DNA from: an uncultured Methanobacteriaceae archaeon
GTDB lineage: Archaea; Methanobacteriota; Methanobacteria; Methanobacteriales; Methanobacteriaceae
Length of the DNA: 47,165 bases
Direction of reading: 5' to 3'
Assembly: GCA_902797085.1 (NCBI GenBank)
Contig: CADBRM010000086.1
Coordinates: forward strand, 1-47,165
The notes under the pieces are model-generated. The model was not told the DNA's origin. It saw nothing but the letters and a program-made list of their open reading frames with translations, and did not search any database. Shown piece by piece: positions 1-47,165 of the stretch (positions are counted from its first letter, which is position 1; each line of letters starts with the position of its first letter). A program made the translations under genes and the position numbers.

Positions 1-1403
1 AGTGTTGTTTTTCCTCCACTGTTTGCTCCAGTTAGCAATATAATGTTATTTTCTGTATCTAATGTGTAGTTTATTTTTTGCATCGGAGTGCCGTTTATTT
101 TCTCTTCTTGTTTTAATGTCAGGTGTAGACTTTCATTTAGGTTGTAGCTTTCTCCTATCTGTGGGAACGTTAAGTCATAAAATTTTGTGAAACTTGCTAA
201 TGTAAATAGGTAATCATATTCTAACAGTTCCTGTGTTTCTTTTTTTATTTCTTTTTCATATTTTTCTAATAAGCCACATGCATTTAATTCTTGTTCGTAT
301 TTTCTTAGCTGGATGTTTGCCGCTATGTTTTCCTGTACTCGTTTTACTTCATTTTGGTCTATTTCTATTGGATATTTTATTATGAATGGGTCGAATAATA
401 GTCCTGTTTTGTTTGATAACTCTTCTCTTGCTTCATCCAGTACTTCATTGTAGATGCTCATTAGTTTTGGAGGTAAATCTTCATCGTTCAATAGTAATAG
501 GATTTCATCTCCTTCCAGTGCTATCTTTTTTATTTCTTTTTTTAATGTTTCATTTATCTTATCTTTTATTTGGTCTATGATTTCTTCTATTGCTATTTTG
601 TTTTCTGTTTCTATTTTTATTGCATCCAATGCTTCTATTGCTTCACCTATACAGGTTTCTAATCCCAGATATTTTCTTAATTCATATATGTTTTCTAAGG
701 TTGTCCTGTTGTGTTTGTAATATTCAAGGATTATATTTGGTTGTATTTCGTAGTCCGGACTTTGGTTACTGATGGCCACTATGTTGTTGGCATCTCCGGG
801 ATCTACACTGTAGTCATTATATAGGTATATTATGAATTCAAATTCCTCTAAATTCATATGATCTTCTATTGCAAATACGTTGCAGTATCTGTCAAAGTCT
901 TTCTTTATTAATGTCAGATAGTCCTCATAGTCTTCACATACTATTGCATATTCGTCATTAAATCGTGGACTTATATTATTGTCCAATGGGTTAACCTTTG
1001 CATATAGGCTTCGTATGTAATCATAGTCCAAGTCTTTAGTTTGTTCCAAAGTGTTTTGTATACTGTTTTGCGTCTCGATTATTTTTTCATAGTCTGTTGT
1101 TGGGTTAAGTAATAATACTCTGGTTCTGGAATAATCGGTGTTTGCAAAAGTTAGTATCTTGCTTATTATGTCGTCATATATCTTTTCGGATTGTTCAGTT
1201 TTAAAAAATTCATTTTCAGAGGTTCCATGTATTTTTCGTACTATGTCTAATGCTATTTTCTGGCTGATGCCTTGCACGTTCATTAGTCCTTCTATTTCAT
1301 AGTTTTCTATTGATTCGACAAAATTTTCATAGCTTCCATACTTTTGTATGATTTTCTCCACTAGTTTTGTTCCCACTCCTTTGATTTCTTCAATTTCGTA
1401 AAT
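1..1403 (-). CDS. MutS-like ATPase with N-terminal helix-hairpin-helix, partial (C-terminus beyond window)
   Basis: The frame runs open from about 1403 to the window edge. Its last visible residues are a Walker A loop, LLTGANSGGKTT (about 36-1), the typical MutS-family P-loop, so the ATPase domain continues outside the window. The N-terminus has two helix-hairpin-helix-like stretches (IKGVGTKLVEKI, then MNVQGISQKIALDIV), suggesting DNA binding. The middle is a helical, acidic region like the core/clamp of archaeal MutS-related proteins. No mismatch-recognition domain I is visible, so this is not classical MutS; a MutS2/MutS5-like role in recombination or structured DNA is inference. Start: a strong GGAGGTG (1416-1410) lies 6 nt before an in-frame ATT at 1403, with a TGA just upstream. 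The first canonical in-frame start is GTG at 1376, which would cut into the first HhH. Confidence 0.8.
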   Translation of the reverse strand, partial: MYEIEEIKGVGTKLVEKIIQKYGSYENFVESIENYEIEGLMNVQGISQKIALDIVRKIHGTSENEFFKTEQSEKIYDDIISKILTFANTDYSRTRVLLLNPTTDYEKIIETQNSIQNTLEQTKDLDYDYIRSLYAKVNPLDNNISPRFNDEYAIVCEDYEDYLTLIKKDFDRYCNVFAIEDHMNLEEFEFIIYLYNDYSVDPGDANNIVAISNQSPDYEIQPNIILEYYKHNRTTLENIYELRKYLGLETCIGEAIEALDAIKIETENKIAIEEIIDQIKDKINETLKKEIKKIALEGDEILLLLNDEDLPPKLMSIYNEVLDEAREELSNKTGLLFDPFIIKYPIEIDQNEVKRVQENIAANIQLRKYEQELNACGLLEKYEKEIKKETQELLEYDYLFTLASFTKFYDLTFPQIGESYNLNESLHLTLKQEEKINGTPMQKINYTLDTENNIILLTGANSGGKTT

Positions 1404-1593
1404 TGTTCACACCTCCATTTATTGTTGGACCTTTTAAAAATAGTTATTATTATTTTTTTAAAAACTTCCTTTTAATTTTTCTTATATTAAAAGTATTAAT
1501 TTAAGTAAGAATAAATTATTAATTAACGTTAATTCTTTTATTTTTATTAAGAATTTATTTGTGCTCCTTGTATATTTTTTTACAGGTGAATTT
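1404..1593. promoter_or_regulatory. Divergent AT-rich intergenic region with a 14-bp palindrome
   Basis: This separates the minus-strand MutS-like gene from the plus-strand TSUP gene. It is almost pure A/T apart from a perfect palindrome AATTAACGTTAATT at 1521-1534, about 60 nt before the TSUP start. Several TATA-like stretches occur, but none can be assigned with certainty. Confidence 0.4.
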
Positions 1594-2400
1594 ATGGATT
1601 TTATCGTTTATGTTTTATTGTTGCTTTTGGGTGGATGTATTGGTGGTCTAATGGCGGGGCTGCTTGGTGTAGGCGGCGGCGTTATTTTGACTCCTATTCA
1701 GTATTATCTTCTGGAGGCTTGTGGAGTTGAACCCGGTGTTGCTTTGACTGTCTCATTTGCCACAAGTTTGTCTGTTATTTTTGTTACCATGATTAGAAGT
1801 ACGAAAAAACATTATGATAATGGAATGGTTGTCACGGATTATTTGTTGTATATAATGTTTTTGGGTTTTGTCGGTGCAATTGTTGGTGCATTCATATCCA
1901 CAAATGTTGATGTTTCCATCTTAAAGTTTTTATTCGGTCTGATGTGTTTATTTGCTGTTGTCAATATGATATTTCTGAAATATCCGGATAATGACGACAA
2001 TATCAGTAAAAGTTCATTGGCTCATGCAATGTTGGGATTAATCGGAGGTTTGCTGTGTGGACTTTTAGGTGTTGGTGGAGGTATCATCATGATACCTATT
2101 CTGACATTGGTATTAAAATATCCTACACATAAGGCTATCGGTACAAGCAGTGCATCAATTATTGCCACCAGTCTGGGGGGTATGATTGCTTATATCTGTT
2201 TGGGATGGAATGTTGTCGGTCTTCCGGCATATTCTGTGGGTTATGTTAACCTTATTCAGTTTGTTTTTTTAACTTTAACCAGCACTGTCATTTCGGGATA
2301 TGCTGCAAATCTTTCAAAAAAAGTTGATTCGGATAAACTTAAGGTGTTGCACATTTTGGTTGTTCTTTATATTGGCTTAAAAATGGTGGGGATTGTGTAA
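1594..2400 (+). CDS. TSUP (TauE/SafE) family membrane permease
   Basis: A 268-residue polytopic membrane protein of the TauE/SafE (TSUP) family, which exports or imports sulfur-containing or organic anions such as sulfite, sulfoacetate or thiosulfate. The family's duplicated half-structure is visible: LLGVGGG occurs at residues 23-29 and again at 157-163, each in a hydrophobic helix followed by a proline-containing segment. About eight membrane helices can be seen. ATG at 1594 is preceded by AGGTGA at a good distance; an upstream in-frame GTG at 1561 lacks a binding site. The stop codon abuts the stop of the convergent U32 gene with no base between. The substrate cannot be told from sequence. 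Confidence 0.85.
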   Translation: MDFIVYVLLLLLGGCIGGLMAGLLGVGGGVILTPIQYYLLEACGVEPGVALTVSFATSLSVIFVTMIRSTKKHYDNGMVVTDYLLYIMFLGFVGAIVGAFISTNVDVSILKFLFGLMCLFAVVNMIFLKYPDNDDNISKSSLAHAMLGLIGGLLCGLLGVGGGIIMIPILTLVLKYPTHKAIGTSSASIIATSLGGMIAYICLGWNVVGLPAYSVGYVNLIQFVFLTLTSTVISGYAANLSKKVDSDKLKVLHILVVLYIGLKMVGIV

Positions 2401-4857
2401 TTATTTGTTTTTATACACTCCTTTTTCTATATTTCCTATAAAGAAATTATTGTTTTCTGTCAGTTCTAATTTTGTATTGTTGTATCCTTCATTGTTTTCT
2501 TTAAAATGATTTAATATTGTTTCAGTATCTCTCATATTGAAAAATCTTAAATCTATTGTGAAGTTGTTTATGCTGGTGTTCCGTAGTCTTGTTAAATATT
2601 TTTCAAGATTTAATATGCGATAATCCAATATGTGGCTGTTGTCATAACAATCTTTCATTACCCTGAATTTCTTGTTTCTTTTATCAATAAGATAGTATGT
2701 GTTTGTTATTTCTTCTTCTATCAGGTCTTCAAAATTATCTCTACTTATCATTAGTTGTATGTGTCCGAAGATAACGTATTCCAGTTCACATTTTTGATGG
2801 TTCAGTTGCTTGATATCTTCATAGCTAATTTCATTTGATATTACTAATTTCCTGAATCCGGGATCATTGTATAATTTTTCTATTGAATAATTGTTGTATA
2901 TGTTCAGGTTGTTTCCATAGGTGTCCGTGTCTATATTGTCTGCCACTCCTATGTTGTCTGTTTGGATTTTGATGTCGATGTCATGGAATTTTAGTTTCAC
3001 TATTATTTCACTTATGTGTGATAATTCATTGTCTAGTAATATCTGGGGCAGTATCCATACTATTTCCTTATCAGGTATGATGTTGTGTAATTCTATTAAT
3101 TCATCGGATATTCCCTTTATGTAGCTTTCAATGTTGTTATAATTGTAGCTTCCGTCATAGTATACTGAATCTATGTATTCATGGCTTTTTATCAGTTCTG
3201 CTTGTTTTAGGCTATTGATATACACATTCCACTTTTCTTCTTTTTTGTCATGTTCCATTTTTTTGTAGTGTTGGTTTTTGAATTCGTTTATTCTGATTTT
3301 ATATTCCTTCTGTTTTTCTTTTGTTGGAATGCTTGTTTTTGTTATTTCTTTGTCTATTTTTTCTATGATTTCCCGTCTGATCTTATTTATGGTTGATATT
3401 GGTAGGAACAGGTTTTCTTTGAAGTTGGCGTATGTGATGTTTTTTATCAGGTATGTTGTATTTCCTGTTTTCTTGAGTTGTTTGTTTAGGCTTTCCTTGG
3501 TCAGCGGTTTGTTTTTTGCCTCTTCAAATTTTTCTTCGCTTGTGTAGGATATGGATTTGTCGACCATATCACTTGTTGCTTTTACTTCCATTTGTGAGTC
3601 ATTATTTATTGTAATTTCAAGGTTAACTTCAGTTTTATGAATCAGTTTTTCATTTATTATGGACTTTGTTTTATCTTTCAAATATTTTGAATATGTGATA
3701 TAGACCAAGGAATCTTTTTCAACGTGGATTCCCTTTTTTAGTTTTATCGTGATTTTGTTTTTATTCTGGGATAGTATCTTGCTGACATACATTCCACAGC
3801 TTTCATTTTCATATTCAAATTTTAAGCCATCGCCGTTAACTACTTTGGTGGGGAAGCGCTTATTGAAAAATTTAATGGTTATTTCCCTATCGTTACTTTT
3901 GATTACTTTACCGATTGGATAACCCTGATTTCCTGAACGATTTCTGCCAATTACTTCATGAGGACTTTTGTCTGAAATGTATCCTTCAGTGAAACCTCTG
4001 TTAAACGCTAAATTTAACAACAGGTAATCCTCTTTATTTGCGTTATTGTTGACAATGTTTTTATAGGCATAGGTTGTACTTGAAACATATTCACCGGATT
4101 TCATTCTGCCTTCAATTTTTAAGCAGTTCACTCCTGATTCAATAATCTCTTTCACGTTATTGTAGGTGCATAAATCCTTGGTGCTTAATATGTAGTCCGA
4201 TTCTTTCAGTAATGTATTGTAATAATCTTTAAATGTGTATCTCATTCTGCAGGGCTGGGCACACAATCCCCTATTTCCACTTCTTCCTCCCAAGAATGAT
4301 GACATTAAACATTGTCCCGAATAACAGTAGCATAATGCTCCATGTACAAATGCTTCCAAGTTAATATCATGGTTGTATTTCCTTAATTTTTGAGAAATTG
4401 TTTTTATTCTACTTATAGGCACCTCACGTGAAATGTTGGCACTGTCAAAATTATTTTCGCTTAACCATTTAACAAAGGAATAGTCATATATTGTCATCTG
4501 GGTGGAAGCATGAATACTTAAATCCGGCATTAACTGTTTTATAATGCTTGCTAATCCTATATCCTGTATTATAACGCCATCAACGCCTTGCACATATAAA
4601 AAATAAACGTAATCCACTACTTCAGGTATTTCCTTTTCTAAAAGGGATATGTTTACAGTAACAAATACTTTAACGTTGTATTCATGACAAAATTTTATTG
4701 CTTCCTTGATTTCATCATAATTGAAGTTTTCTGCATAATCCCTTGCACCGTATTTTGTTCCGGACAGATAAATAAAGTCTGCACCACTGAACACGGCGGG
4801 TTTCAGAACATCCATTGAACCTGCCGGTGAAAGAACTTTACAAGTTTCATAAGTCAA
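2401..4857 (-). CDS. U32-family peptidase-like protein (RlhA/TrhP-type)
   Basis: An 818-residue U32-family protein. Members once called collagenase-like peptidases are now known as RNA hydroxylation factors (RlhA for 23S rRNA, TrhP for tRNA U34) that carry an iron-sulfur cluster. The N-terminal signature is LSPAGSMDVLKPAVFSGAD, followed by a TIM-barrel-like half. Cys176, Cys183, Cys199 and Cys203 (C-x6-C-x15-C-x3-C) fit the U32 [4Fe-4S] ligands. The C-terminal part is Lys/Asn-rich and resembles the long-form DUF3656 arrangement. The start is TTG at 4857, with GAGGT 7 nt upstream and the conserved N-terminus beginning at once. The RNA target in archaea is not known from this sequence. Confidence 0.85.
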   Translation of the reverse strand: MTYETCKVLSPAGSMDVLKPAVFSGADFIYLSGTKYGARDYAENFNYDEIKEAIKFCHEYNVKVFVTVNISLLEKEIPEVVDYVYFLYVQGVDGVIIQDIGLASIIKQLMPDLSIHASTQMTIYDYSFVKWLSENNFDSANISREVPISRIKTISQKLRKYNHDINLEAFVHGALCYCYSGQCLMSSFLGGRSGNRGLCAQPCRMRYTFKDYYNTLLKESDYILSTKDLCTYNNVKEIIESGVNCLKIEGRMKSGEYVSSTTYAYKNIVNNNANKEDYLLLNLAFNRGFTEGYISDKSPHEVIGRNRSGNQGYPIGKVIKSNDREITIKFFNKRFPTKVVNGDGLKFEYENESCGMYVSKILSQNKNKITIKLKKGIHVEKDSLVYITYSKYLKDKTKSIINEKLIHKTEVNLEITINNDSQMEVKATSDMVDKSISYTSEEKFEEAKNKPLTKESLNKQLKKTGNTTYLIKNITYANFKENLFLPISTINKIRREIIEKIDKEITKTSIPTKEKQKEYKIRINEFKNQHYKKMEHDKKEEKWNVYINSLKQAELIKSHEYIDSVYYDGSYNYNNIESYIKGISDELIELHNIIPDKEIVWILPQILLDNELSHISEIIVKLKFHDIDIKIQTDNIGVADNIDTDTYGNNLNIYNNYSIEKLYNDPGFRKLVISNEISYEDIKQLNHQKCELEYVIFGHIQLMISRDNFEDLIEEEITNTYYLIDKRNKKFRVMKDCYDNSHILDYRILNLEKYLTRLRNTSINNFTIDLRFFNMRDTETILNHFKENNEGYNNTKLELTENNNFFIGNIEKGVYKNK

Positions 4858-4942
4858 TATACCTACCTCATCTAAACATTCATTATTATAATAATATAGA
4901 TTTACATATTATTAATTAATAATTAATTTTTTTGGTGAAAAT
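4858..4942. promoter_or_regulatory. Divergent promoter region U32/tmk with AT palindrome leader
   Basis: This short spacer must hold both start regions. TATA-like ATAATATAG lies near 4890-4898. A 12-bp palindrome TATTAATTAATA starts near 4909, inside a longer leader block (4904-4928) that is nearly identical to one in front of hisA (38862-38886). Confidence 0.45.
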
Positions 4943-5530
4943 ATGTATATTGTATTGGAAGGTATCGATGGAGCAGGAAAATCTACACAAACAGATTTGT
5001 TGAATGATTGGCTGGAAAGTTTAGGTTATAAAACAAAAAAGATGGTGGAACCGACTACTTCCGATATTGGTAAACTGATTCGTAAAGAATTGAAGAATCC
5101 TGATGCGACCGGCGACATTAATCAGCAGATGTTAACCTTACTTTTTGCAGCAGACAGATTAACCCTAAAAGAAGAGATAATGGATGCTAAAGGTTCAAAG
5201 GACATTATCCTTATCAGTGACAGATCCTTTTATTCAAGTATCTGTTATCAGAACAATTCATCGATAGATTCTAGTTGGATTTATGAAGTTAATATACATA
5301 CACCAAGACCTGACTTAACAATATTGTTGGATTTGGATGAAAGGGAAGCAATAACTCGTTGTGACAGGGAAGAAGCATTTGAAAATTTACAATTTTTGGA
5401 AAAAACAAGAAATAATTATTTATCATTAAAGGGCACTGAAGAAAATATTGAAATAGTGGATGCCTCTTTATCATTAGAAATGGTTCAGGAGAACATAAGA
5501 AAAATTATTAAAGAAAAATTAGATTTATGA
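4943..5530 (+). CDS. tmk: Thymidylate kinase
   Basis: A 195-residue dTMP kinase that phosphorylates dTMP to dTDP with ATP for dTTP synthesis. The P-loop is GIDGAGKST (residues 7-15). The nucleobase-binding DRSFYSSICYQ motif and an Arg-rich lid region follow (DLDEREAITRCDREEAF). Length is normal for the family. It starts at ATG 4943 behind TTGGTGAAAAT. It is divergent from the U32 gene and convergent with the 110-residue protein. Confidence 0.95.
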   Translation: MYIVLEGIDGAGKSTQTDLLNDWLESLGYKTKKMVEPTTSDIGKLIRKELKNPDATGDINQQMLTLLFAADRLTLKEEIMDAKGSKDIILISDRSFYSSICYQNNSSIDSSWIYEVNIHTPRPDLTILLDLDEREAITRCDREEAFENLQFLEKTRNNYLSLKGTEENIEIVDASLSLEMVQENIRKIIKEKLDL

Positions 5531-5534
5531 ATGA

Positions 5535-5867
5535 TTATAAGTCTAATCTTTCGGTCATTATATCAACGATATAGTTGACTGCATTATTTATTTCTTCATA
5601 GGTACCATGTAATTGGGGACCATCGTTTGACTGCTTTAGCTGGACATCAAATTTGTCCACAGCTGCTTTCATTTCGGATAGTGTAGGTCCCGGAGGTAGT
5701 GTAACGTCTACAACATGTTTGGTTGCACGTCTTAAATCTTCGAGTTCCCCTTCAAATAGTATGATTCCGTTGTCACTTTGAAGCATGTTTAGATGATATT
5801 CGTCTATCATGGTGTCTACTTGTTTAGGTTGTAAACCTGATAATACACGCATTGTATGTCTTGCCAA
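5535..5867 (-). CDS. Conserved-looking 110-residue protein with internal duplication, function unknown
   Basis: I do not recognise a named family. The protein shows a tandem repeat of about 33 residues: HLNMLQSDNGIILFEGELED followed by LRRATKHVVDV is echoed by VQLKQSNDGPQLHGTYEE followed by INNAVNYIVDI. Each unit looks like strand-turn-strand plus helix, so the fold may be a small two-repeat alpha/beta domain. The start is probably TTG at 5867, with GGTGA 5 nt before it. A GTG at 5876 overlaps that binding site, and a longer frame to 5918 would run into tyrS. The gene follows tyrS by 16 nt on the same strand, so the two are probably co-transcribed. Confidence 0.7.
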   Translation of the reverse strand: MARHTMRVLSGLQPKQVDTMIDEYHLNMLQSDNGIILFEGELEDLRRATKHVVDVTLPPGPTLSEMKAAVDKFDVQLKQSNDGPQLHGTYEEINNAVNYIVDIMTERLDL

Positions 5868-5883
5868 TTTTATCACCCTGTAT

Positions 5884-6840
5884 CTAATTATTTTCCATGT
5901 ATTCTCTGGCAGGGGCAAATCTTTCAGTTAAATATTTTGCAACGGTATTTTTTAAATCCATAGGATGAAGTTCTTCTTTAGAATATGTGTCCAACAATTC
6001 TTCTTCCGTTAATTCAAGATTTCCTCCAAATTTTTCAGGTCTTTCTATCAGCATCTTTTCATGTTCATCAAAGATGTAGTAGTGAGCCATTTCTATAACA
6101 GGGTTATCTTCAACTACACCAATAGGACAGAAGCTTTTATTTATTTTATTTTTAATTTCTTTAGGGGAATCGTCGATAGCAATAAAGTTTCCTTTACTGC
6201 TGCTCATTTTGTCAGAACCGTCAGTTCCGTGGATTAATGGAATGTGTATGCATACCGGAGCTTCAAGATCCATTCTTGGAAGGATTTCTCTTGCCAACAT
6301 ATGGATTTTTCTCTGTTCCATTCCTCCGACGGCTACGTTTGCACTTAAATCATGGATATCTAATGCCTGCATTACTGGATATAGAGCTTCTGCAACGTTG
6401 TGTGTTTCATCTCTAGAAACTTGTGCCATACTTCTCTGTGCCCTTTGAATTGTTGTGAGGGTAGCAGCTTGGAATACTCTGACAATATATTCGCTTGTCA
6501 TACGATCGGAACCTAAAATAAATTCGGTATCTTCACTTAAACCTAAGGCTTTAAAACATTTGGCATTATAGTCGGCTATCTCATTAAGTTCGTTTAATGT
6601 ACCTTTACCATTTAGGTAAGCGTGTAAGTTAGCTATGAAAATTTTAATCTTAAAGCCTGCTTCTTCAAGATCTTTCATTTTCTTGATGGTTAATGCGTGA
6701 CCTAAGTGAATTTTTCCGGAAGGTTCGAATCCAACATAAGCTACTTTTTCATCCCTTTTAAGTAATTCTTTTAATTCATCTACATCAATAATTTCTGCAG
6801 TATCTCTGGAAATTTTTTCTATTGCTTTATCTATATCCAT
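5884..6840 (-). CDS. tyrS: Tyrosyl-tRNA synthetase
   Basis: A 318-residue class I aminoacyl-tRNA synthetase of the short archaeal TyrRS type, charging tRNA-Tyr. The HIGH-equivalent is HLGH (residues 45-48) and the second signature is KMSSSKG (211-217). No S4-like C-terminal domain is present, as expected for archaeal and eukaryotic TyrRS. ATG at 6840 is preceded by GGAGG. The 110-residue unknown gene follows closely downstream. Confidence 0.96.
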   Translation of the reverse strand: MDIDKAIEKISRDTAEIIDVDELKELLKRDEKVAYVGFEPSGKIHLGHALTIKKMKDLEEAGFKIKIFIANLHAYLNGKGTLNELNEIADYNAKCFKALGLSEDTEFILGSDRMTSEYIVRVFQAATLTTIQRAQRSMAQVSRDETHNVAEALYPVMQALDIHDLSANVAVGGMEQRKIHMLAREILPRMDLEAPVCIHIPLIHGTDGSDKMSSSKGNFIAIDDSPKEIKNKINKSFCPIGVVEDNPVIEMAHYYIFDEHEKMLIERPEKFGGNLELTEEELLDTYSKEELHPMDLKNTVAKYLTERFAPAREYMENN

Positions 6841-6871
6841 TTATTTTTCCTCCGTTTTGATAGTTAAATGA

Positions 6872-7912
6872 TTACATTATTATGTATATTTTATTTTTTA
6901 ACTTAATAACATTAATCTCTTGACCAATGTTAATATTTTTCATGGTATCCTTCTTATTTAAATCCACAGTCATGTAAGTGTCGGGATCAAGGACTTGAAT
7001 TTCTGTTGGAGTAACATTTGTTACCGTTGTTGCTTTAACATCATCCGTGTTTCCGACTTTTACAATTTTATCATATTCTTTCCAGCTTATGGACTCTGAT
7101 TCATATTTCTCCAGATTTAAACCTACGAATTTGTGGCTACCAATTTTTTCGATTCGCAGTACGTTATTCTTATATTCAATAAAGTCATCTTTATGGAATG
7201 AAGGTAATCTGACCGAAATCCAAGATCTGTATAAGTCCCGACTTTTGGATTTGTCGTGACCTACAATTTTTCTAGATTCGGTGATAATTCCTCCGAATTG
7301 TTTTTGCATATTTTCTGCAATTTTATGGGCGGCATTATGGGAACCCACCTGGTAATCAATACCTTCCTTCAATACAATTCGTTCAGTGACATATGCTAAC
7401 TTGTTTGTTTTACATAGACGTTGTATTTCACTGGAAATGAACTCATCCGCTTCTTGAATTTCTTTGTCTTCCAGTTTTCTGTCATCGGCCCGCAATTGTA
7501 TTACTGCTTCATAGTAACCTGAATGAAATTTGCTGCAGTCAGGACAAACACCCTTAACGACTTTTACTTCAATAGGATAATCCTTTTCAATAGATTCCTC
7601 AAGAACTTGTCCGTATGCATGGATAATACAGTCATACATGGTACCTCTATTGGTAAGTATTTCTGTGGTAATCTCCACGTTTTCAAGTTTTTCGTTGATT
7701 GTAATGTCTTTCTGAATTGCATCATTGATTATTTCATCATCGTAATATGCAGATTCAATCCATTTGTCATGTTTTAATGTGGCACCACAATGGGAACATA
7801 CTGTGAAAGTTGCGTATTCGGGTACATTCACCAGTTCAAATTCCTTCAGGTAACAACTTTTACATAAACCATCATATAATTTTTCTTCATTATTACACAG
7901 TAAACAAAACAT
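6872..7912 (-). CDS. NMD3-family protein
   Basis: A 346-residue archaeal homologue of eukaryotic NMD3, the 60S subunit export adaptor; in archaea it is thought to act on the large ribosomal subunit. The N-terminus has the paired zinc-binding Cys pattern: C3, C6, C17 and C20 (MFCLLC...GLCKSC), then VCSHCG and VCPDC. A KOW/OB-like C-terminal half follows. I choose ATG at 7912, which starts directly at the first zinc motif and has AGAGGAT before it. A longer frame reaching 8032 would overlap the aIF2beta gene and adds a non-conserved hydrophobic stretch. It lies downstream of aIF2beta on the same strand. Confidence 0.88.
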   Translation of the reverse strand: MFCLLCNNEEKLYDGLCKSCYLKEFELVNVPEYATFTVCSHCGATLKHDKWIESAYYDDEIINDAIQKDITINEKLENVEITTEILTNRGTMYDCIIHAYGQVLEESIEKDYPIEVKVVKGVCPDCSKFHSGYYEAVIQLRADDRKLEDKEIQEADEFISSEIQRLCKTNKLAYVTERIVLKEGIDYQVGSHNAAHKIAENMQKQFGGIITESRKIVGHDKSKSRDLYRSWISVRLPSFHKDDFIEYKNNVLRIEKIGSHKFVGLNLEKYESESISWKEYDKIVKVGNTDDVKATTVTNVTPTEIQVLDPDTYMTVDLNKKDTMKNINIGQEINVIKLKNKIYIIM

Positions 7913-7998
7913 TCTATCCTCTCTTAATATAGAATTGTGTCTAAATTGGTTGTAAAAAGAGTTTTTGGAGCTTAAAAAAATATATAATAGTTGAACTA

Positions 7999-8427
7999 TT
8001 ATAATGATTTTAGTGGTGCTCTTGCTCCACAAGCACTACATTTCAACATATCAATACGATCTTCACGTATGATAACAGTATCAGGTCTGTTACATTCGTG
8101 ACATATTACAAAGTTGTCAACATATTCCTTGATACGATCATTGATTACGTAGTGTGTAAATTTACCTTGAAGGATGGCTCTATTTCCTTCAACGTTACCG
8201 GAAGTACCTAATTCTCTTAATAAATATTTAAGTACATGTTGAGCATCCCTATTTAATGTACTTGATACATCACCAAAGTTTTTAATGATTGTACGGTTTC
8301 CTTGAATAACTGAATATCCTTTTGGAATTTTAAATCTTATTGACTCAAATACTCTGTCTGGTAATTGTTCATATGCTTTGTCTAATAAAGCTTCATACTC
8401 TTCAAATTCTGCATCTTTTTTTGCCAT
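7999..8427 (-). CDS. Translation initiation factor aIF2, beta subunit
   Basis: A 142-residue aIF2beta, part of the heterotrimer that brings initiator tRNA to the small ribosomal subunit. The central alpha/beta domain ([19 protein letters not shown]) and the C-terminal zinc ribbon (C109, C112, C130, C133) are complete. ATG at 8427 is preceded by GGAGGTAA. It sits upstream of NMD3 and downstream of mcm, in a minus-strand cluster for replication and translation. Length is normal for archaeal aIF2beta. Confidence 0.95.
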
Positions 8428-8550
8428 AATTTACCTCCATATCGTTTTATTATTCAATAATTAATGTGATTAAAAATAAAATAGTATAAATTATTTTTTA
8501 AAATTATTTATTATAATATACTATCTATTTTGCTTATTACTTAATTTTTT

Positions 8551-10572
8551 CTAAGCAACTTTATAATGGTCGGCAGTTGGTGAATAAATTACTCCCTTGC
8601 TAGTAAGCATATTGATCATGTCATCTGCCTTATTTTCTGAAATGTTATACTTGTCGGCTAAGTTTCCATATATGACATTCTTAGGAGCACTGCCTCCATA
8701 TTCATCGGATATCTCCTTAATTTCATCAATTAGTATATTGATTTTGTCTCGCTCTGATTTGGAAGTTCTACCTTCTACTTTGTCTATGTCAACTTTACCT
8801 GTATCAGGGTCATAACCGACTTGTTTCATACAATCTTCCTGTAATTTGATTGCACGTTCAGCATCCTCTTTACTTACTTCGGAACTTAATCTGATTTTTG
8901 CGCTGGCTTCAGATAAACGTACGAGAGCTTCCAGTTGACGGGCAGTAATAGGAACAGGTGATTCTTCATCAATTGCTCCACTACGCATAGTCACATAGAA
9001 ATCTTGTAAAACCTTTGCCGCTTCCTTGGATAATACAGGTTGGACTGTTCTACGGGCATATGCAATGTATTTACGCATAAGCTCAGGATCGATTTCATAG
9101 TTGATGTTTCTGTCTTGATGTATTTTAAGTATGTGTCCTGCAAGGCTATGGTCTCTTTCTGCATTAGGTTTGTCTTCAATAATGAATATTAAATCAAAAC
9201 GTGACAAAATAGGTGATGGCAAGTCAATTTGTTCGGCAATTGATTTGTATCTGTCAAACCTACCAAATTTTGGGTTAGCTGCTGCAAGTACACTACAACG
9301 ACTGTTCAAGGTAGCCATAATTCCTGCTTTTGCTATGGAAATGGTTTGTTGTTCTAATGCTTCGTGTATTGCAGATCTATCCTCTTCGCGCATTTTATCA
9401 AGTTCGTCTACACATACATTACCTTTATCCCCTAATACTAATGCACCTGCTTCTAAACTCCATCCTCCCAGGTCATCACGAACTGCTGCTGCGGTAAGCC
9501 CTACCCCACTGGTACCTTTACCACTGGTGTAAATACCACGGGGAGCTAACTTTGAAACATATTTGAGAATTTGAGATTTACCAATCCCCGGATCTCCAAC
9601 AATAAGGATATGCATATCCCCTCTCATATGTGTTTTATCCTCGAGTATTTTGGCACTACCACCAAACAATTGGAATGCAATTGCTTCTTTAACTTCGTAG
9701 TATCCCTGAATGGATGGTGCGGTTGAATCAATAATTTTTTGATAAATGTCCGGTGAACTGGCAAGACGTTTAATTTCTTCCTCGTCTTCTTCACTAATCT
9801 CCAACTCTTCGAATTCTTGCTCTAAAGGTTCAAAGAAGTTACCATATATATAATTATTGAATCGTTTGGTTCTATCATCACGAACGGTTTTGAGTATTCC
9901 CGTTATTCTAATTTTATCTCCAGGAGTTAACGTATCTACCAAGTCATCTTCCAGTACAATATTAATCTGTCTTGGTTGGTCTCCACCGGATAGGTTTTCC
10001 AAAGGTTCTTGTAATTTAACAGTTTGTGTGTCCATGTATCGGGATTCTTCCTGTAGTAATTTGAAAGATCTTCCACCACATTCGGTACAAACTGCAGGTT
10101 CGTGTATGATATTTGATTTTTGTTCAACTTCATGTATCCTCATACAACTTCTACATTCAAAAACAGCAGTCATTATTCTAGGATGAATTTCATCTGTTTT
10201 TCTGACAATACCATCCACAGCAATAAACTTTCCAATGTATTCACTGCGCAAGTTTCTTAATGCTACATGATTACGGATATTGGAAAATCTGACATTTAAC
10301 TGTGCATTTTTTCTCTGTGGATCAATATTTGTAATAGATTTTGTTGCAGCTTCTAGTGTTTCATCAGGTTTTTCTAATAATAAATCAGCTAAATCAGGGT
10401 CAAACATTTCTAAACTGTTGTAATCTATGACAACTGATTTTTCTTCTGGATAAACATCTAAAACTGCAAATATTTCATCTTTACAAAGTTCACTAAAAAA
10501 TTCTTCCAACTTTACTATTGATGATGCAGAAGACCTAATCTTGTTTTCATTTTCTGCTGTTGTTGTAGTCAT
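8551..10572 (-). CDS. mcm: MCM replicative helicase
   Basis: A 673-residue minichromosome maintenance protein, the hexameric replicative helicase. Order: N-terminal domain with a C4 zinc finger (C140, C143, C162, C165), an OB fold, then the AAA+ core with Walker A GDPGIGKS (326-333), Walker [10 protein letters not shown], and LSRFDLIF with the arginine finger. A C-terminal winged helix follows ([20 protein letters not shown]). No intein interrupts it. The start at ATG 10572 lacks an obvious strong ribosome binding site, so leaderless translation is possible. It is divergent from the small membrane protein gene at 10699. Confidence 0.97.
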
Positions 10573-10698
10573 ATGATATACTTTATAATTTTTATAATTT
10601 TTATAGATTGGTTATTTCAAAAAAATTTTTTGATATCATAAAATTTATTAATTAATGTTCTCTTATATTTATATAATATAGATTATTAGAGGTTTCAA

Positions 10699-11127
10699 AT
10701 GAAAAGGTCGAGGTTAAAATTATTTAAAACTACTTCATTAACAATATCCATAATAGGAGTACTTTTAATATTGTTAACAGTTGGTGTGGTAGGTTATGTT
10801 GCTGTTTCTAGTTTATCAAATTCAGTTTCAACAACTGTAAGTAGCGGTACATCATATGATCAGTTGGATCAAGTTAAAACACAATATAATGATATAAATA
10901 ATAAATATGAAGCTTTGAATAAAAAATTAGGTACTAATCCTGATCCAAATGTGAAAACAACATTTAATACGGGAAAGGTCAAATTGTCTGAAATAAAAGA
11001 ATCAATATCTTCTATTCAGAATGATATAAATAATGGAAAATCTGATTCAGATATTCAAACAAAATTAAATGATACAAAAATTAAAATTAACGAAGCAAAT
11101 GATATTTATAATCAAATTGCTGGTTAA
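10699..11127 (+). CDS. Small single-pass membrane protein with extracytoplasmic coiled coil, unknown function
   Basis: A 142-residue protein I cannot assign to a family. Residues 1-12 are basic, residues 13-37 form one hydrophobic segment (signal anchor), and the rest is hydrophilic and Asn/Lys/Asp-rich with heptad-like helices (YNDINNKYEALNKKL; LNDTKIKINEANDIYNQ). This predicts a type II anchored protein whose coiled-coil domain is outside the cell. AGAGGTTTCAA precedes the ATG. A T-rich tract follows the stop. Confidence 0.75.
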   Translation: MKRSRLKLFKTTSLTISIIGVLLILLTVGVVGYVAVSSLSNSVSTTVSSGTSYDQLDQVKTQYNDINNKYEALNKKLGTNPDPNVKTTFNTGKVKLSEIKESISSIQNDINNGKSDSDIQTKLNDTKIKINEANDIYNQIAG

Positions 11128-11132
11128 TTAAG

Positions 11133-11157
11133 CTTTTTTTTTCTACTTTTTTTCTTT
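11133..11157 (+). terminator. T-rich tract after the small membrane protein gene
   Basis: Nine T residues and then a second T tract follow the stop codon at 11127, the usual archaeal intrinsic terminator signature. The same bases encode the Lys-rich tail of the convergent rlmE gene. Confidence 0.5.
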
Positions 11158-11769
11158 TGGTGCTCTAAATCCTCGAGCTATAACATACATTTCTGAACTT
11201 CTTTTTCTGGAGGAGTTGGGTTTTGTTGTTTTGACTGTTCTAAATTTCTTTTTAAGTTTTTTAACCAAATCCTGGTAAGCTTCACCTTGGAATGCTTTCA
11301 TTATTAAGTTCCCGTCATTTTTTAGAATGTTATCGGAAATATTCAGTACAGCAACTGCAAGGTCATAAGTTCTAAAATTATCAATATCCTTTATTCCGGT
11401 TAATTTTGGAGAAGCATCAGATAATATTAAATCAGCTTTGCCTTCGATTAATTCGATGATGGTATTTTGAACTTCCTCCGTGGTAAAATCACCTTTAACT
11501 CCGGTATATGCTTCATGGTCTATAGGTTTAATATATTCCAAATCAACACTGATGATTTGGCCGGTACCTTCTTCACCAATACATTCAGCTACTACCTGAC
11601 TCCATCCGCCGGGTGCAGCACCTAAATCCACAACGTTATAGTCAGGCTTTAATAGTCCATACTTTTTGTCTAATTGTTTTAATTTATATGAAGCACGGGA
11701 TCGATAATTTTGTTTTTTTGCTAGTTTATAATAATGTTCCTTATCATGCTTTGCTTTCCATCTACTCAT
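11143..11769 (-). CDS. rlmE: 23S rRNA 2'-O-methyltransferase, RlmE/FtsJ family
   Basis: A 208-residue SAM-dependent methyltransferase for 2'-O-methylation of the 23S rRNA A-loop uridine. The SAM-binding motif is VVDLGAAPGGWS (about 46-57). The K-D-K-E catalytic tetrad of FtsJ enzymes can be placed at K30, D118 (LSDASPKLTG), K158 (MKAFQGE) and E193 (SEMYVIARGFR). There is no TRAM extension; the C-terminus ends with a short basic tail. The phosphodiesterase gene ends 9 nt upstream, so the two are probably one transcript. Confidence 0.93.
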   Translation of the reverse strand: MSRWKAKHDKEHYYKLAKKQNYRSRASYKLKQLDKKYGLLKPDYNVVDLGAAPGGWSQVVAECIGEEGTGQIISVDLEYIKPIDHEAYTGVKGDFTTEEVQNTIIELIEGKADLILSDASPKLTGIKDIDNFRTYDLAVAVLNISDNILKNDGNLIMKAFQGEAYQDLVKKLKKKFRTVKTTKPNSSRKRSSEMYVIARGFRAPKEKK

Positions 11770-11778
11770 AATTATTCC

Positions 11779-12300
11779 TCAATGTTTGAATTGTGAAAAA
11801 TCTAATGCTTTGCAAGTAGGTTTTCCGATTTTAATTACTTCTGCATCAACTTCTTTACCGTTTATCTCTAATAACATAACACTGGGTTCACTAAGTCTTG
11901 GTTGGGTAGGGCTACCCGGATTTAATAATAATATTTCCCCTTCTTGTTGAATCATTGGCTTATGTGTATGACCACTGACTAAAATATCCACTTCCAGTTC
12001 CCTGGCTAAATAGTATAATTGTTGGGTATCTCCCTTTGGATATACGACACCATGTGTTAAACCTATTTTAACTTCCTCAACTTCAATTATTTCATGTGTA
12101 TTATAACCTACATACGGGTCACAGTTTCCATGAACTGCAATCACAGGTGCAATTTTTTCTAACTCCTCTATAACGCTTTTAACTTCAATATCACCACAGT
12201 GAAGTATTAAATCAACATCCTTAAACACTTCAAAAACTTTTTCAGGTATACTCATAGTGCGTATGGGAATATGCGTATCAGAAATAATTCCTATTAACAT
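11779..12300 (-). CDS. Metallophosphoesterase, YfcE/MJ0936 family
   Basis: A 173-residue calcineurin-like phosphodiesterase. All metal-binding motifs are present: SDTH near residue 7, HCGDIE, HGNCD, THG and SGHTHKP. Family members hydrolyse phosphodiesters such as bis-p-nitrophenyl phosphate in a Mn- or Ni-dependent way; the natural substrate is unknown. I choose ATG at 12300, which gives the usual MLIGIISDTH start with GTGAT 7 nt upstream; earlier in-frame starts (12312, 12309) overlap this site. It is followed closely by rlmE. Confidence 0.87.
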   Translation of the reverse strand: MLIGIISDTHIPIRTMSIPEKVFEVFKDVDLILHCGDIEVKSVIEELEKIAPVIAVHGNCDPYVGYNTHEIIEVEEVKIGLTHGVVYPKGDTQQLYYLARELEVDILVSGHTHKPMIQQEGEILLLNPGSPTQPRLSEPSVMLLEINGKEVDAEVIKIGKPTCKALDFSQFKH

Positions 12301-12524
12301 TATCAACATCACTCTAAATAATTTATCTTATAACTAATTAACTTATGTCTTTTAAAATTATAATTTTTTTTCATTGAAATTTTAGATTAATATTTATATT
12401 ATTTGTTAAAATATCATTTTATAGGAAAGATAATTAATAATTATTATATTAATAACAGTAATTTAATAATAAGTTCAGTCTATTATTTTTTATTATACAA
12501 CAATTGAATTTGGGAGAATGAATT

Positions 12525-14687
12525 ATGAGTGAATTAATAATATGCGAAAAGCCAAAAGTAGCTGAAAAGGTTGCTCAAGCTTTATCTGATTCACCAGTTA
12601 AAAATTCATATAAAAGGGTACCATACTATGAAATAACTAAAGAAAATGGTGAAAAAACAACCGTTCTATCTGCAGTAGGTCATCTTTTTTCTTTACAGGC
12701 TACTGACAAGAAAAACAAACGATTGTTTGATGTTGAATGGGTTCCATTATATGAAACAGATAAATCAAAGAAATATGTAAAAAATTATATTGACACTATA
12801 AAAAAATTTTCTAAAGATGCTGATAGATTTATCCATGCTTGTGATTATGATACGGAAGGAACGTTGATTGGATATAATGCTTTAAAATATATATGTGGTG
12901 TTGATTCAATAGAAAAGTCTTTTAGAATGAAATTCTCTGCATTAACCAAAAAAGATTTAATTAAATCTTATTCTGAAGCTTATCCATTAAAAGAAGATCA
13001 AAGTTGGGTGGATAGTGGTGAAGCACGTCATGTGTTGGATTATTTATTTGGAGTAAACATTTCTAAATCCATGACAGATTCCGTATTAAATGTAACAAAT
13101 AGGTATGTTCAATTATCTGCCGGTCGTGTTCAAACTCCTACCTTGGCAATATTGACAGAACGCGAAAAGGAAATTAAGAAATTCATTCCAGAACCTTATT
13201 GGTTAATTAAAGCTAAGATTGAAAAAGGAATTATTGCAGATCATAAAAAAGGTAAAATTTTTGATAAAAAAGAAGTGGAACGAATTCTTGAAAATTGTAA
13301 GGGAAAAGATGCAAAGATTACTAAAATTACAAATAAAAAATCTATAAAGGATTTGCCATTCCCATTTGAATTAGGAACTTTGCAATCTGAAGCATATGCT
13401 CAATTTGGTTTTACTCCTAGAAAAACACAACAAATTGCTCAAAATTTATATGTGGAAGGATATACTTCCTATCCAAGAACATCTTCACAAAAATTACCTG
13501 AATCATTAGGACTAGACAATATTCTAAATGAATTATCAAAAGATCCTAAATATAAGGCAAAAATAAAAACATTAAAGAAACCGTTAAAACCTAATGAAGG
13601 TAGTAAAACAGATGAAGCACACCCTGCTATACATCCGACAGGAACATTGCCTAAGGATATCTCTGAAGACTATCAAAAAATTTATGATTTAATTACATAT
13701 AGATTTATCAGTCTGTTCGGTGAACCAGCCGAACTTGAGTCAATAAAGGTGGATTTGGAAATTGGTGAGGAAGAATTTGCATTCTCTAGACAAAGAATAT
13801 CCAAGGAAGGATGGTTAAGTTTAGATCCTTATCAGTACAAAAAAGTTAAAAATGAAGAGTTCCCTGATGTAAAAGAAGGTGAAACTACAAAAGCTAAAGT
13901 TAAAAGTGAAGAAAAGGAGACAAAACCTCCTGCAAGATATAATCAGGCATCAATTATTAGGGAATTGGAGAAAAGGGGATTAGGTACCAAGTCAACCAGG
14001 GCTAACATAGTTTCAATATTATACACAAGAAAATATGTTGAAGGAAAAAAAATTACTGTAAATGAACTTGGAGAACGGATGATTGATACCCTTACCAAAT
14101 ATTCTGAAAGGATTACCAGTGAACAAATGACCAGGGAGTTCGAAACGGATCTTTCAGAAATTAAAGAGAATAAACTCACAGAAGAAAACGTGATCAATGA
14201 AGCAAAATCAGAACTAAATAACATTTTGGATTCTATCGATATGAATAAGGAAAATATTGGTAAGGAACTATTTGAAGCATATGAACAAAGTAGAATTGTC
14301 GGAAAATGTGATTGTGGTGGAAACTTAATAATCATATCCTCGCCTAAAGGTGGAAAATTTGTTGGTTGTACAGGCTATCCAGATTGTAAAAAAACATATT
14401 CCTTACCTGCAGGAGCTAGTGTACTTAAAACAACATGTGAAAAATGTGGTTTGCCTCTCATATCATATGGTAAACCTAGACAAAGAGCATGTTTAAACTT
14501 TGAATGTGCAAATGGTGGAAAAAAATCAACTAATGAAATTGTTGGTAAATGCCCTGATTGTGGGGAAGATTTAATTAAACGTATGGGAAGATTTGGTGAG
14601 TTCATAGGATGTACAGGTTTTCCTAAATGTAGATTCACTTCTTCAATTGCCGATTATGAAAAATCACAAAAAGAGGAAAGTGAATAA
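12525..14687 (+). CDS. topA: DNA topoisomerase I (type IA)
   Basis: A 720-residue type IA topoisomerase that relaxes negative supercoils. The N-terminal TOPRIM domain begins [13 protein letters not shown] and includes the acidic DYDTEG motif. The active-site tyrosine is Y316 in YTSYPRTS. The C-terminus carries three C4 zinc-ribbon units (CDCGG...GYPDC; CEKCG...NFEC; CPDCG...GFPKC). GGGAGAATGAATT precedes ATG 12525. A long AT-rich leader of about 200 nt separates it from the divergent phosphodiesterase gene. Confidence 0.96.
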
Positions 14688-14689
14688 CA

Positions 14690-14712
14690 CTCTTTTTTTT
14701 TATTTATTTTTA
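14690..14712 (+). terminator. T-rich terminator after topA
   Basis: Just after the topA stop the sequence is CTC followed by nine T and further T-rich bases. The tract overlaps the end of the convergent helicase gene. Confidence 0.5.
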
Positions 14713-17012
14713 ATTGTTTCATTTAATTCTTTTAATATTAATAACGTACCCTGTTTATTTAGATATTTGTCTTCTTGTTGATTCTGTGAACTGTATATAC
14801 AGGCAGGGCATCCGTTTTCACAATCACAATCTCTTACAAGTTCATATGCCATTTCAATAATGTCTTCGAATAATTTGAATGCTTTACGTGTTAGTCCAAC
14901 ACCTCCTTCAAAACCGTCGTAAATAAATATTGTTGAATCTAAGGTATCCTTATGAACGTTTTTGGATACTCCACCTAAATCATAACTGTCACACATTACG
15001 TGGAATGGTGCCACAGAGAGTAAAACATTTTCAACTCCTTGGAGACAACCCATAAATGCATCTTTAAATTTTGCATCAGTTACAAGATATTCCTCCAGAT
15101 GTTCTCTAATCTCATAGGGGATTGTAAACCAGAATCCTTTTGTTCTAAAGTCTAACGGTGGAAGATTCAGTTTCTTTGAAGCGGTTATTTTGCTGAACTT
15201 TATTAAATTGTATCTGTCATATTTCTCGGTAACTGTTAATCTTCCGTAACACAATTTGATTTTTCCAATTTTCTCTTCTTTTTCTGTTTTTAAATCTCTA
15301 ACATCAACTTCTTTTAATGTTTGGGTATAATAATTCAAATCTTGTTTTTTGACATAAACCCTTTTTTCTTTAATGTCCATTTCTCTAACAAGATAAGTAT
15401 CACCATTATGTATCAGGACTGCATTTTCATGAGCTTCTCTAAAGGCCTGTTTTTCACTCATTTCTTCCAGGAATCTATTTCCATTGAATACTCTGTACGG
15501 TTCAGACATCACATCACTAAGGTTTACTTCAAAATTTGGACTTTTGTCCTGTTTTAATAGTTCTATGTCATTGTAATGCCATTCCCCTTCTTTGTATTTA
15601 ATAATGCCGTCATTTTCCAAATCATCTATTTCATCAATTACGATGCCCTCATCGTCAAATCCAAAACTTTCTATTTCACCAAGCTTTAATGGTATTTCAT
15701 AGGCGGCACATTTTAAATGTCCGCGCAGTATCTGTTGATTATTTAAATCTATTATTGCATGTTCATGAGATTTATTAAAGAACACTTCCGGATGTTTCAT
15801 GAAATATTGGTCTAACGGATTTTGAAAAGCAACTAATGTAATTATTGCTTCCTGATTTTTCCTTCCGGCACGTCCTGCTTGCTGCCATGTGGAAATTAAT
15901 GTACCAGGATATCCTGAAATTATTACACTGTCTAATGAACCGATGTTAATTCCCAATTCCAATGCATTGGTTGTAACAATACCTTTCAAATTACCTTTTT
16001 TTAGATTATCTTCAATTTTTTTACGTTCATCCACAGTATATCCTGCACGATATGCTGTAATTTTGTCACATAATTCGGGATTTTCTTTTTTAAGTTCGGT
16101 TTTTGATCTAAGTGCAATTACTTCTGCCATTTTCCGTGAAATTTCAAAACATATTGTTTGAAAATTATTCTGTACAAAAGTTTTAAATAATTTTAATGTG
16201 TCGTTGTGTGTTGAAGGATTTTTTGATTCGATAGCGAAAGGATTGAAGAAAATAAAATGTTTTTTTCCGGAAGGTGAACCGTTATCATCTATTATCACGG
16301 ATTTCAAACCGGTAAGTTTTTCTCCAAACTCTTCGGGGTTTGCTAAGGTTGCTGTTGAAATAATAAATTGGGGTTCAGAGCCATAATATTTGCAGATTCT
16401 CTTTAGTCTTCTAATTAAAAAAGCCATGTTGGAACCGAATACTCCTCTGTATTGATGAGCTTCATCTATAATGATGTATTTTATGTTTTCAAAGAATCTT
16501 TTCCATTGGGGATGCCATGGTAATATTAGATGTAATTCGTAAGGGTTTGTAATTACTAACCTTGATTTTCTTTTAATTTCCGGTCTTTTGGATTTGGGGG
16601 TGTCACCATCATATTTTTCGGGATAGATTCCTAAATCGCATTCTTTATCTATATTCAATAGACTTTTAAGTTGATCATTGGCTAGTGCTTTTGTTGGGTA
16701 AATATATAATGCAGTGTCATTTGGGTTATTTGTCAAATCTTCGATAACGGGCAATGTGAAAGATAATGTTTTTCCACTTGCTGTCGGTGTTGTGATTATT
16801 ACATTATTTCCTTTTCGTACTTCATTGAGTGTTTTGTATTGGTGGGTGTATAATTTTATTTCATGTTTTTCGAGGTAATCCTGTAATGGTTTGGGCAGTT
16901 CTACTTTTTCTTGAGTATATCTTGCTCTTCTAGCTGGAATTTCTTCTATATGTTCTATTCTGTCTCTAAACCATTTTTTGTTTTGAAAATAATTTAATAT
17001 TTCTTCTGCCAT
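14700..17012 (-). CDS. DEAD/DEAH-box helicase with DUF1998-type C-terminus (MrfA/Hrq1-like)
   Basis: A 770-residue superfamily 2 helicase. Walker A is TPTASGKT (75-82), motif II is IIIDEAH, and the helicase C-terminal domain has VTTNALELGINIG and QQAGRAGR. The C-terminal region ends with a four-cysteine cluster (C729, C731, C735, C738; CDCENGCPAC), as in DUF1998 helicases such as bacterial MrfA and eukaryotic Hrq1, which act in DNA repair including crosslink and mitomycin damage. A repair role here is inferred from the family. The ATG at 17012 has no strong ribosome binding site. It converges with topA. Confidence 0.9.
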   Translation of the reverse strand: MAEEILNYFQNKKWFRDRIEHIEEIPARRARYTQEKVELPKPLQDYLEKHEIKLYTHQYKTLNEVRKGNNVIITTPTASGKTLSFTLPVIEDLTNNPNDTALYIYPTKALANDQLKSLLNIDKECDLGIYPEKYDGDTPKSKRPEIKRKSRLVITNPYELHLILPWHPQWKRFFENIKYIIIDEAHQYRGVFGSNMAFLIRRLKRICKYYGSEPQFIISTATLANPEEFGEKLTGLKSVIIDDNGSPSGKKHFIFFNPFAIESKNPSTHNDTLKLFKTFVQNNFQTICFEISRKMAEVIALRSKTELKKENPELCDKITAYRAGYTVDERKKIEDNLKKGNLKGIVTTNALELGINIGSLDSVIISGYPGTLISTWQQAGRAGRKNQEAIITLVAFQNPLDQYFMKHPEVFFNKSHEHAIIDLNNQQILRGHLKCAAYEIPLKLGEIESFGFDDEGIVIDEIDDLENDGIIKYKEGEWHYNDIELLKQDKSPNFEVNLSDVMSEPYRVFNGNRFLEEMSEKQAFREAHENAVLIHNGDTYLVREMDIKEKRVYVKKQDLNYYTQTLKEVDVRDLKTEKEEKIGKIKLCYGRLTVTEKYDRYNLIKFSKITASKKLNLPPLDFRTKGFWFTIPYEIREHLEEYLVTDAKFKDAFMGCLQGVENVLLSVAPFHVMCDSYDLGGVSKNVHKDTLDSTIFIYDGFEGGVGLTRKAFKLFEDIIEMAYELVRDCDCENGCPACIYSSQNQQEDKYLNKQGTLLILKELNETIKNK

Positions 17013-17419
17013 ATGTTCAACTACCTGTTTTTTCTTCTTTTAAGTATTGGATAAAGACCTTTTATTGTTAAAATTACCTATTATATATTATCTGATTTTT
17101 ATTGTTTTAATAAATTTGTAAAAGAATTTTAACAATGAGATTGCAAAATTGTTTTTATTAAAGTACCCTCTTTTTTTATTAATACTTCTTTTTAATAAAT
17201 TTACTTTAATATTATTAAATTAATTCTAATATTTTAAATATATCTTAGAACTTAAATCTATATAAGGATATTTAATAAATAAGATGTAAACAAATCACGT
17301 TTATGTTAGTTATATATTCTCGATTGAAAAATTTATAATTTGAATAAATAATCAGAAGAGAAGGTATATGATATGAAAATCCTAATCATACCTATACGGA
17401 GGTCAAAGGAGATTAACAC
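17013..17419. promoter_or_regulatory. Divergent helicase/aglB regulatory region
   Basis: A 407-nt AT-rich stretch without a long gene. It holds a perfect 12-bp inverted repeat (17064-17075 and 17125-17136, spacer 49 nt) near the helicase start. A TATA-like box CTATATAAGG (17258-17267) and a second TTTATAATTTG (about 17333-17343) face aglB. A short upstream frame begins at 17373. Confidence 0.45.
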
Positions 17420-17441
17420 ATGGATAACAAGAAATTATTAA
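17373..17441 (+). other. Possible 22-codon upstream frame overlapping the aglB start
   Basis: ATG at 17373 has AAGGT seven nt upstream and encodes 22 residues (MKILIIPIRRSKEINTWITR, then NY), ending at a TAA inside aglB codons 6-8. The frame covers both Shine-Dalgarno-like sites of aglB. It could be a leader frame affecting aglB translation, or chance. Confidence 0.3.
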
Positions 17442-19975
17442 GAAAAATAGCGCCCATTGTTGTTGCGCTATTATTAGTGTTGGTTGTTTTTGCAATTAGG
17501 GCAGAAACAGTTAACTTGGGTGCAATATCTGACCCGGAGATGAAAGCGTTATATCAAGATGATACTGGAATGCCGTATTTTACAGAGATAGACTCATATT
17601 ATAATTACCGATTAACCGAGAATTATTTAAATACAGGGCACTTGGGTGATACTGTAGTTAATGGAACGGATTGGGATTCGTTGTCAACGTCTCCTAATGG
17701 TAGGGAAGCTAATTATCAACCGATAATTATCATGTTGGCAGCTTGGGTGTATAATTTTGTAAATATGTTTGGAAATGTTTCCTTAACACAGGTAGCGTTC
17801 TGGCTAGGTCCAATTGTCGGATCATTAGCTGTCTTACCTGCATTCTATATGGTTAAAAGAGCCACCGGAAGCATGTGGGGAGCAATAATTGCCGGAATTA
17901 TAGCCGGTGCTGCACCAGCTTATTTCTCACACACATACGGAGGTTTCTTTGATACAGATATGTTCAACGTACTCTTGCCGCTAATGACAGTACTTTTCCT
18001 AACTGAAAGTATTTATGCGAAAAAACCAATATTCAAAGCATTATATGCCGGAATAGCAGCTTTATTCCTAGGTTTATTCTCAATTGCATGGAGTGGGTAC
18101 GCATATATGGTATTATTAACCTTTGGTACATTGATACTTTATTTCCCTGCTTCTTATATAATGGATAGGAAAGACGGAAAAGATTTATCAAATATAAAAG
18201 AATGGTTGGTTAATAATCCTGCAACAATACCATTTGTAGTATTTGCTATAGTTGGAATAATTGTCTTACTAATTACGGTAGGTTCAACTTTTGTTGATAC
18301 GACATTGGGTGTTATCGGTATGTCAACCAGTTTACAGAGTGCAACTGCAGGTACAGCATATCCTAACGTATACGTATCTGTAGGGGAAATGCAAATTCCA
18401 CAAGTTATTGATATTCTTAATAACAGTGGAGGAACATTCACAGTACTGTTTGCACTATTTGGTTTTGTATTAATGTTCTTGGCATTAAGAAAAAGACCAA
18501 AAGTGGAAGAAGATGTAACGGTTGAAGAACCTAAAGAAGAAAAATCTGAGAAAAAACTCAGAACCAGAAGATACAAACCTAAAACTAAAAAAGCAGAAGA
18601 AATTACTCATACACACGAAAATAGATTTATTCCAGGTAAATTCCAATGGACACAAGATGAAAAATACAATAATTTATTCCTATTTGTTCTATTAATATTA
18701 TGGACATTAGGTATAACTGTAATGTTAACACAGGGTACAAGGTTTATCGAACAGTTCGAGGTACCTATAGCTTTAATGGCAGGTATTTCTGTAGGTATTT
18801 TCCTGAATTACATTGATTTAAAAATCGAACAGAAACCATATGTCACATTTATTGCAATTGTATTGTTATTGTTGGCAGTAGTAAGTCCTTTATATGCTGA
18901 TCACTTGACCAGTTCACAATCAGTAGGAAGTACAAATGATGATATGTACAATACATTGACTTGGATTAAATCAAACACTCCTGAAAATTCTGTATTGGCA
19001 TCTTGGTGGGACTTCGGTCACTTGTTCACAGCAGTGGCTGATAGACAAGTGGTCTTTGACGGAGGTTCACAGAACAACATGAGAGCATACTGGATAGGTA
19101 ACTCGCTGTCGACTTCAAATCAAGATTTATCTGCAGGTATATTGAGAATGTTGGCAAATAGTGGTGAAGAGGCATCCAATACCTTGGATTTATACACAGG
19201 TGATACATCCAAAACGGTAAAAATTTTAAATGAAATTTTACCTATGGATAGAACACAGGCTAGTGCAGCATTAACCGGAACTTATGGTTTGGATCAACAA
19301 CAAGCAAATTCAGTATTGGATCAAACACATCCATCAAATACTAAACCGGTTTACTTAATATTAAGTTCAGATATGCTTTCAAAAGCAGCATGGTGGTCAT
19401 ACTTCGGTACTTGGGATTTCGAAAACCAGACATCACATCATTATTCTTACTATGCTACACAAAGTGCTACAGAGAATATCAATGGTAAATCATTTACCTT
19501 AGGAACAGATAATGGTGTAGTGGGAGTATCTGGAACGAGCAATGAAACTAACGGTTCAACAATGAACTTTGCTTATATTGATCAATCCAAGTTGAATAAA
19601 ACAATAGACATGTTTACAACTGAAGATAAAGAAAGATTGGCTAATGAGTTAAGTGAAGGAACTGGAAATGAACTGATCAAGCCACATAAATTGATACTGG
19701 TTGAAAACAATCAATTATCGGAAAGAATTGTTAACAACAATAGTAACATGTCAATTATGGCAATTCGTCAAAATGATGGTTCTTACTTCACAGTACTGTT
19801 CGATACTTTCTTAGAAGATTCAGTATTCACAAAACTATATTTAGAAAGTGGATATAATGTAACCAGATTTACATTTGCACATTCTGAACCAGGTATTAGT
19901 GTTTGGGGAGTTGATGAATATCCTAACTCTCAAGCAACTAATGTGACTTCAGTTGCAGAAAACACTACAACTTAA
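17420..19975 (+). CDS. aglB: Oligosaccharyltransferase AglB/STT3
   Basis: An 851-residue archaeal N-glycosylation enzyme that transfers a lipid-linked oligosaccharide to Asn in N-x-S/T sequons outside the membrane. The N-terminus is multispanning, with an acidic loop motif (FTEIDSYYNYR) and the DxD-type GFFDTDMFN. The soluble domain bears the catalytic/recognition motif WWDFGH starting at residue 529. Between helices, residues about 357-407 form a strongly charged Glu/Lys/Arg loop. GGAGAT lies 6 nt before ATG 17420, and an additional GGAGG is at about 17398-17402. T-rich DNA follows the stop. Gene order does not link it to a glycosyltransferase cluster here. Confidence 0.95.
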   Translation: MDNKKLLRKIAPIVVALLLVLVVFAIRAETVNLGAISDPEMKALYQDDTGMPYFTEIDSYYNYRLTENYLNTGHLGDTVVNGTDWDSLSTSPNGREANYQPIIIMLAAWVYNFVNMFGNVSLTQVAFWLGPIVGSLAVLPAFYMVKRATGSMWGAIIAGIIAGAAPAYFSHTYGGFFDTDMFNVLLPLMTVLFLTESIYAKKPIFKALYAGIAALFLGLFSIAWSGYAYMVLLTFGTLILYFPASYIMDRKDGKDLSNIKEWLVNNPATIPFVVFAIVGIIVLLITVGSTFVDTTLGVIGMSTSLQSATAGTAYPNVYVSVGEMQIPQVIDILNNSGGTFTVLFALFGFVLMFLALRKRPKVEEDVTVEEPKEEKSEKKLRTRRYKPKTKKAEEITHTHENRFIPGKFQWTQDEKYNNLFLFVLLILWTLGITVMLTQGTRFIEQFEVPIALMAGISVGIFLNYIDLKIEQKPYVTFIAIVLLLLAVVSPLYADHLTSSQSVGSTNDDMYNTLTWIKSNTPENSVLASWWDFGHLFTAVADRQVVFDGGSQNNMRAYWIGNSLSTSNQDLSAGILRMLANSGEEASNTLDLYTGDTSKTVKILNEILPMDRTQASAALTGTYGLDQQQANSVLDQTHPSNTKPVYLILSSDMLSKAAWWSYFGTWDFENQTSHHYSYYATQSATENINGKSFTLGTDNGVVGVSGTSNETNGSTMNFAYIDQSKLNKTIDMFTTEDKERLANELSEGTGNELIKPHKLILVENNQLSERIVNNNSNMSIMAIRQNDGSYFTVLFDTFLEDSVFTKLYLESGYNVTRFTFAHSEPGISVWGVDEYPNSQATNVTSVAENTTT

Positions 19976-19980
19976 TCCCC

Positions 19981-20010
19981 CTTTATTTTAATTTTTTTTA
20001 TTCTTTTTTG
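19981..20010 (+). terminator. T-rich terminator after aglB
   Basis: Downstream of the aglB stop the DNA has repeated T tracts (TTTATTTTAATTTTTTTTA, then TTCTTTTTT), typical of archaeal factor-independent termination. Confidence 0.45.
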
Positions 20011-20102
20011 ACTTATTTTGATTATCCATCTCAAGTATTTTATATTATTAAAGACAAAGTAATAGTAGAATTATGTCTATAAAATTTTGATGGAGATATT
20101 TA

Positions 20103-20801
20103 ATGAAAACACTTTCAGACTTAAAACAATCTGTTCTTATTCCAACTAATTCATCACTGGATGAACTTTTGGGTGGGGGTATAGAAAAAGGGGCTATAAC
20201 CCAGTTTTACGGACCACCAGGTTGTGGAAAAACTAATGTTGTTTTAAAGATTTTATATGAATCTACAAAAAATGGCAATAAAGCTGTTTTTATGGATACT
20301 GAAGGTGGTTTATCTTTAGAAAGAATTCAACAAATAGCGGGTCCTGATTTTAATTCAATTGCAAGTAACATATATTTGTTAGAACCAAAAACGTTTGATG
20401 AACAATTATTGGATATTCAGAATATTGAAGATTTGCTTAAAGAAAATGATACAATTGATATTTTAATCATAGACTCTATTGTTGCATTATATAGGGTAGA
20501 AGATGGGGATCCATCAGAAATTAATAAGAGATTAGGTAGAGTGATGGCCAAATTATTAACTCTTAGTCGGGAATTTGATATTGCTATAGTAATAACAAAT
20601 CAAATTTATTCTCCATTTGATTCGGATGATATTATTGTAGAGCCTATAGGTGGAACAGTATTAAAGTATTGGAGTAAAATTATCATTGAAATAGAAAAAA
20701 ATTTAGGTTCTTTAACGAGAACGGCCACATTACAAAGGCATAAAAATAAATCTCCAGGTCAAACAGTAACTTTTGAGATTACTGATAGAGGTATTTCATA
20801 A
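20103..20801 (+). CDS. radB: RadB recombinase paralogue
   Basis: A 232-residue RecA/RadA-like ATPase with only the core domain, as in archaeal RadB, an accessory factor in homologous recombination. Walker A is GPPGCGKT (37-44) and Walker B is DILIIDSIVALYR. The N-terminal helix-hairpin-helix domain of RadA is absent, and the C-terminus ends with TATLQRHKNKSPGQTVTFEITDRGIS, typical of RadB. TGGAGATATTTA precedes the ATG. The aminotransferase gene starts 21 nt downstream with its own GGAG. Confidence 0.94.
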   Translation: MKTLSDLKQSVLIPTNSSLDELLGGGIEKGAITQFYGPPGCGKTNVVLKILYESTKNGNKAVFMDTEGGLSLERIQQIAGPDFNSIASNIYLLEPKTFDEQLLDIQNIEDLLKENDTIDILIIDSIVALYRVEDGDPSEINKRLGRVMAKLLTLSREFDIAIVITNQIYSPFDSDDIIVEPIGGTVLKYWSKIIIEIEKNLGSLTRTATLQRHKNKSPGQTVTFEITDRGIS

Positions 20802-20822
20802 ACAATTATAAGGAGTTAAATT

Positions 20823-21977
20823 ATGGTATTCAAAAAGAAAGAAAAAAAAGTTCCTACTGGTTTTAATACAGTTAATGAATTTTTTGATTATTTATATAAA
20901 AAAGAAGATTTAATATGGATGGGACAAAATACAAATCATTTACAAAAGGATAAGCATATAGAAAATGCATTAATTGAAGCAGCAAGAAAAAGAAATTATT
21001 GTAAGTACCCACCACCAGAAGGTTTTCCAGAAATTAAGGAATTAATTCTTAAGGATTTGGATTTTGATCCTGAAGTATATGATATACAGATTACCGCAAG
21101 TGCAACAGAAGCATTATATTTGGCAATCAGTACAACATTACATCATACAACCAATACGATTGCATCTGATCCGGGATATTTAATCATTAACAATTTCTGT
21201 AACCGATTTGGACATCACGTTAAAGAGGTTCCGATTTACAATGAGGAATGTGGATATAAATTAACACCACAACTGATTAGGGAAAACATAGATTTACAAA
21301 CAAAAATGATTATTCTCATTGATCCTATGAATCCAATGGGTTATACATATACTGAAGAGGAAATTAAGGAAATTGCTGAAATAGCTAAAGAGAATGATAT
21401 TTTTGTTTTACATGATATCACTTACAAAGACTTTGCAAGGGAACATCATCTTGTAGGTCATTATGCACCCGAACATACCATAACTATTTACAGTTTTTCA
21501 AAAATATTTGGTATGGCCGGTTTAAGAATTGGTTCTGTAATCAGTTCTCCAGAATTGATTAGGAAAATGAGAGCTAGTGTAATAAATGATTTAGGTACCA
21601 ATTCACTGGCACAAGAAGCTGGTATAGCAGGTTTACAAAGTAAACAAGAATGGATTAATGAAGTTAAAGATATCTGTTTCAGAAATCAGGAATTAATTAA
21701 AGAGGCAGTTGATGAAACTCCTGGAACATTTTTACCATTATATCCTGTTGATGCAAATATGATGACCATTGATTTAACAGAAACTGGTGTAACTCCAGAA
21801 GAATTATCTGATTATCTGTTAAAAGAAAAAAGTATCTTTGTACGTGAAGGAAATTATACAAGTAAATTGTTTGGAAATAGGTATATCAGGGTTAGTTTCT
21901 CTATTCCAACAGAACAAGTACAAAAATTTAGAGAAGAGTTTCCAAAAGCTGTAAAAACTTTACAAGAAAAAAAGTAA
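20823..21977 (+). CDS. Pyridoxal-phosphate aminotransferase, class I/II, substrate unknown
   Basis: A 384-residue fold-type I aminotransferase. The PLP lysine is K227 in YSFSKIFGMAGLRIG. The usual NPxNPTG substrate motif reads DPMNPMG, and the PLP-ring contact is HDITYKDFA. The first 12 residues are highly basic (MVFKKKEKKVPT), an unusual tail for this family. Methanogens use such enzymes for aspartate, aromatic amino acids and cofactors (for example MfnC in methanofuran synthesis); I cannot tell which applies here. ATAAGGAGTTAAATT precedes the ATG. It probably shares a transcript with radB and converges with the PRC-barrel gene. Confidence 0.85.
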   Translation: MVFKKKEKKVPTGFNTVNEFFDYLYKKEDLIWMGQNTNHLQKDKHIENALIEAARKRNYCKYPPPEGFPEIKELILKDLDFDPEVYDIQITASATEALYLAISTTLHHTTNTIASDPGYLIINNFCNRFGHHVKEVPIYNEECGYKLTPQLIRENIDLQTKMIILIDPMNPMGYTYTEEEIKEIAEIAKENDIFVLHDITYKDFAREHHLVGHYAPEHTITIYSFSKIFGMAGLRIGSVISSPELIRKMRASVINDLGTNSLAQEAGIAGLQSKQEWINEVKDICFRNQELIKEAVDETPGTFLPLYPVDANMMTIDLTETGVTPEELSDYLLKEKSIFVREGNYTSKLFGNRYIRVSFSIPTEQVQKFREEFPKAVKTLQEKK

Positions 21978-21982
21978 GTGAA

Positions 21983-22288
21983 TTATTTTGATTTACTTTT
22001 ATCTTCTAATTCACTTGGGTTAACAATTTCAACATCAGGAATATCCTTGGATTTGTCTGAGGCTATTTCTGATTTAGGAATATTTAAAAGTAAATAATCG
22101 CCAACTTTTAATATCATGTCGGGAGTTACTTTATAATTAATTTTTCTTAAACCTAGTTCTCCTGATTCGGTTATAAAAATTGTATTGATGTTGTTTGATT
22201 TGAGATCTATGTCAATATCATGGACTTTTCCGATATCGTTAGCATTACAATCTAATACTTTTTTACCTATTATTTTGGAAGTTTTCAT
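21983..22288 (-). CDS. PRC-barrel domain protein
   Basis: A 101-residue protein with one PRC-barrel: KIIGKKVLDCNANDIGKVHDIDID is the usual entry strand set. Such small archaeal PRC-barrel proteins have been linked to RNA processing and cell division; a specific role is not visible here. ATG at 22288 is preceded by AGGTGAT with a 4-nt spacer; the GTG at 22297 overlaps that site. The C-terminus is charged and probably disordered. Confidence 0.85.
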   Translation of the reverse strand: MKTSKIIGKKVLDCNANDIGKVHDIDIDLKSNNINTIFITESGELGLRKINYKVTPDMILKVGDYLLLNIPKSEIASDKSKDIPDVEIVNPSELEDKSKSK

Positions 22289-22389
22289 GATAATCACCTT
22301 TGTTAATAATAATTATTATTATGTCTAACTAGAATAATACATTCTTTGCTTTAATAATTATTGATAGTTTATGGGAGTGTTTGGATAAT

Positions 22390-24015
22390 ATGGAAGAAGC
22401 TTGTAGATTAATTATTGAAAAGGCTATTAAGGGTAACGTATCTACTAAAAAGGATTTGGAAAAATTGAAAATTCAAACATGTAGGGATTTGAACTTACCC
22501 GGTTTTATGAGTAATTCTAAAATATTGCAGTATGCTAAAAATGATGAGATAGAATTACTGAGGCCTATATTAATGAAAAAACCATCCAGAACAATATCTG
22601 GAGTTGCTATTGTTGCGGTGATGTGTAGTCCACATAAATGTCCTCATGGACGATGTAAATATTGTCCTGAAAGCAGTATTGCTCCTCCTAGTTACACCGG
22701 TGAAGAACCGGCTGCTTTAAGGGCCAGAATGTTTGAATTTGATCCTTATGTGCAGACATTTAATAGATTATATCAATTGAACAATATTGGACATCCTATT
22801 GATAAAGTAGAATTAATTATCATGGGAGGAACGTTTGCATCAAGAACTTTGGATTATCAGGAATGGTTTGTAACAGGATGTTTAAGGGCAATGAATGATT
22901 TTGAGAGAGTCAGTTCTGAAATTCCTAAAAATCAAAGGGAAATAGAAATAATTCCACCAAATGATTTTGTTTATTTAAAAGATGCTCAAAAAGCTAATGA
23001 ACATAGCAAAGTCAGATGTGTTGGTTTAACTTTTGAAACAAGACCTGATTATTCTAAGAAGGAAGAAATTAACAGAATGTTGGAGTATGGGGTAACCCGT
23101 GTTGAACTTGGTGTACAGACACTGTATAATTACAGATACAAACGGGTTGATAGGGGACATACTATTCAGGATGTTATAGAGGCAAACCAATTATTAAGGG
23201 ATTCTGCGATTAAAGTTGCAATGCATATGATGCCGGGTTTATTCTCAACTTTTGACAGTGATTTAAACATGTTTAAAAGACTTTTTTCCGAACCTCAATT
23301 TTCGCCGGATATGCTTAAAATTTATCCATGTCTGGTTACGGAAGGTTCTGAGTTTTATGAGTTATGGAAAAAAGGTGAATATGAACCTTATACTTCGGAA
23401 GAAGCGGTTGATTTGATAGTGGAAATAAAGAAAATTCTTCCTAAATGGGTTCGTACAATGAGAATTCAGAGAGATATTCCTGCAACTTTAATTGATGCAG
23501 GAGTTAAAAAGTCTAATTTGGGTGAATTGGTATACAATAAACTGGAAGAAGAAGATGTTCAATGTCAATGTATTCGCTGCAGAGAGGTTGGACATAAAAA
23601 GGCTCATGGATTTGAACCGGATTATTCTAACATTGAACTGTTGAGAACAGATTATATGGTAACTGGTGGAACTGAAATCTTTTTATCAATTGAAGATCCG
23701 GATAATGACATACTTATCGGTTTCACTCGCTTAAGAATTCCATCTGAAAATATTTTTAGGCAGGAGATTACGGATAGTAGTGCATTAATACGTGAATTGC
23801 ATGTTTATGGACAAATGCAGGAAATAGGTAAAAATGATAATCACTTATGGCAGCATAGGGGTTTTGGTGCTCAATTACTTAAAGAAGCAGAAAATATAGC
23901 AAAAAATGAGTTTAATAAAGATAAAATGTTGATAATTAGCGGTATTGGTGTTCGTGATTATTACAGGAAATTAGGATACCATAAAAATGGTCCATATATG
24001 TCCAAGTTTATTTAA
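22390..24015 (+). CDS. Elp3-family tRNA uridine-34 modification enzyme
   Basis: A 541-residue fusion of a radical SAM domain and a GNAT acetyltransferase domain, as in Elp3, which makes carboxymethyl-type modifications at tRNA wobble U34. The cluster-binding cysteines are C79, C89 and C92 (C-x9-C-x2-C in [14 protein letters not shown]). The C-terminal GNAT region contains [23 protein letters not shown] and [14 protein letters not shown]. Archaea carry Elp3 without the other Elongator subunits. ATG at 22390 is chosen; a TTG at 22381 is in frame but lies almost on the GGGAG site. T-rich DNA follows the stop. Confidence 0.93.
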
Positions 24016-24019
24016 ACAA

Positions 24020-24060
24020 TTTTTTCATCTTTTTATAACTTTTTTTCTTCTTTTTTTTAA
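24020..24060 (+). terminator. T-rich terminator after elp3
   Basis: Four successive T tracts follow the elp3 stop within 45 nt, ending in eight T. This is the strongest multi-tract terminator signal in the window. Confidence 0.55.
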
Positions 24061-24145
24061 AATGAATAATACTATTAATGATTATTCACATACATAAGTA
24101 TAGTTTATGAAATTTTAATTAACATTCTTTTTAGGTTGTATTATT

Positions 24146-25129
24146 TTGGAAATTGAAACTTCTGCGAGATTACATTTGTCTTTAATAGACCTTAACGGTT
24201 TAGAAGGAAGATTGGATGGAGGTATTGGAATAACTTTGGAAGATCCTTCATTAATAATTGAATGTAATGAATCTAAGGATGAAACAAGCATAATTTTTGA
24301 GGATGGTTTAAAACATTTTGATAATGACATCTACAAATCAAAAATTTTAGATGCAAGTAAAAAAATTAAGGATTTTTTGAATATTGACACAGATTATTCT
24401 TTTATAATTAAAGAATTATATCCTATTCATCATGGACTGGGATTAGGAACCCAATTGGCTTTGTCCATTGGTAAATTAATTTCATCATTGAATGATGTTG
24501 AGATGGATGTTCTTGATTTAGCTAAAATTATACAAAGGGGAGGAACTAGTGGTATAGGCGTTTATTCTTTTGAAAACGGAGGGTTTATTGTTGATGGGGG
24601 ACATAAGAAGTCTATTAAAAAAGATTATCTTCCATCCTCGGCTTCAAAAGTTTCACCACCACCTCTGATTGCCAGATATGAGTTTCCGGAGGATTGGGAT
24701 ATTATCCTTGCAACTCCAAATATTCAACAGGGGGCTTCTGGAAAAAAAGAGGTTGACATATTTCAATCTTATTCTCCAATTAAAATAGAAGATGTGGAAC
24801 GAATATCCTATTTGACATTGATGAAATTAATGCCGGCTGTACTTGAGGAGGATATAGTCAGTTTTGGGGATGCTGTACATAAAATACAATCGTTAGGTTT
24901 TAAAAAAATAGAGAGAAATTTGCAAGATTCTAAAATAAATTATTTACTAAAAGATATGGAAGAATTAGGAATTCCATGTGTTGGTATGAGTTCTTTTGGT
25001 CCAACATGTTTTGGTATAACTGATACTAATTCTAAATCTATTTCAAAGGAATTAACTGAACTAACAGGAAATAATGCTAAGATTATAGTAACTAAAGCAA
25101 AAAATCATGGGTCTGTACTAAAAAGATAG
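24146..25129 (+). CDS. Beta-ribofuranosylaminobenzene 5'-phosphate synthase
   Basis: A 327-residue GHMP-kinase-like enzyme that condenses p-hydroxybenzoate or p-aminobenzoate with PRPP in tetrahydromethanopterin synthesis. Visible family features are the N-terminal ETSARLHLSLIDLNG..GGIGITLEDP block, the GHMP phosphate loop HHGLGLGTQLALSIG, and QRGGTSGIGVYSFENGGFIVDGGH. The start is TTG at 24146 (AGGTTG 8 nt upstream); an ATT immediately before it (24143) is also in frame. Its stop overlaps the ribosome binding site of the next gene, so it is translationally linked to the LeuD/HacB gene. Confidence 0.9.
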   Translation: MEIETSARLHLSLIDLNGLEGRLDGGIGITLEDPSLIIECNESKDETSIIFEDGLKHFDNDIYKSKILDASKKIKDFLNIDTDYSFIIKELYPIHHGLGLGTQLALSIGKLISSLNDVEMDVLDLAKIIQRGGTSGIGVYSFENGGFIVDGGHKKSIKKDYLPSSASKVSPPPLIARYEFPEDWDIILATPNIQQGASGKKEVDIFQSYSPIKIEDVERISYLTLMKLMPAVLEEDIVSFGDAVHKIQSLGFKKIERNLQDSKINYLLKDMEELGIPCVGMSSFGPTCFGITDTNSKSISKELTELTGNNAKIIVTKAKNHGSVLKR

Positions 25130-25138
25130 GTGAATAAT

Positions 25139-25633
25139 ATGGATATTATGAAAGGAAAAGCATGGAAATTTAGGGATAGTATTGATACGGATGTTATCAT
25201 AGCAGGTAGATATCTTAGAACATTTAATCCTGAAGATTTAGCAGCACATGTTATGGAGGCGGAAGATCCTGAATTTTCTCAAAAAGTCAGTAAAGGGGAC
25301 ATTATTGTTGCCGGATGGAATTTTGGTTGTGGATCTTCAAGAGAACAGGCTCCAGTTGCAATTAAAACAGCAGGAGTTTCAGTAGTAATTGCAAAATCTT
25401 TTGCAAGGATATTTTACAGAAATGCTATTAATATCGGGTTGCCAGTAATCACGGCAGATATTGATGTTGATGAAGGAGATATTGTTGAAGTTAATGTCGA
25501 AAAGGGTATCATTACTAATATTACCAAAGATGTTACAGTTAATTTCAAGCCGTTTGATCCAACAAAATTGGAAATTTTAGAAAACGGCGGATTAGTAGAG
25601 CAATATTTGAAAAATAAAAAGGAGGAAAAATAG
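25139..25633 (+). CDS. 3-isopropylmalate/homoaconitate dehydratase small subunit (HacB-like)
   Basis: A 164-residue swivelling-domain subunit of an aconitase-superfamily hydrolyase; it needs a large Fe-S subunit encoded elsewhere. [15 protein letters not shown] and the [18 protein letters not shown] signature are intact. The substrate loop reads YLRT (residues 25-28). In methanogens this sequence is associated with the broad-specificity homoaconitase of 2-oxosuberate/coenzyme B synthesis, whereas isopropylmalate isomerases usually have a different third and fourth residue. ATG at 25139 has AGGTGA 5 nt upstream. The gene runs directly into the zinc-finger gene (stop 25631-25633, next ATG 25634). 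Confidence 0.88.
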
Positions 25634-26272
25634 ATGGTTTGTCCAGTATGTGGTAATGATGAATATAATATATTGAAATCTAAAGGAAAGAAAAACGTTG
25701 AATTATTGGTTCAATGTGCGGAATGTAATCATGTTTATCATGAAACAGCTCCTGAAGAGGCATATGAAGTTAAAGTTAGGGTAGTTATTAGTGAGTTTGA
25801 AAAATCTTGGAAAACCAATGTAACATTATATTCGGATGAATATCTTGAAACAGGCACTATCCTTTACATTGACGATAAGGATGTTGAAGTAACTTCAATA
25901 GAAAATGTTGATGGAAATAGGGTATATGAATGTCCTGTTGTGGATATTAAAACTATTTGGGCTAAATCGTTAGATACTCTAGCCAGGATTGGTTTATCAA
26001 TTGATCATCAGGGAAATGTAATTTCACATAAAATTGAAGTTGAAAGGGAATTTATTATTTCAATAGGTGATGTCGGGGAAGTAAACGGTTTAAAATTCAG
26101 AGTATATGGTATAAAAACTTTAGAAAGAAATATGAAAAAAGGGTTTGCCTATGCAAGAGTTATTAAAAGAATTTATGGTAAATTACTGTCTTCAAAGGAT
26201 AAATCAAAAGTGAAATATGACTTATCAGAATATGTTGTTAAAGTCACATCTAAAGAAAAAAATTATAACTGA
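25634..26272 (+). CDS. HVO_0476-family zinc-finger protein
   Basis: A 212-residue archaeal protein with an N-terminal zinc ribbon (C3, C6, C28, C31) and a beta-rich body that includes SLDTLARIGLSIDHQGNVISHK and FRVYGIKTLERNMKKGFAYARVIKRIYGK. This matches the uncharacterised HVO_0476 family. It starts right after the HacB-like stop, with GGAGGAAAAATAG covering the preceding codons, so it is translationally coupled. No enzymatic motif is apparent; the biochemical role is unknown. Confidence 0.8.
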   Translation: MVCPVCGNDEYNILKSKGKKNVELLVQCAECNHVYHETAPEEAYEVKVRVVISEFEKSWKTNVTLYSDEYLETGTILYIDDKDVEVTSIENVDGNRVYECPVVDIKTIWAKSLDTLARIGLSIDHQGNVISHKIEVEREFIISIGDVGEVNGLKFRVYGIKTLERNMKKGFAYARVIKRIYGKLLSSKDKSKVKYDLSEYVVKVTSKEKNYN

Positions 26273-26286
26273 TTTTTAGTGATATA

Positions 26287-27567
26287 ATGAAGGTATATTT
26301 GGAATCACATGGTTGTACATTTAACCAAGCTGATGGAGAAATAATGGCAACATTATTGGAAGAGCAACATGAGTTGGTAGATAATTTGGATGATGCTGAT
26401 GTTATTATTTTAAATACATGTTATGTTAAATTACCTACTGAACAAAAAATGATTACAAAAATTAATAAATTCAAAACAGAATATCCTGATAAGAAATTGA
26501 TAGTTTCTGGATGCATGGTTGAAGTTGATCCTATAAGGCTTAACAAATTTGCTGGTGATGATTGTTGGGTTGGTCCTCATAAATTGGATCAGATAAATGA
26601 TGTTGTTGATAAAGCGGTAATGGGAGAAGTAGTGCATGAGTATGGTAAAACCAATATTGTAAAGGCAGGAAAAAATTACAAACGTTTCGATTCTTTAACA
26701 CACATTCTTCAGATTTGTGAGGGCTGTAATGGTGCATGTACTTTCTGTTGTACAAGAATAGCAAGAGGTTTTTTAATCAGCTATCCTATTGATGTAATTG
26801 TTGAAGAAGCAGAGCAAGCTATTCAAAATGGATGTAAGGAATTACAGGTAACTGCCCAAGATTCTGCATGTTTTGGTTTGGATAGTGGTGAATCTTTTTC
26901 GGAACTATTAAATCGTCTTGCATCAATTGATGGCGATTTTCGTATTCGTGTAGGTATGATGAATCCTAAAAGTTTAATCGGGCAGTTAGATGAAGTAATA
27001 GATGCTTTTAAGAATAATGAAAAAATATATAATTTTGTTCATCTGCCGATTCAGACGGGCAGTCCCAAAGTTCTTGAAGAGATGAACAGACTACATACTT
27101 TAAAGGAATATAAGGATATTCTCAACAAGTTTAAAAAGGAAATACCAGATTTGTCTTTTGCTACTGATATTATCATTGGGTATCCTACCGAAACTGAAGA
27201 AGATTTCCAGGATACGGTGGACTTACTTTATGAGATAAAACCTGATATTATTCATATCTCCAAATATATGCACAGACCCGGTGCAACTTCCAGTAATTTG
27301 AAGGAAATAGACCATAAAGTTATGAAAGAACGTTCACATAGAATTAACCAAGTAAAAACGGAAGTAATGTTAGAAAACAATAAAAAATATGAAGGTTCAA
27401 TACAAAAAGTTTTAATAACTAACAAAGGTGCTTCTGGAGGGTTTGTTGGTTATACTAATTCATATAAAAATGTTATAGTGGAAGATGTAGAAGTTGGTTC
27501 TTTTGTTGATGTAAAGATTATTGAAGGTAAAAGAACTTATCTACAATCTGAAAAAATAGATTTATAA
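26287..27567 (+). CDS. MiaB-like tRNA methylthiotransferase (e-MtaB/CDKAL1 type)
   Basis: A 426-residue radical SAM methylthiotransferase that likely converts t6A37 to ms2t6A37 in ANN-decoding tRNAs. The N-terminal UPF0004 domain has cluster ligands C10, C45 and C76. The radical SAM motif is C147-x3-C151-x2-C154, and a TRAM domain closes the C-terminus (KYEGSIQKVLITNKG...VDVKIIEGKRTYL). Two further cysteines flank the radical SAM motif (C144 and C155). GTGATATA precedes ATG 26287. It lies 14 nt after the zinc-finger gene, probably the same transcript. Confidence 0.92.
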   Translation: MKVYLESHGCTFNQADGEIMATLLEEQHELVDNLDDADVIILNTCYVKLPTEQKMITKINKFKTEYPDKKLIVSGCMVEVDPIRLNKFAGDDCWVGPHKLDQINDVVDKAVMGEVVHEYGKTNIVKAGKNYKRFDSLTHILQICEGCNGACTFCCTRIARGFLISYPIDVIVEEAEQAIQNGCKELQVTAQDSACFGLDSGESFSELLNRLASIDGDFRIRVGMMNPKSLIGQLDEVIDAFKNNEKIYNFVHLPIQTGSPKVLEEMNRLHTLKEYKDILNKFKKEIPDLSFATDIIIGYPTETEEDFQDTVDLLYEIKPDIIHISKYMHRPGATSSNLKEIDHKVMKERSHRINQVKTEVMLENNKKYEGSIQKVLITNKGASGGFVGYTNSYKNVIVEDVEVGSFVDVKIIEGKRTYLQSEKIDL

Positions 27568-27575
27568 AGATAATT

Positions 27576-27592
27576 ATAAATATATATTAAGA
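27576..27592 (+). promoter_or_regulatory. TATA box before the zinc-ribbon membrane protein
   Basis: TTATAAATATATATT lies right after the methylthiotransferase stop and about 25-35 nt before the next ATG. That spacing suggests a new transcript that may be almost leaderless; the ribosome binding site is weak. Confidence 0.45.
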
Positions 27593-27613
27593 GTAAGTAA
27601 AGAATTGATAATT

Positions 27614-28381
27614 ATGAGTTATATAGTATGTCGTAATTGTAAAAAATTTATTGAAGTAGATGAATCTCGTCCATTAAACTTTGATAAATGTGAAAACTGT
27701 GGGCATACATTAGAATTTGCCTGTAATAATACAGAGTTACAAATGATGTTAAATGATGTGCTAATTCCACAAATCTCTTATAATAAGGTATGTGCATCAT
27801 GTCATTCAGTAAATCCAAAGGAAACGGCATCGTGTCTACATTGTGGATCAACTAATTTACAATTGCAATACGATTTAGAAAGTATTCAACAGTATCAAAA
27901 TGATAAACAAAATATGGGAATTGATGCTATTAATATGGGTAATACAAGGACAATAATTATTAAGTCCGGAGAAAATTTTTCTCCTAAGAACAGTATTATT
28001 GTAAGAATTTTTTCATTGATTATAGGATTAGTTGATTTCTTTTTCTTTTCATTGATAGGAATTCAATATATTTTAGGTTCTTCTGAATTACCTAGTGATG
28101 TAATGGCATTTGCTACTCAAAATATGTATTCTTTAACTTTGGTGATTTCCGTAGCCTTGGTTTTATCCGGTTTGATGTCAGTGATGATTATTCCAAGGAT
28201 GAGCTATAGGGACTCAGTAGAAACCGCATCAACATTGGGTATTGTTGTTGGATTGATTACTCTTATAGCAGCTAAAGATTTGTTGACTGTAATTGTGGCA
28301 ATTGTTTTATGTACTATATTAACGAGCATTGGTGGATTAATTGGTGAATTTATTATTCATAAATTAACCCGTCGCTTATAA
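27614..28381 (+). CDS. Zinc-ribbon integral membrane protein, unknown function
   Basis: A 255-residue protein with two N-terminal C4 zinc ribbons (C6, C9, C26, C29 and C60, C63, C74, C77), a linker, and about four membrane helices from residue 130 to the end. No catalytic motif is visible. The combination suggests a membrane-bound regulator or assembly factor, but I cannot assign a family. ATG at 27614 is preferred; a TTG at 27605 is also in frame. The tRNA-Val gene follows 79 nt downstream. Confidence 0.7.
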   Translation: MSYIVCRNCKKFIEVDESRPLNFDKCENCGHTLEFACNNTELQMMLNDVLIPQISYNKVCASCHSVNPKETASCLHCGSTNLQLQYDLESIQQYQNDKQNMGIDAINMGNTRTIIIKSGENFSPKNSIIVRIFSLIIGLVDFFFFSLIGIQYILGSSELPSDVMAFATQNMYSLTLVISVALVLSGLMSVMIIPRMSYRDSVETASTLGIVVGLITLIAAKDLLTVIVAIVLCTILTSIGGLIGEFIIHKLTRRL

Positions 28382-28401
28382 TTTTTTTTACAGTACATAC
28401 C

Positions 28402-28416
28402 ATAAAGTATATATAG
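28402..28416 (+). promoter_or_regulatory. BRE/TATA promoter of the tRNA pair
   Basis: ATAAAGTATATATAG lies 44 nt before the mature tRNA-Val 5' end. It fits a BRE plus TATA box driving tRNA-Val and, 17 nt further on, tRNA-Phe. Confidence 0.55.
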
Positions 28417-28459
28417 TATGAGTTAGTAATATAGTATTAGTCTTTAAAAAGATATTTCT

Positions 28460-28531
28460 GGGCCGGTGGTCTAGAGGTATGATACCTCCTTGACGTGGAG
28501 GGGATCGCGAGTTCGAATCTCGTTCGGCCCA
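28460..28531 (+). tRNA. tRNA-Val (GAC)
   Basis: The acceptor stem GGGCCGG pairs with TCGGCCC (last pair G-T) and an A discriminator follows. The anticodon stem CCTCC/GGAGG encloses the loop TTGACGT with anticodon GAC. The T arm is GCGAG-TTCGAAT-CTCGT. No intron and no encoded CCA. Confidence 0.95.
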
Positions 28532-28548
28532 TAATTTATTTTTGTTTC

Positions 28549-28621
<73 letters not shown>

Positions 28622-28768
28622 TAACCCTTTTTTACTAAAACAACTATTTTTAAATCTATTGTTGTACTGTCAATATTTAATAATTCAATTATTTTTTTAT
28701 ATAAAACAAACATTATTAAAAAATAAAAAAGATATAACATATTATACAATTATTATTGAGGATTTATT

Positions 28769-29212
28769 ATGGATCTTGATAATTCAGTAGAAAAAACATT
28801 ATCGGAAATACAAAAAATAATGAATACAAATAGTATCATCGGTACTCCCATAACAACTAGGGATAAAACAATAATTCCTATTTCAAAAGCAGCTTTGGGT
28901 TTTGGTGTAGGAGTGGCAAATAATGAGGGAAATAGTCAAACTAATTTAGGTGGTGCTGGTGGTGGAGGTTCTATTGATCCAGTAGCATTAATTATAGTTT
29001 ATCATGATATTCCTGGACCAAATGGTGTTGAATTAGTTCAAGTTAATCAGACAGACACACCTTTAGAAGATTTATTGACCGGTGTAGGAAAAACTATTTT
29101 TAGTCTGTTCGAGAATTCCAAAGTAGAACCTGCTAGTGAAAATATTCAAGATAGTACTATTGATCAAATTAAAACTAAAATTAAACCAAAAAAGGACACA
29201 ACAAAAATATAA
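28769..29212 (+). CDS. GerW (YtfJ)-family protein
   Basis: A 147-residue protein of the GerW/YtfJ family, known from Bacillus spore germination but also widespread in non-sporulating bacteria and archaea. The family core is visible: an N-terminal helix, GTPITTRDKTIIPISKAALGFGVG, then a glycine-rich loop (LGGAGGGGSIDPVALIIV). The C-terminus after the core is charged and probably disordered. GAGGATTTATT precedes ATG 28769. The next gene is DUF2953-like, the same neighbour as ytfI beside ytfJ in Firmicutes. No sporulation role is implied. Confidence 0.88.
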   Translation: MDLDNSVEKTLSEIQKIMNTNSIIGTPITTRDKTIIPISKAALGFGVGVANNEGNSQTNLGGAGGGGSIDPVALIIVYHDIPGPNGVELVQVNQTDTPLEDLLTGVGKTIFSLFENSKVEPASENIQDSTIDQIKTKIKPKKDTTKI

Positions 29213-29269
29213 TTTTTTATTCTACAATAATAATTAAGAGTATGATTAAATTTATGAGATTGAAGAGTC

Positions 29270-29914
29270 ATGTTATTTGAAATATTGGTTATCCTGTTAA
29301 TTATTATAGTAGTACTCTTTTTTTTATTATTCTTTAAAACGTGGCATCTACATATAAATTTTAAGAATGATAATCTTGACTATGATTATGATATAAAAAT
29401 TATCGTATTGAATTTATTTTTTATTGTCAAATCAATAGAAAAAAACATTAATTTAATAATTCAATTATCTATTTTTAATAAGGATATTTCATTGGTTAAT
29501 TATACCTTTATCAGTAACAATTCAAAAAAACCTGAAAAAGATGAGGATAATACGGAGTTTTTATCAAAAATTAAAGAGTCCTATCCATTACTAAATGAAT
29601 CTAAGAAGGAATTATATGGAATAATTAAATTACTATTAAAAATATGTAAGTTTGAAGAGTCATATGCAATAATAAATTTGGGATTATCTGACAATAATTT
29701 AACAATTAAGTTTTGTAATTTGTTATGGGCTTTGTTTGCACCGTTATATCCCTTAAATTTCAGAGTCGTTTTGACACCGGAAATCAATCAAATGACTTTA
29801 AAATCAGATATGAATATTAAGTTTGATATGTTGTTTTTTAATTTTCTAAGGATTTTTTGGATAATTCTAAAAAATAAAAATTTACGAAAATTAATAGTAT
29901 TATTAAGGAGCTAG
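29270..29914 (+). CDS. DUF2953-like membrane protein (YtfI-like)
   Basis: A 214-residue protein with an N-terminal membrane helix (about residues 3-24), then a beta-rich region, a charged linker (about 84-110) and a C-terminal amphipathic/hydrophobic part. Layout and position directly after a GerW gene match DUF2953 proteins. Assignment rests more on layout and context than on a sharp motif. The ribosome binding site before ATG 29270 is weak. The small gene at 29923 follows by 8 nt. Confidence 0.65.
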   Translation: MLFEILVILLIIIVVLFFLLFFKTWHLHINFKNDNLDYDYDIKIIVLNLFFIVKSIEKNINLIIQLSIFNKDISLVNYTFISNNSKKPEKDEDNTEFLSKIKESYPLLNESKKELYGIIKLLLKICKFEESYAIINLGLSDNNLTIKFCNLLWALFAPLYPLNFRVVLTPEINQMTLKSDMNIKFDMLFFNFLRIFWIILKNKNLRKLIVLLRS

Positions 29915-29922
29915 ATGTTGTA

Positions 29923-30135
29923 ATGTTAGGAAAAAAAAGATTTTTATTGGGTTCTATTAAAGTTGGGGATAGGTTGTTGTATCCGATAGTGTCTTTAAAA
30001 GTTTTAACATATGATAATTTATTTTTAAGTGTGGATTATGATGTGTTGGCATTTAAAATAGTTGAAAAGGATAAAACTTATTATAAAAATGTCAAGCTAC
30101 CTGAAAAAGAGTTTGAAAAAATAAAAGAAATATAA
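29923..30135 (+). CDS. 70-residue protein of unknown function in the GerW cluster
   Basis: A short, basic, beta-strand-rich protein with no transmembrane segment and no motif I recognise. It starts 8 nt after the DUF2953-like gene, with GGAG at the end of that gene, so it probably belongs to the same transcript. It may be a third partner of the GerW/DUF2953 pair. The stop converges with the histone gene. Confidence 0.6.
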   Translation: MLGKKRFLLGSIKVGDRLLYPIVSLKVLTYDNLFLSVDYDVLAFKIVEKDKTYYKNVKLPEKEFEKIKEI

Positions 30136-30145
30136 AAAAAGATAG
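30130..30145 (-). terminator. T-run downstream of the histone gene
   Basis: On the minus strand, beyond the histone stop, the DNA reads CTATC followed by seven T, a plausible archaeal terminator. It overlaps the end of the convergent 70-residue gene. Confidence 0.4.
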
Positions 30146-30159
30146 GAATAATTACTTAT

Positions 30160-30369
30160 CTAGTAAAAATTTCTATAAGCAGCATCTATGTCTTCTGCCT
30201 TAAGTGTTTTTCTACCTGATTCTTTAGCATGTTCCATTGCTAGTATTGCTATTTCTTCAGATATTTGTTCTAAGTACTCTGATAATGCTATTTTTGCATC
30301 TTCACTTACTCGTTCTGCTCCACCACTTTTAATAATTCTTCCAAGTGGTGTTAAAGGTAATTGTGCCAT
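30160..30369 (-). CDS. Archaeal histone
   Basis: A 69-residue HMf-type histone with a single histone fold: LPLTPLGRIIKSGGAERVSEDA, a long central helix, and SGRKTLKAEDIDAAYRNFY. It packages DNA as dimers and longer stacks. There are no tails. A strong GGAGGTTCAGT precedes ATG 30369, consistent with high expression. A long AT-rich region lies upstream. Confidence 0.97.
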   Translation of the reverse strand: MAQLPLTPLGRIIKSGGAERVSEDAKIALSEYLEQISEEIAILAMEHAKESGRKTLKAEDIDAAYRNFY

Positions 30370-30817
30370 ACTGAACCTCCAAAATTTGGATATATAGATT
30401 ATATAAATATTCTAAATATTCTATAATTTTTATTAAATAAACATATTTTTCGTTTATTTTAATAGTTTGATTGAAATATTTTTTGTTTTTTAATTTTTTT
30501 TAGTTTATTCATACCTATTTTAAAGATATGTTTGTAATATTTAATCTTATCACTATTAAAATTCACTATCTTTATTTATTTAACTTATTATTAATAAATA
30601 CATTTATTTTTAAATGTATTGGGTTAATAGCATATTTTTTAGAGTATACTCTTAAATAATTAATTAAATATCAAAAAAGGTTTTATTAATTTTTAACAGT
30701 AATTTTATAATTTTTCCATCTTTTAATTAACTATTAAGTTTATTAAAATATGGAATTTATAATATTTTTTTAAGTATATTTTTTTTTTTAAAAAAAAGAG
30801 TAAATGGGGGTGATGAA
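30370..30817. other. 448-nt AT-rich intergenic region upstream of the histone gene
   Basis: No gene or RNA is recognisable here. It should contain the histone promoter (TATA-like ATATAATCTATATA on the minus strand around 30388-30402). A perfect 9-bp hairpin AATACATTT/AAATGTATT with a 6-nt loop is at 30597-30620. The T-run after the Tes-like gene is at 30779-30800. Confidence 0.4.
30779..30800 (-). terminator. T-run after the Tes-like radical SAM gene
   Basis: About 20 nt past the stop, the minus strand reads CTC and nine T, followed by a long A run. A likely terminator for the radical SAM gene. Confidence 0.4.
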
Positions 30818-32356
30818 TTATTTGCGTTCCATTCTTGCTTTACGGATATTTGCCATTATTTCTTTAGCTCTATCGGAGTCTAAAGGAATATTGAATTTTT
30901 CTTCAATACTTTCTCTGTATAAATTATTCATTGAACAGAAAGGTATGATTCTACCATCCGGAGTAGCATAGTGAATTACACATCTGCGCACTCTGTTCTG
31001 ATCAAAGTTGAAAGGATCCATAAAGTGCATACATGATATTAACAAAGCATTTACGTGGAATTCACCTAATGCATCATAATCTTGTTTTATGAATATGTTT
31101 TTAAGTAAGTCGATGATGTTGATATATGATGGTGATTTTTTGGTATCAACTGTTTTTGGTAATTCTTTTAGTGCACGAGCGATTGTTTTAGTTTTTGAGA
31201 TTCTGGAATTTTTTTGAATATCTGGAATGCTTTTTTCAATTAATTTCATAAATTTGTCTACATCAATGAAGTCTGTGATTGGAATTACAGTTCCATCTTC
31301 TTCTTTGAATACGTAAGTACCGATACCACAATGTTCATGACATGTTAATGTAACTTCAGCTTCCGTTCCACTCATTGCTGCAATTAAGTCGGAAATAGGA
31401 GCTACTGTGGATGCGGAATAGAATGCATCAGCGGTGATGTTGAAATTAGTTTGTTTTTCAACATTTTTCATAAAATCATCAATTGTAATACGTTGTTCTT
31501 CGACTTTGTCTGAAGGTGTTCTACCGGCAAAGGATACTGGTTGGAAGTTAACTCCTCTAATTACATCGATATTGTCTAGTGCAAATTTAATAATTTGACC
31601 TACTTGGTCATTGTTGATTCCTTTTACTAAAGTAGGAACTAATACAATTCCAAGACGTGCTTTTCTACAATTTTCTATTGCTTCTAGTTTTTTACTTAAT
31701 ATGTTAGCGTTACGTGTTTTGATGTATGGTTCTTCAGTAACACCATCAAATTGTAAATAAATTGTATTAAGTCCTGCTTCTTTAAGTTCTTTTGCTAAAT
31801 TTTCATCATTTGCTAATGCTAAACCATTTGTTGCTATCTGTGTATGGGTGAATCCTTCTTCTTTAGCAATTTTTATCAAGTCTACTATATCATCTCTTAC
31901 AGTAGGTTCTCCACCGGAGAATTGTATTGCAGGAGTAGCGACTGGCTGGTTTTTCCTTAAATTTTTAAGCATTTGTCTGATTTCATCTTGTGACGGTTCA
32001 TACAAAGTTCCAGAAGTTGCTGCATTTGCGAAACAAATAGGACATTGTAAATTACATCTATTTGTAACATCGATTAGACCTAGTATTGTTTGACTTTCAT
32101 GTTCTTTACATAAACCGCAATTTGAAGGACAATCTCCTGTAATATTTTCATTTAAATTTGTTAATTGGTGTGGTTCCGCACCATATTTTAAAGCTTTTTT
32201 ATAAGCTTCCTCATCATGCCAGTATGTGTTATTAAAAAATCCATGTTCTGGGCATGTTTTTTTGATGTATATGGCATTATTTTCAGTATATACTTCTGCG
32301 TCCAAAATTTTTAGACATTCTGGGCATAAACTTTTCGTTTTAGAGATTGTTGCTAT
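30818..32356 (-). CDS. Radical SAM protein, tetraether lipid synthase (Tes)-like
   Basis: With the start taken at 32356 the protein has 512 residues. Cys-rich segments: LCPECLKI (C11, C14) with TCPEHG (C35); DCPSNCGLCKEH (C76, C80, C83); radical SAM NRCNLQCPICFA (C101, C105, C108); then CHEHCG and a C-terminal CVIHYATPDGRIIPFC. This multi-cluster layout matches Tes/GDGT-MAS (MJ0619 type), which couples archaeol chains into tetraether lipids. The first canonical start is TTG at 32305, which would remove C11 and C14. GGAGG (32368-32364) lies 7 nt before an in-frame ATA at 32356. CarS is divergent next door. Other Tes-like radical SAM paralogues remain possible. Confidence 0.82.
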   Translation of the reverse strand: MATISKTKSLCPECLKILDAEVYTENNAIYIKKTCPEHGFFNNTYWHDEEAYKKALKYGAEPHQLTNLNENITGDCPSNCGLCKEHESQTILGLIDVTNRCNLQCPICFANAATSGTLYEPSQDEIRQMLKNLRKNQPVATPAIQFSGGEPTVRDDIVDLIKIAKEEGFTHTQIATNGLALANDENLAKELKEAGLNTIYLQFDGVTEEPYIKTRNANILSKKLEAIENCRKARLGIVLVPTLVKGINNDQVGQIIKFALDNIDVIRGVNFQPVSFAGRTPSDKVEEQRITIDDFMKNVEKQTNFNITADAFYSASTVAPISDLIAAMSGTEAEVTLTCHEHCGIGTYVFKEEDGTVIPITDFIDVDKFMKLIEKSIPDIQKNSRISKTKTIARALKELPKTVDTKKSPSYINIIDLLKNIFIKQDYDALGEFHVNALLISCMHFMDPFNFDQNRVRRCVIHYATPDGRIIPFCSMNNLYRESIEEKFNIPLDSDRAKEIMANIRKARMERK

Positions 32357-32684
32357 ATTAATCCCTCCCCTAAAAAATTTTTTTATATATTAATAACGAT
32401 TTCTTTATGATATTCAGTTAAATTATTATAAAATTAATATTATATATAAATTATGTTATTTATTTAATATATTTATTATGTATTATTTGGAAATATTTTT
32501 GAATAATGTTTATAGATTCATTAAGGTTTTTTTTTCATTTACAATAATAAATATTCAGTATTTTGTCTATATTTTTGTTTTTTAATCTTATTTTACTAAA
32601 TTGTTATTCTTTGATGAAGAAAATTATTTATAAATTAATTTAAAGATAATGTATTATATTTAATAAAAAAAATCGTGGTTAAAA
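32357..32684. promoter_or_regulatory. Divergent intergenic region between the Tes-like gene and carS
   Basis: About 330 nt of very AT-rich DNA between two membrane-lipid genes. Apart from GGGGAGGG before the radical SAM gene and TATA-like stretches, I see no structured RNA or clear repeat. It probably holds both promoters. Confidence 0.4.
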
Positions 32685-33248
32685 ATGGATGTTCTAACAA
32701 TAATAATATATTCGATATACTTAATGATTCCAGCTTATTTTTCCAATGGTTCTGCTTTGGTCTTTGGTGGGGGTACACCTATGGACTTTGGAAAGAATGC
32801 ATGGGATAATCGTAGGTTAATTGGTGATGGCTGTACTTGGAGAGGTCTTATTGGCGGCGGATTGTTAGGTATGGTTGTTGGAGGTATTCTAGGGCTTTTG
32901 GCCAGTTATGGTATTGCTACATATTATTTTAATCTGTCTGCTTCCCAAATAACTTTAATTTCGGGGAATATTCCTCAAGGACTCTTGGTGGGTGGATTGT
33001 TGGGATTTGGAGCATTGATCGGTGATGCAATAGGCAGTTTCATTAAAAGAAGATTAAATTTTGAAAGAGGAAAACCGGTTCCATTATTGGATCAATTGGA
33101 TTTTGTAGTATTCGCATTGCTCTTTGTTTCATTTGTAATTAATTTAAGTTGGGAAATGATTTTAATTATCTTATTTGTAAGCATATTTTTACACTTAGGA
33201 GCAAATATTTTTGCATATTTGATTAATTTGAAAGATGTATGGTATTAA
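32685..33248 (+). CDS. carS: CDP-archaeol synthase
   Basis: A 187-residue integral membrane enzyme that activates digeranylgeranylglyceryl phosphate with CTP to give CDP-archaeol, the precursor of archaeal polar lipids. It has about five membrane helices and the family motifs [34 protein letters not shown], and [19 protein letters not shown] followed by LLDQLDF. The start at ATG 32685 has only a weak ribosome binding site. It converges with mfnF (4 nt between stops) and is divergent from the Tes-like gene. Confidence 0.95.
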
Positions 33249-33252
33249 CCAT

Positions 33253-34299
33253 TCATATTTTTTCAATTAAATTAATTTCCGCATTAATGCTATCTAAGTA
33301 CATTTGTATTGCACCTATGGCAGTTAATACGTTACTTGCTTTTTTTGAAATGAAATTTTCGAGATAAATGGTTTTTAAATTTAATTTTTTTGCTGCAAGT
33401 CCACAAAGATTTGCTTTGCCTATTGATGTAATTAGTACCGTATGGATGTCTGTTCTTTCAACAACTTGCTTGAGACCATCATAAATCTGTTCTATCTGTT
33501 TTTCTTTAATATATTCTGCTAATTTCGTTATTTCTTGATCTTCTAAATTATCTAAATCAGCACAAACTAATCTTGCTAAACGTCGTTTACATGATATCAG
33601 GTCTTTTGTGTTTCCATCGGGCGTATCACAGGTATAATCTTCTTCAGTAATATTTCCCAGTATCCTATACATATCTGCACTGATGGTGAATAATTCACTG
33701 CTTACTCTGGTTTTTTTATTTTTTATAGGAACAGTATGTACTATTGATGCTAAATTGGTTCGTAACATTCCGGTATAAACTAGTTCTCCTGATGATAAAC
33801 GTTCTAAATCACTATGACCTAATGCATTCTCTTTAGAGTTTATTATTGGAATAATGTCTGTTGTAGTGGAACCAATGTCCATGAAAATACAATTTGGTTC
33901 AATATATTTAATTATTGCTGCGGTTCCAATCCAATTTGCAGCAGCAGCACTGAGAGGTTTTTTTTGAAGTTCGGAATAAGTTTTTAATCCTTCAAAAGTT
34001 ACAAAGTATACTTCTTTGTTATAGAAAACTTCCATTACTTTATTTGCGATATCGGTTACACCTTCTTTTTTGCTTGTATATCCATCGGATAACTCTGCAG
34101 TCATAGATACGCATACAACATTGATGTTTGTTTCATCTCTAATTATTTTTCTTAAACATCTCTGTAGTTTATCATTTTCTTTCCACATTGGAAAGTATTT
34201 TCTATTGTTTTTTATGGAAACAACATTGTCATTTCCGTCAATTTCGATGATAGTAGAATCGGTATTTGCACCACCGATATCGAGTCCTAATATTTTCAT
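33253..34299 (-). CDS. mfnF: Methanofuran biosynthesis ASKHA-fold enzyme, MfnF-like
   Basis: A 348-residue hydantoinase/oxoprolinase-like ASKHA protein. Phosphate-1 motif LGLDIGGANTDSTIIE is at residues 4-19; phosphate-2 is IFMDIGSTTTDIIPI. This family includes MfnF, which joins the aminomethylfuran unit to gamma-glutamyltyramine in methanofuran synthesis. The call is supported by context: its ATG overlaps the stop of the MfnD-like ATP-grasp gene by 4 nt. It is the last gene of the truA-wecB-wecC-mfnD-mfnF run. Confidence 0.88.
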   Translation of the reverse strand: MKILGLDIGGANTDSTIIEIDGNDNVVSIKNNRKYFPMWKENDKLQRCLRKIIRDETNINVVCVSMTAELSDGYTSKKEGVTDIANKVMEVFYNKEVYFVTFEGLKTYSELQKKPLSAAAANWIGTAAIIKYIEPNCIFMDIGSTTTDIIPIINSKENALGHSDLERLSSGELVYTGMLRTNLASIVHTVPIKNKKTRVSSELFTISADMYRILGNITEEDYTCDTPDGNTKDLISCKRRLARLVCADLDNLEDQEITKLAEYIKEKQIEQIYDGLKQVVERTDIHTVLITSIGKANLCGLAAKKLNLKTIYLENFISKKASNVLTAIGAIQMYLDSINAEINLIEKI

Positions 34300-35297
34300 A
34301 TTTTTCCCTCTAATTTCATGAACCTGCCTTTTTCTTTAAAAGTCAATTTATTTTTCTTGTTATTTATTACTAAATCTATGATGGTTTTTGTTAAATTTTC
34401 GTTACATTTTTCTTGCAAAACAATGTATGGTGTTGTAATTCTTGAATTTATTTCTACAAAGTAAATTTTATTTTTACGGATGATGTAGTCTATTCCGATA
34501 AATCCTTTTAATCCAGGGATGTCCTTAATTATTTGTCCGGATATTTCAAACAATTCCTTTTCCATTGGATGATTTATAGGTGTTTCACATCCTATGTATT
34601 CGATTTTCTCATTTGTTGATTGTATTATTTGAGAATTTGTGCTTAGACAACATATTTCATCACCATTACAAATTAAACTTACACTTACTGGTGTTCCATC
34701 AATGTACTCCTGTAAAAGACAGTTTGCAATGTTGTTTTTCACATATTCTTTTTTTATTCTATTTAGTTGTTCTTCATTTTTTACATGATATATTAAATCA
34801 GATGAAGTTTTATCGTCCGGTTTTATGATGTAGTCCTTTTTTTTAAAAATCTTTTTAATATTATTATGATTTAAATTTTTTACATTCATTTTACGAGTCT
34901 TAATTTTTAATATATCTGATGATACTTTTTTATAAGTTAAAAATTTGCTTGAACAGACATATGAAGAAGAACTGTCACAACCAATTACATTAACTTCATT
35001 GTCCTCTAAAATTTTTGTTATATGATACTGTATATGATTATCTTCCGGAGCAATAAACATGCAATAATCATACTTATTACAATTGTCTTCAAGCCATTTA
35101 CATAAATTCTGTTTTATATAAATGGGATTCGAATGATTTAAATGAGTAATTTCGAGAGATTCGTTAATTAAATAATCAATATTAAAATAAGAAAGGGAAT
35201 CCAAATCATTTAATAGGCCTTTCAACATATTAAATCCTTCAGATAACAAATTTGTCTCTAGACAAACACTGGAATATTCAAATATGAGAATTTTCAT
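34296..35297 (-). CDS. mfnD: ATP-grasp ligase, tyramine-L-glutamate ligase MfnD-like
   Basis: A 333-residue ATP-grasp enzyme. Visible parts are an N-terminal preATP-grasp domain (MKILIFEYSSVCLE), DYIIKPDDKTSSD (ATP-binding Lys), LLQEYIDGTPVSVSLICNGD, and the metal-binding YFVEINSRITTPY. MfnD ligates tyramine to glutamate in methanofuran synthesis. The identification rests on ATP-grasp features plus the overlapping mfnF. It starts 9 nt after wecC. Confidence 0.86.
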   Translation of the reverse strand: MKILIFEYSSVCLETNLLSEGFNMLKGLLNDLDSLSYFNIDYLINESLEITHLNHSNPIYIKQNLCKWLEDNCNKYDYCMFIAPEDNHIQYHITKILEDNEVNVIGCDSSSSYVCSSKFLTYKKVSSDILKIKTRKMNVKNLNHNNIKKIFKKKDYIIKPDDKTSSDLIYHVKNEEQLNRIKKEYVKNNIANCLLQEYIDGTPVSVSLICNGDEICCLSTNSQIIQSTNEKIEYIGCETPINHPMEKELFEISGQIIKDIPGLKGFIGIDYIIRKNKIYFVEINSRITTPYIVLQEKCNENLTKTIIDLVINNKKNKLTFKEKGRFMKLEGKI

Positions 35298-35306
35298 TTT
35301 AAGCCC

Positions 35307-36602
35307 TTAATTTGATATATCGCCTATTGCTTGGAAATTTATTCCTGCTTCTCTAAATTCCTCAGAATCAAGAATAGGCCTGGTTGATATTATATATTTG
35401 TTTTTTAACATGTCCGGTTTTAAATCTTTATATAAGTCGTGATCAGTCATTAATATTACACAATCACAGGATAATGCTTCTTCATATTCTACAGCTTTAA
35501 CATTAAAAGATTCGATAATTTCATTCTTAACTAGGGGATCATGTGCCATTACGTTAAAATTATTTTCAAGTAACAGTTCAATGAGTTTTTTTGAAGGTGT
35601 TTCACGAATGTCTTCAACATTTCCTTTATAAGCAATTCCTAAAACAGAAACTGTTTTAATACTTAATTCATTTTTAGAATCTAATAATAATTTAAGGACG
35701 TGGTCTGGCATATTGTTGTTAATTTCACGTGCATTTGAAATTAATTTTGCATCAACACCATATTTTTCACCAATTTCGATTAAAAAATACGGATCTACAG
35801 GTATACAATGACCTCCAACTCCAGGTCCTGGTGTATGAAGATTTACTCTTGGGTGATAATTCGCAGCAGTAATAACTTCATTAGCATTTACATTAATTTT
35901 TTCACAAATCAGGGCTAATTCATTACTTAATGCAATATTTACATCTCTATAAGTATTTTCCATTAGTTTTACCATTTCGGCACTAGTAATGTTCTTTACT
36001 TTAATAATGTCTCCCTGTGTGATGTGGGAATATAATTGTGCAGTTAAATCAGCACTCTTATCATTTATACCTCCGACAATTCTAACATTATGGGTCATTT
36101 CATAAATTGTATTGTTGGGTAATGCTCTTTCGGGACTATATGATAAATAAAAATCCTCTCCACATTTTAACCCTGATTCTTCGAGCAGTGGCTTTATTAC
36201 TTTAATACCACTTTCAGGAGGAACTGTACTTTCAATAATTATTAATTTACCTTTTTTCAGTCCTTTTTTGATACTTTCGCATGCAGAAATTACATAAGAT
36301 AAATCTGCCTTTTTGTTATCATATGTTGGGGTAGGAACGATAACAATTAATATTTCACATACTTTAGCAACATATTCCAAATCCGTTGTTGCTGATAAAT
36401 AATTATTTTGAACTGCTTTTTTGATTAAATCAGTTAAACCTGGTTCTTCAAAATTACAGATGCCCTGGTTTAGTTTTTTTACAGTTTCTTCATTTATGTC
36501 TGCGCCTAAAACATGAATATTATTATTTGCTAAAATGGCTGCGGTGGGTAATCCTATATGTCCTAAACCAAAAATTCCTACTTGAATAGTATCAAAATTC
36601 AT
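35307..36602 (-). CDS. wecC: UDP-N-acetyl-D-mannosamine dehydrogenase-like nucleotide-sugar dehydrogenase
   Basis: A 431-residue UDP-sugar 6-dehydrogenase of the WecC type that would oxidise UDP-ManNAc to UDP-ManNAcA with NAD. It has an N-terminal Rossmann motif (VGIFGLGHIGLPTA), ESTVPPESG, and catalytic Cys266 in GVGGHCIPVDPYFL, with a C-terminal UDP-binding half. Because the epimerase gene lies directly upstream, the substrate is probably made by its neighbour. The product could feed N-glycan or another surface polymer. Confidence 0.93.
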   Translation of the reverse strand: MNFDTIQVGIFGLGHIGLPTAAILANNNIHVLGADINEETVKKLNQGICNFEEPGLTDLIKKAVQNNYLSATTDLEYVAKVCEILIVIVPTPTYDNKKADLSYVISACESIKKGLKKGKLIIIESTVPPESGIKVIKPLLEESGLKCGEDFYLSYSPERALPNNTIYEMTHNVRIVGGINDKSADLTAQLYSHITQGDIIKVKNITSAEMVKLMENTYRDVNIALSNELALICEKINVNANEVITAANYHPRVNLHTPGPGVGGHCIPVDPYFLIEIGEKYGVDAKLISNAREINNNMPDHVLKLLLDSKNELSIKTVSVLGIAYKGNVEDIRETPSKKLIELLLENNFNVMAHDPLVKNEIIESFNVKAVEYEEALSCDCVILMTDHDLYKDLKPDMLKNKYIISTRPILDSEEFREAGINFQAIGDISN

Positions 36603-36625
36603 TTATATCAATCCATTTTGTTGTT

Positions 36626-37930
36626 TTATTTAAATTTTTTAACAATAATAGTTTTATCTTTTAATTTTGTATTTTCATCGATATATTCCGGTAAATTATT
36701 TGAGAAAATTTGCTCAATAATATGTTTCTCATATTTTTCTTCAAATTCTCGGACGGTTATATTTTCTTCTATTTTTTTGAGGTAATACCCTTCAAAATCT
36801 ATAATTTCATCAGAACTTTTTATATGGATACTTTCATTCTTAAAACTATTAACAATTATTTCATAAATCTTTTTTGAACTATCTCCATCACCATATGGAT
36901 TTTTTGCTTTTGCCATTTTCGTGTAAACATCTTTGTTGTTCAAAATATTTGCTATGCTATTTCTAATTTCTTCTTCTTTAGTTCCGGCAAGAACATTTCC
37001 ACCGGCGGAAATTGTTTCTGGTCTTTCCGTATTGTATCTTAATGTTACACAGGGGATGTTTAAAGTTATAGCCTCTTCTTGGACTCCTCCTGAGTCTGTT
37101 AATATTAATTTGCTTTTGGATAATAAATAGAGGAAGTCCAAGTAACCTAAAGGTTTCGTGATTTGGATGTGTTCTGCATTTAATATTTTTTCATAAAGGT
37201 TATTGTCGACTAATGATTTTTTGGTATGGGGATGAATAGGAAATACTATGTTATATTCTAAATTTACCAAACTGTTGACAATATTTTCTAATCTTATTGG
37301 ATCATCAACATTTTCTGCTCTATGTAATGTCAAAGTAATATAGTCATCAAAGTTTGTTAGTTGTTCAATATTGCTCTTGTTAATTGCAATATCTAAATTT
37401 CTATTACAAGCATCTACTATGGTATTGCCTGTAATGTGTATCATTTTGTGATTAATTCCTTCATTTTGTAGATTGATTGCGGTCTCTTCAGTTGGAACAA
37501 AGAATAAATTTGAACAATTGTCTGCTAATATTCTATTTGTTTCTTCGGGCATGTTTTTGTCGAAGGATCTTAATCCCGCTTCAACATGGCCTACCGGAAT
37601 TTTAAGTTTGTTTGCTGCCAATGCTCCTGCTAGAACTGCATTGGTATCTCCTTGAACTAGCACGATATCAATTTTTTCTTTAGTCAGTATTTCTTCTAGT
37701 TCTGATATGATTATACTGATTTGTTTAATGGCTGTATTGGATCCTATTCCAATATTATAATTAGGTAAAGGTAGATTTAAATCAGTAAAGAATTGTTTTG
37801 ACATTTCAATATCATAATGTTGTCCTGTATGGATGATAATACAATCATCTTTGTTCTGATTGATTTCATCAATGATGGAGGACATTTTTATAATTTCCGG
37901 CCTTGTTCCTAATATGATTCCAATTCTCAT
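36626..37930 (-). CDS. wecB: UDP-N-acetylglucosamine 2-epimerase with C-terminal extension
   Basis: A 434-residue non-hydrolysing UDP-GlcNAc 2-epimerase giving UDP-ManNAc. Signatures: GTRPEIIKMSSII, HTGQHYD, VQGDTNAVLAGALAANK, GHVEAGLRS, PEETNR, LTDSGGVQEEA. The family usually ends after about 370 residues; here roughly 60-70 extra acidic, helical residues follow the YGDGDSSKKIYEII segment. The gap to truA is 4 nt, so translation is probably coupled. WecC follows 23 nt downstream. Confidence 0.93.
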   Translation of the reverse strand: MRIGIILGTRPEIIKMSSIIDEINQNKDDCIIIHTGQHYDIEMSKQFFTDLNLPLPNYNIGIGSNTAIKQISIIISELEEILTKEKIDIVLVQGDTNAVLAGALAANKLKIPVGHVEAGLRSFDKNMPEETNRILADNCSNLFFVPTEETAINLQNEGINHKMIHITGNTIVDACNRNLDIAINKSNIEQLTNFDDYITLTLHRAENVDDPIRLENIVNSLVNLEYNIVFPIHPHTKKSLVDNNLYEKILNAEHIQITKPLGYLDFLYLLSKSKLILTDSGGVQEEAITLNIPCVTLRYNTERPETISAGGNVLAGTKEEEIRNSIANILNNKDVYTKMAKAKNPYGDGDSSKKIYEIIVNSFKNESIHIKSSDEIIDFEGYYLKKIEENITVREFEEKYEKHIIEQIFSNNLPEYIDENTKLKDKTIIVKKFK

Positions 37931-37934
37931 AGTA

Positions 37935-38765
37935 TCACATTTCTTGTTTTAATATTTCAATTAATTTGGCATCAGCAAATTTCTCTTGTTCATTAGACAT
38001 GTATTGTTTTCTGAGTTCTTCAACTAACTTGTTTTTTGAATAATCGCAATCTTTAAATTTAATATTTTTATAGTTCATATCGCTAAGAATTAAACCATTG
38101 GCCGGAGCAGGTTGTAGTCTGATGGTTTCTCTTAATTCAACAGGCTGTAACAGTTTATTAATGTCTTCCACTTCAAGTTCTCCTTTTCCTACTAGCAGGA
38201 GGGATGTTACCATTTTTCTTACCATATTCCAGAGGAAACTTTCTCCAACCACTTTGAAAATCATCATGTCTTTGTTTACAGTTAAATCAACATTGAATAT
38301 TTTTCTATTGGGATTCTTTTCATGTCTTTTAGAAAAATTTCTAAAATTGTGTTCACCAATAAAATATTGCATTGCTTTTTTCATATCATCGAAATTATAA
38401 TCATTCTCTTCGAAAGGGTTGAATGGTTGAACATATGTATATGTCCTAGATAATGGAAAACGAACTTTAAAACCATAGGGTACTCTTGCTTCACCAATTA
38501 TTTTAACATCTTTTGGCAATAAACCATTTAAATAGTTTAATCTAATTTCTTCATCAGTAATAAATGAAATTACGTTGCCTGTTGAGTGAACTCCCTTATC
38601 TGTTCTCCCAGCAACAGAATAATGGGCTTTCCAAGTATCTTCTATGACACCAGCTTCAAAAAATGCTTTCAATAATTCACCTTCAACAGTCCTATAATTA
38701 GGTTGTCTCTGATATCCGTGGAATTTTGTTCCTATGTATGCTATTTTTAATGCAACTCTTCTCAT
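37935..38765 (-). CDS. truA: tRNA pseudouridine synthase TruA
   Basis: A 276-residue TruA-family enzyme that makes pseudouridine at positions 38-40 of the tRNA anticodon arm. The catalytic Asp is D56 in VAGRTDKGVHS. Other family motifs are YIGTKFHGYQRQP, GEHNFRNFSKRH and GESFLWNMVRKM. It is the first gene of the minus-strand operon leading into wecB, and divergent from hisA. The upstream DNA carries an inverted copy of the leader motif found before hisA. Confidence 0.95.
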   Translation of the reverse strand: MRRVALKIAYIGTKFHGYQRQPNYRTVEGELLKAFFEAGVIEDTWKAHYSVAGRTDKGVHSTGNVISFITDEEIRLNYLNGLLPKDVKIIGEARVPYGFKVRFPLSRTYTYVQPFNPFEENDYNFDDMKKAMQYFIGEHNFRNFSKRHEKNPNRKIFNVDLTVNKDMMIFKVVGESFLWNMVRKMVTSLLLVGKGELEVEDINKLLQPVELRETIRLQPAPANGLILSDMNYKNIKFKDCDYSKNKLVEELRKQYMSNEQEKFADAKLIEILKQEM

Positions 38766-38903
38766 TTATGTACCATTCTCATTTTTTTAGTTATTAATTA
38801 ATATGTTACTCATATCTTAAATTTATTATTAATAGATGCACAAAATAATATATTTCTATTCACATACTATTAATTAATAACTAATTCTTAATGAGTTGAT
38901 TTA
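38766..38903. promoter_or_regulatory. Divergent truA/hisA promoter with inverted leader motif
   Basis: Two mirrored blocks lie here: 38790-38812 (read on minus for truA) and 38862-38886 (plus, for hisA). Each contains TTAATTAATAACTAA preceded by ACATA. TATA-like AATAATATATTT (about 38845-38856) lies about 25 nt before the hisA-side block, so the block may mark the transcript start. Confidence 0.45.
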
Positions 38904-39617
38904 ATGATTATAATACCAGCTGTAGATTTAAAAAATGGAAAATGTGTTCAGTTAGTTCAAGGTGAACCTGGAACCGAACAAGTAATTATTGATAATCCTG
39001 ATGAAGTTGCAGTTCAATGGGTTAATAAAGGTGCTAAACGATTACACATTGTTGATTTGGATGGTGCTTTGGGTAGTGGAGAAAATATTGGTATAGTAAA
39101 GAAGATTGTTGAGAAATCTGAAGTGCCTATTCAAATGGGTGGTGGAATTAGAACAGTTGAAGATGCTAAAAAATTATTAGATGCAGGTATATCTACAGTA
39201 ATTATTGGAACTATGGCAATTAAACATCCGGAATATATTACTCAGTTATCTGAAGAATACGGTTCTGAAAAGATATGTGTTTCATTGGATAGTAAAAATA
39301 ATAAAGTTGTTACTCATGGATGGACAGAATTCACTGATAAAACTCCTGTAGAATATGCAAAAATATTTGAAGAAAAAGGTGCAGGTTCTATCTTATTTAC
39401 GAATGTGGATGTGGAAGGATTACTAAAAGGGGTAGATTTAAAACCGGTTAAAGAACTTTTATCTAATATTAATATTCCAATAATTTATTCTGGAGGAATT
39501 ACTTCTTTAGAAGACTTAAGAGTTCTTTCTGAGTTAGGTATTGATTTTGTGGTTATAGGTTCCGCATTATATAAGGGATTAATTAATTTTGAAGACACGT
39601 TAAAATTCCAAGATTAA
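38904..39617 (+). CDS. hisA: ProFAR isomerase HisA
   Basis: A 237-residue TIM-barrel enzyme for the Amadori-type isomerisation of ProFAR in histidine synthesis. The N-terminal catalytic Asp is D8 in IIPAVDLKNGKCVQL. Phosphate-binding loops are MGGGIRTVEDAK and YSGGITSLEDL, ending with VVIGSALYKG. No other his gene is adjacent. ribL follows within 4-13 nt, depending on its start. Confidence 0.96.
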   Translation: MIIIPAVDLKNGKCVQLVQGEPGTEQVIIDNPDEVAVQWVNKGAKRLHIVDLDGALGSGENIGIVKKIVEKSEVPIQMGGGIRTVEDAKKLLDAGISTVIIGTMAIKHPEYITQLSEEYGSEKICVSLDSKNNKVVTHGWTEFTDKTPVEYAKIFEEKGAGSILFTNVDVEGLLKGVDLKPVKELLSNINIPIIYSGGITSLEDLRVLSELGIDFVVIGSALYKGLINFEDTLKFQD

Positions 39618-39629
39618 GGGGTGAATATT

Positions 39630-40085
39630 ATTAAAGTAATGGCTTCTGGAACTTTTGATATTCTCCATCCGGGTCATGCATTTTATTTAGAAGAGGCAAA
39701 GAAGTTAGGTGGAGAAAAAGCGGAATTATTTGTTGTTATAGCTACGGATAAAACAGTAGAACGTCATAAGAGAATACCTATCATGCCTCAAGAACAGAGG
39801 GCAGAACTGATTTCTAAATTAAAAGTCGTGGATGATGTTTTTATTGGTGATGAAAATGATCCATTTAAAATAGTTAAAAACAAAAAACCGGATATTATAG
39901 CAATTGGACCTGATCAAAAGTTTTCTCCACAAAAATTGAAGAAACAATTAAATGACAATGGAATTGATTGTCAAGTGGTAAAAATTAAAGACTATAAAAA
40001 ATTTGGATTGGATAGTTCCTGTAAAATTATTCGTAAAATAAAAAATACACATTTTGATGAAAATGTTTTTGAGGATTGTGATTGA
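39630..40085 (+). CDS. ribL: FAD synthetase RibL-like nucleotidyltransferase
   Basis: An archaeal cytidylyltransferase-like FAD synthetase converting FMN and ATP to FAD. Motifs are ASGTFDILHPGHAFYLEEAKKLG (HxGH type), RIPIMPQEQRAELISKL, and IAIGPDQKFSP. AGGGGTGA (39617-39624) lies 5 nt before an in-frame ATT at 39630, giving M-K-V-M-A-S-G-T-F. A GTG at 39621 lies inside that binding site, and the first ATG (39639) is 14 nt away and would trim the first strand. I list the ATT start as best supported by spacing. Confidence 0.85.
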   Translation: MKVMASGTFDILHPGHAFYLEEAKKLGGEKAELFVVIATDKTVERHKRIPIMPQEQRAELISKLKVVDDVFIGDENDPFKIVKNKKPDIIAIGPDQKFSPQKLKKQLNDNGIDCQVVKIKDYKKFGLDSSCKIIRKIKNTHFDENVFEDCD

Positions 40086-40117
40086 ATTTATTCCAAATAT
40101 TAATATACTATAGTTAT

Positions 40118-40133
40118 TATAAATATATATAAT
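40118..40133 (+). promoter_or_regulatory. TATA box before the 90-residue gene
   Basis: TATAAATATATATAAT is a strong TATA-like element about 35-50 nt before the ATG at 40167, which has its own GAGGAGAT. Confidence 0.5.
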
Positions 40134-40166
40134 ATAAATTTATAACAATTTTGAGGAGATATCTTC

Positions 40167-40439
40167 ATGGTAGCAAAAGAATATTACGATATATTATTAA
40201 AAATTACAGATATTATGGAAGAGAAAGGTGGAGGAATTATTTACATTCGCAATGAACCTGATTGTTACACAATAGGAACTAAGTATTATGATGAAGACAT
40301 TGCTAAGTACTTAGATGATGTTATTGAGAATTGGACTGGTGAAGAATCTACTCTTAAAAAGAAATCCAAAAAACGTTCTAAAAAACAAGATAAGGTAGAA
40401 GAATTATACTACTTATGGAAATTATTTTTACCTGAATAG
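40167..40439 (+). CDS. 90-residue charged protein of unknown function
   Basis: A small soluble protein with no family I recognise. The first half looks alpha/beta (YYDILLKITDIMEEKGGGIIYIRN, then CYTIGTKYYDEDI). A Lys/Arg-rich stretch (about 60-75; KKKSKKRSKKQDK) suggests nucleic-acid contact. The C-terminus ends EELYYLWKLFLPE. Strong TATA and ribosome binding site suggest good expression. It stands alone between ribL and cofH. Confidence 0.65.
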   Translation: MVAKEYYDILLKITDIMEEKGGGIIYIRNEPDCYTIGTKYYDEDIAKYLDDVIENWTGEESTLKKKSKKRSKKQDKVEELYYLWKLFLPE

Positions 40440-40447
40440 GTAATTTT

Positions 40448-40478
40448 ACTTCTTTTTTTCAATCCTTTTTTTATTAAA
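40448..40478 (+). terminator. T-rich tracts after the 90-residue gene
   Basis: Two T tracts (seven T each) follow the stop at 40439 within 40 nt, consistent with archaeal termination. Confidence 0.45.
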
Positions 40479-40558
40479 CTCTTTTTACAAAATTATTTTA
40501 ATTATTATGACTATATCTAATATTAGACTCACATTATTATTTAGGGGCATGTGATTCA

Positions 40559-41608
40559 ATGTTAGAAGAAATATATTATAAAAGTTTAGATAATGAAATT
40601 ACTCCAAATATTGCTTTAGAATTAGTAAATTCAGCAAATCAATTTGAACTTTTTGATACTGCTGATCAATTAAGGAAAACTATTGTGGGTGATAAAGTAA
40701 CATATGTTGTTAATAAAGCAATAGATATCACAGATTATTGCATGATTGGTTGTAAATTCTGTTCCTTTAGAAATCATGAGAATTATTGGATGACTGAAGA
40801 AGAAATTGATGAAAGTATTGTTCAAGCAAAATCCGTAGGTGCTACAGAAATCTGTCTTTTTGGTGGAATAACTGAAGAGATGGATATAAATTATTATTGT
40901 AATCTTATAAAAAATATTAAGGACAGTCATGATATTTGTTTACATGCATTATCTCCGGCAGAAGTTTATCAAACAGCAAAAAATTCTGGAATAACTACTT
41001 ATGAAGCTTTAAAGATGTTACGTGATGCAGGTATGGATACCATGACCGGTGCTTCTGCTGAAATATTGGTTGATTCAGTTAGAGAACAAATATGTCCAAA
41101 CAAATTGAAAACTAATGAATGGTCTCAAATAGTTAAGGAAGCACATGATCTTGGAATTCTAACTACTTCAACAATAATGTATGGTAGTGTTGAATCATGG
41201 GAAGATCGTATTGAACACATGTTTATTTTGAAAGAAATTCAGGAAGAAACACAGGGGTTTACAGAATTTGTTCCTATGACTTTTTTGGGTGAAAATAATG
41301 AATTGGGAAAGATTTCTAATGGTGCAACAGGTATTGAAGATTTAAAGGTGCATGCGATTTCAAGAATAATATTTGGAAAAGTAATTCCTAATATTCAAGT
41401 ATCTTGGGTAAAATTGGGTTTAAGAATGACTCAGGTTGCATTAAACTGTGGGGCTAATGATATTGGGGGAACCATGATTGAAGATAAGATTTCCACAGCA
41501 GCAGGAGGTGGATTTGGCGGTTATCTATCTACAGATAAAATCAAGCAATTGATAACTGATATCGGCCGAATTCCTCAAGAACGTACAACAAAATATGAAT
41601 TATTGTAA
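40559..41608 (+). CDS. cofH: FO synthase subunit 2 CofH
   Basis: A 349-residue radical SAM enzyme that couples tyrosine-derived 4-hydroxyphenyl to 5-amino-6-ribitylamino-uracil for the F420 chromophore. Cluster motif: C61-x3-C65-x2-C68 (CMIGCKFCSF). Family segments: LHALSPAEVY, DAGMDTMTGASAEIL and GANDIGGTMIEDKIS. The partner cofG is not in the window. GTGATT precedes ATG 40559. It converges with atwA. Confidence 0.94.
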   Translation: MLEEIYYKSLDNEITPNIALELVNSANQFELFDTADQLRKTIVGDKVTYVVNKAIDITDYCMIGCKFCSFRNHENYWMTEEEIDESIVQAKSVGATEICLFGGITEEMDINYYCNLIKNIKDSHDICLHALSPAEVYQTAKNSGITTYEALKMLRDAGMDTMTGASAEILVDSVREQICPNKLKTNEWSQIVKEAHDLGILTTSTIMYGSVESWEDRIEHMFILKEIQEETQGFTEFVPMTFLGENNELGKISNGATGIEDLKVHAISRIIFGKVIPNIQVSWVKLGLRMTQVALNCGANDIGGTMIEDKISTAAGGGFGGYLSTDKIKQLITDIGRIPQERTTKYELL

Positions 41609-41621
41609 TTTCTTCTAAAAC

Positions 41622-41642
41622 TATTTTTTTTTATTTTTTTTA
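41622..41642 (+). terminator. T-rich terminator after cofH
   Basis: The sequence after the cofH stop has nine T, A, then eight T, a clear archaeal terminator-like tract. Confidence 0.5.
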
Positions 41643-41690
41643 TAATCTAAGTAAAATTAGTAAAGAAAATTATGGAGGGGAATGGAAAAC

Positions 41691-43289
41691 TTATAATTGT
41701 TTGTTAAGCATTTTAGTTTTCTCTTGTGAAGTTAATTTATCTACAATATCTTCAGGTTTTCCATGATCTAATAATTTACCATCACGCATCAGTGCTGCAG
41801 TATCACAACATTCCAATACGAAATCCATATCGTGTGAAATGATAACAAATGTCTGATCTAATTCTTCACGTGCATTTAGTATAGATTCGGTTACATGTCT
41901 TCTTGTAATAGGATCCATTGTACCGGTAGGTTCATCTAAGATTACAATGTTGGGTTCTTTGATGAGAACTTGGGCTATAGCTACTCTATGTCTTTCTCCA
42001 CCACTCATCTGGTCAGGATATTTGTCAAGTAAAGATGCTGCTTCTTCTTCTTTAAATCCTACTGCGGTAAGTACGTGTAATGATTTCATTTTTGCAAATT
42101 CAGAAGGTAAATCTAAACTGATAGCATCAGTTAAATTTCCAAGAATGGTCTTATATGGATATAAACTGAAGTCCTGGTGTAATAATCCTATGTGTGGTGT
42201 TACACGTCCTCTATGTTGTGGACCTTTTTTGGATACATCTATCCATTCATCTCCTAGACGAATTTCTATTTCACCGTCACTAGGTTCTACAATTCCTGCT
42301 ATAACTTTGGACAATGTTGTTTTTCCAGCACCACTAAGTCCAACAATACTTGCAATTTCTCCTTCATTAATTGTTAAAGTTACGCCATCAACTGATTTAA
42401 CTACTCCACGAGATACGGAGAAATAATATTTTTTCAAATCTTTCATTTTAATTAACGGATCACCAATTGCCACAGTTTCATGTTTTTTAGGTAGAGGTAT
42501 CTCTTCAACAAATTTGGCAACGATAGTTTTTGGATCTCCTTCTTCTAGAATTTCTCCTTTTTCTAACCAAATAACCCTGTCGGATAAGTCTTCAATTACT
42601 TCTGGCCAGTGTGAGTTGATAATCATAGTAATGTTCTTTTCTTTTACACCATTTAATAATGCATCGTGTAAAACTTTAGCAGTTTTTGGATCTAAAGTTC
42701 CTGTAGGTTCATCTGCTAGGAATAACATTGGATTTTTAGCTAATTGTCTTGCCAATACAATCCTTTGTTTTTCTCCACCACTTAAGTCACGGGCAATGTG
42801 TGTGGTTCTATGTTCCATCCTGGTCATTTTAAGAAGTTGAATTGCTTTATTGATATTGTCTTCATCCCTTTGGTTTTCAAAAGATTTCATAATATTTTCA
42901 ATTACGGTTTCTTCTTCATATAAAGCAAAAGTTCTTTGAAGCATGATTGAGATACGTCTTTTAATTGTTGCAAATTCGTCTCGCGTACTTTTCCATAAAT
43001 TAATTTCTTTTTCTTCTAATCTTCCGCCACAAGAACATGGGGAATTTGCTTTAGAAGGTGCATCTATATAATTACAGTCGGAACACATTGATACGTGATA
43101 AATTATTTCTCCTTCATCCGGTTCATATTCTGGAATACCCCTTAACATATTAAGAAGTACGGATTTACCAGATCCACTTCTACCAAGAACACCTAATACT
43201 TCACCTTCCTGAATTTCTATACTGATGTTCTTCAGTACGGCTTCGTTATCAAAATATTTTGTAACATTTTTTACTTCTATAAAGCTCAT
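41691..43289 (-). CDS. atwA: Methyl-coenzyme M reductase system component A2
   Basis: A 532-residue protein with two ABC ATPase domains, matching component A2, which helps ATP-dependent reductive activation of methyl-coenzyme M reductase. Walker A loops are GRSGSGKS (36-43) and GLSGAGKT; signatures are LSGGEKQR and MSGGERHR; Walker B ends are [11 protein letters not shown] and [11 protein letters not shown]. Between Walker A and signature of the first domain is a Cys cluster (C69, C72, C85, C87), typical of A2 and absent from ordinary ABC transporters. No membrane partner is adjacent. GGGTGTAATTA precedes ATG 43289. Confidence 0.95.
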
Positions 43290-43563
43290 TAATTACACCC
43301 TTAATAACAGATCGTTATAATGATAAATTATTTTAATATTCCTTTAAGGAATTAATAATTCTTATTTATTAATATTATATATGTAATTAGTTTTCTATTT
43401 AATAAATATTATATCTTTTGAAATGGGAGTAATAATTTGTCATTATTTATCAGTAACTTTTATTTATATCAAAAATAAATATATGTAATATAAATAGGTT
43501 TTTTCAAAAGACTAATGTTTTTTCATATAATCTTAATGTTATTTTTTATAAAAGGTGATATCA

Positions 43564-44448
43564 GTGCTTACTTCGGTTCAAAAAGAAATATTACAAACTT
43601 TGATTAATTTATACAGAAAATCCAAATGTACTTCAGTAAAATGTGAAAGTATAGCTGATTTAATGGGTAGAAATTCAGGAACTATTAGAAATCAAATGCA
43701 ATCTTTACGTAGTTTAGGGCTGGTTCAGGGCGTACCTGGTCCTAGAGGAGGATACAAACCAACTTTGGAAGCTTACCATACGTTAAATATTGAGAATGAT
43801 CCCTGTGAAATTCATGTACCTATCTATGTTGAAAATCAGTTGATATCTGATATTTCTGTGAATAAGATAGAATTCACTAATATTCTTAGACCAGGACAAT
43901 GTGAGGCTACTATAACCGTTTTAGGAGATATTAAACAATTGGATTTGGATAATCAAATAAAAATTGGTCCAACTCCTGTTAATAATTTGACGATTATAGG
44001 AACTATTATTGGTAGAGATGATGTTGATAATGCATTATTAATTAAAACTGATGGTATTTTGAGCATTCCCAATATAAAAGTTAAAGATCTGTCCACACCT
44101 ATTGATTGTTCTGTTGATTATGATGTGCCATTAATAGATGTTTGTAAGATTATGGATGAAAAACATGTTAAGGGAATACCTGTAATTATTGATAATGAAG
44201 TTAAGGGTATAGTAAAGCAGTCTGATGTTATCAGAATGGTATCTGAAAATAAGCTTGATGCTAAAGTTAAAGATTTTATGGATGAAAATATAGCAATAGC
44301 AAAAGAAACTAACACTCTTATGCATAGTATGGGCATGCTTTATCAAAAAGATGTTTCTATGCTCATATTATTGGATGAAAATAGTGAAATATCTGGAATG
44401 GTTACTTTTACAGATGTTTTACGTAGATTAGTTAGTTTTACAAACTAG
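43564..44448 (+). CDS. Transcriptional regulator with HTH and CBS domain pair
   Basis: A 294-residue protein. The N-terminal winged helix (about 1-65) reads LTSVQKEILQTLINLYRKS followed by DLMGRNSGTIRNQMQSLRSLG, then a middle ligand-type domain, then two CBS motifs (about 180-290; DVCKIMDEKHVKGIPV and HSMGMLYQKDVSMLIL). CBS pairs bind adenosine nucleotides or SAM, so it may tie transcription to energy or SAM status; the target is unknown. The start is GTG at 43564 with GGTGA 5 nt upstream; the GTG at 43555 lies in that site. It is divergent from atwA and upstream of dys. Confidence 0.85.
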   Translation: MLTSVQKEILQTLINLYRKSKCTSVKCESIADLMGRNSGTIRNQMQSLRSLGLVQGVPGPRGGYKPTLEAYHTLNIENDPCEIHVPIYVENQLISDISVNKIEFTNILRPGQCEATITVLGDIKQLDLDNQIKIGPTPVNNLTIIGTIIGRDDVDNALLIKTDGILSIPNIKVKDLSTPIDCSVDYDVPLIDVCKIMDEKHVKGIPVIIDNEVKGIVKQSDVIRMVSENKLDAKVKDFMDENIAIAKETNTLMHSMGMLYQKDVSMLILLDENSEISGMVTFTDVLRRLVSFTN

Positions 44449-44504
44449 GCTTGTTTTCAACTATTTTTTTTAAACAATAATTATTTTTTTTGAGGATTTT
44501 TTTT

Positions 44505-45422
44505 ATGAAAGTTAAACATTTAGAGATTACTAATAATATGACCATAGCTGATTTTATTCAACAACTGGATGAATCAGGAGTTTTGGGTGCTGGACGGGTT
44601 GCACATGCAACAAATTTATTGGCTGACTCAATGAAAGATGAAGATACAAAAATATTCTTAAGTTTGGCCGGACCAATGATTCCTGGGGGATTACGGAAAG
44701 TTGTGAGAGATTTAGTTAATGAGGGGTATGTTGACCTGATAATTTCAAGCGGTGCTAATTTAACCCATGACCTGGTAGAATCTTTTGGTGGTAGACATTA
44801 TATCAGTACTGGACAGGATGATGAGACATTACAGGATAGTGGAATGGGTAGGATAGCTGATATTTATACTAAAGCTAATGATTTTGAAGTATTTGAAGAA
44901 GAAATTCATAAAATATTTGCAAAAATAAATGAAAAATATGATTCTATCTCTATTCAGAAATTCATATATGAAATTGGATTATTGATTGATGATGAAGATT
45001 CATTTATTGCAACAGCAGCTCGAAAAAATGTTCCAATATTTGCTCCGGGACTTATTGATTGTATGATTGGTCTTCAATTGTGGATTTATTGTCAGGATCA
45101 TGATTTTACCATAAGTGCAGTAGAAGACATGGCTTACTTATCAGATTTCGTTTATGCTTCAAAAAAAGTTACTGCTTGTATGCTTGGAGGTGGGCTTCCA
45201 AAACATTACACATTAGCTTCTAACATACTAACAGGTGGTATTGATGCAGGAATTCAAATTACATTGGATAGGAGCGAAGGTGGAAGTCTTAGCGGAGCAC
45301 CTTTAGAAGAAGCAAAATCTTGGGCTAAAGCCAAGAAAGGATCAAATTTAGTGACGGTTGTAGGTGATGCTACTGTATTATTCCCATTAATAGTTGCAGG
45401 AGCATTATCAAAAATAAAATAG
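44505..45422 (+). CDS. dys: Deoxyhypusine synthase
   Basis: A 305-residue NAD-dependent enzyme that transfers the aminobutyl group of spermidine to a Lys of aIF5A. The catalytic lysine is K233 in GGGLPKHYTL. Family segments GAGRVAHATNLLADS, SSGANLTHDLVESFGG and TLDRSEGGSLSGAPLEEAKSWAK are complete. ATG at 44505 is chosen with GAGGAT upstream; a TTG at 44490 would add five residues without a site. The membrane protein follows 8 nt later. Confidence 0.95.
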   Translation: MKVKHLEITNNMTIADFIQQLDESGVLGAGRVAHATNLLADSMKDEDTKIFLSLAGPMIPGGLRKVVRDLVNEGYVDLIISSGANLTHDLVESFGGRHYISTGQDDETLQDSGMGRIADIYTKANDFEVFEEEIHKIFAKINEKYDSISIQKFIYEIGLLIDDEDSFIATAARKNVPIFAPGLIDCMIGLQLWIYCQDHDFTISAVEDMAYLSDFVYASKKVTACMLGGGLPKHYTLASNILTGGIDAGIQITLDRSEGGSLSGAPLEEAKSWAKAKKGSNLVTVVGDATVLFPLIVAGALSKIK

Positions 45423-45430
45423 GTATAATT

Positions 45431-46039
45431 ATGATTATTGATGCGATATGCTTTGCTTTATCGGGATATTTCATGAAATTATCTGATGAGCTTACTGATG
45501 AACAGAATAACTTACCATTGGCTATTATTACTGGAATATTATGTGTAATATTTACAGTTTACGTATCAATTAATAACGGGGACGCGGCTTGCATATTTAT
45601 TAGTATATTAATAGGTACTGCATTGGCGTATAAAGTAGATTCAATTAATCATATAATTTCCGCCATATTACTGGTAATCATATTATTAATTTTGGGAGTT
45701 CCACGTTTCAGTTGGTTATGTTTGTTATTATGTGTAATAGCAGCTTATATTGATGAAAAAGGAAACGATTTAATCGATAAAAAAGAAGAAAATTATGAAA
45801 ATTTAAGTATTTTTGACAAATTACTTAAATATCGTTATGTTATGAAGACTACAATTTTAGTATTGTCTTTGTTGGGTTTGATAAAGATACTATTTCCAAA
45901 TACCTTTTTGGATGGATTCTTGTTTTTCCAACCGATTACAATAGTATACTTTTATTTGTTTGATTTAGCATATGAATTTCATAAAAATTTAACTGATGGA
46001 ATTAATTATGTCTTCCAAAGTATTTTGGGGAGAATCTGA
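45431..46039 (+). CDS. Polytopic membrane protein of unknown function
   Basis: A 202-residue protein with about five to six hydrophobic segments (around 28-47, 52-65, 72-90, 92-107, 138-155, 160-178) and a charged loop near 108-130. I recognise no family. AGGTATAATT precedes the ATG and the gene starts 8 nt after dys, so it is probably co-transcribed. Its last 51 nt overlap the end of pyrF on the opposite strand. Confidence 0.7.
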   Translation: MIIDAICFALSGYFMKLSDELTDEQNNLPLAIITGILCVIFTVYVSINNGDAACIFISILIGTALAYKVDSINHIISAILLVIILLILGVPRFSWLCLLLCVIAAYIDEKGNDLIDKKEENYENLSIFDKLLKYRYVMKTTILVLSLLGLIKILFPNTFLDGFLFFQPITIVYFYLFDLAYEFHKNLTDGINYVFQSILGRI

Positions 46040-46636
46040 ATTATATATGCTTCTGCCAATTATGGCTGCATTGGCATATTTCAATGTTTCTTTTGCATTC
46101 CCTCCTTGGAAACCAACTCCCGGAGAGATAATGAAAGCATTTTTTCCAACTACTTCTCTTATTTTTTTAAGACGATCCAATTTTGTAGCAGGAGCAACAT
46201 AATTTGTTATTCCTAAATCAACCCCCATTTGTGCAATATCTAATGAAACAGGCTTTAAAAATTTATCTGCACCGGGATGAGACATTTCGGTTAATAAAAA
46301 TATTTCCTTATCTAATTTCTCTGCAGCATTTTTACAAGCAATTACACTATCCTCTCCTGTAAAACCGTGTACGATAATTGAATCAGCACCATAATTCAAG
46401 GTATTTCTAACAATTTTCTCATTTGTTGCATCAATGTCTGCTACTTTAAAATCAGCAATTATGTTAACGTCAAAATTTTCTTTAATCGCCGTAATAATTT
46501 TTGGTCCTTCAGCGAGAGTTAAAGGGTAACCAATTTTGATAGTATCTAAATATTTTGTAGTTTCTTCTAAGATTGAAAAAGCTTTGTTTTTTTCTTCAAC
46601 ATCTAAAGCTAATATGATTTGATTTTTAACTTTCAT
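45989..46636 (-). CDS. pyrF: Orotidine 5'-phosphate decarboxylase
   Basis: A 215-residue TIM-barrel enzyme making UMP from OMP. Catalytic segment: IIADFKVADIDATN (Asp-Lys-Asp set); the N-terminal ALDVEEKNKA and C-terminal ISPGVGFQGG and AAIIGRSIYNS phosphate-binding motifs are intact. There is no clear ribosome binding site before ATG 46636, so a leaderless mRNA is possible. The 3' end overlaps the convergent membrane-protein gene. Confidence 0.95.
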   Translation of the reverse strand: MKVKNQIILALDVEEKNKAFSILEETTKYLDTIKIGYPLTLAEGPKIITAIKENFDVNIIADFKVADIDATNEKIVRNTLNYGADSIIVHGFTGEDSVIACKNAAEKLDKEIFLLTEMSHPGADKFLKPVSLDIAQMGVDLGITNYVAPATKLDRLKKIREVVGKNAFIISPGVGFQGGNAKETLKYANAAIIGRSIYNSDSPQNTLEDIINSIS

Positions 46637-47121
46637 ATTTATTGTTTTGTTTTTGTTTTTAATTATTATTTGCTTATCTAAAAAGATGTTTTATTTTTTT
46701 TATATTACTTTTTTAGTTTTGAATATTCTTTTTTTCTTTTAATTTTTATTATAATTTTTTTATTAATTGTTTTTTTATTAATGCTTCGTTATAAAATCCT
46801 TTTTTGACTTATTTTTTTTGCAATAAATTCTATTATATTTGAAAAAAGGTATATTTTTTGTACATTTTTTGTAGTAATAATTGTTATAAAAATATTCTTT
46901 TTTATATATTTTTAGATTAATTTATATATTATGATATTTAGTCTCACCTAAAATCCAATATTTAATGCCCTTTTTCACTTTACTTTAATAAAAAATCAAA
47001 ATATTTAAATATTATATTAAATATACACATAATCATACTTTTGTTATCTCATGAAATATCATTTGATAACAGAATATATTTTTAAATTAATAAGTTTTTA
47101 TGATATGGAGGAAAATAAAAC
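46637..47121. promoter_or_regulatory. 485-nt AT-rich region between pyrF and the cbiM/nikM-type gene
   Basis: No open frame of substance is seen. It holds the divergent promoters. A TATA-like TTAAATATA is at about 47018-47026. The inverted repeat at 47042-47071 would lie near the transcript start of the metal-transporter gene. I see no cobalamin riboswitch core. Confidence 0.4.
47042..47071 (+). promoter_or_regulatory. Inverted repeat TGTTATC-N16-GATAACA, possible NikR-type operator
   Basis: Two perfect 7-bp half-sites are separated by 16 nt, located just downstream of a TATA-like box and 50 nt before the start of a CbiM/NikM-type gene. NikR of E. coli binds GTATGA-N16-TCATAC, so the geometry matches although the half-site sequence differs. 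Confidence 0.45.
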
Positions 47122-47165
47122 ATGCACATAATGGAAGGTTACTTGCCACCAATGTGGTGTGCTAT
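47122..47165 (+). CDS. CbiM/NikM-type metal ECF transporter substrate component, partial
   Basis: Only the first 14 codons are visible: MHIMEGYLPPMWCA. This N-terminus is characteristic of CbiM, where His2 and the free amino end help bind the metal ion. GGAGG lies 10 nt upstream. The rest is beyond the window, so cobalt versus nickel specificity cannot be decided; the possible NikR-like operator upstream favours nickel or joint control. Confidence 0.85.
   Translation, partial: MHIMEGYLPPMWCA

Follow-up and report, generated by a model that had tools for sequence, protein, structure and literature searches.

The tetraether lipid synthase gene (tes) of Methanosphaera almost certainly starts at AUA, or at AUU in some sister species, and not at AUG, GUG or UUG. 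The gene lies in the window, the whole stretch of 47,165 nt of contig CADBRM010000086.1 that was analyzed, and its conserved N-terminus is encoded upstream of every canonical start triplet in the frame. A survey of further genes suggested that such starts occur more widely in Methanobacteriaceae.

The tes gene and its N-terminus

The features of the tes region are as follows.

30818-32389, minus strand: stop-to-stop frame of tes
30818..32356, minus strand: tes (tetraether lipid synthase), predicted, 512 codons from ATA; NF045702 equivalog and PDB 7tol/7tom match
32390..32392, minus strand: in-frame stop TAA 5′ of the tes start
32363..32370, minus strand: Shine-Dalgarno (SD) sequence GGGGAGGG, with its GGAGG core at 32368-32364
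32354..32356, minus strand: ATA, almost certainly the start codon of tes; homologous codon compared in 18 Methanosphaera species
32243..32326, minus strand: rubredoxin-type metal site C11-X2-C14-X20-C35-X2-H38, numbered from ATA, with the spacing of the solved Tes
32303..32305, minus strand: TTG, first canonical start triplet in the frame, 3′ of CPEC and without an SD, unlikely to be used

An earlier note on this DNA had called the gene Tes-like, and profile and structure matches agreed. Its product is a predicted tetraether lipid synthase, which scored 726 bits against the NCBIfam equivalog NF045702 (cut-off 450) and matched PDB 7tol/7tom with E = 4.7e-171. The note had also described the frame as open back to the TAA at 32392-32390, with TTG 32305 as its first canonical start. 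We found the same: between the stop at 32392 and this TTG there was no ATG, GTG or TTG. The observation that tes has no canonical start before its conserved N-terminus is confirmed.

In the solved Tes, a rubredoxin-type iron is held by C9-X2-C12-X20-C33-X2-H36 (PMC9433317). The corresponding motif, C-X2-C-X20-C-X2-H, is complete when the Methanosphaera protein is read from ATA and incomplete when it is read from TTG 32305. CPEC, encoded 5′ of the TTG, provides C11 and C14 (all residues are numbered from ATA); this is the first Cys pair that had been placed upstream of the TTG, and it pairs with C35 and H38. The residues encoded upstream of the TTG include ISKTKSLCPECLK, and the N-terminal ribbon match dropped from 70 bits for the full protein to 38 bits for one begun at the TTG. 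The cysteines of the N-terminal auxiliary cluster (C76/C80/C83) and the radical SAM motif CX3CX2C (C101/C105/C108) are also present. The enzyme family and the metal-site motifs are common to this protein and to Tes (GDGT-MAS) of Methanocaldococcus jannaschii (7tol; PMC9433317), and by this comparison only the initiation codon of the Methanosphaera gene is unusual.

Measured from the GGAGG core, the SD at 32370-32363 lies 7 nt from ATA 32356, as had been stated before. The SD spacing of canonical starts in the sampled Methanosphaera peaked at 7-9 nt. The note had favored ATA, or else a nearby ATT or ATC, as the start. The ATA was upheld and the others were not: ATT 32362 and ATC 32347 are both in the tes frame, but lie 1 and 16 nt from the core, and only the ATA has the modal spacing. 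We looked for an SD 5′ of TTG 32305 and found none, and there was no out-of-frame ATG between the SD and CPEC.

The gene carS (CDP-archaeol synthase; 32685-33248, plus strand; NF003114 above cut-off) is divergent from tes. Two steps of archaeal lipid synthesis are thus encoded around one common intergenic region.

The start codon of tes in relatives

Among 18 Methanosphaera species, the homologous codon was ATA in ten, ATT in four, ATG in two and TTG in two. It is the tenth codon before CPEC, or the seventh in L007 and L008, which are three codons shorter. An SD-like run was found 5′ of it in the 18 species and CPxC was conserved in all of them, while the codon preceding it was free to vary (AAT, AAA, GAG, ACT, AGA, CAA and others). 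L002 and L016 have ATG at codon -10. In L005 and L006 the TTG directly follows a TGA, and therefore in-frame initiation further upstream is impossible there.

The earlier note had proposed an alignment with Methanosphaera homologues and had counted an ATG in related strains as evidence against its reading of ATA as the start. Such an ATG does occur in two species, yet the alignment, with ATA or ATT in 14/18, supports that reading. The two ATGs do not refute it because they mark, together with the two TTGs behind TGA, the same start codon, and because ATA or ATT is kept in 14 species, some of them with assemblies of one or two contigs.

ATT is the codon of the Methanosphaera lineage that branches deepest in the Tes tree, and the species with ATG or TTG are nested in ATA/ATT groups. 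For this reason the non-canonical start looks old: ATA/ATT looks ancestral in the genus, and the canonical codons seem to have been regained. Outside Methanosphaera, the start was canonical in all 63 loci with a readable motif, mostly TTG about nine codons 5′ of CPEC. Three loci had no canonical start, and all three were from Methanosphaera. Taken together, the data indicate that such a start of tes is a trait of the whole genus, and that AUA, AUU and AUC starts are in use across the family. Among loci L061-L140, outside Methanosphaera, TTG is the start codon of most Methanobrevibacter tes genes.

The codon pattern in the 18 species and the apparent ancestry of ATA/ATT make a sequencing error, a start at TTG 32305 and an AUA that codes for Met all unlikely. 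Initiation at some other codon, namely ATT 32362, ATC 32347 or, with frameshifting, an ATG upstream or in another frame, was also weighed. The ATT and the ATC are in frame and close to the SD, but their spacings of 1 and 16 nt compare poorly with the modal 7-9 nt. The stop before codon -10 in L005 and L006 and the ATG at -10 in L002 and L016 indicate codon -10, and no out-of-frame ATG exists from the SD to CPEC, so we consider this very improbable. A start at TTG 32305, which would leave the Methanosphaera Tes with only the second half of a rubredoxin site, seems less probable still. A gene caller limited to ATG, GTG and TTG would pick this triplet as the first canonical one in frame. However, it has no SD, its use would drop two of the four ligands (C11 and C14) along with almost half of the ribbon score (70 to 38 bits), and CPxC is found in 18/18 species, four of which have ATG or TTG at codon -10.

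Two other readings concern the ATA itself. An ATA written in error for ATG would fit the draft metagenome-assembled genome to which the window belongs (143 contigs, 86.8% complete) and the ATG at the tes start of two relatives. The chance of this is minimal, as ATA recurs in ten species and ATT in four, including the 1-2 contig assemblies G003, G008, G009 and G014. Reassignment of AUA to Met, which would make the ATA an ordinary Met start, agrees with ATA being more frequent than any other codon at the tes start in Methanosphaera. But internal AUA codons of Methanosphaera tes aligned with Ile, Val and Leu (51, 22 and 16%) in relatives and not with a conserved Met, which was outside the eight commonest aligned residues; in addition, ATT and ATC likewise act as starts. 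We rejected reassignment as having hardly any chance of being true.

AUH starts in other genes of Methanobacteriaceae

We surveyed starts at AUA, AUU or AUC (AUH) in twenty 20-kb stretches (400 kb) from each of four Methanobacteriaceae genomes and Methanothermus fervidus, with ten 20-kb stretches from each of two other archaea as further controls. Codon bias served to call genes, and each start was scored by its pairing with an assumed anti-SD, which was taken from general knowledge; the sampled stretches contained no 16S 3′ end. We counted genes with no SD-supported canonical start and a strong SD before another codon. An unfiltered count of the codons that follow the strongest SD, in which genes with a good canonical start nearby were kept, was too noisy, and the filtered count and the spacing profile were used instead.

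With thresholds of our own choice and small counts, the four Methanobacteriaceae together had 46 SD-led genes that lacked a usable canonical start, and in 28 of these the codon at the start position was ATA, ATT or ATC. By genome, the counts were 10/15 in G014 and 7/13 in G008 (both Methanosphaera), 6/12 in G026 and 5/6 in G034. Codon use predicts about 10% (P from 3.5e-7 to 2.6e-4 in the four genomes). The controls had no AUH excess (2/20 in M. fervidus, G049; 0/11 and 1/9 in the two other archaea). In Methanosphaera, AUH codons peaked at an SD spacing of 7-8 (17/33 versus 27/222 at 10-27, P = 9e-7), as they did in the other two Methanobacteriaceae (13/28 versus 28/223, P = 6e-5); the profile of the control archaea had no peak. 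The share of scored genes was 2-3% (10/326, 7/247, 6/270 and 5/233), compared with 2/383 in M. fervidus. From these counts, about 2-3% of genes in Methanobacteriaceae appear to use AUA, AUU or AUC after a strong SD. Some candidates are probably wrong, among them genes in which an ATG follows within a few codons and some membrane proteins.

Orthologues of three other candidate genes were compared. In a TIGR02090 synthase (isopropylmalate/citramalate/homocitrate type) from 19 Methanosphaera species, the codon was ATT in 11, ATC in one and ATA in one; of the rest, 5/19 had ATG one codon on and 1/19 had TTG. In ten of the 13 species with ATT, ATC or ATA, there was no ATG, GTG or TTG between the upstream stop and the end of codon 40. 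Methanogenesis marker 16 (TIGR03287) has ATA in G014 versus ATG in 16 other Methanosphaera. A 200-aa protein without a family match, at 20 loci, had ATA or ATT in ten, ATG in six, GTG in one and ACG in one, and two were unclear. Therefore, in several genes one and the same position is occupied by a canonical codon in some species and by an AUH codon in others. The ACG belongs to the orthologue in L327 (G011), whose first 40 codons contain no canonical start.

Other unusual starts were seen. In the window, a PF01467 cytidylyltransferase-like gene (39618-40085, plus strand) has GGGGTGA at 39618-39624 followed by ATT 39630, and reads IKVMASGTFD; its G014 orthologue also has ATT, behind AGGGGGT. 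The gene looks AUH-started, although an ATG three codons on leaves an alternative. The CTP synthase of G026 (LAKYIVVTGGVVSSIGKG; L181:1076-2674, minus strand) appears to start at a CTG preceded by AGGAG, and none of its canonical triplets makes a better start. An MCM-type gene of the window (8551-10611, minus strand) has an ATG start without a detectable SD, and is possibly leaderless.

Discussion

Initiation at AUA or AUU is not new in itself; both codons are among the possible starts of NCBI table 11. In Escherichia coli, infC starts at AUU and is autoregulated by IF3. As in tes, the start is near-cognate and conserved, and it departs from AUG at the third base. However, its codon serves a feedback by a factor that rejects AUU, whereas archaea use aIF1 and aIF2, and we know of no such feedback loop for tes. 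In Staphylococcus aureus, infC, cvfC1, ccpN and citZ start at AUA or AUU with an extended SD and give about 10% of the output of AUG (PMC13009471). These sites resemble tes in their strong SD, their fixed spacing before AUA/AUU and their conservation among relatives. They are four measured sites in a bacterium, whereas here, in a family of archaea, the share of 2-3% of genes is an estimate from sequence. Atypical archaeal starts have been suspected for HVO_1510 in Haloferax (PMC8305020) and for fohE′ in Methanobacterium, where ATA was suggested (PMC12667266). Both are archaeal genes with a conserved N-terminus and no canonical start, like tes, but each is an isolated and speculative example, whereas the argument for tes draws on a comparison of several species, on SD spacing and on controls. 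Prokaryotes that have been surveyed hardly ever use AUH starts: across 36 groups, a switch to AUU was seen at just one ancestral AUG start out of 61,358 (Belinky et al., PMC5622118). We did not find AUH starts described as a general feature of Methanobacteriaceae in the open-access literature searched. What seems new is an archaeal genus that keeps an AUH start in tes, and a family in which a few percent of genes apparently have one.

The position of the tes codon, its SD, spacing and conservation, and its interchange with AUG and UUG among relatives were observed; methionine insertion at AUA and initiation weaker than at AUG are inferred. The strong SD GGGGAGGG would position the 30S subunit 7 nt upstream of AUA 32356, and Met-tRNAi (anticodon CAU) would pair with the AU of the codon, with a mismatch at the third base. 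The product would begin with Met and have its rubredoxin-type site intact. The same scheme, an SD-held 30S with Met-tRNAi reading AU, might apply to AUH codons generally. We are confident that tes is translated from AUA 32356, probably in this way, and is a member of a wider AUH class in Methanobacteriaceae. The initiator tRNA of G014 is ordinary-looking (CAU anticodon, A1-U72, G-C-rich anticodon stem), so an altered anticodon is not the reason. Archaeal aIF1 disfavors non-canonical starts (PMC6237735). Together with the output of about 10% in S. aureus, this bias implies that a weak, possibly factor-dependent initiation is a likely consequence of AUH. Weak start codons may be favored by tes across Methanobacteriaceae. 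A low dosage of Tes as one reason for keeping AUA is speculation; carS feeds the same lipid pathway.

On balance, we lean towards a relaxed start rule in Methanobacteriaceae, in which AUH codons with strong SDs would be standing starts, passed on by inheritance, in a few percent of all genes, among them lipid genes and genes of core metabolism, and some genus-kept weak starts would set low expression or sense initiation-factor levels. If so, gene callers restricted to ATG, GTG and TTG would shorten proteins of methanogens common in gut and rumen, or place their starts wrongly; for tes, canonical-only calling would remove metal ligands. Start-codon fidelity would also differ among archaeal lineages and would be open to study in culture; Methanosphaera stadtmanae can be grown as a pure culture. 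The single odd gene noted at first would belong to a pattern that extends across Methanosphaera, a gut methanogen, and its family.
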